Source of the DNA: Loigolactobacillus bifermentans DSM 20003
GTDB taxonomy: Bacteria > Bacillota > Bacilli > Lactobacillales > Lactobacillaceae
NCBI RefSeq assembly: GCF_001434575.1
Contig: NZ_AZDA01000140.1
Coordinates: 87,160-146,298, forward strand
Direction of reading: 5' to 3'
Length of the DNA stretch: 59,139 nt
A program made the translations under genes and the position numbers. This document shows, piece by piece, positions 1-59,139 of this stretch (position 1 is its first letter; each line of letters opens with the position of its first letter). The notes under the pieces are model-generated. The model was given only the letters and a program-made list of their open reading frames with translations, did not search any database and was not told where the DNA came from.

Positions 1-3000
1 CGATTGCGTCGTGACATTATAGTTCTGGTTCGCCGTTGGATCAGCGGTAACGTCAATGGTATAGGTGCCGACATTGGTGTCATCACTGACATCCGTTAAG
101 GTATAAACTGGCGTCGTGCCTTTTTCAGGCTGGCCGCTGACTGTGGCCGTTAAAGTACCCGTAACACCTTTGCCGTCATAAACTTTCGTGACCGTTGGCG
201 CCGTGATGGTTAATTCAGCTGGTGTAATGGTTAATTGGCCAGCTTGCACGTCATCCGCTGTAATCGTGTAATTCAGATTAACTGCTTGTAACTTCGCTAA
301 GCCGCTAGTGCTCAAAGTCACATCATAACTGCCTGCATTTTCAGAAGCATCGCTGCGGGCAAAATCGTCGCTGGTCCAGTCCGTTGGGGCCATTAAACCA
401 TTTAAGGTTACAGCGTAAGTCGTTGGATCCGTGGCACTGTCCCCATCGTAAACTTTAGTCTGATTGCCAACCTTGATACTGTCTGTTGCCACGCTGGCCG
501 GCGTAATCGTCAGACTGCCCGACTTGGTGACAATGTTATAGTTCTGGTTCGCTGTTTGATCAGCGGTAACATCAATGGTATAGGTGCCGACATTGGTTTC
601 ATCACTGATATCCGTTAAGGTATAAACTGGCGCCGTGCCTTTTTCAGGCTGGCCGCTGACTGTGGCGGTTAAGGCAGCTGTGGCGCCTTTGCCATCATAA
701 ACTTTCGTAACCGTTGGCGCTGTAATCGTGATAGCCGCTGGCGTAATCGTCAGTTGGCCGGCTTGCACGTCGGTAGCTGTGATCGTGTAATTTGAATTAG
801 CCGCTTGTAACTTCGCTAAACCGCTAGTACTCAAAGTAACAGCATAGCTGCCGACGTTTTCAGAAGCAGCGCTACGCACAAAATCAGTGCTAGTCCAATC
901 CGTTGGGGCCGTCAAACCATTCAACGTTACATCATAAATCGTTGGATCCGTGGCAGTGTCGCCATCGTAAACCTTGGTCTGGTTGCCAACTTTGATACTG
1001 TCTGTTGCCACGCTGGCCGGCGTAATGGTCAAGCTGCCTGACTTGGTGACAATATTATAATTCTGGTTCGCTGCTGGATCAGCGGTAACGTCAATGGTAT
1101 AGGTGCCGACATTGGTCTCACCCCTGACATCCGTTAAGGCATAAACTGGCGCAACACCTTTTTCAGGTTGACCGCTGACTGTGGCGGTTAAAGCACTCGT
1201 AACACCTTTGCCGTCATAAACTTTTGTGACCGTTGGCGCGGTAATCGTGATAGTCGCTGGTGTAATGGGTAATTGGCCAGCTTGCACGTCAGCCGCAGTC
1301 ACCACATAATTCAAGTTTGCCGCTTGGAGTTTCGCCAAACCACTGGCACTTAGCGTCACGTCATAACTGCCTGCATTTTCAGAAGCATCGCTGCGGACAA
1401 AGTCGTCGCTGGTCCAGTCGGTTGGCACGGTGACACCAGTGCTAGCGGTCAGGTCGTAGGTGGTTGGGTCGGTACTGGCATCGCCATCGTAAACTTTAGT
1501 TTGGTTGCCAACTTTAATACTATCGGTGGCCACGTTAGCTGGCGTAATGGTCAAGCTGCCTGATTGCGTCGTAATATTATAGTTTTGGTTCGCCGTTGGA
1601 TCAGCGGTAACGTCAATGGTGTAATCCCCCACATGGGTGGCCGTGCTTACATCGGTTAAGGTGTAGTTTAAGGCAGCCCCGTTTGCAGGTTGGCCGACAA
1701 TGGTGGCGGTTAAAGTTTTTGAATAGCCGTTGCCGTCATAAACCTTGGTGATTGTTGGCGCTGTAATGGTCACGTTTGCCGGCGTAATGGTCAAGTGACC
1801 GGCTTGTACGTCGGCAGCAGTCACCGTGTAATTTGGATTAGCGGCTTGTAATTTCGCCAAGCCACTGGCACTTAAGGTAACGTCATAGGTGCCGACATTT
1901 TCAGAACTGCCAGCCCGTTGAAAATCAGTTGCCTCCCAGTCGGTGGCCGGGGCAAGTAAGCCATTGCTCAGGGTCACATCGTAGGTTGCGGGATCTGTTG
2001 TGGCATCACCATCATAGGTTTTCGTTTGGTCACCGAGCTGAATGCTCGTCGCACCCACACTGGCCGGGGTAATCGTTAAGCTGCCCGGTACCGTGGTGAT
2101 CGTGTAATTGGCATTGGCGGCGTCCGTTGCGGTGACAGCAATCGGATACTGGCCTGCATTAACGGCGCCACTAACATCGGTTAATTGATAAACTGGTGTG
2201 ACCCCTTTTGCAGGTTGACCGGCAACGGTGGCCGCTAACGTTGTGGTCACTGCCTGACCATCATAAACTTTGGTTAGGGTTGGTGCGGTGATCGTAATTG
2301 GTGCTGGGGTAATGGTGAAGCTGCCAGCGGTAACGTCTGCGGCGGTTACCGTGTAATTAGGATTAGCAGCTTGCAATTTAGCTAAGCCGGTGGCACTTAA
2401 CGTCACCGCATAGGTCCCGGCATTTTCAGAAGTGTCGCTGCGAACAAAATCAGTACTGGTCCAGTCCGTTGGTGTGGTTAGGCCGTTACTCAGAGTCACG
2501 TCGTAAGCCGTTGGATCCGTGGCACTGTCGCCATCGTAAACTTTGGTTTGGGTGCCAACCACGATACTGTCTGCTTGAACACTGACTGGCGTGATCGTCA
2601 GGTGACCGGCCACCGTGGTGATGCTGTAATTGGCATTATTGGTGGTGGCGCTTGGTGTCACGGCAATGGTGTAGCTGCCCACAGCGGTCTCACCGCTGAC
2701 ATCGGTTAAGCTGTAATCCGGTTGGGCGGCCATGCCGGTGGCGCTGGTCACCGTGGCGGTTAAGGCAGCGGTATAGCCGTTGCCATCATAGGTCTTCGTT
2801 ACCGTTGGCCCTGTAATGGTCACCGCCAATGGGTCAATGATCAAGGCCCCAGATTCAGTGGTAATCGCGTAATTGGCGTTGGCCGTTGGGTCAGTGATCG
2901 CCGCAACCGAATAAGTGCCGGCGTCAATGGCCTGGCTCAAATCACTTAACGTATAGACCACTGGTTGACCAGCGGTTGGTACGCCGGTCACCGTAGCGGT

Positions 3001-4840
3001 CACGGTGGCTTGGTTCGTACCGTCATAAGTTTTGTGCACCGTTGGCACAGTAATGGTCACCGGTGCTTTGGTAATCGTTAATTGACCGGCCATTGTGGTA
3101 AAGCTGTAGTTGGCGTTGGCCGTTGGTGTGACATCAATCGTGTAAGTGCCGGCATTTTTAGCGGCGCTAAGATCTGTTACAGTGTATGTGACTGCCTCGC
3201 CATGGGTCGGTACCCCACTGATCAGCGGGGTGAGGTCGCCGGTATAGGCCGTTCCGTCGTAAACTTTGCTGGCACTAACGGCGGTTAGGCTAACCGGGGC
3301 TGGCGTGATCATCAATGCCCCTGCGGCAACCGATGTTGCGGTTAACGCGTAATTGGTGTTAGCGGCCTGTAATTTGGCTAAACCAGCCGCACTTAAGTTA
3401 ACGTCATAGCTGCCGACGTTTTCACCTGCGGTGCGGGTAAAGTCAGCGGCAGTCCAATCCGTGGGTTCCGTTAACCCATTTGTTAAGGTCACGGTATACA
3501 CGGTTGGATCCGTGCTGGCATCATTATCGTAAACTTTGGTGTTGGTGCTCACTTGTAGACTGCCGTCTTGAACAGGCGCCGGGGTGATGGTCAACAGGCC
3601 GTTACTGGCCGTCACCGTATAATTTGGATTGGCGTCAAGGGTCACCGCAATGGCGTAACTGCCCACCTGGGTATTGGCGCTAACGTCTGCTAACTGATAG
3701 TTCAAGGCCGCGCCGTTGGCTGGAAGACCGGTAATCGTTGGGATCAAAGCGTCGGTATAGCCTTTGCCATCATACGTTTTTGAAACCGTTGGCCCACTGA
3801 TCTGCACTAAAGCCGGGCTAATGGTTAAGTCATTGCTAGCGGTGGTGATTTGATAGTTAGGATTGTCACCTAACACCACGTTAATGGCATAGGTACCAGC
3901 ATTCACATCGGCACTCACATCAGTTAAGCTGTAGGCCAAGGTGTCGCCGGCAGCCACATTGCCACTGATGCTGGCGGTTAACGCCTTGGTATACGCGGTG
4001 CCATCGTAAATTTTAGTCACCCCATTAGCTGTGATCGTCACCGGTGCCGCTGTGATCGTTAAAGCACCGGCTGTGACACCATCAACGGTGACGTTAGGAT
4101 TAAGAGCCTGCAATTTGGCAATGCCACTGGCACTTAAGGTTACCGCATACTGGCCCACATTTTGGCTAGTAATACCAGTGGTATCAAAATCGCTGGCGGT
4201 CCAAGTGGTGGGTGCGGTTAAGCCATCGGCTAAGGTCACCGTGTAAGTGGTCGGATCGGTACTGGCATCGTTGTCGTAAACTTTGCTAGCACTGCCGACG
4301 GTAACCGCCCCGGCCGTTAAAGTCGCTGGCGTAATGGTTAACTGACCGGACTGCGTGGTAATGGTATAGTTGCTGTTGGCTGTTGGGTCAGCATTGACGT
4401 TAATAAGATAGTCGCCCGCAGCTACCGCCGTGCTGACATCTGTCAAACTGTAAACAGGGGTCACGCCTTTAGTCGGTAGGTTGCTTACGCTGGCCGTTAA
4501 GGTCGCCGTGTAGGCCTTGCCATCGTACGTTTTGCTGACGGTTGGCGCCGTGATCGTAATGGCAGCTGGGGTGATTTGGAACAACCCATTTTGCACATCA
4601 CTGGCGTCAAAGGTAAAGGTTGGGTTTGCCGCTTGTAACTTGGCCAGCCCACTGGCGCTTAACGTCACTTGGTACAGGCCAACATTTTGACTGGTCACCC
4701 CGCTGAGATCAAAGTCAGCGGCGGTTAAGGTTGGCACCACAAAGTCTGAATATTGGCTTGGGGCCAACACGGTGAATGTGGTGGGATCGGTGCTGGCATC
4801 GTTGTCGTAAACTTTGCTGGCACCTTGCACCACAATGCTG
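1..4840 (-). repeat. Tandem MBG (KxYDG) domain array
   Basis: About 19 KxYD motifs recur every 240-280 bp. Two domain types alternate, one opening with K(V/T)YDGD..TDP and one with TKVYDGK.Y.A.LTA. At the left edge a higher-order repeat of two domains is clear: the same segment starts at 41, 560, 1079 and 1601, a period of 519-522 bp (173-174 residues). The copies nearest the left edge are the most alike, suggesting recent expansion at the C-terminal side. Confidence 0.8.
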
Positions 4841-7800
4841 GTGGCCAATTGTGGATTTGCCGTCACATCAGCTGGGTTCGCCGGCTGCGTCGCTGTATTA
4901 GGCGTGGGCTGGGTCAATGGCGCTGGCGTGTAGGTAACCGTAACGCTCACGCTGCTTGGTTGGGTGGTGACGGTCGCCAAAGCATCCTCATACGCCGTGG
5001 CCACATCGGCCTGATACCCGGTGACGGTTGGGGTGCTCACTGCCACCGACGCACTGCTTGGAACCCAAGTGGTGGTCCCGGTGACGGCATCAGTAGTCCC
5101 CGTCCAAACCACTGCTTGTGTGTGATCCGCTGGGGTCGCTGTGCCGGCACCAGTATAGTGTACCGTATAATCCGTGCTGATCACTTGGGTGCTGTAACGT
5201 TCCCCTAACACCATGTAATAAGTATGCCCGCTAACACTGCCATCGGCGGCTACTTGTTCTTGATAAGTGATCAACTGATCATTGCTTAAATAAGTGCCAG
5301 TGCTAGGGTCATACATCCCTTTGAAAATGTATTCCGGTGCATCTGGCAGCGCTTGCCCAACAGTAAGGCTCCCTAACCCGGTGACTTGAAACGCATTGTA
5401 AGACGTGCCCACTAAGCCAGTGGTGGTAATCGCTGTGCCAGCCGGCTGTGGCGTGCCCACCCCTGTATCTAGCGCAATGTACCAGCTATCGGTAACATTT
5501 TGAACCGCTTTTAAGGTCATATTGGTATCAATATCACTGCCGAACTGTTGCCCTATGTCATACGTCCCGCCAGTATACGCTTCAACCCTGGTGAGATAAG
5601 TCCAACTTTTATCACTTAAAGCGCCTTGCAACTGATCCGTATCCAGCGTTAACGGATAGCTAATAATCAGTGATGTTTGTGCTGCCACTGGCAAGCCGGA
5701 TACCAAAAGGCCAACTGCTTGCGTCGGATCAGTTGTCGCGCCAGCATCTGTTGTGTAAGTCGTGTGATAACCCGTCACCGCGTTACCGTCTTGATCCGTG
5801 ACCGTCACCGGCCCGGTGAGCGACACACCATCGCCTAATAACACGAAGACCAAATTATCAGTAATATCCGTATTCGAGCCGTTGGTTAAAATGGTTTTCC
5901 CAACTGCCTGATCATCATCTACCCGAATGGTCCCGGTGCTCACTTGCGCCCCACTGTCAGCGGAGCCTTGAACGGCATTGGTGGTTTGGAAAACAGAGGC
6001 TGCCATCACGGTTGCCATGGTGCCTTGCTTGCTTGTTAAATTGTACATATTACCTGCAGCCAGATCTGCTTCTAAACTGCCCAAACTAGCCAATGGCGCA
6101 GTTTGACCGGCAAATTTATAATGGCCGTTAGGTTCCACGTAAATCGTATTGGTACTGCTGATCGTCGTCCCGCCAAGGGTATCGGCATTGATCATAACTG
6201 GAATTTGCAAGGTATTGCTAATTAAATAGTTATTAATCCCTGCAATCGCGATCCGCTGTTGACCATTTTCGTCGGCTAAATGGGTCAACGTCACCCCAGC
6301 CACATTTGTCACAATTTTTTGTTTCACTAACGCATTTAAAATATCACTATCACTGGCAAAAGTCGTGTGTAGTGGTGCAACAACAACCAGCGTCATCGGG
6401 TAAGCCGCTTCCACCGTTAGACCCGAAGCACTGACTTGACTTCGACTGAGAACGACACCTGCATCAGGGTTACCCCGATAACCATTGGTTAATGTCGTGG
6501 TAAGCTGAACGGTGTCACCAGCCTGAACCATGGTGTTACTCGTATTTTGGCCGCCATTTAATAAAACCAGTGGTTCACTATCAAACGGTTGCGCTTTATT
6601 TTGGCTTGCTGCAACTGCCACCGTCCCGTCGATTCCGACTAACTGAAATGTCGTATTCATAGTGACCGTCGTTGCAGCCGTGCCATAAGAGGTCAACCCG
6701 ACACGTGTTGCAATCGTTTTAGCAGGTACACTTGTAACCGCTTTGTTGGTTTTTAATGTGATGCCCACTACGGGATCACTCGCACTGCCTAAAGTCGTGA
6801 GATAATTTGCTTGACCACTGACGTAGGCCATGGTTTCTTGCTGACCACTAGCTGTGGTAAAGGTAATGGTGAGATCCGTGCTTAACCCTGCTGTCGCCAG
6901 ACCACTATCGCTTAAGTTATAGAGGCCTGTAATCCCCATCGGTGAATCAGGATTACTGTTGGTCATCGTCAATGTCGCCTGGTCCAAGTTACCCGTGACA
7001 TAGTTAGATGTGTCCCCAAAACTCCACGTCCAACCTGTATTCCCCGCTTCTAAGGGTAATAATGTTTCATCATAACCATCGTAACCAACACCATCACTTG
7101 CAATTTGCGTTGCAACAATATATTGCAGTGGATCTTGATCACTTTGATTGGTAAAAACATATTCCTGTTGATCTAAAAACCAATCGGAAACAATGGTTGG
7201 CATGCCATAATTCACGTTCCCAGTTGGTGTCGTCACCGCCTGTAACGTAAAATGCATAAAACCAGTTTGGCCTTTCATATCGGAAAAATGCATGCCTGCT
7301 GGAATTGTTAAAACGGCCGTATTGCCTGTAACGGTCATGGTATAACCTAAAGCAAGTGCACTTGCATCGATTGAACTTGCCGTAATTTTAACCGTATCCG
7401 GGAATGTAATTGTAACCGTTGAATCAGCCGTAAATTGTGTGATTGCTGATTGATTCATAATCGTTGAGTAATCGCCGGGATAACGTAACCCGTCAATTGC
7501 CAAATTATTTTGAATATCGTTGACAACTTGACCGTCTTTGATCAAACCGTTTACAATACTCCCCCCTGTTACACCACCATAAAGATTGTAACCTTGATTT
7601 GGCGCACTGGTTTGGGTATAAGTTTTATTCAAAATAAGGCTATTCGTGGCAACCGTCGTCCCGTTTAAAGTGACCGTTATTGGCAAAATGGTGTATTGTT
7701 GCCCATCACTTAAAACTGACGCACTGGTATTTAACTTGAAATAAACATCTGTTGAAACTGCAGCGACAGCCGTTTTAAATGTGTAAGTCACCTGATCACC

Positions 7801-8365
7801 ACTAATACTGGCTTTTGTGCCTGAAATATCCGGCGCTGTAACATTCGTAACAGCTGTTGTGCCCAGATCAATGATCAAGGTATCCCCTGCAGCAAAAGAA
7901 CCAGAAACGGTGACTTTTTGTTGCCCAATATTTTTATCAAAAATGACTTCATTGGCCACATTTTGACTGCCGCCATTTAAAGCAATGGCAATGCCATTGC
8001 TACTGGTTGGTGTTGGCACACTAGGCGTGGTGCTGGCCGTTGAAAAAGTGGCATCCACGAACGTCCGCACCTGACTACTGCTAGCCGCAGTACTAGCGGT
8101 GTTGGTGGTGCTGGCAGTATTAGCGGTTAGCGCGCTACCGACCAGTCCACTAGCTGTGTTTAAATCAGTTGCTTGGCTGGCACTACTAGTCGTCGCCGTA
8201 CTGGCTGCAGCTGAACTAGCGCTAGAAGCGGCACTACTGCTGGTCGCTGAACTAGCAGTATTACTGGTTTTAGCGGCGGCACTGATGGCACTAGAGGCAG
8301 CATTACTAGTTGTTACTGCGCTGGCTGCAGCCGAACTAGTACTGTTACTAGTCGCAACCGCTGCA

Positions 8366-8580
8366 CTGGCAGCGCTAGAGGCGGCACTACTAGTGGCTGC
8401 CGTGCTAGATGTTGCTGAGCTAGCACTGTTGCTGGTCTCAACTGCTACACTGGCAGCGCTAGAGGCGGCACTACTAGTGGTTGCCGTGCTAGATGTTGCT
8501 GAGCTAGCACTGTTGCTGGTCTCAACTGCAGCACTGGCAGCGCTAGAGGCGGCACTACTAGTTGCCGTGCTGGCTGCAGT
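8366..8580 (-). repeat. 84-bp serine/alanine-coding tandem repeat
   Basis: Identical blocks start at 8366, 8450 and 8534, a period of 84 bp (28 residues rich in Ser, Ala and Thr). The premature TAG lies immediately upstream in coding direction, in a degenerate first copy. In-frame recombination between copies would change the linker length, and a suitable deletion would remove the stop. Confidence 0.8.
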
Positions 8581-8793
8581 CTAGCTAACGCTACTACTGG
8601 TCTCGGCAACCGTGCTGGTCGTTGCAGTTGCCGCATGTACTGTTTGTGGGAGCCCAACGAACCCCATCCCGAAGAAAATCGTGGTTAAGCCAGCCACGAC
8701 CCAAGTTTTACCCGATTTATAAAGTTTAAAATGTGATTTTGATGTTGAATAAAGTTGCGCCAAGGTTTGATGGTTTAAGTTTCTAATTTTCAT

Positions 8794-9086
8794 TCAGCTG
8801 ACCCCCTAATTTGATATCATAATGTGCCTTAAGTCTAACTTAAAATCACAATTAATGGCGTCAAATCAACGATTTCGCTGTTCCAACTTTCGAAAATACA
8901 AACTACAAAAAATGAACAAACCCTCGGTAGACGTGTTTTTTATACACCTACCCCCCGTTTCAAGTAGCAAGCACTTTTTAGCAATAAAATTAAAATAATT
9001 TTATATAAAATAAAGTAAAATTTATTATTCCTTGCAATACGGTCCCATTTACAAGTTCAAAATTTTATGGCAACTAGCAGCCGATC
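8794..9086. other. Intergenic region upstream of the MBG adhesin gene
   Basis: AT-rich region with no coding potential that I can support. It holds the direct repeats at 8827-8844 and presumably the adhesin promoter. No convincing -35/-10 pair with 17-bp spacing was found. Confidence 0.5.
8827..8844 (-). promoter_or_regulatory. 11-bp-periodic direct repeat (TTTAAGT / CTTAAGG) upstream of the MBG adhesin
   Basis: Read on the minus strand, TTTAAGT starts at 8844 and CTTAAGG at 8833, exactly 11 bp apart and 34 bp before the ATG. The other two adhesin genes have similar repeats with the same period. An 11-bp period on one face of the helix is typical of OmpR/PhoB-family response-regulator sites; the regulator is not identified. 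Confidence 0.45.
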
Positions 9087-9122
9087 AAAAAAAGCGCTTG
9101 GCCTTAATAACAGGCCAAGCGT
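9087..9122 (-). terminator. Rho-independent terminator of the MucBP adhesin
   Basis: Arms ACGCTTGGCC (9122-9113) and GGCCAAGCG (9103-9095) flank a 9-nt loop and are followed on the minus strand by seven T. It lies 41 bp after the stop codon. Confidence 0.85.
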
Positions 9123-9163
9123 CTTTTCAAACCAAACTTATCTAATCGTAATCCGCTACTTTT

Positions 9164-12100
9164 TTAACGTTGTTGCTGCTTTCCAAAGCGTGCCACAAAA
9201 CCGGTTAAACTGATCAACATCAGACCAATGATCGCTAAACTGGCGGTTGTCCTTTCGCCAGTTTTTGGCAGCTGGTGACCATCTTGTTGTGTCCGTGAAA
9301 CTGGTTTAGTAACGGCTAGCTGTGATCCCGGCTGTTGCCGAACAGCTGTGGTCGTTACTAGCCGGCCCGGTGTAATCGCTGTCGGCACATTGGATACCGT
9401 TGGTTCCGTTGGTTCCGTTGGTTCCGTTGGTTCCGTTGGTTCCGTTGGTTCCGTTGGTTCCGTTGCAGTGTAGGTCACGGTAACGGTGCTGTCAAGCGCA
9501 TTGGCGTCAGGAATTGCAGTGCCAACCACTGGCTGGTCCACTGTATAGCCGGCAAGTTGGGGACTGCTAACGGCCGCAAAAGCACCCTGAGCTTGCCATG
9601 ATCCAACTTGTAATCGTTCCCCTGTGACGCGATCAATCAGCACTTGCCGGGTGCCATTAACCGTTTGAACCACAGTGGCCGGTGCACTGGCCGTGCCGCC
9701 TTGCACCACATACTGGATCGTGCGCGTTAACGTCTTGGTTTCGGTTTGCAACTGGCGATTGTCCGTGTAATACAAGGTCATCGTCTGATCACCAGTGACT
9801 TGCCCGGTTAAAGCGCCCTCCACCCGATCAAAGCTGTAATGCGCAATGGTTGGGGCTTGCAAAGTATACGCATTGCCCACATAGCTGTGTAAAACTTGGT
9901 CAGCTTGTAGCGCATTACCGTATTGATCCACAAACTTAAAGGTTAATGTGGCTGGGGTTTCCGTTGGTACCTGGCCATCTACTTGTTGATAGTGCAAGGT
10001 AATCGTCCCGTCGCCGGTAATCGTGCCACTTAACGCACCATCCGCATCTTGATACGTATACCCAGCAAACGTTGGCGCTGTTAAGTCATAGTGGTTCCCT
10101 ACGTAACCTTTTAAAACTTGGTCAGCTTGTAGTTGATTGCCATATTGATCCATGAACTTAAAGGTTAATATAGCTGGGGTTGCCGTTGGTACCTGGCCAT
10201 CTGCTTGGTGATAGTGCAAGGTGATGGTCCCGTCACCGGTAATCGTGCCACTTAACGCACCATCTACACTTTGGTAGGTATACCCAGCAAATGTTGGCGC
10301 TGTTAGATCATAGTGATTCCCCACGTAGCCCTTTAAAACTTGGTCAGCTTGTAGTGCATTACCGTACTGATCCACAAACTTAAAGGTTAATGTGGCTGGC
10401 GTTTCTGTTGGTACTTGACCATCCGCTTGGTGATAGTGCAAGGTGATGGTGCCATCACCCGTAATCGTACCGCTTAACGCACCATCTGTATTTTGGTACG
10501 TATACCCAGCAAACGTTGGCGCCGTTAAGTCATAGTGGTTCCCCACGTAACCGTTTAAAAGCTGGTCAGCTTGTAGCGCATTGCCATATTGATCCACAAA
10601 CTTAAAGGTCAATGTGGCTGGGGTTTCCGTTGGTACGACTAAATTAGGGCGATAAACATAGGTGACAAATTGGGCTTGGGCTTGATAGGAACCGGTGGTG
10701 GCACCGATCACACCTACCTGCGTATAGCCAGCTAATACTTTAGCTTCGGTTATCCAAGTGGTATCGGCTAAGCCGGTCAAAACAGTTTGCGGGCTGATCA
10801 CATGACCGAGCTCGTCCAAATAAGTTACAGTAACTGGCGCGCTTGGTTTTAATTGATAAACGTACGTCACATCCGCCATAGCGGCCAAATTCAAGTCATT
10901 GTAAAAGGTTCGCAAACTGGAGCCTGGGGTATTCAGATTAAAGTCCATCCAAAAATCATTTTCACCGTCATAAGTCACGGCATCCCCATGGGCAATCGTT
11001 TTCGTCTGAACGTCTCCAGTGGTAAGATCCGTGATCGTCAGCTGAATGGTTCCTGCCTGGTCAAGGCGCGTAACCGTGACATTGATCGGTAAATAAGGCA
11101 TGCGGTATGCGTCCACTGTTTCATCGTAGCGATAATTCGTATAATCTTGCAACCGGAACGTATAGCTATTACCAACGGCTAAATGACGTTTAATATGGTA
11201 ATCGGACACAAACGATGTGTCATCATCGCGACCATATAAGGTATTGGTGTTGGTCACATCTGGCTCAATGTCAGTAGCAGTGATCGGCTGACCGGTCACC
11301 GCGCCATCCACTAATTTCCCCACAAGTTCATAGCCTTGCGGTGCCGTTGTCGCTGTGGTGGCATAGGTGTCGCCTGTGTGAATCATTAATTGGTCACTTG
11401 GCAATTGCGTCAGTTCTTGCCCAGTTGCAGCATCAATGTGGTGCACCGTGGTGGTTAGGGTATTGGGCACCACAAATAATTCGCCAGGGTTCCAATCAAG
11501 GTAAGATACGCCATTTGATTGATACTCATCCCCAAAATTCACATCTACATTGCTGCCACCAAAATGTAAGGCCACGTGTAACGCGCCGGACCATTCATCA
11601 GGTGCAGCGGCCACCGCCGCAATAATTTTCTGATTCGCATCCTCGGGCATAAACGTAAACTGCAAGGTTTCCCCAGCTGGATTGCTTAAAATAGCGCCAG
11701 TCTGGTCCACAAACGTGACGGTAAACGCTTGGGTGATTGGATCGGATGAGAAAACTAACCGTAAGCCGTTAGCAAAGTAACTGGCCACCCAACCGTTAAT
11801 GCCGTCGTTGGCAATGGCAGCGCCGGTCATGATGGGTTGATCGTTAACGTCCCGCACACCTGTAAAATCAGCCACCGCATAAATATTTTGAATGTCCCCT
11901 AATTGGCCCGTTTGATGCACCGCTAAAATTTGACCCTGCGCGGATTGGGTTTGAACCGTAGTCACCGTTAGCGGTAAGCCAAGTACCGTTACAGTTTGAG
12001 TCGCGCTTGTCGGTTGATACGTTAAGGTAACGGCTTGTGGTGTCGTCGTATAAGCACCGGTTAACGCTGCGCTGGCGCTAACGTATTGGAACCCAGGGAT

Positions 12101-14035
12101 GGCTTTCGGTGTGATCTGATAAGTATCCCCTAAATTGCCCGTTAACGTGTCATTGGCTAAAATCGTGTGGCCCGCGGCGTCCACATAATGGACCACCACC
12201 GGTGCCGCTTGGGTCGCGTCAATTTTTCGATAGACCCAAGTCACATTCACCGGTGTTAAATCAAGCTGGTTGTGAATGGTGCGTAAGGTGAACCCAACGC
12301 CGCCATCGTAATCTGCCCAATAATCATTGGGATTGTCATAAGTGGCTAAGTTTCCATGGGCAATGATCTGTGTGGTAGTGGTATCCGTGGCGTGATCGTA
12401 AAAATCAACTTGAATATCCCCGGCCAGATTCAAACGCGTTACGGTCATGTCAATGGCGAACTGTGGCGACCCGGCCACACCCCAATGATATGCGTAATCT
12501 TGGAGCACCACCGTATAACTGCCGCCAACGGCTAACTGGCGGCTTACCGTATAATCCGACAGATAACTCAGGTCATAGTCTAGTGGCTGCGTCACGGTGG
12601 CCTGATCCGTTGCGGTAATCGCTTGATTGGCAATCGATTGCCCTGGGGTGACAGTGACGCCTGATTTCAGCTGGCCCACTAAGGTGTAGCCTGGAATTTC
12701 AGGTAAGGCAGTGGCAGTAATGGTGGCCCCAGTTTGGCCCGCCACCGTTTCGTCAGTTGCAATGGCGGCCCCAGTTTGTTGATCAACGTACTGTACCGTT
12801 ATCGGCGCAACATTTGGCAAGCTGAATAACATGCCTGGATCTGCATCCGCGTCCTGATAGGCATTGATGGCTTTTCCATTGTCATCATAATCGTTACCAC
12901 TGTATAAAGTCGCATAATTGAGATCCAAATTAGCGCCAGTATAGTTAAACTGCAACACTGTTTGCGCCGTTTCAATCACCCGATTTTGGGCATCCGTCGA
13001 CTGACTGGTTTGTAGTATCAGGTTCTGTGTTTGGCGCTGGTGGCCACTGAAAGTAGCCGTCATCGCGGTCCCGGCCTGACTGATTAGTGACTGGCCACTA
13101 CCGTTGACAAAATAAACCGTCGTTGCCGCTTGCGTCGCATCATAGGCGAACAACAGCTTAACGTCGGCTCCTAATGCCGCCCGAATATCAGGGCCCGCCG
13201 ATACCCATTCTCCAATTGCCGTGCCGTTCATAATCGGCTGGTTGCGCATATCCCGCACCCCAGTAAAATCAGCAATGGCATAAATATTGGTCATGGTACC
13301 AATAGTGCCCGTGGTGGTCGTGACTTGCACGTTCCCCGCGGCACTCTTAACGGTTGTCGAGCCAACTTGCACCGTTAAGCCTAAAATTGTGGTGGTCGTG
13401 GTGGCAGGTGCCGTTACACTTCGGAAAGTAGCGTGGCGAGCGGGCGCCGCTGATGCAACGGGACCATTAGCGGCAGCGCTGGTAGCCGTCGTTGTGTTAG
13501 GTTGTTGGGTGGCTGTCGTTTGTAACGAACGTGCCACCGTATCAGCGTCACTTGTTGCCGCACTAACCGCGCTGATAGGGGCCGCTGAACTGGTCACGCC
13601 ACTAGCAAGATCGGTTGCGCTAGGCACGCTGCTGCTTGCGGCGGAACTAGTAGCCGCCGTTGAACTGGCAACACTGCTGGTTGACGCTGAGGCATTGCTT
13701 GCGGCGTCACTAGCTGGGCTTACTGCATCGAGCGCACGATTGCCTGAATCAGCGGTATTAGCAGCACTGCTGGCCGAGTCGATTTTCTGCGCCGGCGCAG
13801 CGGCTGATGTAGCGGCAGAACTGACCGGTGCTGCCGAACTGCTGGTAGCCGCAGTTGTTGGTGCAACTTGCGTGGTTGTTGTCAATGTTGCTGCTTGAAC
13901 AGGTTGCTGTTGGGCCCACCCTAGGCCAAACCAAACTGTGGTGAGGCCAGCAATCACCCATATTTTTCCCGACTTATATAACTTAAAATGTGCTTTTTGT
14001 TGCGTACATGCCTGCTGTAGGCTTCCCCGTTTCAT
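9164..14035 (-). CDS. LPxTG-anchored MucBP adhesin with KxYKxGKxW signal peptide
   Basis: Predicted mucus- or surface-binding protein of about 1623 residues. I take the ATG at 14035 (MKRGSLQQ) because AAAGGGGGAC lies 6 bp upstream; an upstream in-frame start at 14083 would add 16 residues without such a site. Order: signal motif FKLYKSGKIW; Ser/Ala-rich linker; two copies of a large module containing ADFTGVRD..NQPIM, each followed by a MucBP-like domain (ITVQYVDQQTG) and a further beta domain; four near-identical MucBP repeats (LTFKFVDQYGN); a Mub-like B domain; seven TEP tripeptides; and LPKTGE with a hydrophobic segment and Lys/Arg tail for sortase. Mucin binding is family knowledge and not shown here. 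It is monocistronic, with a terminator and an upstream region carrying three 11-bp-spaced repeats. Confidence 0.93.
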   Translation of the reverse strand: MKRGSLQQACTQQKAHFKLYKSGKIWVIAGLTTVWFGLGWAQQQPVQAATLTTTTQVAPTTAATSSSAAPVSSAATSAAAPAQKIDSASSAANTADSGNRALDAVSPASDAASNASASTSSVASSTAATSSAASSSVPSATDLASGVTSSAAPISAVSAATSDADTVARSLQTTATQQPNTTTATSAAANGPVASAAPARHATFRSVTAPATTTTTILGLTVQVGSTTVKSAAGNVQVTTTTGTIGTMTNIYAIADFTGVRDMRNQPIMNGTAIGEWVSAGPDIRAALGADVKLLFAYDATQAATTVYFVNGSGQSLISQAGTAMTATFSGHQRQTQNLILQTSQSTDAQNRVIETAQTVLQFNYTGANLDLNYATLYSGNDYDDNGKAINAYQDADADPGMLFSLPNVAPITVQYVDQQTGAAIATDETVAGQTGATITATALPEIPGYTLVGQLKSGVTVTPGQSIANQAITATDQATVTQPLDYDLSYLSDYTVSRQLAVGGSYTVVLQDYAYHWGVAGSPQFAIDMTVTRLNLAGDIQVDFYDHATDTTTTQIIAHGNLATYDNPNDYWADYDGGVGFTLRTIHNQLDLTPVNVTWVYRKIDATQAAPVVVHYVDAAGHTILANDTLTGNLGDTYQITPKAIPGFQYVSASAALTGAYTTTPQAVTLTYQPTSATQTVTVLGLPLTVTTVQTQSAQGQILAVHQTGQLGDIQNIYAVADFTGVRDVNDQPIMTGAAIANDGINGWVASYFANGLRLVFSSDPITQAFTVTFVDQTGAILSNPAGETLQFTFMPEDANQKIIAAVAAAPDEWSGALHVALHFGGSNVDVNFGDEYQSNGVSYLDWNPGELFVVPNTLTTTVHHIDAATGQELTQLPSDQLMIHTGDTYATTATTAPQGYELVGKLVDGAVTGQPITATDIEPDVTNTNTLYGRDDDTSFVSDYHIKRHLAVGNSYTFRLQDYTNYRYDETVDAYRMPYLPINVTVTRLDQAGTIQLTITDLTTGDVQTKTIAHGDAVTYDGENDFWMDFNLNTPGSSLRTFYNDLNLAAMADVTYVYQLKPSAPVTVTYLDELGHVISPQTVLTGLADTTWITEAKVLAGYTQVGVIGATTGSYQAQAQFVTYVYRPNLVVPTETPATLTFKFVDQYGNALQADQLLNGYVGNHYDLTAPTFAGYTYQNTDGALSGTITGDGTITLHYHQADGQVPTETPATLTFKFVDQYGNALQADQVLKGYVGNHYDLTAPTFAGYTYQSVDGALSGTITGDGTITLHYHQADGQVPTATPAILTFKFMDQYGNQLQADQVLKGYVGNHYDLTAPTFAGYTYQDADGALSGTITGDGTITLHYQQVDGQVPTETPATLTFKFVDQYGNALQADQVLHSYVGNAYTLQAPTIAHYSFDRVEGALTGQVTGDQTMTLYYTDNRQLQTETKTLTRTIQYVVQGGTASAPATVVQTVNGTRQVLIDRVTGERLQVGSWQAQGAFAAVSSPQLAGYTVDQPVVGTAIPDANALDSTVTVTYTATEPTEPTEPTEPTEPTEPTEPTVSNVPTAITPGRLVTTTAVRQQPGSQLAVTKPVSRTQQDGHQLPKTGERTTASLAIIGLMLISLTGFVARFGKQQQR
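9401..9463 (-). repeat. Seven-copy 9-bp repeat coding Thr-Glu-Pro
   Basis: Seven perfect copies of the 9-mer read as ACGGAACCA on the coding strand lie just before the LPKTG anchor, in the wall-spanning position. Slippage would change length by whole codons and keep the frame. Confidence 0.95.
9770..10640 (-). repeat. Four near-identical MucBP repeats
   Basis: Four units of about 73 codons begin with VPTETPATLTFKFVDQYG and end with GTITLHYHQADGQ. The first three are nearly identical in DNA; the fourth is diverged in its second half. Boundaries are approximate. Confidence 0.85.
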
Positions 14036-14102
14036 GAAAAGTCCCCCTTTTTTCCTTCCTCGAATGGCCGATTTTGACGACACATTAAACCTGTCTATTT
14101 AC

Positions 14103-14131
14103 GCTTAACTGTACCTTAAATGAACCTTAAA
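14103..14131 (-). promoter_or_regulatory. Three 11-bp-spaced direct repeats upstream of the MucBP adhesin
   Basis: On the minus strand TTTAAGG starts at 14131, TTTAAGG at 14120 and GTTAAGC at 14109, each 11 bp apart with 4-bp spacers, ending 68 bp before the ATG. This is the clearest of the three adhesin-gene sites and is compatible with an OmpR-type response regulator. Confidence 0.55.
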
Positions 14132-14244
14132 AAGGGCTGATATCGTGATTTTCTAATGTCAATCTTCGTAAGACTTTTATTCAAAGATTGGCTAAAGCCG
14201 CATTGCAAACGGTTTACAGGACATGGTTGACATGTAACTGCGCA

Positions 14245-14286
14245 GAAAAAAAGCCTGACCGCACCTTGATCGGTACCACCAGACTT
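14245..14286 (-). terminator. Terminator of the DUF1828 gene
   Basis: Arms AAGTCTG (14286-14280) and CAGGCTT (14257-14251) are followed on the minus strand by a T run. It sits just after the stop of the 14304-14699 gene. Confidence 0.65.
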
Positions 14287-14303
14287 TTCATACGCATCAT
14301 GTT

Positions 14304-14699
14304 TTAGGACCGCGGCATCAACAACGTATTCAGCGACAAGATTGTCTGTAACAAGCGACTTTTAGCCATTGGAAAATCAGCCTGACTTGCTAGTATCTGT
14401 AACGCCTGATCTTTTTCATGGATCTGATGCAGCTGCAACTGTTGCTTCAAAAGGGCCTCGTTTTCTGCTTGAAAATCAACCCCTAAATCGGCTAAGTTAC
14501 TTAAGGTCCAGCCATCATCCGTGATCAGCAATTGACCAGCGTCTTGTGCCACCACATAGATTGAGATCTCATCCGAAAAGGGATCTAGCAACGGCACATC
14601 GATCTGAACCGTTTGTGGGTTAATGGTGCGGTAAGTGGTGTTTGCCTGTGCCCACTTGGCATCGGCGATTTGTAATTGTTGGGCATTAAGTACCGTCAT
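14304..14699 (-). CDS. DUF1828-like protein
   Basis: Start chosen at ATG 14699 (MTVLNAQQL) because GGAGGA lies 8 bp upstream; an in-frame start at 14795 would add 32 residues without support. The product is a 131-residue soluble protein. A conserved core with V.VPLLDPFSDEI.IYV, L.ITDDGWTLSNL and a C-terminal helical region resembles DUF1828, whose function I do not know. A paralogue at 34946-35326 shares the pattern (TPFTDPLHDYI, LSDDGYTLNEL), but that copy sits in an operon with a DUF6978-like gene while this one stands alone between a WxLIP gene and an adhesin. It has its own terminator. Confidence 0.7.
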   Translation of the reverse strand: MTVLNAQQLQIADAKWAQANTTYRTINPQTVQIDVPLLDPFSDEISIYVVAQDAGQLLITDDGWTLSNLADLGVDFQAENEALLKQQLQLHQIHEKDQALQILASQADFPMAKSRLLQTILSLNTLLMPRS

Positions 14700-14823
14700 C
14701 ACACATTCCTCCTTTAGAACCGTTACACTGACCTTATCATGCTCACTGGCTTGTCCCAAGCGATTTGTTGTTTCAAAAAAAATCCAACCGCTCAAACGAG
14801 TGATCAGACTTTAAAGTTGCAAC

Positions 14824-15825
14824 TTAACGTTTTTTCCGTGCACCTAACCAGTAGAAGAAGCCGCCCACAATGGCGAGAATCAGCACGATGATGATAGCCC
14901 ATAGCCACCAAACGGCGCCCCACCGGTTAACGTGGGTGATTTGTTTTGTAGCAGTGGTGGCGCTAATGGTAAATGGCCGGTTAAAGTGCCAAGTTTTGCC
15001 GCGGGCCTTAACGGTGATGTGGGCCAGATAACGGCCAGGAGTGGTGATCTTCTGCCCGACATTCATCGTGTAGTTAAAGTTGGACGTTGGCGCCATGGAA
15101 CCATTGGTTGTGTGCTGGCGATACAGCACTTTTTGGTGCCCTGGTTTGGTCACCATGGTTTGAATGCGCATCCCTCGGAAATAGGTTGGCTGCACATTGC
15201 GCAACTTGGCCACAGCTGTGAGATTATCGCCATGATTAGCCGTTTTGGCTGAACCCATTTTCAGCTTTGGGGCCAGCCGGTGGGGGGAGTCTTGGCTCAT
15301 GGAAATGCCGATCGTCATGGCAAACCGGTTGGTGACATTGCTATTCGTCCCCGTTTTACGGGTGTTGCTATAAACATAGAAACCGCCTAATAGCATCCCT
15401 TTGAAGCCTTTTTTAGGGATTTGATAAGTAAACGTCACTGTTTTTGTGGTTTTAGCCGGTACCGTTACCGTTTGTTTTTTAGACAAAATCTGAGTCAAAT
15501 TATGCTTAGCGCTGCGATCTAGCTTACGTTTGGTTGGCGCATAATCAATTTGCCCGCCCTCACTTGTGGTGGCTTTAGTGGGCGTGATGGTGAAACTTTG
15601 ATCCGTAGCACCATAATTTTGAATTTTTATACCAACGCTGCCGGTTTGATTAGGGTTAACTTTCAACTGAAAATAGCCTAAATCGCCGCCAACTTGTTCA
15701 CTTGGATACGCCGCTGGTGACACTGTAAAATTAGCGCCTGTATCAGCCGCTTGAACCGGCGCTGCAAAGCCTAGCAAAACACCCAACATTATAACGCCAA
15801 ATAACCATTTCAATTTTCTAAACAT
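14824..15825 (-). CDS. WxL-interacting protein (DUF916/DUF3324), membrane-anchored
   Basis: 333 residues: a signal peptide ending PVQAADT, an N-terminal DUF916-like domain (FTVSPAAYPSEQ.GGDLGYF.L, QIDYAP.KRKLD), a central IPKKGFKGMLLGG motif typical of this family, a DUF3324-like domain (MAP.SNF.Y, PGRYL), then a C-terminal transmembrane helix from about residue 307 and a cytoplasmic ARKKR tail. In WxL loci such proteins hold WxL-domain proteins at the surface. It is the second gene after the WxL gene at 15885-16511, separated by a 59-bp gap with a strong hairpin, so it is probably expressed by partial read-through. A paralogue is at 21142-22149. Confidence 0.93.
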   Translation of the reverse strand: MFRKLKWLFGVIMLGVLLGFAAPVQAADTGANFTVSPAAYPSEQVGGDLGYFQLKVNPNQTGSVGIKIQNYGATDQSFTITPTKATTSEGGQIDYAPTKRKLDRSAKHNLTQILSKKQTVTVPAKTTKTVTFTYQIPKKGFKGMLLGGFYVYSNTRKTGTNSNVTNRFAMTIGISMSQDSPHRLAPKLKMGSAKTANHGDNLTAVAKLRNVQPTYFRGMRIQTMVTKPGHQKVLYRQHTTNGSMAPTSNFNYTMNVGQKITTPGRYLAHITVKARGKTWHFNRPFTISATTATKQITHVNRWGAVWWLWAIIIVLILAIVGGFFYWLGARKKR

Positions 15826-15842
15826 TTATAAAGTCTCCTATG

Positions 15843-15870
15843 AAAAAAGGCTGCGGTTTCCCGCAACCTT
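15843..15870 (-). terminator. Intercistronic terminator between WxL and WxLIP genes
   Basis: Arms AAGGTTGCGG and CCGCAGCCTT with a GAAA loop, followed by T residues on the minus strand. Its place inside the operon suggests differential expression, with abundant WxL protein and less anchor protein. Confidence 0.8.
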
Positions 15871-15884
15871 TTTGATTGTTTGGT

Positions 15885-16511
15885 TTATTGTGCGGCAGTT
15901 AAGTTCCAAGTAACTGTACCGTCATATTGGCCAGCTGTGAAGTTTGGTACTGCTGGTAACTGTAAAGTTGCGTCGCTGGCCTTATCAAACGTATAGATAG
16001 ACGTACCCGCATATGCATCCTCATTTGGGATAACGGTTGCCGCTGTGGCATTAATTGTTGCACCATTTATTTGTACAACACCGTCTGCACTACTATTACT
16101 ACCAGCAACAGCATTAACCGTTAAATAAGCATTTGGTAATGTCGTGCTATCGTCATTCGTGTTATCATCATCCTTCAGTGTAAAAGGCGTCGTCAAGCTA
16201 GCAGTTAAATTCCAAGTATGATCTCCTGCACCACGCGTATCCTTAACCTGTAGTGTACTAGAATCCGGATTCAAATCCTGCTTACCACCTAAGGCCAACG
16301 TTGAGGCGTCAACGTCACCAAAATTAAATGTTGGTGTACTAGACAATTCCAAAGTCCCGTTATCAGTGACGCTAAATGATGCTGTTGACTGCCCAGAATC
16401 ACTGTCCTTTGTGGCCGTTGTCGCATCCGCCTGCGCTGTAGTCGCCATTAAGCCAGTGGCCACTAGTGCCGTTGCTAAGCCTAGTGAGCAAACTTTTTTA
16501 AAACTTACCAT
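15885..16511 (-). CDS. WxL-domain surface protein
   Basis: 208 residues starting at ATG 16511, with AAGGGGG upstream. A signal peptide (residues 1-28, ending AQADA) is followed by SFSVTDNGTLELSSTPTFNFGDVD, typical of small WxL proteins. Two WxL motifs are visible: HTWNLTASL in the middle and TVTWNLTAAQ at the very C-terminus. Known WxL domains bind peptidoglycan non-covalently and associate with WxLIP proteins. It is the first gene of a two-gene operon with the WxLIP gene. A sigma-A-type promoter and a structured leader lie upstream. The gene directly upstream encodes a GGDEF/EAL protein, the same order as in the paralogous WxL module at 18694-22880. Confidence 0.93.
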   Translation of the reverse strand: MVSFKKVCSLGLATALVATGLMATTAQADATTATKDSDSGQSTASFSVTDNGTLELSSTPTFNFGDVDASTLALGGKQDLNPDSSTLQVKDTRGAGDHTWNLTASLTTPFTLKDDDNTNDDSTTLPNAYLTVNAVAGSNSSADGVVQINGATINATAATVIPNEDAYAGTSIYTFDKASDATLQLPAVPNFTAGQYDGTVTWNLTAAQ

Positions 16512-16555
16512 GAATCTTATCCCCCTTAACTAATGACTATTTTCTATCGTTCGAT

Positions 16556-16606
16556 CTGGAAAAAGGTTGCCAGCGGGCAGCTTCCCGTTAACCCCACTCT
16601 TTCCAG
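16556..16606 (-). promoter_or_regulatory. Structured 5' leader of the WxL operon
   Basis: Within the predicted leader RNA, an outer stem CTGGAAA/TTTCCAG encloses GGTT/AACC and an inner CGGG/CCCG hairpin. No T run follows, so it is not a simple terminator. I could not assign it to a riboswitch class; it does not match the cyclic-di-GMP-I consensus as I know it. Confidence 0.5.
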
Positions 16607-16646
16607 TGCTATACGTTCACTTAATCATAAGCTTATCGTTGGCTTC

Positions 16647-16675
16647 ATTCTAGCTTATTGTCATTAATAAGTAAA
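16647..16675 (-). promoter_or_regulatory. Promoter of the first WxL operon
   Basis: On the minus strand TTTACT (16675-16670), a 17-bp spacer and TAGAAT (16652-16647) fit a sigma-A promoter about 135 bp upstream of the WxL ATG. Confidence 0.6.
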
Positions 16676-16753
16676 TACTTTCTAATTTAATCAGTGTTTT
16701 ATGTGACGTTGTGTTACCAATTGGCGATAAAGCTCACTGTCTTGTCAGTAAGC

Positions 16754-18562
16754 TTAGGCCGTGAGTGGTAATTGCGGCTTGCCAAAATAATAGCCTTGGA
16801 AATACTGAATGCCTAGGTGTTGCGCCCAGGTGACTTCATCTGGGAATTCTAGGCCTTCTAAAATAAAGCTAATTTCCTGGCGCTGGGCAATGTCCAGCCA
16901 AAATTGAATGCGTTCGTGAATGCGCGCGCTGCTTTCTTGACGGCGTAGATTTTGAATGGCAAATTTCACACCATTGACGTAAGGCAATAACTTCTGAACC
17001 AATTCATAACTGTTATCGCTGCCCACATCGTCAATATAGATCAAAATCCCGGCTTCCCGGTACAACGCGGATACCCGGCGCATTACGGTTACGCTGGGCA
17101 CATCGGTGATCTCAATGGTCAGTTGTTGCGGACCGCGGCCGGAATGCATATAACTCACCAAGGATTTCGCCGTTTCAATGTCACTAAATTGGGCTAAGGT
17201 TAAATTAACGTTCACCCGTTGCACGTTTAACACCGTTAAGGCTTGACTGATCAACACAATTTGTTTATCCACGGCAATGTCAAACCGCGCCGGTAACCGC
17301 CACTGGTCACTTTGACTGTCGTAGCGACGTAACAATAATTCAGCCGCCCAATGGACGCTGCCTTGGGCATTGACCCCTTCGATGGGCTGGGCAAAATAAG
17401 CAAGTTGGTTCACATCTACATCCCGGTCATACGTCGTGGTTTGGCCTTCCACCGTTAACACATCGTGACCATGGATCTTGCTAATGTACAAGCTATCGTC
17501 AGCCCGTTTGTACAGGCTGTCCACGCTTTGATCCTGTTCATGTAAGGTGGTGACCCCGGCTGACAACGTTACCTGCGCCGTGGTGTGTTCCACTGGAAAA
17601 GCGGTGGTGCGTACCTGCGTCAAGCATTGATTCACCACGGTAATGGCCTGGGCTAAGCCCACTTTAGGCAAAAGCAGCGAAAACTCCTCGCCGCCTAAAT
17701 GGTTCAACTGATACGCCACTTGGGTTTGGTCTAACACCTGCCGCAACGTTTGGGTCACCGCCATTAATGTGGCATTGCCGGCCATGTGACCGTAAGCTTG
17801 ATTAAATTGTTTAAAATGATCCACATCAAATGCCGCCACAGTTAACGGTTCGTGGTGCACTTGGGCGCCGCGAAATAAACTGGCCGCCACCGCCCGGTCC
17901 TGGGCCACGGTGGTGTCATTGACCACATCATCGTAATCGATCAGGGCCTGCATTTGTTGATCCAATAAAAATTTCCGGTGGGTACGCGCCCAAAATAAGG
18001 CCACAAACGTACAGATCACCAAGTACATCCCGGCTGCCTGCCAGGCCAGTTGCGCTGTAAACGGCGCCCACGTCACATCCAACCAGAAACTGAACACCAT
18101 GCTCACCGTGATCACAAATATCCAATGGGGCGTGTGCCGCAACATGTGATGGGTGCGCCGAATCAACAAGAGATTCACAAGCAGTAACACCAATAACGGC
18201 CAATTACGGGTCAGCGTACTGCCACGTTGGAGACCCCAAATCACCACCACCCCGAGGCCACGCCAAGCATAGCCCCAATTGGTGACGGCTTCATCAAATA
18301 ACGGCAAGACAATCATGGCCACGCCGATGTTAGCTAACATATTGCTTTCCATAAAGCCCTGATAAGTACCATATTCAAATAATAAGGCCACCCCTAAAGG
18401 CAACAGCCACTGTAACACCCGATAAGTCGCGCGTAACTGCTGGGTCACTAACGTCGCTTGGCGCCACAGATAGCGCTCAAACGACACAAACCCTGTGATC
18501 AAAAACGTTGCTGCCAGGGTTTGCACGAGCCAGAGGCCTAACGGTAAATTGACTTGATCCAA
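16754..18562 (-). CDS. Membrane-bound GGDEF/EAL protein (cyclic-di-GMP turnover)
   Basis: 602 residues, TTG start at 18562 with a weak site. Residues 1-195 contain about six hydrophobic segments. A GGDEF domain follows: DVDHFK at 246-251 and the active-site GGEEF at 290-294, without an RxxD inhibitory site just before it. The usual D.LTGL.NR entry motif is degenerate (YDDVVNDTT, 210-218). The EAL domain spans about 385-602; the signature reads ELL at 408-410, but the metal-binding and catalytic set seems largely kept (N453, E484, D511-D512, K533, E569, Q589). It could make or degrade cyclic-di-GMP, or act as a sensor. It lies between two WxL operons in the same orientation. A weak hairpin overlaps the region after its stop at about 16722-16752. 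Confidence 0.92.
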   Translation of the reverse strand: MDQVNLPLGLWLVQTLAATFLITGFVSFERYLWRQATLVTQQLRATYRVLQWLLPLGVALLFEYGTYQGFMESNMLANIGVAMIVLPLFDEAVTNWGYAWRGLGVVVIWGLQRGSTLTRNWPLLVLLLVNLLLIRRTHHMLRHTPHWIFVITVSMVFSFWLDVTWAPFTAQLAWQAAGMYLVICTFVALFWARTHRKFLLDQQMQALIDYDDVVNDTTVAQDRAVAASLFRGAQVHHEPLTVAAFDVDHFKQFNQAYGHMAGNATLMAVTQTLRQVLDQTQVAYQLNHLGGEEFSLLLPKVGLAQAITVVNQCLTQVRTTAFPVEHTTAQVTLSAGVTTLHEQDQSVDSLYKRADDSLYISKIHGHDVLTVEGQTTTYDRDVDVNQLAYFAQPIEGVNAQGSVHWAAELLLRRYDSQSDQWRLPARFDIAVDKQIVLISQALTVLNVQRVNVNLTLAQFSDIETAKSLVSYMHSGRGPQQLTIEITDVPSVTVMRRVSALYREAGILIYIDDVGSDNSYELVQKLLPYVNGVKFAIQNLRRQESSARIHERIQFWLDIAQRQEISFILEGLEFPDEVTWAQHLGIQYFQGYYFGKPQLPLTA

Positions 18563-18693
18563 GTTTGAGACCTACTTTCTAATGCGCTCGTTTTCCAAAA
18601 ACGACATCTTATATCAGACAAAAAGCTTTAAAACTATCTAATTTTAGTATACGGCACTTTTCAGAAATTTAGTAGCGCAACATTAACCAATTA

Positions 18694-21120
18694 TCACTTC
18701 GCAGCTGGTACCGCCGTGTTTTCCCCAGCCGTCCAGGTAATGGTGCTGTGGTAGTTGGTGGCTTGGGCAGCAGGGGCCGGGTCAAGGGTCATCTCAGCCG
18801 CAAGATTGCCTTCTAAGCTGAAACCTTCCTTCGTGGTAGTGCTCCCAAATAACGTCACCAGACTGTTATCATCAGAAACGGTGTGCGCTGCGACTAGAAA
18901 TTTGTCGTTATCCTCAGCCGACGCTAAAATGCCAGAACCCGCAAGGCTAGTTGTCGGCTTAAATTTAAATTTCAAATGCACACTGCCCCCGCCAGAATCA
19001 CCGGTTAAAGTGCCGGTTTGCGATTGAAACGGTGAGACTTGTGCCGAAATCGTCCAATGTTCGCCGCTTCCCATGTAACTGCTAAAAGCAAAGGGCGTCC
19101 CACCAGTCGCAGTTAAAGGCTGGTTGGCCGTTTGAAACGTGCCATTGATGATTTGATCCAGCCGCGGTGCGGTACCCTGGTTCGTAAACGTCAAATCACT
19201 AGGCAACAGATCGATCTGCGGCACCTGGTCCCCGGTCACTTGAACCATGACAATATTGGAGTAAATATCTTGATCATGATAATGGATCTTCATTTGGTAC
19301 TTGTCCCCGTAATTGCGATACGTGATAGCGCCTAGGGACATATAAGTCTCGACGCCTTCCGCTGACATGATGTGCTTTGCCACCACGCCACTTAACGCCG
19401 ATACAGATTCGCCGGTATAAGCTGGCTGATTGTTATTATCACCACTGGCTAGTGTTTCTGGAAACGTCACAAACTTGATGGCCGCACTGGTATCGGTACC
19501 CACATCATACGGGTCGTAAGGTGTTAACGCTAACGCGGTTACCTGAATGGTTTGTTTCACCACCACGTGTAGTGCAGCGTCGTCCGGGGTCGTGGCCACT
19601 AAGTCAATGCTGCTAACATCATCCGTTGTGGTGTTCGGGTCTAAAGTGACTTTGCAAGTGCCACCGCTAGTCGGGTCTAACGATACAAGGCCACTTCCTT
19701 TTTGATCAATTTCAGTAGTGGTGTCATGTTTGTAAGCTTTCCAGGTCATCGCATCAGCTAAATCGCTTGGCATCGCCGCATTATCCTTCTCACTCACTAA
19801 ATTAGCCGTCACATTATCCGTTGGTGCTTGTAACGCATACGTGCCCGCTGTCTGAACAGTACCAGCCGTATCCCCTGCCAAAGACGTTGCGTGCGCTTTA
19901 TTGGCAAATAAAAAGTCCCGCTGATCCTTAAAGGTGATCGCATAGCCCCCGGCATCCTTTTCCAGTTGCTTTTGCGTTTCAACTTCTGTATTGATCTCAT
20001 TTAACGTATCGTTGATGTCTTGGGTCAGTTCAGTGGCATCCCCACTGCCTGATTTGTACTGCTGAATCAGATCAATCAGCTTGGCAATGAGTTCCTTCCC
20101 TTTCGACTGATCCAGATACTGTGAGTTTTGTTCGATGCCATCTGAATCAGTGGTCGATGTATCACTATTTGAGCCAGTCTCTAAAACCGATAAGGTATCC
20201 CCGTTACCAATGCCCGCCGATTTGGGAATGATCCAAACCCATTTTTTCGAGTCCGGCACTTTTTCGGGAATGGTCTTATCGTCAGCTGTGGCGTCACCTT
20301 TGATCGACCAGTGAATCTGATCCCCTGCCAAAGTCCCAGTTCCGGTGGCAATGCCGGTGTAAGTTTCCCCATCCACCGTGATCGGTTCCGGAAACATAAA
20401 GATATTCGCAACCGTTGGCTTTAAATCGATTGCGAAATTCAAGGTCCCCGTTTGGGTCTTAATGTAGGTTGAACCACCGGTTGTTGCTTCAGTATTATTA
20501 AACTGCTCGCTGACACGCAGCCGCTTGAGGCTGGTAACGTCTAAAGCGGCCATTGCCTTTTTTACATCCACCGTGATCGTGATTGCGCGCTTCACTGTCA
20601 CAGTGTTGTTTGTATTTGAGATCGGGCTACTGCCACCAATGGGAATGTAGGATTGGCCTGCTGCAACAGGACTCGTGCCTGTACCATCACTAACGGTTAC
20701 CCCGTCTGTGTTAAAATCCATCCATTTATTCGCCGTATCCGTTGAAAGCACTAATGTGAAGTAATTAAAGCTGTTACGCCAGCTTTGCTTAAAAGCCGAC
20801 GTTGAAAAGCTTTGTGGCTTGATCACAAACGTCAGCGTGGCATCCTGGTTGATTGCAATTTGCGACCCACTGGAACGCACACCACTGGCCGTCACTTCTG
20901 ACATTTTAAAATAAGGCACCACATTGCCACTTTTCGCATTGCTTAACAAGGTGCTATTTGACCCGGCATCAATCGAATCCGTGGTGACATTTTCGCTGTA
21001 CATCCCATTTGTTATGAGATCTTCACTACTGTCGTCGGCCGCCACTCGATTTCCTGGTATGACCATTAACCCAATACAAGTGGCGAATAGCCCAACCCAA
21101 AAAGCCAATCGCTTTGTCAT
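18694..21120 (-). CDS. Large secreted WxL-type protein
   Basis: ATG at 21120 follows GGAGG by 9 bp; a TTG five codons upstream lacks a site. The product has 808 residues, with a signal peptide ending NRVAADDSS and extended Thr/Ser/Asp-rich beta sequence. The C-terminal 150 residues look like a WxL domain with degenerate motifs: HWTISAQVSPF (W-T-I) and, at the end, YHSTITWTAGEN (W-T-A). A short coiled segment with ELTQDINDTLNEINTEVETQ lies near residues 370-390. I recognise no enzymatic domain. It is the third gene of an operon: the WxLIP stop lies 21 bp upstream. A role as a structural or adhesive subunit of the surface complex is inferred from the locus. Confidence 0.85.
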   Translation of the reverse strand: MTKRLAFWVGLFATCIGLMVIPGNRVAADDSSEDLITNGMYSENVTTDSIDAGSNSTLLSNAKSGNVVPYFKMSEVTASGVRSSGSQIAINQDATLTFVIKPQSFSTSAFKQSWRNSFNYFTLVLSTDTANKWMDFNTDGVTVSDGTGTSPVAAGQSYIPIGGSSPISNTNNTVTVKRAITITVDVKKAMAALDVTSLKRLRVSEQFNNTEATTGGSTYIKTQTGTLNFAIDLKPTVANIFMFPEPITVDGETYTGIATGTGTLAGDQIHWSIKGDATADDKTIPEKVPDSKKWVWIIPKSAGIGNGDTLSVLETGSNSDTSTTDSDGIEQNSQYLDQSKGKELIAKLIDLIQQYKSGSGDATELTQDINDTLNEINTEVETQKQLEKDAGGYAITFKDQRDFLFANKAHATSLAGDTAGTVQTAGTYALQAPTDNVTANLVSEKDNAAMPSDLADAMTWKAYKHDTTTEIDQKGSGLVSLDPTSGGTCKVTLDPNTTTDDVSSIDLVATTPDDAALHVVVKQTIQVTALALTPYDPYDVGTDTSAAIKFVTFPETLASGDNNNQPAYTGESVSALSGVVAKHIMSAEGVETYMSLGAITYRNYGDKYQMKIHYHDQDIYSNIVMVQVTGDQVPQIDLLPSDLTFTNQGTAPRLDQIINGTFQTANQPLTATGGTPFAFSSYMGSGEHWTISAQVSPFQSQTGTLTGDSGGGSVHLKFKFKPTTSLAGSGILASAEDNDKFLVAAHTVSDDNSLVTLFGSTTTKEGFSLEGNLAAEMTLDPAPAAQATNYHSTITWTAGENTAVPAAK

Positions 21121-21141
21121 CCATTCCGCCTCCAATATCGC

Positions 21142-22149
21142 TTAATGTTGCTGCTTCCGGCGCCGCCATAAAATTACGCCTAATAAGGCAATGATCACCA
21201 CCGCTAACCCGATCAAGACCCACACATACCACGGTGTCCCTGGCGTGGTAATGCTGGTAGCCGAATCAATGGCTGCCGCTTGCTTGCGAGTCACCGTAAA
21301 GTGGCGAGTGAAATGCCACTTGCGGGTACCTGATTTAGCGTCTAACTGCAAGGTGTACTTGCCGGCCCGTAAGCCATCTGTCGCCAGCGTCGCAAAGTCA
21401 TAATGCGCGTTTGGCGCCATGGCCTGTTTGTGCGCCGTACGACTGAGCAAGACCTTTTTGGAACCTTGTTTGGTGACCTTGGTTGTCACCGTCATTTGGC
21501 CAAACAGCTCTGGCTTCGGGTTTTGTAACCGGGCTAAAACGGCCGCTTGGTGATTTTGTTGGCTGTAACGGACTTTGGCAATTTTTAAATCTGGATGCAC
21601 GTACTTTTTGCTGGTGCGTAAGTTGATTGCCGTATACATGCTAAACCGGTTGGACAAACTAACCCCTTTGCCCGAGCCGCCGTAAGTTTGTGGGTCAATG
21701 GCGTATAACGCCCCTAACTTCATCCCTTTAAAACCCTTTTGCGGAATATTTAACGTAAACGTCACCTGCTTCGACTGGTGAGCAGCTAACGTGATGGTTT
21801 GTTTGCCAGCGGTCATGCTGGTTAGCGGGTGCTTTAACGTTTTATCCCGATTTACCCCAGGGGTGTAGTCGATTTGTCCGCTTTGCGTAATACCAGCATT
21901 GGTGATTTGTACTTGCACGGTTCGCTTTGACCCCGCTAAATTCGTCACTTTACCAGCAATTTTCACCTGACTGCCTGGTTTAGCCACAATATCAAAAATC
22001 CCAGCCTGTTTACTTTGGCTGTCACTTAAAACAGGCGTCAAGGTAAAACGGCTGCCACTTGCCGCATGCGCTGGTTGCCCACCAGCCAACACCAACCCCA
22101 ACACAACACCGATCAAGGCCATTAATTTGCGCATCAAAATTCCCTTCAT
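21142..22149 (-). CDS. WxL-interacting protein (DUF916/DUF3324), membrane-anchored
   Basis: 335 residues, with a possible internal start at MRKLMAL (residue 6). The signal peptide ends QPAHAAS. The DUF916-like part has RFTLTPVLSDSQSKQAG.FD and GQIDYTPGVNRDKTL; the family motif IPQKGFKGMKLG is near residue 160; the DUF3324-like part contains AMAPNAHYDF. A C-terminal transmembrane helix and RRRKQQH tail follow. It is paralogous to 14824-15825. It lies between the WxL gene (65-bp gap holding a hairpin) and the large WxL gene (21-bp gap). It is expected to tether the two WxL proteins to the membrane side of the wall. Confidence 0.93.
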   Translation of the reverse strand: MKGILMRKLMALIGVVLGLVLAGGQPAHAASGSRFTLTPVLSDSQSKQAGIFDIVAKPGSQVKIAGKVTNLAGSKRTVQVQITNAGITQSGQIDYTPGVNRDKTLKHPLTSMTAGKQTITLAAHQSKQVTFTLNIPQKGFKGMKLGALYAIDPQTYGGSGKGVSLSNRFSMYTAINLRTSKKYVHPDLKIAKVRYSQQNHQAAVLARLQNPKPELFGQMTVTTKVTKQGSKKVLLSRTAHKQAMAPNAHYDFATLATDGLRAGKYTLQLDAKSGTRKWHFTRHFTVTRKQAAAIDSATSITTPGTPWYVWVLIGLAVVIIALLGVILWRRRKQQH

Positions 22150-22160
22150 TTCCTATCAAA

Positions 22161-22187
22161 ATAAACCTTCACAAGGTCTTGTGAAGG
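22161..22187 (-). terminator. Intercistronic terminator between WxL and WxLIP genes (second operon)
   Basis: Inverted repeat CCTTCACAAG/CTTGTGAAGG at 22166-22187, followed on the minus strand by TTTATTTT. It occupies the same place as the hairpin in the other WxL operon although the sequence differs. Confidence 0.75.
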
Positions 22188-22214
22188 CTTTTTAAAGACT
22201 TGTGGTGCGAATGG

Positions 22215-22880
22215 TTAACTGTTTGAAGTATCGTCAGCAGCAGGAACATCATCAGAAGTTTGACCAGCACCTAAAAGCCAATCAATGGTTGTACTGTAAG
22301 TACCCGCCTTGACAGTTGTATGTTTTGGCAAGACTAACGTAGCAGCTTTCGTAGTATCTGACACAGCATCCTTTGTGGTTGTGCCAAACGTAGCCGTTGT
22401 TTTACCAGCACCAGTTCCTTTAGCGGCTGTTAATGCTGTGCCATTCTGTTGTAAATTGGCACTTGCCAAAGCTGGATCTGTAATATCATCTGCAGTAACC
22501 GCTGCATCCTTACCGTTAAGCGTCATGCTGTCTGCACTAAACTTATCACTACTGTCAGCATTGTGGAATTCACCTAATTGCCCTTGTAATGTCCACCCAG
22601 CATCATTCCCTGAGTAATCTGTGACTTCTAAATCACCCGATGCAGAGCCATTTAAGGACTGAGAATTTGAAATCAAGGCCTCTTGCCCAATTGTGCCGAA
22701 ATTAAAGCTTGGTACACTTGTAAGTTGCAAGCCTGCTTTATCGTCAGAAATCGTAACTTCAAAATTGGCATTACTGTCAGTCTTATTTTCCAAATTATCC
22801 GCCGCATGAGCCGTCGTCGCAACCCCTGCAAATAAGCCAAGTGCTAACGCAACACCGGCAGTTGTTAATGCTTTTTTCAT
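22215..22880 (-). CDS. WxL-domain surface protein
   Basis: ATG at 22880 (MKKALTTAG) follows GGAGGG; a longer in-frame version from 22994 has no ribosome binding site and a poor N-terminus. The product has 221 residues, a signal peptide ending TTAHAAD, then NFEVTISDDKAGLQLTSVPSF.FGTIG, matching the start of the other small WxL protein. WxL motifs appear as AGWTLQGQL mid-protein and STTIDWLLGAG near the C-terminus, followed by a 14-residue acidic tail that the paralogue lacks. It is the first gene of the WxL-WxLIP-large WxL operon. Directly upstream in the same orientation is an EAL-domain gene. Confidence 0.92.
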   Translation of the reverse strand: MKKALTTAGVALALGLFAGVATTAHAADNLENKTDSNANFEVTISDDKAGLQLTSVPSFNFGTIGQEALISNSQSLNGSASGDLEVTDYSGNDAGWTLQGQLGEFHNADSSDKFSADSMTLNGKDAAVTADDITDPALASANLQQNGTALTAAKGTGAGKTTATFGTTTKDAVSDTTKAATLVLPKHTTVKAGTYSTTIDWLLGAGQTSDDVPAADDTSNS

Positions 22881-22923
22881 GTATATCCCTCCAAAATATG
22901 TGGTTATTATCACAGTTGCATTT

Positions 22924-22932
22924 ATCATAGCA
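22924..22932 (-). promoter_or_regulatory. Extended -10 upstream of the second WxL operon
   Basis: TGCTATGAT on the minus strand lies 44 bp before the ATG, within a very AT-rich stretch. The -35 is not clear. The rest of 22933-23188 is AT-rich and shows nothing else I can support. Confidence 0.45.
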
Positions 22933-23188
22933 TAATGCCATAAATAAAGAAATAACTTATTATATAACGATATTATTGGGAATAAACCGAACAATTTGTT
23001 TTTTTCAAGAAAGCGGCCAATTCACAAGGAATATTGCACAAAAAAAATAATAATATGTGATTAGCATATTATTATTTTGTCATAATTTTTGATGAGTCAA
23101 CGATATGTTACATCTCAAATCAAAATGTTCAAATTAGATTCAACTGTTTTTAGTCAATCATTGTAAACTAGCACTTATTTCACATGTT

Positions 23189-23875
23189 CTAATTAAAATC
23201 GGCAGCGATGGGTAGAATATGCGGTTGGCCGAAATAATAGCCTTGCACAATATCAGGATGAAACGCGGCAATCAAACTATTATCCGTGTCATATTCAAAC
23301 CCTTCTAGTGCAAATGTTTTTTGCTGACGCAACGCCATTTCTCGCCAAAACTTAATTTGTGTGTGAATTTCATCCCCTGGCAATCGGCCACGTACATTTT
23401 GCAACGCATACTTGTATTCCACTGTGTAAGCGGCCATGGTTCGCACCAACTCATATTGGTTCGTACCGGTGCCCACATCATCTAAGCACACCGCAAGCCC
23501 CGCCTGTTGGTAAGCCTGTGCCGCATGCACTAGCTCCTGCAGTGTGGTGCTAGCTGTCCCCTTACCTTGACGCTCTGTTAATTCCACATATAATCTGATT
23601 GGCGTCTGTGCCTGCAGCGTTTTTAGTAGCCGACAGTAATTCAAATCCACAAACTGTTCTTGATCAAGATTAAACGAAATACAACTCAAGCCCTGTGGAA
23701 AAGTTTTCAACGTCTCCGCCAATAAATGAATGATCTGTTGCGGCTTAAACTGACTAAAATCAGCTGGCAACCGCCAGTCTTCCCCTACCGTAGCCTGTTC
23801 ACGAATAAATAATTCATATCCAACTAATTTTACAGTCGTAATCGAATACTTCGGTTGCGCAAAAAATCGAATCAA
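23189..23875 (-). CDS. Stand-alone EAL-domain protein
   Basis: 228 residues, TTG start at 23875 with AGGGGGAT 8-9 bp upstream. The whole protein is an EAL-type domain without membrane or GGDEF parts. The EAL signature reads YELFIRE (E21). Other expected residues can be placed: N in SFNLD, E in VELTER, DD in CLDDVGTG, K in VEYKYALQN, E in ALEGFE and Q in VQGYYFGQP. The helix after DD is NQYELV, as in the GGDEF/EAL protein (NSYELV), so the two are close relatives and may act together. It could be a cyclic-di-GMP phosphodiesterase or a non-catalytic binder. It precedes the second WxL operon. Confidence 0.88.
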   Translation of the reverse strand: MIRFFAQPKYSITTVKLVGYELFIREQATVGEDWRLPADFSQFKPQQIIHLLAETLKTFPQGLSCISFNLDQEQFVDLNYCRLLKTLQAQTPIRLYVELTERQGKGTASTTLQELVHAAQAYQQAGLAVCLDDVGTGTNQYELVRTMAAYTVEYKYALQNVRGRLPGDEIHTQIKFWREMALRQQKTFALEGFEYDTDNSLIAAFHPDIVQGYYFGQPHILPIAADFN

Positions 23876-23913
23876 ACCGCCATCCCCCTAATCATGAGCT
23901 TATGGAATAAAAC

Positions 23914-23940
23914 CGTCTCATAAGTGTTAAGTTATGCTAC
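23914..23940 (+). promoter_or_regulatory. Putative resolvase res subsite
   Basis: A 27-bp segment beginning CGTCTCATAAG and ending GTTATGCTAC is an imperfect inverted repeat. It shares 11 bp with a second such segment at 24048-24074. Both lie upstream of the resolvase gene, where res sites normally are. Confidence 0.5.
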
Positions 23941-24047
23941 TTTTTTTAAAGTGAATCATTGCTCTAAAATGGCTCTTTTTTAAGCCATAAATCGAATTTT
24001 CATACCGATTCTATAATAAAATAGAAAAACGCCGCCGCTTTTTTGAC

Positions 24048-24074
24048 CGTCTCATAACTTAACAGTTGTGCGAC
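24048..24074 (+). promoter_or_regulatory. Putative resolvase res subsite (best conserved)
   Basis: Halves GTCTCATAAC and GTTGTGCGAC match as an inverted repeat at 8 of 10 positions, with a 5-bp centre. The 27-bp size fits a serine-resolvase dimer site. Confidence 0.55.
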
Positions 24075-24136
24075 CCTCTTATCAGTTGACCCTCATGAAA
24101 ACAGCATGAAATAATTAGTGTAAAGGAGCTGACCTT

Positions 24137-24700
24137 ATGAAAATCGGTTACGCGCGTGTTTCGACCTTACAACAAGAATTAACCACTCAAGTACAGGCTT
24201 TGCAACAAGCTGGTTGTCAGCAAATTCTTTCAGAAAAATTCACTGGCACTTCCGCCCAACGGCCTGTATTCCAAGAAATGTTACACTAACTAACAAGTGG
24301 TGATACATTGGTGGTCACTAAATTGGACCGTTTTGCTCGTAATACGTATGAAGCACAGCGTATTATCCATCAGCTTTTTCAGCGTGACATCGCCGTTGAG
24401 ATCCTTAATATGGGGACAATTGAAAATACGCCGACAGGGCGGCTGATCTTTACGATTTTTTCCGCTTTCGCTGAATTTGAACGGGACCTGATCGTCAGTC
24501 GGACACAATAAGGAAAAGCTTATGCCAAAGCCAACAATCCCAATTATCGGGAAGGCCGGCCGCCCCGGTATTCGCAAATACAGTTAGATCAAGCTTTAGC
24601 CTTGACCCAGCAACATACCTTTGCACAAGTAGCCGCCTTGACGGGTATTTCCCGTGCGACTTTATTCCGAGCCGCTAAGCGCCAGCGTCAAACTGAGTAA
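24137..24700 (+). pseudogene. Serine resolvase broken by two in-frame TAA codons
   Basis: ATG at 24137 follows AAAGGAGC. The frame encodes MKIGYARVSTLQQEL (catalytic Ser9), then a TAA at 24287-24289 (codon 51), continues with TSGDTLVVTKLDRFARN and ENTPTGRLIFTIFSAFAEFER, meets a second TAA at 24509-24511 (codon 125), and ends with a recognisable DNA-binding part (YREGRPPRYS, HTFAQVAALTGISRATLFR) at 24700. No frameshift is present: 187 codons with two stops. The expected residues are probably Gln (CAA) at codon 51 and Glu (GAA) at codon 125, by family comparison. Plasmid and transposon resolvases of this type resolve cointegrates at upstream res sites, and putative res subsites are present. It is most likely an inactive relic marking the edge of an acquired segment. 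Confidence 0.9.
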
Positions 24701-24814
24701 CCCCATAAAATGATTCGCTAACGCTTATATCTTACTAAGAATTCAATAAAAATACAATTTAAAAATTACCCTGTTAAATGATAAATTTTCTAATCCACCA
24801 ATTGCCCAAAATCC

Positions 24815-25348
24815 TCAATCGAGCAGTTTTGGCCCAATCCATTTCCGCAGGCGGCGATGGATCCGATACACTTGGCGCACGCTGCTCCCCATGCTATCCG
24901 CAATCTGAGCAGCACTACAGCCGGCCATGCGCAAGCGGAGAAAGGCCAGTTCTTCGTCACTACACCGATTACAGATCTCTTGATACACGGTGGCCTCATG
25001 GACGTGCTCCACGTAATTCGGCGCCGGTTTGATCATCCCCAAAATAAACGGCGCGCCATGATAAAAATCTTGCCGGCGTTCCTTGCGCAAAAGATGTTGC
25101 AAGTCCCAAACTACCGCGCGGCTAATGTACCCTAGCGCATTGTTAAAATTCACAAACTGGGCCTGCAGCGGTCGTTGCATGCACGTACAATAGGCGGCAA
25201 TAAAGGACAATTGCGCCTCACTTTTAAAATCGTGATAATCTTGATTTGCCTTGGTGATCTGGCATTTTTTTAAGGCACCGTGGACGATTTCAGGATAAAG
25301 GCGTAAGCATTGAAAAGCATCCTGCACGATTGGGGCTTGTTGTTTCAT
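24815..25348 (-). CDS. Sigma-70-like factor, SigX/ComX type
   Basis: 177 residues, ATG at 25348 with AGAAGGAT upstream. Residues about 35-95 resemble sigma region 2 (DYHDFKSEAQLSFIAAY, GYISRAVVWDLQHLLRKERRQ). Residues about 128-172 form a region-4 helix-turn-helix (CSDEELAFLRLRMAGCSAAQIADSM). Size and layout fit the short SigX/ComX factors that in some Firmicutes drive late competence genes. A phage ArpU/RinA-like activator is an alternative, because a phage-type replication pair lies nearby. It has its own sigma-A promoter and is divergent from the possible ComK-like gene at 25642. The two operons downstream of that gene share an unusual promoter-like element it might recognise (inference). 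Confidence 0.75.
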   Translation of the reverse strand: MKQQAPIVQDAFQCLRLYPEIVHGALKKCQITKANQDYHDFKSEAQLSFIAAYCTCMQRPLQAQFVNFNNALGYISRAVVWDLQHLLRKERRQDFYHGAPFILGMIKPAPNYVEHVHEATVYQEICNRCSDEELAFLRLRMAGCSAAQIADSMGSSVRQVYRIHRRLRKWIGPKLLD

Positions 25349-25381
25349 TGGTTAAATCCTTCTTTCACAAGTTATGCGTTT

Positions 25382-25410
25382 AGTTTAGGCAAAGGCCGGT
25401 TTTGCGTCAA
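25382..25410 (-). promoter_or_regulatory. Promoter of the sigma-like gene
   Basis: On the minus strand TTGACG (25410-25405), a 17-bp spacer and TAAACT (25387-25382), 34 bp before the start codon. Confidence 0.7.
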
Positions 25411-25522
25411 AATGCAAAATCAGGTGTCTTAAACAGAAATTGCGCATTTCAGTCGTGAAAATCGGTTAAAATCAGGATTCTCATTGAATTATTTGCGCCT
25501 TCACATCAAAAATAAAGAATCA

Positions 25523-25536
25523 AGAAAGCGCTTTAA
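25523..25536. promoter_or_regulatory. cre-like site
   Basis: AGAAAGCGCTTTAA matches the palindromic catabolite-repression element TGAAAGCGCTTTCA at 12 of 14 positions. It is about 105 bp upstream of the 25642 gene, between it and the sigma gene. Confidence 0.4.
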
Positions 25537-25641
25537 TCTTTGATTTTGTGTAAATTTTGAAAAAGTGCTACTGTGAAAATAGCGACAAGGGGTGACATCT
25601 TTAAGTTTGGGAATGCTATTTTTAAAAAGGAGTCTTTTTGA

Positions 25642-26430
25642 ATGACCATTGATCTCAGCACCATTTCGCACCAAGAATTGCAACAATTGGCAACTTATAC
25701 CGCCGATAACACATTGGGCAGTGACATCGTGTATCTGAAAAGTTTAGCCGACCCAATCATCCTCGATGGGCACGTGTGTTGTTCCCTGTTGATCGACAAA
25801 TACGGGCACGTGTTTTTATCTACCACCGCCGAAAGTGGTTACTTTTGCGCCTTACAAAAGCGCACAGAACACTACTACCACAGTCAAACTACGGAGAAAC
25901 TGTTGGGAATCTCACCGGCACCATTTTGCTTTGGTGCCATGATCTACTTGCGCTTTGGAGGACGTAAACAGCGCAGTTGGCTGGCGTTTCATGAGGTGGT
26001 TGATTTTCACGAAGCCCCTCAGCACCGGGTGCAGTGTAAATGTCACACAGGCATTTCGTTGATTTTGGATGAAGATTACCAAGGCTTTAAAGCCCAGGCT
26101 GATCAAGCGGTGCAGCTGGCTAAATTTCGGCATTATACCATTATCGCGCCTTTAAACGTGGTGCCAGAATGCTTCTCCCACTTGCAATACGCCAGTAGTT
26201 GGGTGTGGCGTCATGCCCACGATGATCCGGACACCTTGGTGATCGACGGGCAGCCGCAGCCCAACGCTGTCACGGCCTTTGACTTTAATACTTACACGGA
26301 ACAATGGCTACTAACGCTGTTCACGCAAATTTTGAAGCAGACGCCAGCGTTAACGGAAGCAGATGATGCCCTAATGGCCAGTGTGACCCAAGAGGTCCAT
26401 CAGTACTTAAACAAGTACCAACGCGAATAA
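25642..26430 (+). CDS. Possible ComK-like competence transcription factor
   Basis: 262 residues, ATG at 25642 with AAAAGGAGTC upstream. Residues about 89-160 resemble the conserved core of ComK by eye: SPAPFCFGAMIYLRF at 91-105 (ComK has a Pro-rich segment then IFLFPT), W113 and H117..V120.F122 (ComK has WISHVHVKEF), then SLILDEDYQGFKAQADQA (ComK has ELPISYNSFENQVYRTA). The remaining parts are unlike anything I recognise, and the protein is longer than the roughly 190 residues usual for ComK. The assignment is tentative. The neighbouring divergent SigX-like gene, a cre-like site and a strong terminator fit a regulatory gene. If correct, this puts a ComK-like and a SigX-like factor side by side. 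Confidence 0.4.
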   Translation: MTIDLSTISHQELQQLATYTADNTLGSDIVYLKSLADPIILDGHVCCSLLIDKYGHVFLSTTAESGYFCALQKRTEHYYHSQTTEKLLGISPAPFCFGAMIYLRFGGRKQRSWLAFHEVVDFHEAPQHRVQCKCHTGISLILDEDYQGFKAQADQAVQLAKFRHYTIIAPLNVVPECFSHLQYASSWVWRHAHDDPDTLVIDGQPQPNAVTAFDFNTYTEQWLLTLFTQILKQTPALTEADDALMASVTQEVHQYLNKYQRE

Positions 26431-26459
26431 TGTCTAAAACTGGTTATAACTGGTTCTGA

Positions 26460-26492
26460 AATGGTCAAAATGGCATTTTGACCATTTTTTTT
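26460..26492 (+). terminator. Rho-independent terminator of the 25642 gene
   Basis: Inverted repeat AATGGTCAAAATG/CATTTTGACCATT followed by a T run. Confidence 0.9.
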
Positions 26493-26497
26493 ATGGG

Positions 26498-26528
26498 CGA
26501 TTGTAATTCGTGGCACGAATTACAATCG
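26498..26528. promoter_or_regulatory. Perfect 15-bp inverted repeat (operator- or origin-like)
   Basis: CGATTGTAATTCGTG and its exact complement are separated by one base. No T run follows, and it sits 6 bp after the T run of the upstream terminator, 130 bp before the promoter-like element of the replication operon. A dimeric regulator site or a replication-initiator site are both plausible. Confidence 0.6.
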
Positions 26529-26651
26529 ATTGCACACAACTCATTTATTTGGGGTGATTTCTGTCACAGATCGGTTCATTTCCTGTTTTTTTGAAAGGCG
26601 CTTAAACGCTGTTACACCAAGGCTCAGCCGACTTGTAACACAAATGTAATA

Positions 26652-26692
26652 AAAAAAGTTGGCACGCTTCAGGGGGGGTCGGGTTTTATATA
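26652..26692 (+). promoter_or_regulatory. Shared promoter-like element, copy 1 (replication operon)
   Basis: AAAAAAGTTGGCAC, 19 bp, then TTTATATA; CGGG lies just before the second block. Copy 2 at 29069-29109 has identical blocks at identical spacing. TTGGCA to TATATA is 22 bp, unlike a sigma-A promoter. It overlaps an in-frame TTG at 26659, which argues that translation begins further downstream. Confidence 0.6.
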
Positions 26693-26727
26693 AGCGTAAA
26701 GAGAAAAAAATAAAGGAGCTGTTTTGT

Positions 26728-27561
26728 TTGGCAATTTACCTGCACTTAGACCGTTTGATCGGATTACCAGAATATCGTCAGCTACTCAGTGACCACAGTC
26801 GTGTGCGCTACCCGGCGCATTACTTATGGCTGCGGTTGTTGATCGAAGCAAAACGGATCAACGATCACGGGCGGTTTTCCCACTCACGAACCCAGCCTTA
26901 CACCATGAAGGCCATCGGTCAACTGACCTACATGCCCAATCCGCGCACGCTGAAACACGCGTTAGACCTACTACACAGCCTGCAGCTGATCACCGTGAAG
27001 GCACACATTATTTACGTTTCCCACTGGGACTATCTCACGCGCCAAGCGGAACATCAGCTTATCCCGGCCGCTACCCCGCCGACTGACGTGCAACCGCCGT
27101 TTCAAAGTGAACGACGCTACCCACTGCCCAAAGTGCCCCTTACCGAAGGCCTTAAAAAACAAGCCCGGGACTTGTTATTTGAATTCAACCGAGAACAACC
27201 TGACCTGAATAACGGTCAAAACCTGCGCTACGTTATTTTTTGGCTGCAACAAGGCTACAACCCGGCGACACTGGCTCGGGTCTATCAGTTCAAACGCGCC
27301 GAGTGGCAACGTTCACCGCGAATGCAACCGTTTATTCGGCCCAGTACCATTTTCGGGGCGAAGTTTCCCAGTTACCAAGCTGCCTTACCGGCTCCCCCGC
27401 ACGTCCATCATTTTAAAGGCCCCACTGCGGAAGCCGCGCTGACCAACTTGTGTGTCGCTTGTAATTTCGACGTGGCGGCGATTTTAAAACAAGCGGCGCG
27501 GGAACACCTGACTACCACCGAAGCGGAGGTGACCGCCCTTGTCCAGTCTCTCCGAGTATGA
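26728..27561 (+). CDS. Phage-type replisome organizer (replication initiation protein)
   Basis: I choose the TTG at 26728 (LAIYLHLDR) because AAAGGAG lies 9 bp upstream; the frame opens earlier at TTG 26659, but that lies within the promoter-like element. The product has 277 residues. The N-terminal 110 residues look like a winged-helix replisome organizer (RYPAHYLWLRLLIEAKR, NPRTLKHALDLLHSLQLI). The C-terminal part ends with FIRPSTIFGAKFPSYQAAL, matching the conserved phage C-terminal motif (LRPeTLFg.KFe.YL). In phages this protein binds the origin and loads the helicase. The last 23 bp overlap the start of the helicase gene, so translation is probably coupled. No other phage structural genes are near. 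Confidence 0.75.
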   Translation: MAIYLHLDRLIGLPEYRQLLSDHSRVRYPAHYLWLRLLIEAKRINDHGRFSHSRTQPYTMKAIGQLTYMPNPRTLKHALDLLHSLQLITVKAHIIYVSHWDYLTRQAEHQLIPAATPPTDVQPPFQSERRYPLPKVPLTEGLKKQARDLLFEFNREQPDLNNGQNLRYVIFWLQQGYNPATLARVYQFKRAEWQRSPRMQPFIRPSTIFGAKFPSYQAALPAPPHVHHFKGPTAEAALTNLCVACNFDVAAILKQAAREHLTTTEAEVTALVQSLRV

Positions 27562-28882
27562 ATTTGGCGTTGTGAACTACCTGGTTTGTCACCCGCAGAT
27601 CATTAAGCAGATCGACTTAGACCCCACTTGGTGTAGCGCCTTACAGTATCAGCATTTAGTCACCATTTTGCAAAACCAGAACGGTGATTTTAAGGACGCG
27701 GTGGCGGTGCGTTTGGCCTTTGATCAAGAATACCCTGGGGAGATCGATGACTTGTTGTGGGGCCAGCTCCACGTTGAGATCACCCAACAAAAGCACTTTA
27801 ACAGTTTGCTAAAAGGTTTAAAAACCCGCTACCACCAGCAATTACTTAGCCAATACAGTTACGATTACACCAAACTTCCCACCGCCGACAATCTGAACAA
27901 GCTCCAGGCCCAAGCTCAGTTGGTCCAATGCTTGAACCAGCCCACCATTACCACACTCACCATGTCGGAACAGGCCAAAGCCGCCGAACACCGCCTGACC
28001 CACACCTTAGCGGCCGGGTTAAAAAGCTTTAGCGGTTTGGATGAGATCTTAGGCGATGGCTTGCGGGGCGGCACCTTGTGGACCATTGGCGCCCGCCCTG
28101 GGATCGGGAAGTCAGCGTTTAGTCTGAACTACATTCAAATGGTGCTGGCCCGGCAACCGGCGGCTTACGTGGATCATTTTTCACTGGAAATGACCAGTAC
28201 TGAAAATTTCCAACGCCTATTGGCCTATCACACCGGCATTCCCGTCAGTCGTTTGCACAATCCTTGTTCCCAACTGAAATCGGCTGAGAAAAAGCAAGTC
28301 CGCGCTGTTTTGCCGCAACTCGCTCAGCAACATTTATGGCTCCACGATAAATTTTTAGTGCTCCCTGAAATCATTAAAGTCATTCGCGAGCACGTCCAAC
28401 AAGCCCGCCAAGCCCAAGAACCTTACGTGGCGTTGATCGACTATTTACAGATCACCGCTTTAACGCGAGTGCGGCAACGGCTCACGGATCGTCGTTTGGA
28501 GATCGAGGCGATTACCCGAGAACTGAAACTGCTGACCAACGAGCTGGACATTCCCATTATTTTATTTTCCCAGCTGAACCGTGAACTGGAAAAACGCCCG
28601 GACCGCACCCCGCAGCTAGCCGACTTGCGAGAATCTGGCAGTATTGAACAAGATTCCAACTGCGTCGCTTTTTTGTACCTAGATGACCCAATTGCTGAGC
28701 GTAACCCCCAGCGCCCGATCAACTTGATTTTTCGGAAAAACCGCTCAGGCCGCCTAGGAGAACTGCACTTCACATTTCACACCACTGAAATGCGCTTTGA
28801 GCCTTTGTATGAAAATGAGCCTGACGTTCAAGTCCCTATGCCAAATGGGGGCATGTTACCGATGAAACCCCACATTCCCTAA
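27539..28882 (+). CDS. DnaB-like replicative helicase
   Basis: 447 residues, TTG start at 27539 with GGAGGTGA 8 bp upstream, overlapping the preceding gene. A DnaB N-terminal domain covers about residues 1-100. The RecA-like domain has Walker A GARPGIGKS at 184-192, Walker B VALIDYLQI near 298, and the DnaB-typical SQLNRELEKRPDRTPQLADLRESG followed by SIEQDSNCVAFLYLDD and FRKNRSG. Known DnaB helicases unwind DNA 5' to 3' at forks. A chromosomal housekeeping dnaB would not be expected in this context, so this is probably an accessory helicase working with the organizer. The next gene starts 14 bp downstream, so it may be cotranscribed. Confidence 0.92.
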   Translation: MSSLSEYEFGVVNYLVCHPQIIKQIDLDPTWCSALQYQHLVTILQNQNGDFKDAVAVRLAFDQEYPGEIDDLLWGQLHVEITQQKHFNSLLKGLKTRYHQQLLSQYSYDYTKLPTADNLNKLQAQAQLVQCLNQPTITTLTMSEQAKAAEHRLTHTLAAGLKSFSGLDEILGDGLRGGTLWTIGARPGIGKSAFSLNYIQMVLARQPAAYVDHFSLEMTSTENFQRLLAYHTGIPVSRLHNPCSQLKSAEKKQVRAVLPQLAQQHLWLHDKFLVLPEIIKVIREHVQQARQAQEPYVALIDYLQITALTRVRQRLTDRRLEIEAITRELKLLTNELDIPIILFSQLNRELEKRPDRTPQLADLRESGSIEQDSNCVAFLYLDDPIAERNPQRPINLIFRKNRSGRLGELHFTFHTTEMRFEPLYENEPDVQVPMPNGGMLPMKPHIP

Positions 28883-28896
28883 GGAGGAACCGAATC

Positions 28897-29058
28897 ATGG
28901 AAAAAACCACTGTGACCCACGCTAAAACCCATTTTAACCGCTACGTCCGCGACGTTGCAGCCTACAACGAGCTATTGCGCATTGAAAACCAACGCACTCA
29001 CGAGGCCGTGATCTTAGTCTCTGAGCGCGTTTGGTTGGAACTCGCCGCTGCCGCCTGA
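28897..29058 (+). CDS. Small Phd/YefM-like antitoxin-type protein
   Basis: 53 residues, ATG at 28897 with AAGGAGG 8 bp upstream, 14 bp after the helicase stop. The sequence follows the Phd/YefM pattern: VTHAKTHFNRYVRDV at 6-20 (usual form V...EAK..F..yl..v), a polar middle, then HEAVILVSERVWLEL at 35-49 (usual PvvliS.eeye.L). No toxin gene follows; downstream comes a second promoter-like element and DUF1659. An orphan antitoxin, or a small DNA-binding autoregulator of the replication operon, are both plausible. Confidence 0.6.
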   Translation: MEKTTVTHAKTHFNRYVRDVAAYNELLRIENQRTHEAVILVSERVWLELAAAA

Positions 29059-29068
29059 AAACTTTTTT

Positions 29069-29109
29069 AAAAAAGTTGGCACATTTATCAGGTCGCCGGG
29101 CTTTATATA
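29069..29109 (+). promoter_or_regulatory. Shared promoter-like element, copy 2 (DUF1659/DUF2922 operon)
   Basis: AAAAAAGTTGGCAC at 29069-29082, 19 bp, TTTATATA at 29102-29109, with CGGG just before the second block. It ends 47 bp before the ATG at 29157 and matches copy 1 in both blocks and spacing, while the spacer differs. Confidence 0.6.
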
Positions 29110-29156
29110 CATGTAAGCTGGCCAGACTTACTAATCTAATCAAGAGGTGTTGCACA

Positions 29157-29369
29157 ATGAAAAATTGGATCAAAACAAACGTTGAAATCAAAGTTGCCGG
29201 TGACAACATTGCCACCGAAGCAAGCCGGATCTTCCACGATGTGAAAGCCGATGTTACAGACGCCCAATTGGATCAACTGGGCCAAGTGGTGGAAGACCTT
29301 TCGGATGATACTTACGTGGCCGCTGTGGTGGTGAACTACCAACGCCATGAAGCAGGCGCCGTCGCCTAA
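29157..29369 (+). CDS. DUF1659-like small protein
   Basis: 70 residues. ATG at 29157 (MKNWIKTNVEIKVAGDNI) has AGAGGTG upstream. The frame extends 42 codons further up but would cross the promoter-like element. VKADVTDAQLDQLGQVVEDLSDDTY fits the DUF1659 core as I remember it, and DUF1659 genes often precede DUF2922 genes in Firmicutes, as here. Function is unknown. It is probably expressed from the shared element as a two-gene unit with 29452. Confidence 0.55.
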   Translation: MKNWIKTNVEIKVAGDNIATEASRIFHDVKADVTDAQLDQLGQVVEDLSDDTYVAAVVVNYQRHEAGAVA

Positions 29370-29451
29370 TCAGTGTTCGCTGTGTGCTGCTGTGCAGTGA
29401 ACCCCGTTGCTAAAACTGACCGCATGTCGATTGAAAGGAAGCGTTTATTGA

Positions 29452-29688
29452 ATGAAAACATTAGACTTAGAATTTTTAAATGAAGTCGGTAAAGCCAAGC
29501 ACTTGCGCCTGGCTTACGCCAACCAAGACCTGGATGAAACCACCGTGAAACACGCGATGGACACCATTGCCGGCCTGAAAATGTTCGAAAAGGATCTTGT
29601 CAATCCTTACGCCACCCCACGCGCGGCGACTTACATCGAACGTAAAGTCACACCGATTTTCGGTGGTGACGATACCGAAGCCGCTTAG
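29452..29688 (+). CDS. DUF2922 small protein
   Basis: 78 residues, ATG at 29452 preceded by AAAGGAAG. The sequence follows the DUF2922 pattern: KTLDLEFLNEVGKAKHLRLAYANQDL, TVKHAMDTIAGLKMF and a C-terminal ERKVTPIF. Function unknown. It lies 82 bp after the DUF1659-like gene and is closed by a terminator. Confidence 0.75.
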   Translation: MKTLDLEFLNEVGKAKHLRLAYANQDLDETTVKHAMDTIAGLKMFEKDLVNPYATPRAATYIERKVTPIFGGDDTEAA

Positions 29689-29706
29689 TTAGCGGTACTA
29701 AAAAAT

Positions 29707-29738
29707 GGTCTTGTCCTAGGGGGCAAGGCCGTTTTTTT
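29707..29738 (+). terminator. Terminator of the DUF1659/DUF2922 unit
   Basis: Arms GGTCTTGTCC and GGGCAAGGCC (with G-T pairs), loop TAGG, then seven T. The following 29740-29907 shows nothing I can support. Confidence 0.85.
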
Positions 29739-29912
29739 AGGGGGAAAGAACCGGCCTTTGTGCGCATTTGTCCTAGTTGGTGATGAGCGTTGTCGCTATT
29801 TTTAAAACGACAACCTGCTAGAACCACATTACAATTGCCTAAAAGCTTGTCATGCTTACGGCTAATATTCGTGAACACAAAACCACATGACACCCTAAAA
29901 AATAACGCCAAC

Positions 29913-29960
29913 AAAAAAAGTTCGCACTCACAGTAACAAACTGTGCTTACGAACTTTTTG
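29913..29960 (-). terminator. Terminator of the amino-acid permease gene
   Basis: Outer arms AAAAAGTTCG/CGAACTTTTT and inner CACAG/CTGTG, followed on the minus strand by T residues, 9 bp after the stop. Confidence 0.85.
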
Positions 29961-29968
29961 AAGTAGCG

Positions 29969-31327
29969 TTAATCGACTTTGACTTTGCCGTGGAACTTCG
30001 CAAAATAAAGGATGGTCATGATAATCAAGAAGCCAGCCCCCACCATGATCGAGATCCGTGTTTCAGCGTTAAAGAACATGAAGATCAATGTCACCGTTAA
30101 GAATGCCAACGTGATGTAATTAGACCAAGGTGAAAATGGCATTTTAAACGGATGTTGCGCCATTTTGTCCTTGTGTTGTTTTCGAAATTCGATTTGACTG
30201 ATCAAGATCACAAACCAAGGCACCATGCCCGGTAGCACACTTGAACTGTAAACCATCACAAAAATGTTGTCCGCGCCTTTTGAAAACAGCGGCATGATAA
30301 AGTCCAGCACCACACCTAAGAAAATCCCAATTGAAATGGCAATGACAGAATAAAAAGGCACGCCATGCCGATTCAACATTAAAAAGCGCTTTGGCAATTG
30401 ACCGTTATTGGCCAGCGTATAGGACATGCGACTGGCACTATAGATTCCAGAATTTGAACCTGATAACGCCGCCGTGATCACCACAAAGTTGATAATCGAT
30501 GCCGCTGCAGTGATGCCAATTTTAGCGAAGGTCTCCACAAACGGTGAGCCAACGTTATTCAATTGGTTCCAAGGATAAATACTTAAAATCACAAAAATAG
30601 CGCCAATGTAGAAAATCAAAATCCGAAAAACTGTTGAGCGAATCGCTTTCACCAACGTTTCTTGAGGATTTTGCGCTTCCCCAGCCGTAACACCAATTAA
30701 TTCAATGCCTTGATAAGAAGCCAAAACGATCGATAAGGCAAAAATAAAGCCTTTAAAACCACCGGTAAAGAAGCCGTGGGTCCAAATATTTGAGATCCCG
30801 ATGGGGTGGAAATGATTGCCGATCCCGAAGACGATCAACCCTAATCCGATAATGATCATTAAAATAATGGTCACAACTTTGATCAAGGCAAACCAAAATT
30901 CCAGTTCCCCGAACATTTTCACTGAAATCAAATTGGCTAAGGTTAAAAAGGTAATCGCAACGATCCCCGGAATCCAAGCCGGTAGCCCTGGCCACCAAAA
31001 CTCAAAATACCCACCGATAGCGATCATTTCCGACATCCCCACAACGACAAACTGAAAAATATTGCTCCAAGCGGTTAAATACCCAGCAATCGGGTGAATA
31101 TATTCTGTTGCAAACTTTGAAAATGAGCCGGTATCAGGATCGACGTATAACATTTCCCCCAAGGCGCGCATGATCAAATAAAGAAAAATACCAGCGATCC
31201 CGTATGCAATCAGTACAGATGGCCCCGTCCATTTAATCGTAGAGGTGGACCCCATAAATAAGCCAACACCGATCGTCCCGCCTAGTGCAATCATTTGCAT
31301 TTGGCGTGCACTTAATTTTCGTTCCAT
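29969..31327 (-). CDS. APC-family amino-acid permease
   Basis: 452 residues, ATG at 31327 (MERKLSARQMQMIALGG) with AAAGGGA upstream; an in-frame extension to 31450 has no site. About 12 hydrophobic segments. The N-terminal IALGGTIGVGLFMGS, ALGEMLYVDPDTGSF and GVTAGEAQNPQ.T.V.AI match the amino-acid transporter (AAT) branch of the APC superfamily. These are proton symporters for amino acids such as proline, serine/threonine or aromatic residues; I cannot choose the substrate. It is monocistronic. Confidence 0.9.
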   Translation of the reverse strand: MERKLSARQMQMIALGGTIGVGLFMGSTSTIKWTGPSVLIAYGIAGIFLYLIMRALGEMLYVDPDTGSFSKFATEYIHPIAGYLTAWSNIFQFVVVGMSEMIAIGGYFEFWWPGLPAWIPGIVAITFLTLANLISVKMFGELEFWFALIKVVTIILMIIIGLGLIVFGIGNHFHPIGISNIWTHGFFTGGFKGFIFALSIVLASYQGIELIGVTAGEAQNPQETLVKAIRSTVFRILIFYIGAIFVILSIYPWNQLNNVGSPFVETFAKIGITAAASIINFVVITAALSGSNSGIYSASRMSYTLANNGQLPKRFLMLNRHGVPFYSVIAISIGIFLGVVLDFIMPLFSKGADNIFVMVYSSSVLPGMVPWFVILISQIEFRKQHKDKMAQHPFKMPFSPWSNYITLAFLTVTLIFMFFNAETRISIMVGAGFLIIMTILYFAKFHGKVKVD

Positions 31328-31655
31328 AAGTTTAGTCCCTTTCACATCATCATGATAGCAACCGACCTGCCATACCAAGTTACGCACAGCGCTAAGCGGT
31401 CGCTTTACCCCTATCATGATAATTAGTTTCGTCTGAGAATAATGGTACACAAACTTAGAAACAAGTGCAAATCGAATTCGATATCATTGGCTAAAAATCG
31501 GGTAACTGCGCGTATTTTTAATTCCAAAATTAAAATTGAACGCTTTTATTTTTAAAATCACATGAGCAAACTCTCATCATTCACTACGAAGTGATTCCCT
31601 TATACCAATTTTTTTGTAGCCCCCAAAGCTTACCTAACATCCTATTGGAAGCTGA
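31328..31655. other. Intergenic region without a gene
   Basis: AT-rich, holds the permease promoter region and the 3' side of the next minus-strand gene. I see no ORF, clear promoter hexamers or strong hairpin. Confidence 0.4.
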
Positions 31656-32117
31656 TCAGGCCACTGCTTGTAACGGCTTAAACCAACTGGTTAACAGTAA
31701 TTGATAGGTGGCTTGGTCCAATTGCACCCGATAACACCGCCGCTTATGCTGAGTCTGAAACATCAACACACTGTAGTCCTGGGAATGATAATCGATCTGG
31801 ACGGGTTTTAACATCACTCGGCTACCTTCAGTATGCAAACTACCATCCGCCAATTGAACAAAATAAACATTTTTTGTTGTCCCATTGTTGATTCCCATTA
31901 AGCGCCGCGCATCGGCCTGATACACATCGAGTGCAATATAATGGAAGGTTTGGGCCCAGCGTTGGCTTTCAAGTGCTTCAAATTTTCGTTGCCGATCAAA
32001 CGTCGCGTCTTGCCGATTCGTCATGAAAAAGCCCACTGCACCACTTAATAAAAACGTCACCCCTAACACCAGCAATAACATTGCAACCCCATTTACTAAA
32101 TGCCAATCAATCCACAT
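31656..32117 (-). CDS. Small membrane-anchored protein of unknown function
   Basis: 153 residues, ATG at 32117 with AAAGGAAG upstream. One N-terminal transmembrane helix (about residues 8-32, VAMLLLVLGVTFLLSGAVGFF) is followed by a basic stretch and a soluble part (HYIALDVYQADARRLMGINNGTTKNVYFVQLADGSL) that looks compact and beta-rich. I do not recognise a family. It stands alone. Confidence 0.7.
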   Translation of the reverse strand: MWIDWHLVNGVAMLLLVLGVTFLLSGAVGFFMTNRQDATFDRQRKFEALESQRWAQTFHYIALDVYQADARRLMGINNGTTKNVYFVQLADGSLHTEGSRVMLKPVQIDYHSQDYSVLMFQTQHKRRCYRVQLDQATYQLLLTSWFKPLQAVA

Positions 32118-32354
32118 CGCGCCAAACTTCCTTTCTCAAATGCCGTAACTCTAGTATACAAACATGTGTTCTATTTTGCAAGCGCTAATGAGAACAAAAA
32201 AGAACAACCGCGATTGACGGCTGTCCCCTGTTTGATTTTGAATTTAATCATAAGCACTTATTTTGCGCTGGCCTACCGCCCTGTAATCTGTTATGGTGAG
32301 GGCAAGTACCCACGCACAAAACCGTTTCACTGAAAGGATGACACAACACTTAAC

Positions 32355-32642
32355 GTGTACACTGAAGCCGTCACAGTCGATCTGGATGCTTTTATCGCTG
32401 AAATGATGCAAGACGCCAGTCATCGTAAAGCCATCAATGCCGAAAAAGCAAAACTAGCAAGTGCCATTGCTGTTTTAGAAGCCCGGGAAGCCGCTGGACT
32501 TAGCCAACAAACCTTAGCGGATCAAGCGGGCCTCCCTCAAACCACTATTGCGCGAATTGAACGCGGCAACAACACCAGTATTGAGACGCTAGCGAAAATC
32601 GCCTCTGCATTAGGGAAAACCGTCTCTGTTGCACTGATTTAG
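32355..32642 (+). CDS. Orphan HigA-like XRE antitoxin
   Basis: 95 residues, GTG start at 32355; AAAGGAT lies about 15 bp upstream, a long spacing, so the start is uncertain. The sequence contains FIAEMMQDASHRKAI.AE followed by an XRE helix-turn-helix (AGLSQQTLADQAGLPQTTIARIERG..TSIETLAKIASALG), the layout of HigA-type antitoxins. No HigB-type toxin gene is visible on either side. It may be a solitary regulator or the survivor of a decayed pair. Confidence 0.8.
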   Translation: MYTEAVTVDLDAFIAEMMQDASHRKAINAEKAKLASAIAVLEAREAAGLSQQTLADQAGLPQTTIARIERGNNTSIETLAKIASALGKTVSVALI

Positions 32643-32677
32643 CGCTGATGTCAGCGCCACCAAAACAGCCCACTGTT

Positions 32678-33055
32678 TTAATTCAGTGCTTGTAACTGCC
32701 GTAATGCGTTGGTGGTAACGCGCGACACGTTGATTCGATTCAGCCGCGCCCAATCGTCGAGATCACTGGGAATACTAATGTTGCGCCGTACCCCTTTTGT
32801 GGGTAACGCTGGCTGTGGCGTAACCACCAAGGCCACTAATTGCTCGTTAGACGCTAAGGGCCAATCTTGCTGAAATTCCACTGGCGGCGTAACCGTTAAC
32901 CGTGTCACGGCTTGCCGAATTTTCTGCAACGCTTCACCAAATGTTTGTCCCTGGGCCACCACGTCTGGTAACCCAGGAACTGTCGCCCTAAAAGACGTGC
33001 GCCCTTCCTGCACTAACGCCGCTATGATCACTGGCCAAACTTGTCGCGTGGTCAT
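32678..33055 (-). CDS. hicB: Orphan HicB-like antitoxin
   Basis: 125 residues, ATG at 33055 with AAAGGGGG upstream. It has the HicB layout: a partial RNase-H-like fold at residues 8-80 (ATVPGLPDVVAQGQTFGEALQKIRQAV) and a C-terminal ribbon-helix-helix segment (RRNISIPSDLDDWARLNRINVSRVTTNALRQLQ). No hicA precedes it on the minus strand. A 33-codon fragment with a near-identical C-terminal motif lies upstream at 33169-33270. Confidence 0.8.
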   Translation of the reverse strand: MTTRQVWPVIIAALVQEGRTSFRATVPGLPDVVAQGQTFGEALQKIRQAVTRLTVTPPVEFQQDWPLASNEQLVALVVTPQPALPTKGVRRNISIPSDLDDWARLNRINVSRVTTNALRQLQALN

Positions 33056-33168
33056 CTGCCACCGCCCCCTTTACCGCCAGCTTACACGCTAAAACAGCAA
33101 GAAACAACGATGTCGCTTTTTAAGACTGATTTTGTAAAAAGAAGCTCACAAATTTCATTACTTCAACG

Positions 33169-33270
33169 TTAACCACCGGTGAACAACTGCCGGAAATAGT
33201 TATTATCCACAGTCTGCAACTTTTTTAGGGCTTCAGTGGTGATCCGTGACACATTCAAATTGATACGCAT
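33169..33270 (-). pseudogene. hicB C-terminal remnant
   Basis: A 33-codon frame with MRINLNVSRITTEALKKLQ matches the C-terminal end of HicB (compare INVSRVTTNALRQLQ in 32678-33055). The rest of the gene is missing upstream, where the plus-strand hicA begins. A relic is more likely than an expressed peptide. Confidence 0.6.
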
Positions 33271-33330
33271 AAAATATTTACTCTTTAATGAAAAGTATGT
33301 ATAATATCAGTATAGAAAGCAGGTAAGCAC

Positions 33331-33522
33331 ATGCCTATGAAACCGGAAAAGCTTGAAAAACTTGTGCTTCAGCAAGGTTTTAAGCTTGTCGCTCACAAAG
33401 GAAAAGGCAGCCACCGCCGCTATCAGCATGCGGATGGCCGAACGACCGAAATCAACTTTCATTCCAAAGAAATCCGAAAAGGCACTTAAGAAAAGATTTT
33501 CAAGCAAATTGGGCTTAAATAA
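33331..33522 (+). pseudogene. hicA: hicA toxin gene with in-frame TAA at codon 53
   Basis: ATG at 33331 (a second ATG at 33337). The frame reads MPMKPEKLEKLVLQQGFKLV, then KGKGSHRRYQHADGR with the catalytic His of the GSH motif, then FHSKEIRKGT, a TAA at 33487-33489, and EKIFKQIGLK before a second TAA at 33520. The family normally continues KGTL..ILKQ.GL here, so the stop probably replaced a Leu codon (TTA to TAA). The truncated toxin lacks its last helix and may be inactive. The cognate hicB starts 30 bp later and is intact. Confidence 0.85.
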
Positions 33523-33552
33523 GTTCAATTAGCATCCGTTTTAGGAGATGAC

Positions 33553-33960
33553 ATGATGACCGATAAAACATTAGTATACCCCACCATTTTCGCTGAATAC
33601 CATGATGATGGCGACTACTTTACGGTAACAAGCCCTAATATTCCCGGTATGGTCACACAAGGTGATACCCGACAAGAAGCGGCTATCGAAGCAGTGGATG
33701 CAATTGCAACCATGCTTGATGGTGAAACCTACCCAGCAGCACAAGATCCAAAAGATTGGTCACTAGCCGCTAATGAATCGATCGTCTATATCACGGTTAA
33801 CATGAGTGATTGGTATCGCGAAAAAGAACGCGCATTAAAAACCAAAACTGTGCGGCGCACGATCACATTGCCTGAATATCTAAACGACCTGGCAAAAGAA
33901 CGTCAGGTTAACGTGTCTCGAATTGTCCGTGAGGCTTTAGAAAAAGTGTTAGAAGGGTAA
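33553..33960 (+). CDS. hicB: HicB antitoxin
   Basis: 135 residues, ATG at 33553 (or 33556) with AGGAGATG upstream. The N-terminal HicB fold (YPTIFAEYHDDGDYFTVTSPNIPGMVTQGDT, EAVDAIATMLDGE) is followed by a ribbon-helix-helix DNA-binding end (KTVRRTITLPEYLNDLAKERQVNVSRIVREALEKVL). Known HicB proteins bind HicA and repress the operon. It is cotranscribed with the hicA gene broken by a stop codon. Selection may have kept the antitoxin after toxin loss. Confidence 0.92.
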   Translation: MMTDKTLVYPTIFAEYHDDGDYFTVTSPNIPGMVTQGDTRQEAAIEAVDAIATMLDGETYPAAQDPKDWSLAANESIVYITVNMSDWYREKERALKTKTVRRTITLPEYLNDLAKERQVNVSRIVREALEKVLEG

Positions 33961-34065
33961 CGCTTTAATGAGGCTCAGATAACCCCAACTTAATCAAAGG
34001 GCGGCTGGATTTAGCGTTGTTGGGAGCAAATTATAGTTTGTTTATCCTTTAGAGAATAACTCGGC

Positions 34066-34092
34066 AGATCAGGGCAACTGATCTGTTTTTTT
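34066..34092 (+). terminator. Terminator of hicAB
   Basis: AGATCAG/CTGATCT with loop GGCAA, then seven T. Confidence 0.8.
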
Positions 34093-34146
34093 ATTTTAAA
34101 AATAGGCTCAAAAAAGGGCGCCCAATTTAATGAGCGCCTCACAAAA

Positions 34147-34184
34147 AAATAAACCGCCGGTACAATCAATGAATGTACCGGCGG
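34147..34184 (-). terminator. Strong minus-strand terminator without an obvious gene
   Basis: Perfect 11-bp arms CCGCCGGTACA/TGTACCGGCGG with a 9-nt loop, followed on the minus strand by TTTATTTTTTT. No minus-strand gene is visible upstream of it up to 34473, so it may end antisense transcription or an unseen small RNA. Confidence 0.7.
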
Positions 34185-34473
34185 CCACGTCAATAAAAGT
34201 CGTTTAGAACTTAGCGAAATCCGAAAGCTAGTTCGTGATTGCCAACTATCTGTTCAAATCTACATTAAGCAAGATAGCTATAAGGGATGGCAACATTAGT
34301 ATAGCACCATCCGCTAGAAAGAGCAAACTTTTATTGAGATAAGCTAAAAAATATTTATGGTGGTTGAAGACCTTTTTTGCAGAATTAGCACTCATTAAAA
34401 AAATATCATGATATTAACGTACTTTTTATTAACAGGCGTTTATAGCCTGATTAAGAAAGGAGCACGTCATATC

Positions 34474-34929
34474 ATGTCTTCAAATCAACTGACTCACCTC
34501 ATTAATTTACCGAAATATCTCGACTACCCGCCTTCATACCTGATTGTACCAAGATCTGGTAATCATACTCGCTACACACTTCATTCATACCAATTGCAGT
34601 TTGAATTGGATATTAACCGGGCAGGCCACCGCTTAGAGAAGTGTACATTCCAACTCCGACAACAACATCTCATTTTAGTACGTTTAGATTTAATAGGACG
34701 TACGCATTTAAATCCACCTGGGAATTATCCCTATGCAAATCAAGCAATACCTTGTCCCCACATTCACTTGGCCGATTATCGATCAGATGGCATTGCAATT
34801 GCATTGCCATTACCAGCTTCAATTGTTAGAATCGACATATCAGATGCCAACATCCTATTGATACTGATTATTTTTTTACAGCGTATAAATGTCGTCAACC
34901 GAAATTATTTCACATATAAGGTTCATTAA
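34474..34929 (+). CDS. DUF6978-like protein
   Basis: 151 residues. ATG at 34474 (MSSNQLTHLI) is preceded by AAAGGAG; the frame extends 22 codons further without a site. The sequence LPKYLDYPPSYLIVPRSGNHTRYTLHSY, then LRQQHLILVRLDLIGRTHLNPPGNY and PHIHLADYRSDGIAIALPLP, fits the DUF6978 pattern (basic strand, LVRLD, H.NP, HIH). The His-rich layout suggests a possible nuclease-like site, but no activity is established. It is followed after 16 bp by a DUF1828 gene; the two probably form one operon. Confidence 0.55.
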   Translation: MSSNQLTHLINLPKYLDYPPSYLIVPRSGNHTRYTLHSYQLQFELDINRAGHRLEKCTFQLRQQHLILVRLDLIGRTHLNPPGNYPYANQAIPCPHIHLADYRSDGIAIALPLPASIVRIDISDANILLILIIFLQRINVVNRNYFTYKVH

Positions 34930-34945
34930 AGGAGGAGCACATACC

Positions 34946-35326
34946 ATGGATGTCAACGCGCTAAACACCAGTTACACCAACTGGTTCAAGCAAAATTTCA
35001 AATTTACCAGTCATCCCGATTTCATTGAGATCCAGACCCCATTTACCGATCCGCTGCACGACTACATTGCCCTTGTCCTGATCCCGACCAAAAATGGCTT
35101 TTGTCTCAGTGATGATGGGTATACCTTAAATGAACTGGCCACGCGAAATTTTGACCTCACCTGTGCCCAGCCGGTGTTACAGTCCTTGGGCATCACCGTC
35201 AATGCCCAGCAAGAACTCACCGTTACATTCCCTGATCTCGCCGCCTTACCAGCCGCACAAAATCGTTTGATCCAAGGCATCTTGCAGCTTTACGGCATGG
35301 CGGCCACACCTTTTCCCACCCAATAG
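34946..35326 (+). CDS. DUF1828 protein
   Basis: 126 residues; ATG at 34946 (MDVNALNTSY) has AAAGGAGGAG upstream. The core IEIQTPFTDPLHDYIALVLIPT, GFCLSDDGYTLNELATR and a C-terminal helical end (LPAAQNRLIQGILQLYG) fit DUF1828. It is paralogous to 14304-14699. It sits 16 bp after the DUF6978-like gene in a region dominated by toxin-antitoxin remnants, so a two-component toxin-antitoxin or defence role is possible but unproven. Confidence 0.75.
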   Translation: MDVNALNTSYTNWFKQNFKFTSHPDFIEIQTPFTDPLHDYIALVLIPTKNGFCLSDDGYTLNELATRNFDLTCAQPVLQSLGITVNAQQELTVTFPDLAALPAAQNRLIQGILQLYGMAATPFPTQ

Positions 35327-35389
35327 CGATTTTAATCAACTTCACCCGCAATCACCGCCACGATGGCGGTGATTTGCTTGCCGGCACGC

Positions 35390-35420
35390 AAAAAAAAAAC
35401 GCCGAACCGCAGTCCGACGT
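35390..35420 (-). terminator. Terminator of eno
   Basis: Arms ACGTCGGAC/GTTCGGCGT (with G-T pairs), then a T run on the minus strand. A separate hairpin AATCACCGCCA/TGGCGGTGATT at 35350-35374 lies between this and the DUF1828 stop. Confidence 0.85.
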
Positions 35421-35444
35421 TTTTCAAAAGCTTCTATTTAAAGA

Positions 35445-36737
35445 TTAGTCAAAGTCAACGTTGTGTGGGAACTTAGCAACGTGGGCTTGGCCGTCTAATT
35501 CTTCTTCGATGCGTAATAATTGGTTGTACTTGGCAACACGTTCTGAACGGGCCATGGCACCAGTCTTCAATTCGCCACCAGAAACGGCAACGGCGAAGTC
35601 AGCAACGAATGTATCTTCAGTTTCGCCTGAACGATGTGAGATCATTGTTGTGTAGCCGTTCTTCTTAGCTAAGCGAATGGCTTCAACTGATTCAGTAACA
35701 GTCCCAATTTGGTTCAACTTGATTAAGATAGAGTTTGCAACACCCTTCTTGATCCCCTTACGGAAGATGCTTGGGTTTGTAACAAAAATATCGTCACCAA
35801 CTAATTGAACACGGTCGCCAACTTCTTCAGTGAACTTAGCGAAGTTGTCCCAGTCGTTTTCAGAGAAAGGATCTTCAATTGAAATGATAGCTGGGTATTT
35901 CTTCAATAAGTCGTTTACGTAGTAATCACGTAATTGGTCAGCGTTGAATTCGTGGCCTTCAAATGTGTAGATACCAGTTTCTTGGTTGTAGAATTCTGAT
36001 GAAGCAGCATCCAAAGCGATACCAATATCTTCACCAGGCACGTAGCCGGCTTGTTCGATGGCTTTGTAAAGCATGCTGACAGCTTCGTCAGTAGACTTCA
36101 TGTCAGGGGCAAAGCCACCTTCGTCGCCTAAACCAGTTTGGAAACCAGCTTCTTCCAAGACCTTCTTCAAGGTATGGTAAGTGTCAGCAATCTTTTCGAT
36201 CCCATCGCGGAAGTTTTCTTTCTTGATAGGTGTGATCATGAATTCTTGGAAGTCGATGCCGTTATCAGCATGTGCGCCACCGTTGATAACGTTATGGAAT
36301 GTTTGTGGTAATTCGATGTTGATCCCACCAAGGTAACGATACAATGGTGTACCAAGATCGTTAGCAGCAGCACGGGCAGTTGCCATTGAAACGCCTAAGA
36401 TAGCGTTAGCGCCTAAGCGTGCTTTGTTTGGTGTGCCGTCTAAGTCGATCATGATTTGGTCGATTTCAGCTTGATTAAATGGTGAAACACCCTTTAATGC
36501 GTCGTTGATTTCAGTGTTAACGTTGTTAACTGCTTTGCTAACACCTTTACCCATTAAACGCTTGCCGCCATCACGTAATTCAGTTGCTTCAAGTTCACCA
36601 GTAGATGCACCTGATGGTACTGAGGCGCGACCAACGGTACCGTTAGTTAAAGTAACGTCAGCTTCGACAGTTGGGTTACCACGAGAATCAAATACTTCGC
36701 GAGCCTTGACACTTTCAATTACTGCTTTTAAAGACAT
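35445..36737 (-). CDS. eno: Enolase
   Basis: 430 residues, full length, ATG at 36737 with AAGGAGG upstream. It converts 2-phosphoglycerate to phosphoenolpyruvate in glycolysis. Visible signatures: [17 protein letters not shown] at the N-terminus, [30 protein letters not shown], and the enolase signature [17 protein letters not shown] followed by SHRSGETED. It stands alone, not in a gap-pgk-tpi cluster. A good promoter and an upstream cre-like site are present. Confidence 0.99.
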
Positions 36738-36802
36738 AAAGTTGTTTCCTCCTTAAAGAAAGTCGCATTGTCAATTTCAATTAACACTGCATTTCATTTA
36801 AC

Positions 36803-36831
36803 ATAGTAGCACCTTATATTTTGAATAACAA
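36803..36831 (-). promoter_or_regulatory. Promoter of eno
   Basis: On the minus strand TTGTTA (36831-36826), 17-bp spacer, TACTAT (36808-36803), 66 bp upstream of the start codon. Confidence 0.65.
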
Positions 36832-36862
36832 TGAAAATGAGCGTTTTTTTGAAAATATCTTT

Positions 36863-36876
36863 GGAAAGCGTTTTCT
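36863..36876. promoter_or_regulatory. cre-like site upstream of eno
   Basis: GGAAAGCGTTTTCT matches a catabolite-responsive palindrome at 12 of 14 positions. It is 32 bp upstream of the eno -35, a position from which CcpA can activate glycolytic genes. Confidence 0.4.
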
Positions 36877-36884
36877 GGCAGTGC

Positions 36885-38180
36885 TTACAGCAGGTTTGCA
36901 AGGTCTTGGAAGAAACTGGGATAAGAAACATTAATGGCCCCAGCGTCATTTAATGTTAAGGGTTCAGGGCTTAACAACGCCGCCACCGCTAGCATTAAGC
37001 CGATCCGGTGATCGCCGTGACTGTCCAACTGATCCGTGGTGGTTGGCCGCAATGGTGTGGGGCCGGTGATCACCATGCCATCGGGCTTTTCCACAATGTT
37101 GGCGCCTAATTTCCGCAATTCAGCGGTGACAGTGGCAATGCGGTCGGTTTCCTTCACCCGCAATTCACCGGCACCAGAAATCGTGGTGACCCCTACCGCT
37201 TGGGTGGCCGCTAAGGCAATCAAGGGCAATTCGTCGATGACGTTGGGAATTTCTGCTCCGCCCACGTCCGTACTATGTAGCGCCGCTGGCCGAATGACCA
37301 AGTCCCCCATACTTTCGGAGCCGGGTTCCACCTTTTCCACTTCGATGTTGGCCCCCATGCGACTGAGCACGTTGAGGAAGCCAGTGCGAGTCTCATTTAG
37401 ACCCACTTGTTTCAAATGCAATTCACTATTCTGAACCAAGGTCGCCGCTGCGATCATGAAGGCCGCTGAGGACATGTCCCCAGGCACCCGGAATTGTTGG
37501 GCTTTGAATTGTGGTTGTTGGCCAATGGTCAGCTGCAACCCTTGCTTGTCAATGTGCCCGCCAAATTGTTGCAACATCCGCTCCGTGTGGTCACGGGTTT
37601 GGGCTAATTCCGTGAACACCGACGTGCCTTCCGCCTGCATGGCCGCAAACAGCAGCGCGCTTTTCACTTGGGCACTGGCCACTGGAATCGTCATGTTCAC
37701 TGCTTGTAACTGATGATTGCTGGCAATGGTTAACGGCAGGTAATCCCCGTCGGTGGCGGTGATTTGCGCTCCCATTTGTTGCAACGGTGCGATCACCCGT
37801 TTCATGGGCCGTTTACTTAACGAGGCGTCTCCGCTAAAGGTGATGGGAAAGCCTTGTTTACTGAACAAACCCATGAGCAAGCGGGTGCTGGTGCCTGAGT
37901 TGCCGAGATCAATGGTGTCCTTACTCGGTCGAAAGCCATTTAAGCCCACCCCTTCAACCGTTACCGTTTCATCATCATGCTGAATTTTAACGCCTAGCTT
38001 TTCAAACGCGCCAATGGTGTGCAAACAATCGTCCGATAATAGGAAGTGTTTAAATTCGCTGGTGCCTTTTGCCAAGGCGCCAAACATAATGCTGCGGTGA
38101 GAAATACTTTTATCGCCTGGCACGGTGAGTTCCCCGCGTAGGCCAGTTGAATGGTAAGGTAATGCTTTCGATTCAGTCAT
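36885..38180 (-). CDS. aroA: 3-phosphoshikimate 1-carboxyvinyltransferase (EPSP synthase)
   Basis: 431 residues; ATG at 38180 (MTESKALPYH) with GGAGGA 8 bp upstream. It catalyses the sixth shikimate-pathway step, shikimate-3-phosphate plus phosphoenolpyruvate to EPSP. Signatures: GDKSISHRSIMFGALAKGTS, LGNSGTSTRLLMG, LRVKETDRI and HGDHRIGLMLAVAALLS. Its 5' region (38181-38458) carries an aromatic leader peptide and two alternative hairpins that look like an attenuator. aroC lies 1.27 kb upstream in the same orientation, separated by structured elements and a terminator, so the two are separate transcripts. Confidence 0.98.
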   Translation of the reverse strand: MTESKALPYHSTGLRGELTVPGDKSISHRSIMFGALAKGTSEFKHFLLSDDCLHTIGAFEKLGVKIQHDDETVTVEGVGLNGFRPSKDTIDLGNSGTSTRLLMGLFSKQGFPITFSGDASLSKRPMKRVIAPLQQMGAQITATDGDYLPLTIASNHQLQAVNMTIPVASAQVKSALLFAAMQAEGTSVFTELAQTRDHTERMLQQFGGHIDKQGLQLTIGQQPQFKAQQFRVPGDMSSAAFMIAAATLVQNSELHLKQVGLNETRTGFLNVLSRMGANIEVEKVEPGSESMGDLVIRPAALHSTDVGGAEIPNVIDELPLIALAATQAVGVTTISGAGELRVKETDRIATVTAELRKLGANIVEKPDGMVITGPTPLRPTTTDQLDSHGDHRIGLMLAVAALLSPEPLTLNDAGAINVSYPSFFQDLANLL

Positions 38181-38211
38181 TGATTTTTCCTCCAATTTTT
38201 AAACAGCAACT

Positions 38212-38244
38212 AAAAAACCAGCTAGGCAGTCATCTAGCTGGTTT
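38212..38244 (-). terminator. Attenuator terminator in the aroA leader
   Basis: Perfect 11-bp arms AAACCAGCTAG/CTAGCTGGTTT with an 8-nt loop, followed by T residues on the minus strand, 32 bp before the aroA ATG. It lies inside the leader, so it should stop transcription unless the antiterminator forms. Confidence 0.8.
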
Positions 38245-38279
38245 CTGGTCGGTTTATCCGTATGGAAAAAAAGAATGAC

Positions 38280-38305
38280 CCAGCTAGATTCTCACGTCTA
38301 GCTGG
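38280..38305 (-). promoter_or_regulatory. Anti-terminator partner hairpin in the aroA leader
   Basis: Arms CCAGCTAGA (38305-38297) and TCTAGCTGG (38288-38280). The second arm is also perfectly complementary over 9 bp to the first arm of the terminator (38241-38233), so 1:2 plus 3:4 excludes 2:3, the classical attenuator design. Confidence 0.7.
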
Positions 38306-38351
38306 CACACAACAATAGTGGCTAAGCTTTAGACGCGAACGCGTTTTCCAG

Positions 38352-38376
38352 GCGTCCGCATCAAAGCTGCGGACGC
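38352..38376 (-). promoter_or_regulatory. Hairpin abutting the leader-peptide stop codon
   Basis: Arms AGCGTCCGCA-type (8 perfect pairs CGTCCGCA/TGCGGACG, extendable by one) start right after the leader stop. A ribosome at the stop would cover its first arm. Confidence 0.65.
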
Positions 38377-38432
38377 TAACTAAAGTAGTAGCCCCAATAA
38401 TAGGTATTAAGTTGCGTAAGTTGTGTGGTCAT
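38376..38432 (-). CDS. aroA leader peptide (aromatic-rich, 18 residues)
   Basis: ATG at 38432 follows GAGAGGAA by 7 bp and lies about 25 nt after the expected transcription start. The frame encodes MTTQLTQLNTYYWGYYFS and a TAG stop. Seven of the last eight codons before Ser include Tyr (four), Trp and Phe; these are the end products of the pathway to which the downstream gene belongs. With the mutually exclusive hairpins downstream it looks like a ribosome-stalling sensor: slow translation at low charged tRNA-Tyr/Trp/Phe would favour aroA transcription. In Firmicutes such genes are more often controlled by T-boxes, and no T-box motif is visible here. Confidence 0.8.
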   Translation of the reverse strand: MTTQLTQLNTYYWGYYFS

Positions 38433-38464
38433 TTCAAAATTCCTCTCTTATAAAGCTTGCTTTG

Positions 38465-38493
38465 ATTAAAACACATTAAGATTATCCCGTCAA
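38465..38493 (-). promoter_or_regulatory. Promoter of the aroA leader
   Basis: TTGACG (38493-38488), 17-bp spacer, TTTAAT (38470-38465) on the minus strand. The expected start near 38458 gives a leader of about 278 nt. Confidence 0.75.
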
Positions 38494-38554
38494 CCCTAAT
38501 CTGATTTTAATTTTGTTCAGAATTCGGCAGGCGCTTGGTAAAACGCGGAGGAAC

Positions 38555-38708
38555 GCCCTCCGGAAAAGCGGGGCTGGAACGCTTGTGGCTCGCTTCAGAG
38601 CTAACTTTGGCGAAGATCGCCAAAGTGGATCTCTTCCGTCTCGCGTGACTACTAGGCGGTAAATCGCCAAGTATCACCGTCACGGCTGAGCCCGCTTTTC
38701 CTCCGGGC
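38555..38708 (+). ncRNA. Structured RNA candidate, element 1
   Basis: Closing stem GGAAAAGCGGG (38562-38572) with CCCGCTTTTCC (38691-38701), extended by GCCC/GGGC across a 3x3 internal loop. Inside the stem the 5' side reads GGGGCTGGAACGCT and the 3' side GCTGAGCCC, the same terminal motif as in element 2, where the stem sequence is different. Internal hairpins: CTTTGGCGA/TCGCCAAAG (38605-38625) and GGCG/CGCC within GTGAC/GTCAC (38645-38683). No ORF. Strand is inferred from the shared motif. Confidence 0.6.
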
Positions 38709-38723
38709 TTGAATAGTACACCG

Positions 38724-38791
38724 TTAACAGATTCATGACAAACAACATTAAAACGGCTCGCAAGACGCTTGAATAACAGTCAATCTGTTAA
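38724..38791. repeat. Inverted repeat downstream of element 1
   Basis: TTAACAGATT and its exact complement AATCTGTTAA, 48 bp apart. Purpose unknown; it could be part of element 1 or a separate site. Confidence 0.4.
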
Positions 38792-38857
38792 GTGGCACTT
38801 TAAAAATATGCATCAAATTTTAGGCAATCACATTTGGCTTTCAAACGTCTCGCTATC

Positions 38858-38900
38858 AAAAAACGTGCGTTAGACTATTATGCCAATAATCTAACGCACG
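38858..38900 (-). terminator. Terminator downstream of aroC and element 2
   Basis: Perfect arms CGTGCGTTAGA/TCTAACGCACG with further ATTAT/ATAAT pairing, followed on the minus strand by six T. It closes minus-strand transcription through aroC and element 2. Confidence 0.85.
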
Positions 38901-39014
38901 CTTCAACATTCATATTTTTTAGACAGAAATTGCTCGCCCACTTGATACCGGCAAGTATAGGCTACATAGCAGCTTACGGCTAATTCTGATGACAACAACA
39001 AATTTAAGTCCGAA

Positions 39015-39424
39015 GGCACAAGTGGGCTCAGCGCCATGTTTCTTGCGGGCGGTCTTCCCACAAGAATGGACAGCGCCCGACAATTTTAGCTTTGCGTTAG
39101 CAAAGTATCCCTAGTGCACTTAGTAGCGCCATGTTTCTTGCGGGCGGTCTTCCCACAAGAATGGACAGCGCCCGGCAATTTTAGCTTTGCGTTAGCAAAG
39201 TATCCCTAGTGCACTTAGTAGCGCCATGTTTCTTGCGGGTGGTTTCCCCACAAGAATGGACAGCGCCCGGCAATCTTAACTTTGCGTTAGCAAAGTATCC
39301 CCAGTGTACTTAGTAGCCTTGAAATTGTCGTTAGCGATTTATCGCTTACGACAAGGTCGAGCTTTGAAACAAGTGATTTTCTTGGTTCAAAGTCGGCCCG
39401 CAGCGTTCCAGCCCCACTTGTGCC
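39015..39424 (-). ncRNA. Large structured RNA candidate, element 2
   Basis: About 410 nt closed by a perfect 12-bp stem, GGCACAAGTGGG with CCCACTTGTGCC. Read on the minus strand it opens GGGGCTGGAACGCT and closes GCTGAGCCC, as in element 1. Internal hairpins include TTGTCGT..AGCGA/TCGCT..ACGACAA (39325-39354), CTTTGAA..CAAG paired with CTTG..TTCAAAG (about 39362-39393), and three tandem domains. The strand is supported by G-U pairs: TTCTTGTGGG pairs fully with CCCGCAAGAA on the minus strand, while the plus strand would have C-A mismatches. It starts 29 bp after the aroC stop, so it may be the aroC 3' UTR or processed from it. It ends in the terminator at 38858. Confidence 0.7.
39030..39314 (-). 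repeat. Three tandem 95-bp hairpin domains inside element 2
   Basis: Units start at 39030, 39125 and 39220, exactly 95 bp apart and nearly identical. Each has a closing helix GGCGCT/GGCGCT (G-U at both ends), a 10-bp stem TTCTTGTGGG/CCCGCAAGAA with a 7-nt loop, and a linker hairpin CTTTGC/GCAAAG with a 4-nt loop. Confidence 0.85.
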
Positions 39425-39452
39425 GTAGGACGACTACCAACGCCAGCTTGGA

Positions 39453-40628
39453 CTAATACTGCGCCAATTCCTCGTTATAAGCTTTCAACTGGGCCTGTAA
39501 GCGTGGTAAAGCGTCGGCGTCGAATTTGTCTAAAATGGCTTGGGCTAAGGTGATGGCCACCATGGCTTCGGCTACCACGGAAGCCGCTGGCACCGCCGTG
39601 GTGTCGGAGCGTTCCACGTTGGCCACGAAAGGTTCTTTCGTGTTGACATCTACGCTGCGCAGCGGTTTGTACAAGGTTGGAATGGGCTTCATTACCCCTT
39701 TGACGATCACGGGCATGCCGTTGGTCATCCCGCCTTCAAAGCCACCTAAATGATTGCTGCCGCGGTAAAAGCCTTTGTCGTTGTCGTAGAAGATCTCGTC
39801 CATGTCTTCGCTACCGGGATGCTGGGCCAAGCCAAAGCCATCCCCAAATTCAACGCCTTTAAAGGCATTGATGCTCACAATGGCCCGGGCCAATTTGGCG
39901 TCTAGCTTGCGGTCTGCACCGACGTAGCTGCCTAAGCCAACGGGTAAACCAGTGGCCACCACTTGAACCACACCGCCAAGGGTATCGCCTTTTTGCTTGG
40001 TTTCATCGATCAGCGTGCGAATTTTAGCGGCGGCGTCTTCATCATAAGTGCGCACATCGCTGGCATTGGTGATCCGCGTTAATTCCGTTAAATCGCCAAT
40101 TTCAGGTAATTGCGCCGGATCCGCCGCAATGCCTCCTAGCATTTGCACAAAGCCTAAGACTTGCACCCCGACTTCGGCTAACAGCTGTTTGCACAGGCTC
40201 CCAACGGCCACCCGCATGGTGGTTTCCCGGGCGCTGGAACGTTCCAACACATTGCGCAGATCGGTGTGTTGGTACTTTTCACCACCGACTAAGTCCGCAT
40301 GGCCTGGCCGGGGCTTGGTGACTTGCCGCACAGTGTTTTCAGGCGTTTCTGTGGCTGTTGGGCTCATAATGTCGCCCCAATGGCCGTGATCCCGGTTGGT
40401 GACTTGTAACACAATCGGCCCCCCAAGGGATTTTTGATGCCGCACGCCAGCGGTGATCTGAACTTGATCGGTTTCGATCTTCATTCGATTGCCCCGGCCG
40501 TAGCCTTGTTGGCGCCGTTTAAGATCCGCATTGATTTTTTCTGGATCAATGGTCAATCCGGCTGGAATGCCTTCGATCACGGCTGTTAATTGGGGACCGT
40601 GTGATTCCCCAGCTGTTGTATAACGCAT
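39453..40628 (-). CDS. aroC: Chorismate synthase
   Basis: 391 residues, ATG at 40628 with AGAAAGGCGG upstream. It makes chorismate from EPSP, the last common step before Phe, Tyr and Trp, and needs reduced FMN. Signatures: MRYTTAGESHGPQ, GRGNRMKIE, ERSSARETTMRVAVGS, GGFEGGMTNGMPV and RSDTTAVPAASVVAEAMVAI. The stop is followed 29 bp later by the closing stem of element 2 and then a terminator at 38858. The aroA gene downstream has its own promoter and leader. Upstream it is divergent from a GGDEF gene. Confidence 0.98.
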   Translation of the reverse strand: MRYTTAGESHGPQLTAVIEGIPAGLTIDPEKINADLKRRQQGYGRGNRMKIETDQVQITAGVRHQKSLGGPIVLQVTNRDHGHWGDIMSPTATETPENTVRQVTKPRPGHADLVGGEKYQHTDLRNVLERSSARETTMRVAVGSLCKQLLAEVGVQVLGFVQMLGGIAADPAQLPEIGDLTELTRITNASDVRTYDEDAAAKIRTLIDETKQKGDTLGGVVQVVATGLPVGLGSYVGADRKLDAKLARAIVSINAFKGVEFGDGFGLAQHPGSEDMDEIFYDNDKGFYRGSNHLGGFEGGMTNGMPVIVKGVMKPIPTLYKPLRSVDVNTKEPFVANVERSDTTAVPAASVVAEAMVAITLAQAILDKFDADALPRLQAQLKAYNEELAQY

Positions 40629-40878
40629 AAGTTCCGCCTTTCTGAACAGGTCTCAGCGAAATGAGAAACACAGCCGAAACCCCTCATTAAAATTTCATTT
40701 TTGAATGCTAATAGCTTACCACAACCCTTTCAAAAAGGCTTGGTTTTCGTTAAATTTCCTGACCATTCTACATTTAAACGTCAATCTATGCTATGTTTAA
40801 AGGGATTCAATCAAGCGCTGACAAGTTATCTCAACCTGTAAGTGCCGCTGTAAATTTGTTCAAAGGGAGTTTGCCAAC

Positions 40879-42054
40879 GTGTCCACGCAACTGATCACAC
40901 TTTCATATATTTCGTCCTTAATTGCGAACGTTATTACTTTGCTTGGCGGGATCTCTGTGTTCACCTGGCTTAAAGATGAGGCCAAACTGCCTTGGATCAG
41001 GCGTCACCGCACCTTGCTACTGATCTTAAGTGGCTGTTTATTTCTGGCTTTTTTACACCTTGAAGCTTGGGTCAATACGCAAATCGGCACCAGCCATGAA
41101 CGCTTAGGGTTACATTGGACCTACCTCAACGTGGAGATCGTGGTGCTGTTTAATTTATTACTGCTGATTCGTTCCAAGTGGCAATTGCTGGTGGGTGGCA
41201 GCATCGTTGGCCTTTGGCTGTGGTCCAAGTGGCCCGGACATGATTCGCTAAACGGCGTGGCGCTGGCTGGGCTGCTGGTTTTGCTGGTGATCAGTCAACT
41301 GTGCGGTGACTGGGCGTGGCGTAAGCGCTGGCACAACACCTTATTGTTCACCGGTTTTGCTGGATTTGCCTTGGCGGTGGCCAATCAGTTTTACCCCACA
41401 CAAGATGGTCTCAGTTGGGCCCGACAAATTGGCGCGTTGATCATTTTAGAGATCGCCGCTTTTGAATACAACCGGATCTTGCATCACCACGCGGTTTTAA
41501 CGCATATCTTTGCCCATGAAGCCAAGTACGATCCGTTAACTGGCGTGCGCAACTTTGGGGCGTTTAGTCGCGATTTAGAACGGTTGTTTCAGCAATTTCA
41601 GACAGATGCCACCCAAAAGTACGCCATTTATACCTTAGATATTGACCATTTCAAACGGATCAACGATACTTACGGCCATTTAGCCGGCAATCAGGTGTTA
41701 CAAACAGTCTCCCAACACTTAAACCAATATATCAGCGACCTGCCTTACCCGGCCCGGTTATACCGTACCGGTGGTGAGGAGTTCACCGTGATTTTAAATG
41801 CCATTACCGCCAGTGCCAATGAGGCGGAGCTGATCTCACGCGGCATGCAAACAGTGGTGGCCACGTTGGACTTTCACTTTGAGCAGGCGCAGGTCAACGC
41901 AACAATCTCCATTGGGGAAGATCGGGTGTTAGCAGCGGATATTAGTTATTTAGACCTGTATAAACGCGCTGACCATTTTCTCTACACCTCAAAGGAAAAC
42001 GGTCGTAACGCCATTACCTTGCGCGGCAAAACGTTACCGCGGGAAAGTGCGTAA
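40879..42054 (+). CDS. Membrane-bound diguanylate cyclase (GGDEF)
   Basis: 391 residues, GTG start at 40879 with AAAGGGAG upstream. The N-terminal 195 residues contain about seven hydrophobic segments. The GGDEF domain is well kept: YDPLTGVRNFGAFSRDL, LDIDHFKRINDTYGHLAGN and the active site RTGGEEFTVIL near residue 305, ending YKRADHFLYTSKENGRNAI. No RxxD inhibitory site is visible before GGEEF. It lacks an EAL domain and has a canonical catalytic motif, so it is the best candidate for cyclic-di-GMP synthesis in this window, where two EAL-type proteins lie at 16754 and 23189. It is monocistronic and divergent from aroC. Confidence 0.93.
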   Translation: MSTQLITLSYISSLIANVITLLGGISVFTWLKDEAKLPWIRRHRTLLLILSGCLFLAFLHLEAWVNTQIGTSHERLGLHWTYLNVEIVVLFNLLLLIRSKWQLLVGGSIVGLWLWSKWPGHDSLNGVALAGLLVLLVISQLCGDWAWRKRWHNTLLFTGFAGFALAVANQFYPTQDGLSWARQIGALIILEIAAFEYNRILHHHAVLTHIFAHEAKYDPLTGVRNFGAFSRDLERLFQQFQTDATQKYAIYTLDIDHFKRINDTYGHLAGNQVLQTVSQHLNQYISDLPYPARLYRTGGEEFTVILNAITASANEAELISRGMQTVVATLDFHFEQAQVNATISIGEDRVLAADISYLDLYKRADHFLYTSKENGRNAITLRGKTLPRESA

Positions 42055-42240
42055 AAGGTGACGGTTACTTCACGATTTCTTCACATTTCTTATTTAAACT
42101 AAAGGTGTTCCATTAAATGAAGCGCTGCCAAACGGCGGCGTCGTGGACTGTTTGCGCAAAGCCGGTTTTGAACTTGAAGGTTCTCAGCTGTAAAGAATGG
42201 TCACACACCTAACCCGATTTTTAAACTTCATAAACAATAT

Positions 42241-42277
42241 AAAAAAGGCGAGCTCGCGTTAACGAGCTCGCCTTTTT
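42241..42277. terminator. Bidirectional terminator
   Basis: Perfect 10-bp arms GGCGAGCTCG/CGAGCTCGCC with a 6-nt loop, flanked by A6 and T5, so it can serve both the GGDEF gene and the convergent DUF975 gene. Confidence 0.9.
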
Positions 42278-42285
42278 AGCGCGCC

Positions 42286-43029
42286 TTAATGGGCAATATT
42301 TTGAGGTTCAACCTGTGCTTGTTGGTCAATGGCTTGTTTCAAATCATCATAAAAGCCTGCGTAAGTGGCGTTTTTATAAGGGTTTAACCATAAGAAACCG
42401 AGGCCTAACGTGAGCACACTTAACAGGCCCCAGCCTAGGAAACTTAATTGCAAAACGAAAAAGTCCCATTTATGGCCGTTCATCATGCGGCGACTAATGG
42501 TAATGCACTCGTTCACGTTCACCGGCTGGTCTCCGTTGACCCCGCGCCGATCCTTATAGATCAAGTACGCCTGGGAATAGGAATAGCTTTTCACAATGCC
42601 GGGGATAAACAGCAACATGGACCATAACGTGGTGTAGCAATACGTTAGGACCATTAACCCAATGGTGCCCCAGAAATAGCGTCCGGTAAAGACCTGAAAC
42701 GCATCACGCAAAGGCACCACTTGATAATCGCGATTGCGCAACCAATCCAAGAAGGTGTACTGGACCCCGACCATAAAGACGGTGCTCACCGCGCCACGGA
42801 CAATGGCCGCGTAATTACTGCGATTGCTTTGTGACTCTTTTACCGCATAATTGGCAATATCCTCATAATGATAGCCCATGGTGCCTAAAATACTGATGGT
42901 GGTGATAATGACCAATACGATCAAGGCCATGATCAACAACGTTGGAATCAGGTTCAGTAAAATAGCGGTGCCCCAATGACCCTTTAACAAGTCTTTGGAC
43001 TGTCGTTTTAGTTCTTTGCGTGTTTTCAT
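42286..43029 (-). CDS. DUF975 integral membrane protein
   Basis: 247 residues; ATG at 43029 (MKTRKELKRQSKDLLKGHWG) fits the usual DUF975 N-terminus; an in-frame extension to 43170 has no site. AGGGGG lies about 13 bp upstream. Five to six transmembrane segments; the family motif with RDAFQVFTGRYFW, IPGIVKSYSYSQAYLIYKD and ISRRMMNGHKWDFFVLQLSFLGW is clear. Function is unknown. Single gene. Confidence 0.9.
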   Translation of the reverse strand: MKTRKELKRQSKDLLKGHWGTAILLNLIPTLLIMALIVLVIITTISILGTMGYHYEDIANYAVKESQSNRSNYAAIVRGAVSTVFMVGVQYTFLDWLRNRDYQVVPLRDAFQVFTGRYFWGTIGLMVLTYCYTTLWSMLLFIPGIVKSYSYSQAYLIYKDRRGVNGDQPVNVNECITISRRMMNGHKWDFFVLQLSFLGWGLLSVLTLGLGFLWLNPYKNATYAGFYDDLKQAIDQQAQVEPQNIAH

Positions 43030-43336
43030 AATCTGCTTGTAGCCCCCTGCTTCATTCCTGGTTATCTGGGATACATTATACAGATGTCCGCCTGAAAATA
43101 CAAAGCGCAACAAGCCCCGCTTTTTAACCAAAACACCACCGCTTTGCCTGTCACAGCTACTAACTGACATTCATTATCACTGCACTTGAACCACGTTTGA
43201 AACGGTTAAACACTGCCCAAAATCGGTTAACCGCTTGTTATTACGGAAACGATGTCATTTCCATGAAGATTAAATCAGTCTGTGAACTTTAATGCTATTT
43301 TTATTTAGACCAATTTATGCTAGTATTAAACCCAAT

Positions 43337-43395
43337 GATACCCAGGACTGGGTATCAAACGGGAGGTTGTCGCGGTTCTGCCTGCGCTGACAGCC
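43337..43395 (+). promoter_or_regulatory. Two-hairpin leader of the APC permease gene
   Basis: GATACCCAG/CTGGGTATC (43337-43356, 9 perfect pairs) and GGTTGTC/GACAGCC (43365-43395) precede the ribosome binding site. Neither is followed by a T run. I could not assign a riboswitch class; control of translation is possible. Confidence 0.45.
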
Positions 43396-43412
43396 GATGA
43401 GGAGTGATTTTT

Positions 43413-44804
43413 ATGTCAGTTAAAGACAAAATGTGGCAGAAACAAAGCTTGGACAAGTATCTTGCAAAAGACAATCAATTTGTGAAATCTTTGTCGGCCT
43501 TTGACTTAATGGCGTTGGGGATCGGGGCCGTCATTGGAACGGGGATCTTTATTTTACCAGGTACCGTCGCTGCCCTGAAGGCAGGGCCTGGGATCATGTT
43601 ATCCTTTGTCATTGCCGCCATCGTCTGTGCTACCGCGGCCATGTGTTACGCAGAATTTTCCGCCGCCATGCCAGTAGCCGGTTCCGCTTATTCATATGGG
43701 AACGTAGTCTTTGGGGAATTTATTGGCTGGATCCTAGGCTGGGCCCTGATCTTGGAATACATGTTAGCCGTTGCCGCAGTTTCCACTGGTTTTTCGGCGT
43801 ATCTCAGTTCGTTTTTGGCAGGCTTTGGGGTCCACCTGCCAACTGCCATTAGCGGCTCGTTTAGCCCAGCCCACGGCACTTATTTTAATTTATTCGCGAT
43901 TGTCATTGTTTGGCTGATCACTTGGATGTTAAGTCACGGGATGAAATCGTCTGTCCGCGTGAACAACACCATGGTCGTTGTGAAAATTGCCATTATTATT
44001 ATTTTCTTACTGGTGGGCTTCTTCTACGTGAAACCAACCAACTGGCATCCCTTCTTACCTTTCGGTTGGAAAGGCGTGTTCGGCGGGGCTTCTACCGTCT
44101 TCTTTGCTTACTTAGGCTTTGATGCCGTTTCCTCTTCGGCAGCCGAAGTCAAGAATCCGCAAAAGGCGATGCCAATTGGGATCATTGGCACCTTAGTGGT
44201 AGCGACGATCTTATACATTTTGGTCTCCGTTGTCTTAACCGGCATGGTGCCATATAAAGACCTGAACGTGGCGAACCCGGTTTCCTTTGCCTTACAAAAA
44301 GTCGGCCAAAACTGGTCCGCTGGTGTGATCTCCATTGGGGCCTTAGCCGGCATGTTCACCATGATGGTCACCATGATCTACAGCTCTTCCCGCCTGGTTT
44401 ACTCCATTGGCCGGGACGGCTTGTTACCAAAATTCTTAGGTAAATTACAAGGCGAACACCATTTGCCACAACACAGCTTGGTGATCGTCACGATCATTAT
44501 TTCGATTTTAGGTGGCTTGGTGCCATTAGACCAGCTCACCAACTTAGTCAACATTGGGACCTTGTTGGCCTTCACCTTTGTCTCCATTGGAATCATTCCG
44601 TTGCGCCGCAACCAAGCGATTCCCAACGATGGTTTCAAAGTCCCCGGTTACCCGGTATTGCCCATTATTTCCGCCATTTTATGTGTCGGTTTAATGGCCA
44701 CTTTACCCGCTGAAACTTGGATCGCGTCGATCATCTGGTTTGTGTTAGGGATGATCATTTACTTCTCTTATGGGATTCGGCACGAGAATATTTCAGCACA
44801 ATAG
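43413..44804 (+). CDS. APC-family amino-acid permease (YfnA/CAT-like)
   Basis: 463 residues; ATG at 43413 (MSVKDKMWQKQSLDKYL) with GAGGAGTG upstream. About 12 transmembrane segments. LSAFDLMALGIGAVIGTGIFILPG, CYAEFSAAMPVAGSAYSYGNVVFGEF and FFAYLGFDAVSSSAAEVKNPQKAMPIGI are typical of the cationic or branched-chain amino-acid branch related to B. subtilis YfnA. Substrate not determinable. A two-hairpin leader precedes it and a bidirectional terminator follows. Confidence 0.9.
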   Translation: MSVKDKMWQKQSLDKYLAKDNQFVKSLSAFDLMALGIGAVIGTGIFILPGTVAALKAGPGIMLSFVIAAIVCATAAMCYAEFSAAMPVAGSAYSYGNVVFGEFIGWILGWALILEYMLAVAAVSTGFSAYLSSFLAGFGVHLPTAISGSFSPAHGTYFNLFAIVIVWLITWMLSHGMKSSVRVNNTMVVVKIAIIIIFLLVGFFYVKPTNWHPFLPFGWKGVFGGASTVFFAYLGFDAVSSSAAEVKNPQKAMPIGIIGTLVVATILYILVSVVLTGMVPYKDLNVANPVSFALQKVGQNWSAGVISIGALAGMFTMMVTMIYSSSRLVYSIGRDGLLPKFLGKLQGEHHLPQHSLVIVTIIISILGGLVPLDQLTNLVNIGTLLAFTFVSIGIIPLRRNQAIPNDGFKVPGYPVLPIISAILCVGLMATLPAETWIASIIWFVLGMIIYFSYGIRHENISAQ

Positions 44805-44821
44805 CATTTAAAAATACCACT

Positions 44822-44858
44822 AAAAACAGCCTTTGACCTGTCGTCAAAGGCTGTTTTA
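44822..44858. terminator. Bidirectional terminator
   Basis: 15-bp arms AAAACAGCCTTTGAC/GTCAAAGGCTGTTTT with a 5-nt loop, between the plus-strand permease and the convergent adhesin gene. Confidence 0.95.
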
Positions 44859-44866
44859 ATGCTGTG

Positions 44867-47800
44867 CTAAAGTTCGTAAAAATCGTCATCGTGCCGTTTT
44901 TTTAAGTTTGCCGTACCTAATAGTCCCACTGAACCTAAAATCGTTAGGCCAAGTGCCACTAACCAAGCGTCATCTTGCTCGCCTGTTTGCGGTAACGTTG
45001 TGGCGTGGGTGGTAGCATTGGCTGTTGAACCCGTGTTGGTCGTTGCTGAGGCTACAGTGACGTGTGACGTCTGTGCTGGCGTCTGTACACTTGTAACGGC
45101 GTTAGTCGCATTAGTTGGCGTTCCAACACTATTTGAGCCGCTTGGCGTGACTGGCAGATCAGAATCAGCTGAGCTGTCTGGTGTCATGGTTGTGCTGGGT
45201 TGATCACCTGGCGTCACCGCGGAATCAGTTGCATCATCTGGTGTAACTGACGGTGTCGTTTGCAGCTGATACTGATAAGTCAATTGCATCGCATTGCCTT
45301 GATACGTGCCGGTCACCGTCGCCGGTGTAAGCAACGTATAATGGGCAATCGTTGGCGCTGTTACCTTAAATGGCGTTCCCACTAACCCACTTTGGGTGGT
45401 ATCTAGGGCAATGGTCTGACCGTTTTCGTCCACGTAATGCACCGTTAAAGTTGTCTTCGTTTGACTTTCATCTGGCACTTCACCATCTTTTTGGTACTTC
45501 AGGGTCAACGTCATTTGATTCCCGGTATACGTGCCGGTGGTGGTGCGCTGACTTGGGTTACTTAATGTGTAGCCGGAAATCGCTGGCGCCATTACTGTAA
45601 AGTCAGTTCCAATTGTCCCACTTTGCGTCGTATCTGAAGCAATGGTGTCACCGTTTTGATCCACATAATGCACGGTTAATTGTGTTTGCGTTTGACTTTC
45701 GTCTGGCACGTTGCCATCTTTTTGATACTTAAGCGTCAAGGTCATTTGATTGCCATTATATGTGCCGGTGGTGGTGCGCTGGCTTGGGTCACTTAGCGTG
45801 TACCCCGCAAGCTCTGGGGCTGTCACTGTAAAGTCAGTTCCGATTGTCCCACTTTGTGTGGTGTCTGAGGCAATCGCATCACCGTTTTGGTCCACATAAT
45901 GCACGGCTAATTGTGTCTGGGTTTGACTTTCATCTGGCACCTCACCATCTTTTTGGTACTTCAGGGTCAAAGTCATTTGATTGCCGTTGTACGTGCCGGT
46001 GGTGGTGCGTTGGCTTGAATCACTTAACGTATAACCTGAAATTGCTGGGGCGGTGACTGTAAAACCAGTTCCAAGCGCGCCACTTTGAGTGTTATCTGGG
46101 GCAATGGTGTCACCGTTTTGATCCACATAGTGTACCGTCAACTGAGTCTGGGTCTGACTTTCATCTGACACTTCACCATCTTTTTGGTACTTAAGCGTCA
46201 AAGTCATTTGATTGCCGTTGTACGTGCCGGTGGTGGTGCGTTGGTTTGAGTCACTTAACGTATAGCCAGAAATTGCCGGGGCGGTGACTGTAAAGCTCGT
46301 TCCAATCGCGCCACTTTGGGTGTTACCTGGGGCAATGGCGTCACCGTTCTGATCCACATAGTGTACCGTTAACTGAGTCTGGGTCTGACTTTCATCTGAC
46401 ACCTCGCCATCTTTTTGATACACAACAATATAAGTCTGATCTTGATCACCAAATTTTACAGTTTGATCAGTTGTTGCCTCTGCAGGACTGGTCACCACAT
46501 GATACCCCTTAATAACCGGGTTCACTTGATGACCTAAAACAGCATCAGCTGGCGTATACGTCACGTCATCTGTCACAGGATCTGTCGATGCGGTAAAGTC
46601 GGCGTGAACCGTATAGTCATCAGCTAATGACGTGCCATCACTGGTTTGGTAATGGACTGTCTTCGTCACAGTATCTTTGGTGATTTCCGGCGCATCCTTT
46701 TCATAAACCACCGTATAGATTTCATCTTGATCACCAAAGGTTACGGTTTGATCAGTTGTTGCTTCTGCAGGACTGGTCACCACATGATACCCCTTAATAG
46801 CCGGGTTCGCTTGGTGCCCTAAAACAGCATCAGATGGCGTGTACGTCACGTCATCTGTCACAGGGTCTGTCGATGAAGTAAAGTCTGCGTGAGCCGTATA
46901 GTCATCAGCTAATGACGTGCCATCACTGGTTTGGTAATGGACTGTCTTGGTCACAGTATCCTGGGCAATAACAGGCGCATCTTTACGGTACACATAAGTC
47001 ACTGTGCCGCCTGCATTCGCTAACGTCCCGCTAGCAGCTAGGCTATCAGTTGCCATTTCCTTAAACGTGTAGCCCTTGATTGCTAATTGCGTTGTGGCAT
47101 ACGCACTGCCCACATGTTGATTGCCATCAGGGTAGCTCACCGTTCCGGTGGCAATGGGGTTGCCTGCTTCGTCAACATAGGCTACATTCACGGTCACGTC
47201 TGTTGCGGTGAGTTCGTATTGAGCATAGTCCCCATCAAACACATTGGTCACCACTTGATCAAATGCAGCGGCGCCATTGGCTTGACCGTCAACCAGGTGC
47301 AGTGAGTTGGCTTGTAACGCGTAGCCTACTGGGATCAGCGCCTGATCTGCAGCAGAAAGGTCGGCTTGTGTTGTGGGATAATCGTTGGTTAACGTGTCCT
47401 GCTGATCCGTTAAGGTTTTATCCAAGTCTGTGAAATAAATGTACTGATCAGCGCCAGTGGCATCGACATAGTGCGCCCGCGCATAAATGGTGGAACTGCC
47501 GGTAATGGCAATGCTAGCAGCTGTCACAGTCGTACTGGCCAATTTGCCTGAGGTATAGAACGCCGTGCCAATATAACCAATTTCACCAGCTTGGTCCACC
47601 ATATCGGCCGTTGTGCCCGTTAGTGCCATGCGGCCAGTTGTAGTATTTGCGGGGATGCTATCAAACGTAATGGCAACGGACCGAATACTCCCCCAGTTGT
47701 CCCCCACTTCAGCCGCCGTCAGATAGTTGGTTAAATCAGGTGTATCACGCGTCAGGTCGCTTGCACTGGTTGAATACAACACAGTGGCACCAGTTAGCGG

Positions 47801-50800
47801 AACTGTTGTGCCAGTGGTGGTGGTTAAACTGGTTGGCAACGTCATGGGGCCAGTTAATTGATACGTATAAGTTGACCCCCGATCATCCCCTGCCTCTGGC
47901 AAATTAATGATCGTCGTGACATCACTTAAAGGCGTCCCACTGATATTCATCACGGTATTATAAAAAGTCAGCGCATTCGAACTGTTTTTATCGATGGTCG
48001 CATTAGTGGTCGGCGAAAGATCATCCCCTTGTGCCACACTAAAAACGTTGACACTTGAAACGGTATCGATCTGCCAAACACGTTTCCCAACCAAAATAGC
48101 AGCGGCGTCGCCAGCGGTTTCACTCAGATCTGTTACCGTTGTATTCGGTTGAATACCGCTGATGATGGTTGTACCAGGCGCTGTAACATAGGCTTTTAGC
48201 GTATAGCTCCCCACCATGGCATCCGGTGCATTGTGCAATGACAGGCCTAACATCGTCAGGTAAGCGTTGGTAAATTTCAAATTAACAGACTCGCCTGTCC
48301 TAGTAAAATCAACTTTCACCACCGTATCGCCATGATCATCCGTACTATTGCTGACGACTGCATTCTGATAATTAATGACTTTGTCAACGACAAACGCACT
48401 TGGAATAACGAAGTAAAAAATGGGTTCATCCAGCTGCATCACGTTTTGTCCCAAAGAACTTGTGGTTCCATAAACTGAAAAGGCACTTCCTTGCCCTTTA
48501 CCAGGTGCTAATTCACTATGGGTGCTGTAATCATCCACATCGACCCACGCAATTGAGCCGCCAACGACTGTTTGCGTAAAAGTCGCAGGATCACTAGCAG
48601 CACTACCAGCAACTGTCATCGTGATGGCGCTGGTCAATTGGTCACCGATGGCCACTGCGCTGCCATCATCATACTGGGTTGCTAAAGTGCCTGATAATTC
48701 AAAATTAGCTGACGTGGCACCTGGTGCTAAATAATTAGGTGTCAACACTGCAGTGCGGATCACACCTTGACTGGTGATCGTACCACCAGCCGCAACAGTA
48801 CCTGTTTCAGTGGTGCCATCTGCCAAAGTAAGCTGATACCCATAACTGGTTGTCCCTAGCATGTAGTAGGCTCTGGTCACACCACCAGCAGGCACAGCGA
48901 TTTGATTGATTGTCAGACCATCTGGGACTGTTAACGTAATGGTGGCATTGTTTGTGCCTGCAGCAGCATGATATTGCGCATTAAACTGCAGTAACGTTTT
49001 AGGGTCATTGCTGGGATCTTGATCCAACAATAACTGTTTCGAATTGACGCTGCTATTCCCCAGGGCGCTTGTGATCGTACCGACATTCTGGGTTGAATCG
49101 GTGCCTAAAATAGTTGCCGTCCAAGGACTGGCGGCTGTATAAGTATCTGTGTCAAGCTCACCTGCCGCATTGACCACTTGTTGGACCATTGTCACTGCGC
49201 CTGCAGCCGTTAACGTGGTATCCGTGGCAGCCTGGGTCGTCTTAAAATGCCCTGCGATCCGATAAGCCGGGTCACCATAATAAGATTGTGATCCGGACCC
49301 TTTGGGCACGGTGATCACAATCGCCCCGCCAACCCCATCCGGTTGCGCGATCGTCGTTTGGTCGCTAAAGGCATTCAGTTCATCCGTTAGTTCCTGATTC
49401 AACTCGAAGCCGGCTGGCGCTGGTATTGTGATCACCGTTCCGGCATTGACCACCTGATTAACCCGCAACGCCTGATCCGTATCATCGTAAATCCCATCGC
49501 TTTGTTTGATCGGCACAGACCAAACATAATCCGTATCTGGCAACAGGCCCTTCACACTAGTATTGGGATAAGTTTGTGTTGGGGTTTCCACATGTGCGGT
49601 TGGGGTAATGGTCTGCGTGAACGATGCCGAACCACTAGCTTGCTGATTGCCATTCACATAGACATCAACGGTATAGGTTCGGTCACCAACGGTTAGCAAC
49701 GTCTGATCGGTATAGGTTTCTCCTTGCCCAATCATTTGACCCGCATAATTTGACATTAAGTTAAGCGTGACAACCTGTACAGTCTGAGCGCTGGCCTGAT
49801 TGAAATGATCTGTAACCGTGATCGAGCCATCAGCATTTTTGACTTGCGTCACCGTTCCGGCAGCATTACCGTCAGCGTCTGTGGCAAAATCTTGCACGCT
49901 CCCCAGCTGAATCGTACCGTTAATAAACGTTCTAATGAAACCAGTTGGCAAGGTATACGAGACCTCATCCCCTGCCACCAAGTTGTTCATCGTTACCGTC
50001 AGGGTAAAACTAGTTAAATTTGACCCATAACCAATATTGGTAGCCGAAGACACGATGCTGGCGGTAGCGGCACTCGCCTGTTCAGGGCTCTTCATGGTCA
50101 CTAGCTGCGCCTGTCCAGTTGTCTGATAAGCGGTGCTAGCTTGAGCTTTGGCCGCGGCAATATCCGCTTGCGTGGCCGTGGCGGGTAAAGCTGTCACCGC
50201 CACCGCACTTGAAGTGGCTGCCGATGCCGGCGTGGCAACCCCTGCTACTGAACTGGTGCTGGTCGTTGCCGTTGATGTGGCGGTAGCGGCGGTGACCGAA
50301 CCACTTGCGGCCGCTGTGCTGCTCGTTGTATTTTGAACCGTCGTTACGGCGTTTGTTGCTGCACTTTGAACGCTGGCTGCAGCACTACTAGTAGCTATCG
50401 TTGCATCAGATGTTGCCGCACTCACCACTGTCTGGGTTGCTTGTTCCGTATTGGCTGCACTGGCACTGCTGGTAGCCGCCTGACTCGTTGCCTGCGCAGC
50501 ACTGGCAACCGAGTCTGAGGTCGAGCTGGAGGCCGAACTAGCAACTGAATCTGAAGCCGAACTTGCAGCAGCACTAGCCGTTGCGCTTGAAGCGGCGCTA
50601 ACTGTTGTCTGACTTGAAGCCGCACTGCTTGCCGGATCAGTCGCATTCGTCGTAACGGTTTGTGTCGCTGGTTCAGCAGTTGTTGCCGCCTGAACGGCCT
50701 GCGGTGCCACCGTAAATGAGACGGTTGCTAAACCGGCAATCACCCAAATTTTACCCGATTTATATAGTTTGAAGTGGCGGGTTGTATCACCAGTCATTGC

Positions 50801-50839
50801 CATCATTTTTTCGTACGCGCATTTGATTTTTTCTGTCAA
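44867..50839 (-). CDS. Giant LPQTG-anchored MucBP adhesin with KxYKxGKxW signal peptide
   Basis: About 1990 residues. I choose the TTG at 50839 because AAGGGG lies 8 bp upstream; a TTG at 50872 would add 11 residues without a site. Order: signal motif FKLYKSGKIW near residue 30 and QAVQAATT; a long Ser/Ala/Thr linker; about 1000 residues of beta-rich sequence of unknown fold; a MucBP-like domain (VNVAYVDEAGNPI); two 94-residue repeats starting DTVTKTVHYQTSDG; four to five near-identical MucBP repeats (QLTVHYVDQNGD); one diverged MucBP; a Thr/Ser/Pro-rich wall-spanning part; and LPQTGEQDD with a hydrophobic segment and KKRHDDDFYEL tail. Predicted mucus- or matrix-binding adhesin. No stop interrupts it. 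Its upstream repeats match those of the other two adhesin genes. Confidence 0.95.
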   Translation of the reverse strand: MTEKIKCAYEKMMAMTGDTTRHFKLYKSGKIWVIAGLATVSFTVAPQAVQAATTAEPATQTVTTNATDPASSAASSQTTVSAASSATASAAASSASDSVASSASSSTSDSVASAAQATSQAATSSASAANTEQATQTVVSAATSDATIATSSAAASVQSAATNAVTTVQNTTSSTAAASGSVTAATATSTATTSTSSVAGVATPASAATSSAVAVTALPATATQADIAAAKAQASTAYQTTGQAQLVTMKSPEQASAATASIVSSATNIGYGSNLTSFTLTVTMNNLVAGDEVSYTLPTGFIRTFINGTIQLGSVQDFATDADGNAAGTVTQVKNADGSITVTDHFNQASAQTVQVVTLNLMSNYAGQMIGQGETYTDQTLLTVGDRTYTVDVYVNGNQQASGSASFTQTITPTAHVETPTQTYPNTSVKGLLPDTDYVWSVPIKQSDGIYDDTDQALRVNQVVNAGTVITIPAPAGFELNQELTDELNAFSDQTTIAQPDGVGGAIVITVPKGSGSQSYYGDPAYRIAGHFKTTQAATDTTLTAAGAVTMVQQVVNAAGELDTDTYTAASPWTATILGTDSTQNVGTITSALGNSSVNSKQLLLDQDPSNDPKTLLQFNAQYHAAAGTNNATITLTVPDGLTINQIAVPAGGVTRAYYMLGTTSYGYQLTLADGTTETGTVAAGGTITSQGVIRTAVLTPNYLAPGATSANFELSGTLATQYDDGSAVAIGDQLTSAITMTVAGSAASDPATFTQTVVGGSIAWVDVDDYSTHSELAPGKGQGSAFSVYGTTSSLGQNVMQLDEPIFYFVIPSAFVVDKVINYQNAVVSNSTDDHGDTVVKVDFTRTGESVNLKFTNAYLTMLGLSLHNAPDAMVGSYTLKAYVTAPGTTIISGIQPNTTVTDLSETAGDAAAILVGKRVWQIDTVSSVNVFSVAQGDDLSPTTNATIDKNSSNALTFYNTVMNISGTPLSDVTTIINLPEAGDDRGSTYTYQLTGPMTLPTSLTTTTGTTVPLTGATVLYSTSASDLTRDTPDLTNYLTAAEVGDNWGSIRSVAITFDSIPANTTTGRMALTGTTADMVDQAGEIGYIGTAFYTSGKLASTTVTAASIAITGSSTIYARAHYVDATGADQYIYFTDLDKTLTDQQDTLTNDYPTTQADLSAADQALIPVGYALQANSLHLVDGQANGAAAFDQVVTNVFDGDYAQYELTATDVTVNVAYVDEAGNPIATGTVSYPDGNQHVGSAYATTQLAIKGYTFKEMATDSLAASGTLANAGGTVTYVYRKDAPVIAQDTVTKTVHYQTSDGTSLADDYTAHADFTSSTDPVTDDVTYTPSDAVLGHQANPAIKGYHVVTSPAEATTDQTVTFGDQDEIYTVVYEKDAPEITKDTVTKTVHYQTSDGTSLADDYTVHADFTASTDPVTDDVTYTPADAVLGHQVNPVIKGYHVVTSPAEATTDQTVKFGDQDQTYIVVYQKDGEVSDESQTQTQLTVHYVDQNGDAIAPGNTQSGAIGTSFTVTAPAISGYTLSDSNQRTTTGTYNGNQMTLTLKYQKDGEVSDESQTQTQLTVHYVDQNGDTIAPDNTQSGALGTGFTVTAPAISGYTLSDSSQRTTTGTYNGNQMTLTLKYQKDGEVPDESQTQTQLAVHYVDQNGDAIASDTTQSGTIGTDFTVTAPELAGYTLSDPSQRTTTGTYNGNQMTLTLKYQKDGNVPDESQTQTQLTVHYVDQNGDTIASDTTQSGTIGTDFTVMAPAISGYTLSNPSQRTTTGTYTGNQMTLTLKYQKDGEVPDESQTKTTLTVHYVDENGQTIALDTTQSGLVGTPFKVTAPTIAHYTLLTPATVTGTYQGNAMQLTYQYQLQTTPSVTPDDATDSAVTPGDQPSTTMTPDSSADSDLPVTPSGSNSVGTPTNATNAVTSVQTPAQTSHVTVASATTNTGSTANATTHATTLPQTGEQDDAWLVALGLTILGSVGLLGTANLKKRHDDDFYEL
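45290..46420 (-). repeat. MucBP repeat array
   Basis: Units of about 228-231 bp, each with QTQTQLTVHYVDQNGD..A and GTYNGNQMTLTLKYQKDGEVSDES-like ends. The copies are nearly identical in DNA, so they are prone to expansion and loss. Limits approximate. Confidence 0.85.
46420..46990 (-). repeat. Two 282-bp repeats (DTVTKTVHYQTSDG module)
   Basis: The same block begins near 46980 and again 282 bp further along the coding direction, ending in a FGDQD.TY.VVY motif. Over 90% identical by eye. Confidence 0.75.
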
Positions 50840-51177
50840 ATCGTCATCCCCTTGCTTGGCACCTTCAGCCAATTCACTTTTTTATAATTTAAGTTTAACC
50901 TTTCCTTAAGGTCAAAGTTGTTTCAAGATTTGAAAATGATTCACTTAAATTTTGAACAAATGCCATTATATTGGGGATTATATTTGATATTTTGCCTTAA
51001 AAACCACATGTTAACTGGCTCACGTTTATACTCATCAAGCCAGCACTTTCCTGTTATTTAGCCGATTGCTGTTCATACTCCTTTTCCGATTATTACATTC
51101 TATTTGAACTTTACTAATGGCACACCCTGAGAATCCTTATTTCGGCACAATAAAAATAGTTGTCAAAAATCGATGTA
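50840..51177. other. Intergenic region between the adhesin and AraC genes
   Basis: AT-rich. It contains the adhesin upstream repeats and the end of the AraC-gene terminator. No ORF that I can support. Confidence 0.4.
50893..50910 (-). promoter_or_regulatory. 11-bp-periodic direct repeat upstream of the giant MucBP adhesin
   Basis: On the minus strand CTTAAGG starts at 50910 and GTTAAAC at 50899, 11 bp apart; a third, degenerate ATTATAA is at 50888. They end 54 bp before the TTG start. They match the repeats before the two other KxYKxGKxW genes. Confidence 0.45.
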
Positions 51178-51201
51178 AAAATAGCCGTCTTTGCGACAGC
51201 T
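51176..51201 (-). terminator. Terminator of the AraC gene
   Basis: AGCTGTC/GACGGCT with loop GCAAA, followed on the minus strand by ATTTTTA. It lies 45 bp after the stop. Confidence 0.65.
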
Positions 51202-51245
51202 GTTTAGGTAAACAAAATTTGAATGATGTGGCGTAGCCGCTGATT

Positions 51246-52130
51246 TTATGGTGCTTGCTGCCGTCTGTATTGTAATGGTGTTTGATCAACACGACGCTTA
51301 AAGTTTTTAATAAAATTAGAAGTGCCACTAAAACCAGTTGCCTGCGCAATTTGTTCAATCGACTGACTGGTGCGCAACAGCAATTTACGTGCTTGCGCGA
51401 TTCGATATTGCTGCAGGTACTCGTAAGGTGCCACCCCCGTAAACCGATTAAAGCAGCGTACACATTCAGCGGTTGAAATGTGAGCCGCCATAGCGAATTG
51501 GCTAACTGTAAGGGCTTCAGTATAGTGTTCGTGGACAAAACGCAACAGCGTTTGAATCCGTTGCTGTTGTTGTAAATGGCGCTTGATTGGCTGATGTATG
51601 ACTTGCACATTGGTAATCAATTGATACCAAATCTCAGTTAAGTCAATGGCGATCCGGTATTGCCAGGCAAACGCCTTTTGCTGATACGCAAGCGTTATTT
51701 GGTGCAGACGGGTCAAACACTGCGCCTGCCAAGCAACCTGAGGCCGTAACACGACCTTATATAACCAATAATCGGTCATATAAGGCAACACATAAGCTTG
51801 TTCCATCAAACTACCTAGAAAAAAAGAAAGCAATTTATTTTCAAAGTTAATACTTAAATACGCACCATCTTGTGCCATCATTTTGGTGGTATGTAAAATG
51901 CCCGAATTAATGAACAGTCCCTCACCTTCCTGGAGTGTTTGTAGTTGGCCATTTACTTGCACCGTCAGCGCGCCTTTCACAGCAATTGTATACTGAATCT
52001 CCTCATGCCAATGTAAATCATCAAAACCCCGCCCAGCTGGTTTCATCCCGTAACGTTGCACGTAATAAACCTCAAACGGAAATAAATGGTCTGGATAATG
52101 ATTTTGTTCATAAAGTGCTTGCTTATCCAA
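51246..52130 (-). CDS. AraC-family transcription regulator
   Basis: 294 residues, TTG start at 52130 with AAAGGAT upstream. The N-terminal cupin-like sensor has LHWHEEIQYTIAVKGALTVQVNG and EGEGLFINSGILHTTK; the C-terminal 100 residues hold two helix-turn-helix motifs (LTVSQFAMAAHISTAECVRCFNRFTGVAPYEYLQQYRIAQARKLL and SIEQIAQATGFSGTSNFIKNFKRR). Its ligand is unknown. It is divergent from the prolyl-tRNA synthetase gene, whose start is 211 bp away, so it may regulate that gene, itself, or both. Confidence 0.93.
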   Translation of the reverse strand: MDKQALYEQNHYPDHLFPFEVYYVQRYGMKPAGRGFDDLHWHEEIQYTIAVKGALTVQVNGQLQTLQEGEGLFINSGILHTTKMMAQDGAYLSINFENKLLSFFLGSLMEQAYVLPYMTDYWLYKVVLRPQVAWQAQCLTRLHQITLAYQQKAFAWQYRIAIDLTEIWYQLITNVQVIHQPIKRHLQQQQRIQTLLRFVHEHYTEALTVSQFAMAAHISTAECVRCFNRFTGVAPYEYLQQYRIAQARKLLLRTSQSIEQIAQATGFSGTSNFIKNFKRRVDQTPLQYRRQQAP

Positions 52131-52341
52131 AATAGCACCAATCCTTTTGCATTCTTTTTAGTATTATTATACCGATAAAGCAGACTTTTATTAGAATCAA
52201 AACTATTTTTTGATTGGATCTTACTATTTTCCGCAATAATCAAGCAACTTTTCCAATCCCGAATTCGCTATGCTAAAAGCACACCAGCAAATCACCAAGA
52301 CCTTGGTTGCTGAATTGAGCTTAAGAAATGAGGGGCTATCC

Positions 52342-53781
52342 ATGACAAACTTACAACAAACTGATTTTTCTAAATGGTATTTGCAAACGATCCAACAAGC
52401 CGAACTCATGTCCTATTCTGAAGTGCGTGGTTGCATTGTTTTTCGGCCAGATGGCTTTGAAATTTGGGAACATATTCAGGCACAAGTTAACGCGTACTTA
52501 AAACAAGAGAAAATTCGCAACGTCTACTTCCCGATGTTGATTCCAAAGGCTTACTTTATGAAAGAAGCTGAACATGTGGCTGGTTTTGCGCCGGAACTAC
52601 CTTGGGTTACAGAAGTCGGCACTGAAAAACTGGCAGCGCCTTACGCACTACGGCCCACTTCGGAAACAACGATCGGCCACTCGTTTAAAGATTGGATCAA
52701 ATCCTACCGTGATCTCCCTTTAGAAATCAATCAGTGGGCAAATGTCTTTCGGTGGGAAAAGAAAACCTTACCTTTTTTGCGCACGTCTGAATTTCTATGG
52801 CATGAAGGCCATACTGCCCATGCCACTGAGGCAGATGCGCGCAAACGCACGCGCAGCGTACTAGACTTTTATGTCACCTTATTGCAAGACTTTCTAGCCA
52901 TCCCAGTTTATGCTGGTCGCAAAACACCCAGCGAACGCTTTGCCGGCGCTGTAGACACTTATTCCGTTGAGGCGATGATGCAGGATGGTAAAGCTGTGCA
53001 AGCTGGCACCTCTCATTATCTCGGCACAAAATTTGCAGAAGCTTTTGACATCCAATACTTGAACCAGGATAATCACCTCACTAATGTGCATACCACATCC
53101 TGGGCGGTTTCTACTCGCCTAATCGGTGCCCTGATTATGGTTCATGGTGATGAACAAGGCCTCGTGTTACCGCCCAAAGTCGCGCCAACCCAAGTTGTCT
53201 TGATTCCAGTCGGAAAGTGGCAACAACAACCTGAAATCTTACAGCAATTAGCAACCATTCAAACAGAACTGGCAGCGACTGGCTTACGGGTTCGTCTAGA
53301 TGATACGGATAACACCCCCGGTTTTAAATTTAACGCTTGGGAACAAAAAGGCGCCGCCTTACGTATTGAATGCGGCCCGCGTGATCTCGCGCAACATCAG
53401 GTGATGCTAAAAGCCCGGGATGCCCATGATAAAGTTGCGGTACCCTTAGCCGGCCTCACCACCACCGTTCAAACTGAATTGGCCACGATGCAAGCGCGAC
53501 TATTTACCAAAGCACAGGCTCGTTATCACGCTCATGAGCACTTGAATATTGATACATTGGCGCAACTTAAGGCTTATTTAACCACCTGTCAAAAAACACA
53601 CCAAATCCCTGGTTTCATTTTGATTGGTTGGGATGGCTCAGAAGAAACCGAACAGATTATTAAGGCTGAAACCGGCTTTACGACGCGTAATATTCCATTT
53701 GATCCACCTGTTAAAAAAACCATCGACTTAGTTTCCGGCAAACCGGCTCAATATTCCGTTTGGATTGCGCGAGCTTATTAA
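52342..53781 (+). CDS. proS: Prolyl-tRNA synthetase, short archaeal/eukaryal type (ProS3)
   Basis: 479 residues; ATG at 52342 (MTNLQQTDFSKWY) with GAGGGG 7 bp upstream; the frame opens earlier at 52270 but without a site. Class II motifs are clear: FPMLIPKAYFMKEAEHVAGFAPE, ALRPTSETTIGHSFKDWI (motif 2 region), NQWANVFRWEKKTLPFLRTSEFLWHEGHTAH, and motif 3 near VSTRLIGALIMVHGDEQGLVLPP. The C-terminal anticodon-binding domain follows; the bacterial editing insertion (INS) between motifs 2 and 3 is absent. Lactobacilli usually have the long bacterial ProRS, so this may be a second, perhaps inhibitor-resistant or conditional copy. It is divergent from an AraC regulator. Whether a long ProRS also exists cannot be seen here. 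Confidence 0.9.
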   Translation: MTNLQQTDFSKWYLQTIQQAELMSYSEVRGCIVFRPDGFEIWEHIQAQVNAYLKQEKIRNVYFPMLIPKAYFMKEAEHVAGFAPELPWVTEVGTEKLAAPYALRPTSETTIGHSFKDWIKSYRDLPLEINQWANVFRWEKKTLPFLRTSEFLWHEGHTAHATEADARKRTRSVLDFYVTLLQDFLAIPVYAGRKTPSERFAGAVDTYSVEAMMQDGKAVQAGTSHYLGTKFAEAFDIQYLNQDNHLTNVHTTSWAVSTRLIGALIMVHGDEQGLVLPPKVAPTQVVLIPVGKWQQQPEILQQLATIQTELAATGLRVRLDDTDNTPGFKFNAWEQKGAALRIECGPRDLAQHQVMLKARDAHDKVAVPLAGLTTTVQTELATMQARLFTKAQARYHAHEHLNIDTLAQLKAYLTTCQKTHQIPGFILIGWDGSEETEQIIKAETGFTTRNIPFDPPVKKTIDLVSGKPAQYSVWIARAY

Positions 53782-53957
53782 CATTTAAAGCGCATGATTT
53801 CTGCCGCTATCCCCACTACTAAAAACCTTTGATCACACCACCTGTAGCTTGACTAACCCTAATTGTCCCACCGACCTTCAACTGACAGCGCCTGTCCTTG
53901 CCGATCGACTGTTCATCGTGGTAAAAACACCTATTTTCAAATCGAACTGAGTTTGCT

Positions 53958-54245
53958 ATGCTGAAACCAGCTCTTTATGAAAGGAGATGTTGTGTTATCG
54001 CAACTGCGAAAAAAAGCCTCAGTGACTATGAAGTGTACATTCCCAAAGTCGCCACTTTATTAACCGCAGAGCCTGAATTACAAGCTTTTTTTACGGCCTT
54101 GACCCCAGGCTATCAGCGTGAATGGGCCCGCTTCATTTTCGGTGCCAAAGCCGAGGCCACCCAGGAACGCCACTTTGATGTGATGAAAACAGTTTTCAAA
54201 GCTGGGTTCAAATCAAAACGGGCCTACGATCAACGTGAAAAATAG
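53958..54245 (+). CDS. YdeI/OmdA-like small protein with start-region frame problem
   Basis: The main frame is open from ATG 53958 to TAA 54245 and its C-terminal part (LTPGYQREWARFIFGAKAEATQERHF) matches the YdeI/OmpD-associated family. The ATG at 53958 has no ribosome binding site and overlaps a likely -10 (TATGCT). A good AAAGGAG (53980-53986) precedes a GTG at 53992 in another frame (reading MLSQLRKK). This frame would join the main frame if the A7 run at 54009-54015 were one base longer, or by a -1 shift at the slippery A runs. So it is either broken by a 1-base deletion in a homopolymer, or made by slippage, or uses a weak start. Function unknown. Confidence 0.6.
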   Translation: MLKPALYERRCCVIATAKKSLSDYEVYIPKVATLLTAEPELQAFFTALTPGYQREWARFIFGAKAEATQERHFDVMKTVFKAGFKSKRAYDQREK

Positions 54246-54341
54246 TTGCCGTTGCTGCAACTGTTCAGATAAATGACATCAGCATGGCGCAATGCCGTGC
54301 TGATTTTTTAGTGCCATTTCCCGGCCTGTCAGAATCTCCGC

Positions 54342-54370
54342 TTGACACCAGCCGCTCGCTAAGCGATAAT
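54342..54370 (+). promoter_or_regulatory. Promoter of the tyrS T-box transcript
   Basis: TTGACA (54343-54348), 17-bp spacer, GATAAT (54365-54370). Confidence 0.8.
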
Positions 54371-54377
54371 GTAGCTA

Positions 54378-54606
54378 ATTTCAGCTAGGACATGGATCAC
54401 TGCAGTAGCAAAATAACCCAGCGCTCAGAAAGTTAGTGGTAGCTGCGAACTAACGATGTTATTTTGTGAATTACGCTGATCAAACCATGTCAACGGGTCA
54501 TGCCGTTACCCATGAGTTGAGGGATCGTCATAGACGGTAACTCAGGGTGGTAACGCGGAAAATTTTCGTCCCTGATCAAGGCTTAGCCTTGATTGGGGAC
54601 TTTTTT
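54378..54606 (+). promoter_or_regulatory. T-box leader of tyrS (specifier TAC)
   Basis: Stem I ends in GAATTACGC, with a TAC specifier codon for tyrosine. The T-box sequence AGGGTGGTAACGCGG is at 54544-54558. The terminator GTCCCTGATCAAGGC/GCCTTGATTGGGGAC with T6 ends at 54606. Uncharged tRNA-Tyr would stabilise the antiterminator and allow tyrS transcription. Confidence 0.95.
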
Positions 54607-54647
54607 AATGGTCAAACTAGCAGACTAACGTAAAGGGGTAATCATTT

Positions 54648-55901
54648 ATGAACATTATTGACGAACTAAAGTGGCGCGGCGCCGTTAATCAAACCACAGA
54701 CGAAGCAGCCTTACACGACTTAACCGATAAAAAACAAATTGGCTTATACTGCGGGGTCGACCCCACCGGTGACAGCTTGCACATTGGCCATTTAATTCCA
54801 TTTATGATGCTGAAACGGTTCCAGTTAGCTGGGCATCACCCAGTAATCGTGATTGGTGGCGGCACTGGTTCAATCGGGGATCCTTCTGGTAAAAACTCCG
54901 AACGGAAGTTACAAACCATGGAACAAGTGCATCACAACGAAGACGCCTTGTCTGAACAAATGCACCGCTTATTTGGCACTGAAAACTTCCGCATTGTGAA
55001 CAACTATGACTGGTTGTCCAAGTTCTCCTTGTTAGCATTCTTACGGGACTACGGGAAATTGTTTAACGTGAACACCATGTTAAACAAAGAAGTGGTGGCC
55101 AGCCGCTTAGAAGTGGGGATTTCTTTCACCGAATTCACCTACCAAATTTTACAATCAGTGGACTTCTTACACCTTTACCAGCATGAAGACGTCCAGTTAC
55201 AAATTGGTGGCGCCGATCAATGGGGCAACATCACAGCCGGCATCGATTTGATCCACAAGATTGAAGGTCCTGATGCGCCGGCCTTTGCCTTAACCATTCC
55301 GTTAATGCTTAAAGCCGATGGCACTAAATTTGGGAAAACCGCTGGGGGCGCTATTTGGTTAGACCCTGAAAAGACCTCACCTTACGAATTCTACCAATTC
55401 TGGTTAAACCAAGATGACCGGGACGTGGTGAAATACTTGAAGTACTTCACCTTCTTGTCACAAGACGAAATCGCTGACTTGGCGGAAAAAGTTAAAACGG
55501 CCCCTGAAAAACGTGAAGCCCAACGGCGCTTAGCAGCCGAAGTCACCAGCTTCGTTCACGGCCCTGAAGCCGTGAAACAAGCTGAACATATTTCAGCTGC
55601 CCTATTCTCTGGCGACGTCAAAGCGTTAACGGCAGCCGAAATCGAACAAGGTTTCGCGGATGTGCCATCAATGACCGTCACCAGCGCTGCTGAAAACATT
55701 GTGGAATGGTTAGTGGCTACCAAAATCGAACCTTCTAAGCGCCAAGCCCGGGAAGACGTTACCAACGGTGCCATTACCGTTAACGGTGACCGGATTCGCG
55801 ATTTAGACTTTACCTTAGATCCAAAAGCCGCTTTTGACGGCCGTTACGTGTTAGTTCGGCGCGGTAAAAAGCGTTACTTCTTAGCTCATGTAACAGACTA
55901 A
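54648..55901 (+). CDS. tyrS: Tyrosyl-tRNA synthetase
   Basis: 417 residues, full length, ATG at 54648 with AAAGGGG upstream. Class I enzyme charging tRNA-Tyr. Visible: YCGVDPTGDSLHIGHL with the HIGH motif, GSIGDPSGK, LQIGGADQWGNITAGIDL, KFGKT in place of KMSKS at about residue 224, and a C-terminal S4-like RNA-binding domain (SKRQAREDVTNGAITVNGDRIRD). It is controlled by the upstream T-box. Confidence 0.99.
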   Translation: MNIIDELKWRGAVNQTTDEAALHDLTDKKQIGLYCGVDPTGDSLHIGHLIPFMMLKRFQLAGHHPVIVIGGGTGSIGDPSGKNSERKLQTMEQVHHNEDALSEQMHRLFGTENFRIVNNYDWLSKFSLLAFLRDYGKLFNVNTMLNKEVVASRLEVGISFTEFTYQILQSVDFLHLYQHEDVQLQIGGADQWGNITAGIDLIHKIEGPDAPAFALTIPLMLKADGTKFGKTAGGAIWLDPEKTSPYEFYQFWLNQDDRDVVKYLKYFTFLSQDEIADLAEKVKTAPEKREAQRRLAAEVTSFVHGPEAVKQAEHISAALFSGDVKALTAAEIEQGFADVPSMTVTSAAENIVEWLVATKIEPSKRQAREDVTNGAITVNGDRIRDLDFTLDPKAAFDGRYVLVRRGKKRYFLAHVTD

Positions 55902-55916
55902 TTCTTACCATTATAT

Positions 55917-55955
55917 AAAGTCGTTTCCCTTAAATGAAGGTGAAGCGGCTTTTTT
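55917..55955 (+). terminator. Terminator of tyrS
   Basis: AAGTCGTTTC pairs with GAAGCGGCTT (with G-T pairs), followed by a T run. Confidence 0.75.
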
Positions 55956-55992
55956 AGTTGGAAAACGTTATGAAGTTACCGCTACCATTCAT

Positions 55993-56015
55993 TAACTGAG
56001 AACGTTTTTCATTTA
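55993..56015 (+). promoter_or_regulatory. Operator-like repeat 1 of the iron ABC operon
   Basis: A 23-bp segment beginning TAACTGAGA and ending TTTTTCATTTA. It matches repeat 2 at 19 of 23 positions, 62 bp downstream. Confidence 0.5.
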
Positions 56016-56038
56016 CTATGGATAAAAAGTAAGTCTTC

Positions 56039-56047
56039 TGCTAAACT
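56039..56047 (+). promoter_or_regulatory. Extended -10 of the iron ABC operon
   Basis: TGCTAAACT, just before operator-like repeat 2, so a regulator on repeat 2 would cover the transcription start. Confidence 0.5.
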
Positions 56048-56054
56048 TAATAGC

Positions 56055-56077
56055 TAAATGAGAGAATTTTTCATTTA
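56055..56077 (+). promoter_or_regulatory. Operator-like repeat 2 of the iron ABC operon
   Basis: The 23-bp segment contains the inverted repeat TAAATGA/TCATTTA, 9 bp apart. Its place at the expected transcription start, ahead of an iron-type ABC operon, suggests a Fur- or DtxR-type repressor site (inference). Confidence 0.55.
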
Positions 56078-56123
56078 GCACACGTTTCCATAACAGATTA
56101 TTTTAATGAAGGGACCGTTTTAG

Positions 56124-56942
56124 ATGGCACTGCTAGAAGGACACGACTTGGTGATCGGCTACCAACAGCACATTATTATTCAAAAATTGAATTTAACCTT
56201 TCCGGACCACAAGATCATTGGGTTAATTGGCCCCAACGGCAGTGGCAAGTCGACTTTGTTGAATGTCCTTTCTGGTCTGCGCCAACCGCGATCTGGCCAT
56301 GTGCGACTGGCTGGCAAACCGTTAAACAGCTACCAACCGCGACAACGGGCCCGGCTGGTGGCCAGTTTGCCGCAACATCCCCAGGCCCCAGGCGACATTC
56401 GGGTGTCGGAATTGATTGGCTACGGTCGTTACGCCTACACCAGCACGTTTCATGGCCTGCAACAAACGGACCAAGCCGCCATCGAAGCTGCCTTAGTGGC
56501 CACCGAACTGACAGATTTTCGCCAGCGCCCTTTGGCTGACCTGTCCGGTGGTCAACGCCAGCGCGCCTTTATTGGCATGACTTTAGCCCAAGGCAGTGAC
56601 TTGTTGCTTTTAGATGAGCCCACCACTTATTTGGATCTCACCCATCAATTAGAGATCTTAAAACTATTGCAACAGCTCAACCAGCAGCAACAAAAAACCA
56701 TCATTTTAATTTTGCACGATCTTAATCAAGCGGCGCGGTTTTGCGACTTTTTAGTGTGCTTAAAAGATGGCGAGGTGCGGTACCAAGGCAGTCCTGAACA
56801 AGTCTTCACCGCTGAAATGTTAGCGGAGGTCTTCCAAATTCAGGCCAGCTTACAACCTGATCCGTTAACCGGGCGCCCGGCCATTGTCAGCTATGACACC
56901 TGTCCCAAAAAGGAGGCGCCAACATGCGACACCGCACATTAG
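56124..56942 (+). CDS. Iron-siderophore-type ABC transporter ATPase
   Basis: 272 residues, ATG at 56124 with GAAGGGACC upstream. Walker A GPNGSGKST near residue 38, Q-loop SLPQHPQAPGDI, ABC signature LSGGQRQRAFIGM near 140, Walker B LLLLDEPTTYLD, and the switch His in ILHDL. This matches the FecE/FhuC group energising uptake of iron chelates, haem or cobalamin. First gene of a three-gene operon; its last 19 bp overlap the start of the permease gene. Two operator-like repeats upstream suggest metal control. No substrate-binding protein gene is in the window. Confidence 0.96.
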   Translation: MALLEGHDLVIGYQQHIIIQKLNLTFPDHKIIGLIGPNGSGKSTLLNVLSGLRQPRSGHVRLAGKPLNSYQPRQRARLVASLPQHPQAPGDIRVSELIGYGRYAYTSTFHGLQQTDQAAIEAALVATELTDFRQRPLADLSGGQRQRAFIGMTLAQGSDLLLLDEPTTYLDLTHQLEILKLLQQLNQQQQKTIILILHDLNQAARFCDFLVCLKDGEVRYQGSPEQVFTAEMLAEVFQIQASLQPDPLTGRPAIVSYDTCPKKEAPTCDTAH

Positions 56943-57901
56943 TCACCAGTTTATTGGTGGGGTTATTGGTGGTAGCTTTCATATTAGACGTGTGTAGCGG
57001 CCCCACTTGGTTTAGTCCGCTGGCCTTGTTCCATCCCCGCAGCACGCTACAGGCCCAAACAATTACGAGCATTCGCTTGCCACGGGCACTGGCTGCTTTG
57101 ATCGTCGGCAGCGCCCTAGCCGTGTCTGGGCAGCTGTTGCAAACTATTGCCCGCAATCCCATTGCTGATCCGGCGATTCTCGGCGTCAATAGCGGGGCGA
57201 ACTTGGCCTTGATCCTAGGCACCATTTTAGGCGTTCCGTTTACCATGGCAGCACGGTTTGGTCTGGCGCTGCTGGGTGCCTTGCTGGCCTTTGGCTGTGT
57301 TTTAGGCCTTTCCATGACCCAACGCGGCTTGGCCCCACTACGCTTGATTCTAGGCGGTACCATTTTTTCAGGCTTTTTAGTCAGTGTGGCTTATGGCTTA
57401 AGCCTGCTCACGCAAACCACGGCCCGCTACCGAAATTTGCTGGTAGGCGGCTTTTCCGGCACCACTTATGACGCCGTGAAATGGTTGCTGCCGATTGCTA
57501 TCATTGCGGCGGCCGGTATTTTCTGGCTTAAAAATGACCTGACCTTACTGGCGTTAAATGACCAACTCAGTCAAAGCCTGGGCAACCGCACCACCCGTAC
57601 CCGCTTTTGGACCGCTTTGATCATTGTCTTGTGTGCTGGTGCCAGTGTGGCTGTGGCCGGGAACATTGCCTTTGTGGGCTTAGGCATTCCCCAGTGTATT
57701 GCCTTGATCAGCGGGCAACGGTTTAAGCAAACCGTGGGCCAAGTAGCCTTAGCCGGCGGCGCCTTTCTCTGCCTTGGCGATACCTTGGCCAAAGCCGCCC
57801 GGCCACCCTTTGAACTGCCTTTAGGGGCCTTAACGGCGATTTTAGGCGGCTTGTTCCTCTTTATCTTCCTAGGCCGCGGTCAGGGGGTGCGCTATGAGTA
57901 A
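56924..57901 (+). CDS. FecCD-family ABC permease
   Basis: 325 residues, ATG at 56924 with AAAGGAGG upstream. About nine transmembrane segments. The FecCD/BtuC signatures IRLPRALAALIVGSALAVSGQLLQTIARNPIADPAILGVNSGANL and NIAFVGLGIPQCIALISGQ are clear. It forms the membrane channel with the second permease. The last 8 bp overlap the next gene. Confidence 0.96.
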   Translation: MRHRTLVTSLLVGLLVVAFILDVCSGPTWFSPLALFHPRSTLQAQTITSIRLPRALAALIVGSALAVSGQLLQTIARNPIADPAILGVNSGANLALILGTILGVPFTMAARFGLALLGALLAFGCVLGLSMTQRGLAPLRLILGGTIFSGFLVSVAYGLSLLTQTTARYRNLLVGGFSGTTYDAVKWLLPIAIIAAAGIFWLKNDLTLLALNDQLSQSLGNRTTRTRFWTALIIVLCAGASVAVAGNIAFVGLGIPQCIALISGQRFKQTVGQVALAGGAFLCLGDTLAKAARPPFELPLGALTAILGGLFLFIFLGRGQGVRYE

Positions 57902-58898
57902 ACGTCGTACTTTGGCCTGGTGTGCTGGGCTTTTCGGCTTGTTTTTGATTTTATTTTACATCCAACTGACCCACGGCAGTATTCACTTAACCGCCGCACA
58001 AGTTCGCGCCACCTTGCTAGGGCACGGTTCCGCCCAGGACAAGCTGGTGTTACTGCAATTTCGACTGCCACAAGTCGCGTTAAGCCTGATCTGTGGCCTT
58101 TGCCTCAGCATTAGTGGCGCCTTGTTACAAGTAGTGACTGAAAACCCGTTGGCCGATACCAGCATTATGGGGATCAACGCCGGTGCCAGCTTAGGTGCCG
58201 TGGTCTTTCTGGCCTTAAGCCATAATTTTGCAGGACTTAATCAAACCTTGGCGCTGCCGTTATGTGCCGTGGCCGGTAGCTTTTGTGGCGCGTTATTGAC
58301 CTTTCTGCAACACCGCCAACAAAACCCGTTGCAACTGTTACTCGTTGGGGTCGCCACCGGTACTTTGCTCAATGGCGTGATTCTGTTGATTGAATTACAG
58401 CTAAACCAGTTTGATTTTGACAAATTAATCATTTGGATCAGCGGTGACTTTTGGAACCAAGATTGGCATTACATTGGTGTGCTAGGGCTGGCCTTTGTAA
58501 TCCTTCTGCCCGTCCTGCTGCTGGCACTACACGGCAGCGATTTGCTGGCCTTGGGGCCGGATACCGCTACGGGTTTAGGCCTAGCCACCAACCGCAAACG
58601 CAAGCAACTGCTAGGCCTGGCCGTTTTGTTAGCCGGTTTAGCCGTAGCCGGTGGCGGCGCTATTAGCTTTGTCGGCTTAATGGCGCCACACTTGGCCCGC
58701 CGCTGTGTGGGCAGTCGCATCGGCCATTATTTGCCGGTGGCCGCCTTGCTAGGGGTCGATTTGATTTTAGGCGCGGCTATTTTAGCCGAAAATCTCTTTG
58801 CCCCTAGCCAATTACCCGTGGGCTTAGTCGTGGCGGTGCTGACATTACCATATTTCATGTTGTTACTCACCCGTCAATCTGCTTTAAACGAGCTTTAA
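57894..58898 (+). CDS. FecCD-family ABC permease
   Basis: 334 residues, ATG at 57894, overlapping the first permease gene by 8 bp. RLPQVALSLICGLCLSISGALLQVVTENPLADTSIMGINAGASLGAV and AISFVGLMAPHLARRCVG mark the FecCD family. It pairs with 56924-57901 as a heterodimeric permease. Downstream the window holds only structured repeats, so the binding protein, if in the operon, is beyond the edge or encoded elsewhere. Confidence 0.96.
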   Translation: MSKRRTLAWCAGLFGLFLILFYIQLTHGSIHLTAAQVRATLLGHGSAQDKLVLLQFRLPQVALSLICGLCLSISGALLQVVTENPLADTSIMGINAGASLGAVVFLALSHNFAGLNQTLALPLCAVAGSFCGALLTFLQHRQQNPLQLLLVGVATGTLLNGVILLIELQLNQFDFDKLIIWISGDFWNQDWHYIGVLGLAFVILLPVLLLALHGSDLLALGPDTATGLGLATNRKRKQLLGLAVLLAGLAVAGGGAISFVGLMAPHLARRCVGSRIGHYLPVAALLGVDLILGAAILAENLFAPSQLPVGLVVAVLTLPYFMLLLTRQSALNEL

Positions 58899-58902
58899 TA
58901 AT

Positions 58903-59139
58903 ACGAGGAGGCCCATTTTCGCCCGAGGGAATGAACATCCTCCGGAAATAAGATTTTGCGAGAGCAAAATAGACACTAGAGACTTTAGGAGGAGCCATGT
59001 GTCCTGCGGGGTGAACTGCCCCCACAAGACTGGACATCCTCCGAAAATAAGATTTTGCGAAAGCAAAATAGACCTTAAATCACTTAGGAGGAGCCATGTG
59101 TCCTGCGGCGTGGGTTGACGCCACAAGACTGGACATCCT
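58903..59139 (-). ncRNA. Structured repeat RNA candidate, element 3 (truncated by window end)
   Basis: Tandem units start near 58906, 58987 and 59086; the last full period is 99 bp. Read on the minus strand each has a closing helix GGAGGA/TCCTCC, a hairpin TCTTGTGGGG/CCCCGCAGGA with G-U pairs, and a linker hairpin ATTTTGC/GCAAAAT with a 4-nt loop. The layout and the flanking words (TGTCCA before, ACATGG after, CTAAGTG in the linker) match the domains in element 2, while the paired bases differ. The rightmost copy near the permease stop (58906-58986) is shorter and diverged. The terminal motif of the family would be beyond the edge. Confidence 0.6.

Follow-up and report, generated by a model that had tools for sequence, protein, structure and literature searches.

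Nested, Structured Repeats at Ribosome-Binding Sites in Loigolactobacillus and a Few Related Genera: Probable Non-Autonomous Mobile Elements

Introduction

Small bacterial repeats are usually thought to persist where the harm that they do is small. REP and REPIN hairpins are moved by RAYT (Y1) transposases, and the large structured RNAs GOLLD, ROOL, OLE, HEARO, and raiA are Rfam families, some of which are hosted by lactobacilli. The described repeats nearest in kind to those reported here are BOX, RUP, and SPRITE of Streptococcus pneumoniae, which we set beside them by description and not by sequence; these are enriched in the spaces between convergent genes, and two of them, BOX and RUP, possess terminal inverted repeats and target-site duplications (PMC3049150). 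Among repeats located at start codons, the closest described are the TAACTGA heptamers of Beggiatoaceae (PMC4679880).

Within a literature coverage that left subscription journals mostly outside, no description of the present unit family was recognized, whether for these hosts or for this target. A 2008 survey of stem-loop families names, in the part available, one Lactobacillus, L. johnsonii (PMC2267715); the accessible portion of a review of miniature inverted-repeat transposable elements (MITEs) contains no mention of lactobacilli, nesting, Shine-Dalgarno (SD) sequences, or ribosome binding (PMC10969869); and that of the genome paper on L. backii mentions repeats only in connection with CRISPR (PMC9967799).

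The DNA analyzed here (the window) is a stretch of 59,139 nucleotides from Loigolactobacillus bifermentans DSM 20003. A first-pass annotation made from the letters alone had drawn attention to structured elements between aroA and aroC, which we have compared with the rest of this genome, with its relatives, and with known RNA and repeat families.

Results

A Composite of Two Convergent Half-Elements

Two opposed elements with a common frame lie between aroA and aroC, as the first-pass annotation had described (Table 1). The frame, GGGGCTGGAACGCT ... GCTGAGCCC, is enclosed in each by a closing stem, whose arms are GGAAAAGCGGG/CCCGCTTTTCC in the left half and GGCACAAGTGGG/CCCACTTGTGCC in the right. 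The three tandem 95-bp domains that had been noticed in one element only are likewise present, confined to the right half, with none in the left. A 14-mer of the frame has two exact occurrences in the window and, with up to two mismatches, three matches against 0.33 expected; a 901-nt stretch folds with z = -7.9 relative to shuffles (0 of 20 as good).

Table 1. Positions in the window of the parts of the composite and of a second array of units
Feature	Positions	Strand	Remarks
Left half-element	38555..38708	plus	closing stem 38555-38572 / 38691-38708; inner hairpins, without unit
Spacer between halves	38709..39007	not assigned	weak conservation among copies; imperfect hairpin 38861-38903
Right half-element	39008..39431	minus	frame of left half in opposite orientation; closing stem 39008-39026 / 39413-39431
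Unit copy 1	39030..39124	minus (strand favored by G-U pairs)	~95 nt
Unit copy 2	39125..39219	minus	99% identical to copy 1
Unit copy 3	39220..39314	minus	92% identical to copy 1
Inner hairpins typical of right halves	39315..39412	minus	5' part of right half on the minus strand
Second unit array	58915..59139	minus (folded strand)	one truncated, one full, and one window-cut copy

Searched with blast against the genome to which the window belongs (G000; 3.13 Mb, 147 contigs), the left half has matches at eight places and the right half at 32. All eight left-half loci, one of them truncated by a contig end, have, at a distance of some hundred bases and in the opposite sense, sequence of a right half or of a unit; the two elements are therefore convergent arms of one composite, and not, as the first-pass annotation had supposed, independent large RNAs of one kind. 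The ends of the halves are inverted, similar but imperfect, and the number of units inside halves of one frame is 0, 2, or 3. Two loci, C29 and C53, carry what are by eye recent copies of the entire composite, alike through the spacer too.

In the closing stem of each half the pairing is maintained and the sequence is not, a proposal made at the outset from differing stems and now extended to 11 half-elements. In each, no foreign 3' arm pairs better with the 5' arm than its own does, and the only two ties involve the stems of C6 and C64, which are nearly identical; mean pairing is -26.8 kcal/mol for own arms versus -14.7 kcal/mol for swapped ones (0 of 20,000 permutations as good), in a set preselected by an own-pairing cut-off of -14 kcal/mol, so that weak or unreadable stems lie outside the count. 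The 11 remain from 15 arm pairs found, after removal of three chance pairings and one duplicate (C53, with the same arms as C29b); the arm patterns missed several right halves, the halves of C29c, and the left half of C64.

The elements belong to no named family as far as Rfam 15 (4,227 families) extends, in keeping with the first impression: no match at gathering score was obtained in the window, the region alone gave only four chance-like matches at E up to 10, and across 19 related loci nothing inside the elements reached the gathering score, with three T-box leaders lying outside them. A large structured noncoding RNA family of the GOLLD or ROOL type, in which the halves are ornate RNA domains and the unit an RNA module, would nevertheless agree with the covarying stems, the modular and multibranched fold, and the preference of G-U pairs for one strand. 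We consider such a family very unlikely, given the absence of an Rfam match and the opposed halves, which leave no single transcript holding both in the same folded sense; many copies, moreover, are short arrays at gene starts, where they fold on the strand antisense to the gene, and the sites compared below are not conserved among species.

Structure, Covariation, and Strand of the Unit

The 95-bp domain is a copy of a separate repeat unit of ~100 nt whose copies are for the most part in other places, frequently arrayed at the starts of genes. An alignment of 36 copies gives a structure of P3 (CCTCC with GGAGG), P4 (TTTGC..GCAAA), and a hairpin A. The ends of hairpin A do not vary, reading GNCCATT...AACATGGC in most copies, whereas its stem covaries freely; the unit has a second, small hairpin as well. 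In most copies one end of the unit is the complement of the SD sequence (CCTCC) and is able to pair with the internal GGAGG, although this P3 pairing is imperfect (87% of cells). Over the whole alignment 94.2% of 824 cells are paired versus 84.3% in shuffles, 11 of 23 pairs have changed on both sides, and covariation is 0.300 versus 0.145 shuffled (0 of 500), with slid structures at 0.095 or below.

A cross-genus alignment comprises 27 hairpins from several species over 42 gap-free columns; they were drawn from 40 stretches, of which 13 were removed (nine false, one on the wrong strand, two of other length, and one near-duplicate). Here covariation is 0.330 versus 0.129 shuffled (0 of 500); of the 12 pairs, six are invariant (all four in helix 1 and two in helix 2), and the remaining six have changed on both sides. 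Two of five measures do not stand out clearly from the shuffles, which were as high in 442 of 500 cases for further pair types and in 29 of 500 for double-change pairs. The first-pass annotation had looked to covariation above phylogenetic background as support for its elements; the comparison here is with shuffles, which both alignments of the unit exceed.

The same annotation had held that G-U pairs fit only one strand; this stands as a strong bias in the family of the inner domain, but it is not absolute. On the frame strand, which for the right half in the window is the minus strand, mismatches of the G.T and A.C types number 83 and 16 in distinct rows from 76 units of this genome and 136 and 28 in those from 102 units of relatives, counts that take related copies as independent and come with alignments (A4 and A5) built by a model favoring G-U. 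In the MAFFT alignment A2, built without that model, U-G occurs at two positions of a helix, in 18 of the 36 copies at one and in 7 at the other, which makes A-C on the opposite strand.

Quasipalindrome correction is an established process, and it would yield pairing without sequence conservation. On this account the repeats would be ordinary DNA palindromes, one arm of which is copied to the other by template switching or gene conversion without selection for folding. A-C mismatches should then be about as frequent as G-T mismatches on each strand, contrary to the counts just given, and the docking and fixed orientation of the units would be left unexplained; an origin of this type appears highly improbable.

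The unit is short, noncoding, and multicopy, and has no transposase gene inside, features by which MITEs are recognized. It is without a terminal inverted repeat, the ends read from a filled and an empty site (site J, below) being different (ACTTCGC... and ...CATGGC).

Docking at Ribosome-Binding Sites

Matches to a covariance model of the unit (R1) were collected from 107 loci picked by model match and not by position, with 76 matches in 49 loci of this genome; other genomes, from which a subset of matches was fetched, contributed 102 matches in 58 loci. They form 118 arrays, a number that takes related copies as independent and counts at least four loci in both of two close relatives, G006 and G007. 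A co-oriented ORF start lies within 30 nt on the SD side of the unit in 70 of the 118 arrays (no SD filter), and one array has a start that close on the other side; with an SD filter applied, the numbers are 68 of 118 and zero in the other orientation. In the other 48 arrays the SD side has no start that close. Co-oriented stop codons within 30 nt on the non-SD side accompany 15 of 118 arrays, and a single array has a convergent stop on the SD side.

At docked genes the end of the unit is the gene's own SD sequence, which in this genome is usually AGGAGG; as a rule it lies a few nucleotides before the start codon. GCTGG takes the place of the SD in 11 of 36 interior units and in 0 of 36 gene-proximal ones (this genome only; Fisher test, 4e-4). 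The gene-proximal set consists of 37 terminal units near an ORF start minus L025, whose ORF begins within another unit that the model had missed. SD sequences were counted in 33 of these 36, and L030 (AGGAGG) and L102 (AGGGGG) are SD-like on reading; L007 is no real gene start, which leaves 35 real gene-proximal units, whereas the Fisher test used 36. The units of the second array in the window (Table 1) end in AGGAGG beside GCCATG; the gene downstream, on the plus strand with its start beyond the window, is ABC-transporter binding protein-like by inspection.

Docked genes, assigned by inspection of their N-termini, include fabF, accC, plsX, radC, and GyrB/ParE-like and GyrA/ParC-like genes in this genome, and era, prfA, mutS, and thioredoxin in G005; some of them are probably essential, and no common pathway is evident. 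Among the docked genes read in G005 (17) and in this genome (36) there is one clear pair of orthologs, a CamS-like lipoprotein (65% over 380 aa), and two further pairs are only distantly similar. Because the CamS-like gene carries units in three species, G006 included (L092, L112, and L136), part of the docking may be old or functional. It is the only docking site seen in common beyond the close pair G006/G007.

The exact position at the start codon could also be that of a cis-regulatory 5' leader, in which the unit controls translation by pairing of the SD with its internal complement, or through a translated mini-ORF; most units contain the SD complement, in 58 of 89 the unit's own ATG is preceded by an SD-like stretch, and one gene type is docked in three species. 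In docked arrays, however, the strand favored by G-U pairs is antisense to the gene, so that the docked units do not suggest a leader RNA. Neither proposed mechanism found support when tested. Predicted SD accessibility is 0.35 for 35 docked genes versus 0.38 for 13 control genes (p = 0.47), and masking of the anti-SD raises it only from 0.35 to 0.45 (34 genes); the mini-ORF (GCCATG after AGGAGG, ~17 codons, ending in, e.g., MDILRK) is in a frame that stays open beyond the anti-SD in 47 of 89 units, and each of the other two frames does so more often (71 and 69 of 89). With the exception of the CamS-like gene, the position is not conserved at orthologs (aroC, plsX, and thrB in eight genomes, below). 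Together with the variety of the docked genes and the single clear ortholog, these results make a leader distinctly unlikely.

Pediococcus has a related but distinct SD-docked repeat, GGACATCCGTA..TTTTGC..GCAAAA..AGGAGC (L076, ~2110-2450; L077, ~3370-3750), directly preceding guaB-like and surface-protein-like genes.

Filled and Empty Sites

An AroC query was used to compare the aroC-aroA region in the eight genomes of the genus. From the aroC stop codon to the likely aroA ATG the distance is 10-34 nt in all seven other genomes and ~1.27 kb in this one, which identifies the composite as an insertion. An array of units stands upstream of plsX in one of the eight genomes (G000 only, by eye); of the seven others, six show a short interval behind the upstream gene, and G002 has a different repeat there. 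Upstream of thrB, units are visible in two of the eight, G006 and G007 (by eye over ~520 nt; one thrB-like gene viewed).

Between the composite and aroA there is an 18-codon ORF, MTTQLTQLNTYYWGYYFS (window 38376-38432, minus strand), preceded by promoter-like sequence and followed by inverted repeats (window 38200-38330), the last of which runs into a series of Ts. Judged by its sequence, this region resembles an attenuator leader through which aromatic amino acids would control aroA; the short aroC-aroA gaps of the seven relatives offer no room for such a leader.

G006 and G007 are ~92% identical across most syntenic stretches. Among 14 breakpoints between them chosen from a blast table, A, B, F, H, and J were judged to be clear insertions, whereas G is a difference in copy number and the rest are other repeats or ambiguous. 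At site H, G006 contains a ~800-nt composite (two opposed halves plus a unit) that is absent in G007. At site J, G006 reads AGATTCTGAGGATTAG, and G007 has the same sequence plus a ~99-nt unit with TCT on each side, inside another repeat. The bases common to both flanks of a unit vary by site (TCT, CTCC, or A), and since there is also no terminal inverted repeat, no single transposase family explains the unit. CTAG is duplicated only at a separate, GAGTGTTTGAAAAAGC-ended repeat, at one site (site B). All of these comparisons are between species, each represented by one genome; the compared sites are lineage-specific, as is more readily expected of mobile repeats than of a functional RNA that is conserved.

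Nesting and Flanking Sequences

Units nest in GAGTGTTTGAAAAAGC-ended repeats, in half-elements, and in one another. Left halves contain a unit between GCTTC and GCTCC where other copies are unit-free, and by eye one unit lies within the hairpin loop of another (L212). Docked units often have CCTCC on both sides, and in the copies seen an internal segment, the putative guide, covaries with the flank (CCTCC/GGAGG, CCAGC/GCTGG, CCTTC/GAAGG, and CCGGC/GCCGG). A mobile hairpin might home by base pairing of its internal GGAGG with CCTCC in the target strand and so regenerate the ribosome-binding site, its guide being used as in single-strand transposons or introns; we regard homing of this kind as unlikely.

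Several other repeats were seen in these genomes. A ~117-nt repeat in G007 (L149, ~18545-18665), absent in G006, ends in GGAGTGTTTGGAAAAGCC / GGCTTTTTCCAAACACACC and is flanked on either side by CTAG; it is MITE-like and of the kind that hosts nested units. Several species also share another hairpin module, which reads TGTCGAT.GGACTAAG ... AAGTCCAAGTCGC or nearly so (G007 C20 ~32380-32500, i.e., L155; also L048, L049, L079, and L080); it is inserted in a half-element in G007 and not in G006. Single units in L043, L045, L093, and L104 (~1500) have very similar flanks, TTCCTTTTTCAGAT / TAATTCAAAATCGGCCGGGTGCGGTGCGCAAAC or close to these, and therefore probably sit inside yet another repeat family.

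Copy Number, Host Range, and Search for a Mobilizer

There are at least 67 copies of the unit in this genome and 12-64 in each of the seven other genomes of the genus; these counts are lower bounds, because R1 matches overlap at array borders and cmsearch drops neighbors. With 67 candidates scored per genome, all 67 matched in G000 and 64 in G005; at E <= 0.001, R1 matched 9 of 60 genomes, namely all eight of the genus and one of another genus with a weak single match. A second model (R2, E <= 1e-4, 10 candidates scored per genome) matched 17 of 397 genomes of the family, belonging to 5 of 40 genera. One exact pattern names Pediococcus damnosus, P. parvulus, P. ethanolidurans, and Loigolactobacillus backii as carriers. 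The unit was absent from viral contigs (one pattern) and from plasmids and phages (blastn, two queries), and the MITE-like repeat of site B was absent from plasmids. The suggestion of the first-pass annotation that the locus may hold a mobile structured element or a repeat family typical of the clade is supported in that the family is repetitive, confined to few genera, covarying, and without an Rfam match.

The 21 unit loci listed for G005, a single contig, are divided by strand: 11 of the 12 below 1.56 Mb lie on the minus strand and all 9 above 1.6 Mb on the plus strand, a split that may be just gene orientation on two replichores.

Two enzyme families were searched as candidate mobilizers. 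Y1 transposase (PF01797) is present in two of the eight genomes of the genus and absent from the single-contig G005 with its 64 unit matches; reverse transcriptase (PF00078) is present in four of the eight, with none in the genome of the window. Neither, therefore, is a mobilizer common to the carriers. G005 has 20 reverse-transcriptase domain matches, many of them of equal score.

Discussion

We think it probable that these sequences are non-autonomous, structure-dependent mobile repeats, nested in one another, which dock at ribosome-binding sites and re-supply them. The elements between aroA and aroC are the two arms of a single composite that was inserted between these genes in this lineage, and its 95-bp domain is a copy of an independent hairpin unit of ~100 nt. 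This unit often stands immediately before a start codon in one orientation, its own end then serving as the SD sequence of the gene, and could therefore occupy a ribosome-binding site, probably even that of an essential gene, while leaving the site functional; we propose that it is tolerated there because its own end supplies the SD. Arrays would grow on their upstream side, by further insertion or by unequal recombination.

Spread would have taken place by movement and not by duplication alone. The folded strand appears to be under selection, probably since folding is needed for movement, and docking would persist because translation is preserved; the reason that units are found at such sites may be targeting by pairing, or the survival of those insertions that do no harm.

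The unit family is often found at the ribosome-binding site, where a gene is most vulnerable to disturbance, and brings with it a substitute for the sequence that it displaces. If the movement is real, this would be a simple way for a selfish element to live inside operons, and the units would be ready natural spacer-plus-SD parts for lactic acid bacteria. The locus also illustrates that intergenic covariation can stem from mobile-looking DNA and be mistaken for a large RNA.

Among known systems, the large RNAs GOLLD, ROOL, OLE, HEARO, and raiA resemble the composite in their large multibranched fold, but none matches it at the Rfam gathering score. REP and REPIN elements are similarly hairpin-based and have a paired inverted arrangement; unlike them, the present repeats belong to a genus in which just two of eight genomes have a Y1 transposase. 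MITEs, ERIC, RUP, NEMIS, and CIR, as far as they are described in the available part of PMC2229807, are comparable in size, intergenic place, hairpins, and the lack of evident coding capacity; the unit differs from them in having no terminal inverted repeat and in being SD-docked, and the bases common to its flanks vary from site to site. A separate repeat of the same genomes, that with GAGTGTTTGAAAAAGC ends, is MITE-like and has a CTAG duplication (one site).

The TAACTGA heptamers of Beggiatoaceae, in the accessible account (PMC4679880), are like the docked units in being tandem, in lying directly before start codons mostly in one orientation, and in preceding unrelated and in some cases presumably essential genes; they are, however, 7-mers that have little resemblance to an SD and lie across the position where the ribosome-binding site would be expected, whereas the unit is a covarying hairpin of 100 nt with an SD sequence.

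BOX, together with RUP and SPRITE, shares more with the unit and the composite: according to the portion of PMC3049150 available, all are small, interspersed, structured repeats of few species, insert into one another, are non-autonomous, and are thought to be parasitic, and BOX, like the composite, has outer modules around a variable number of tandem inner modules. The composite here differs from BOX in consisting of two convergent halves, and the unit differs from BOX and RUP in lacking terminal inverted repeats, in standing often at start codons in one orientation, and in supplying the SD sequence, a placement opposite to that of the pneumococcal repeats, which favor the spaces between convergent genes (PMC3049150, same portion).
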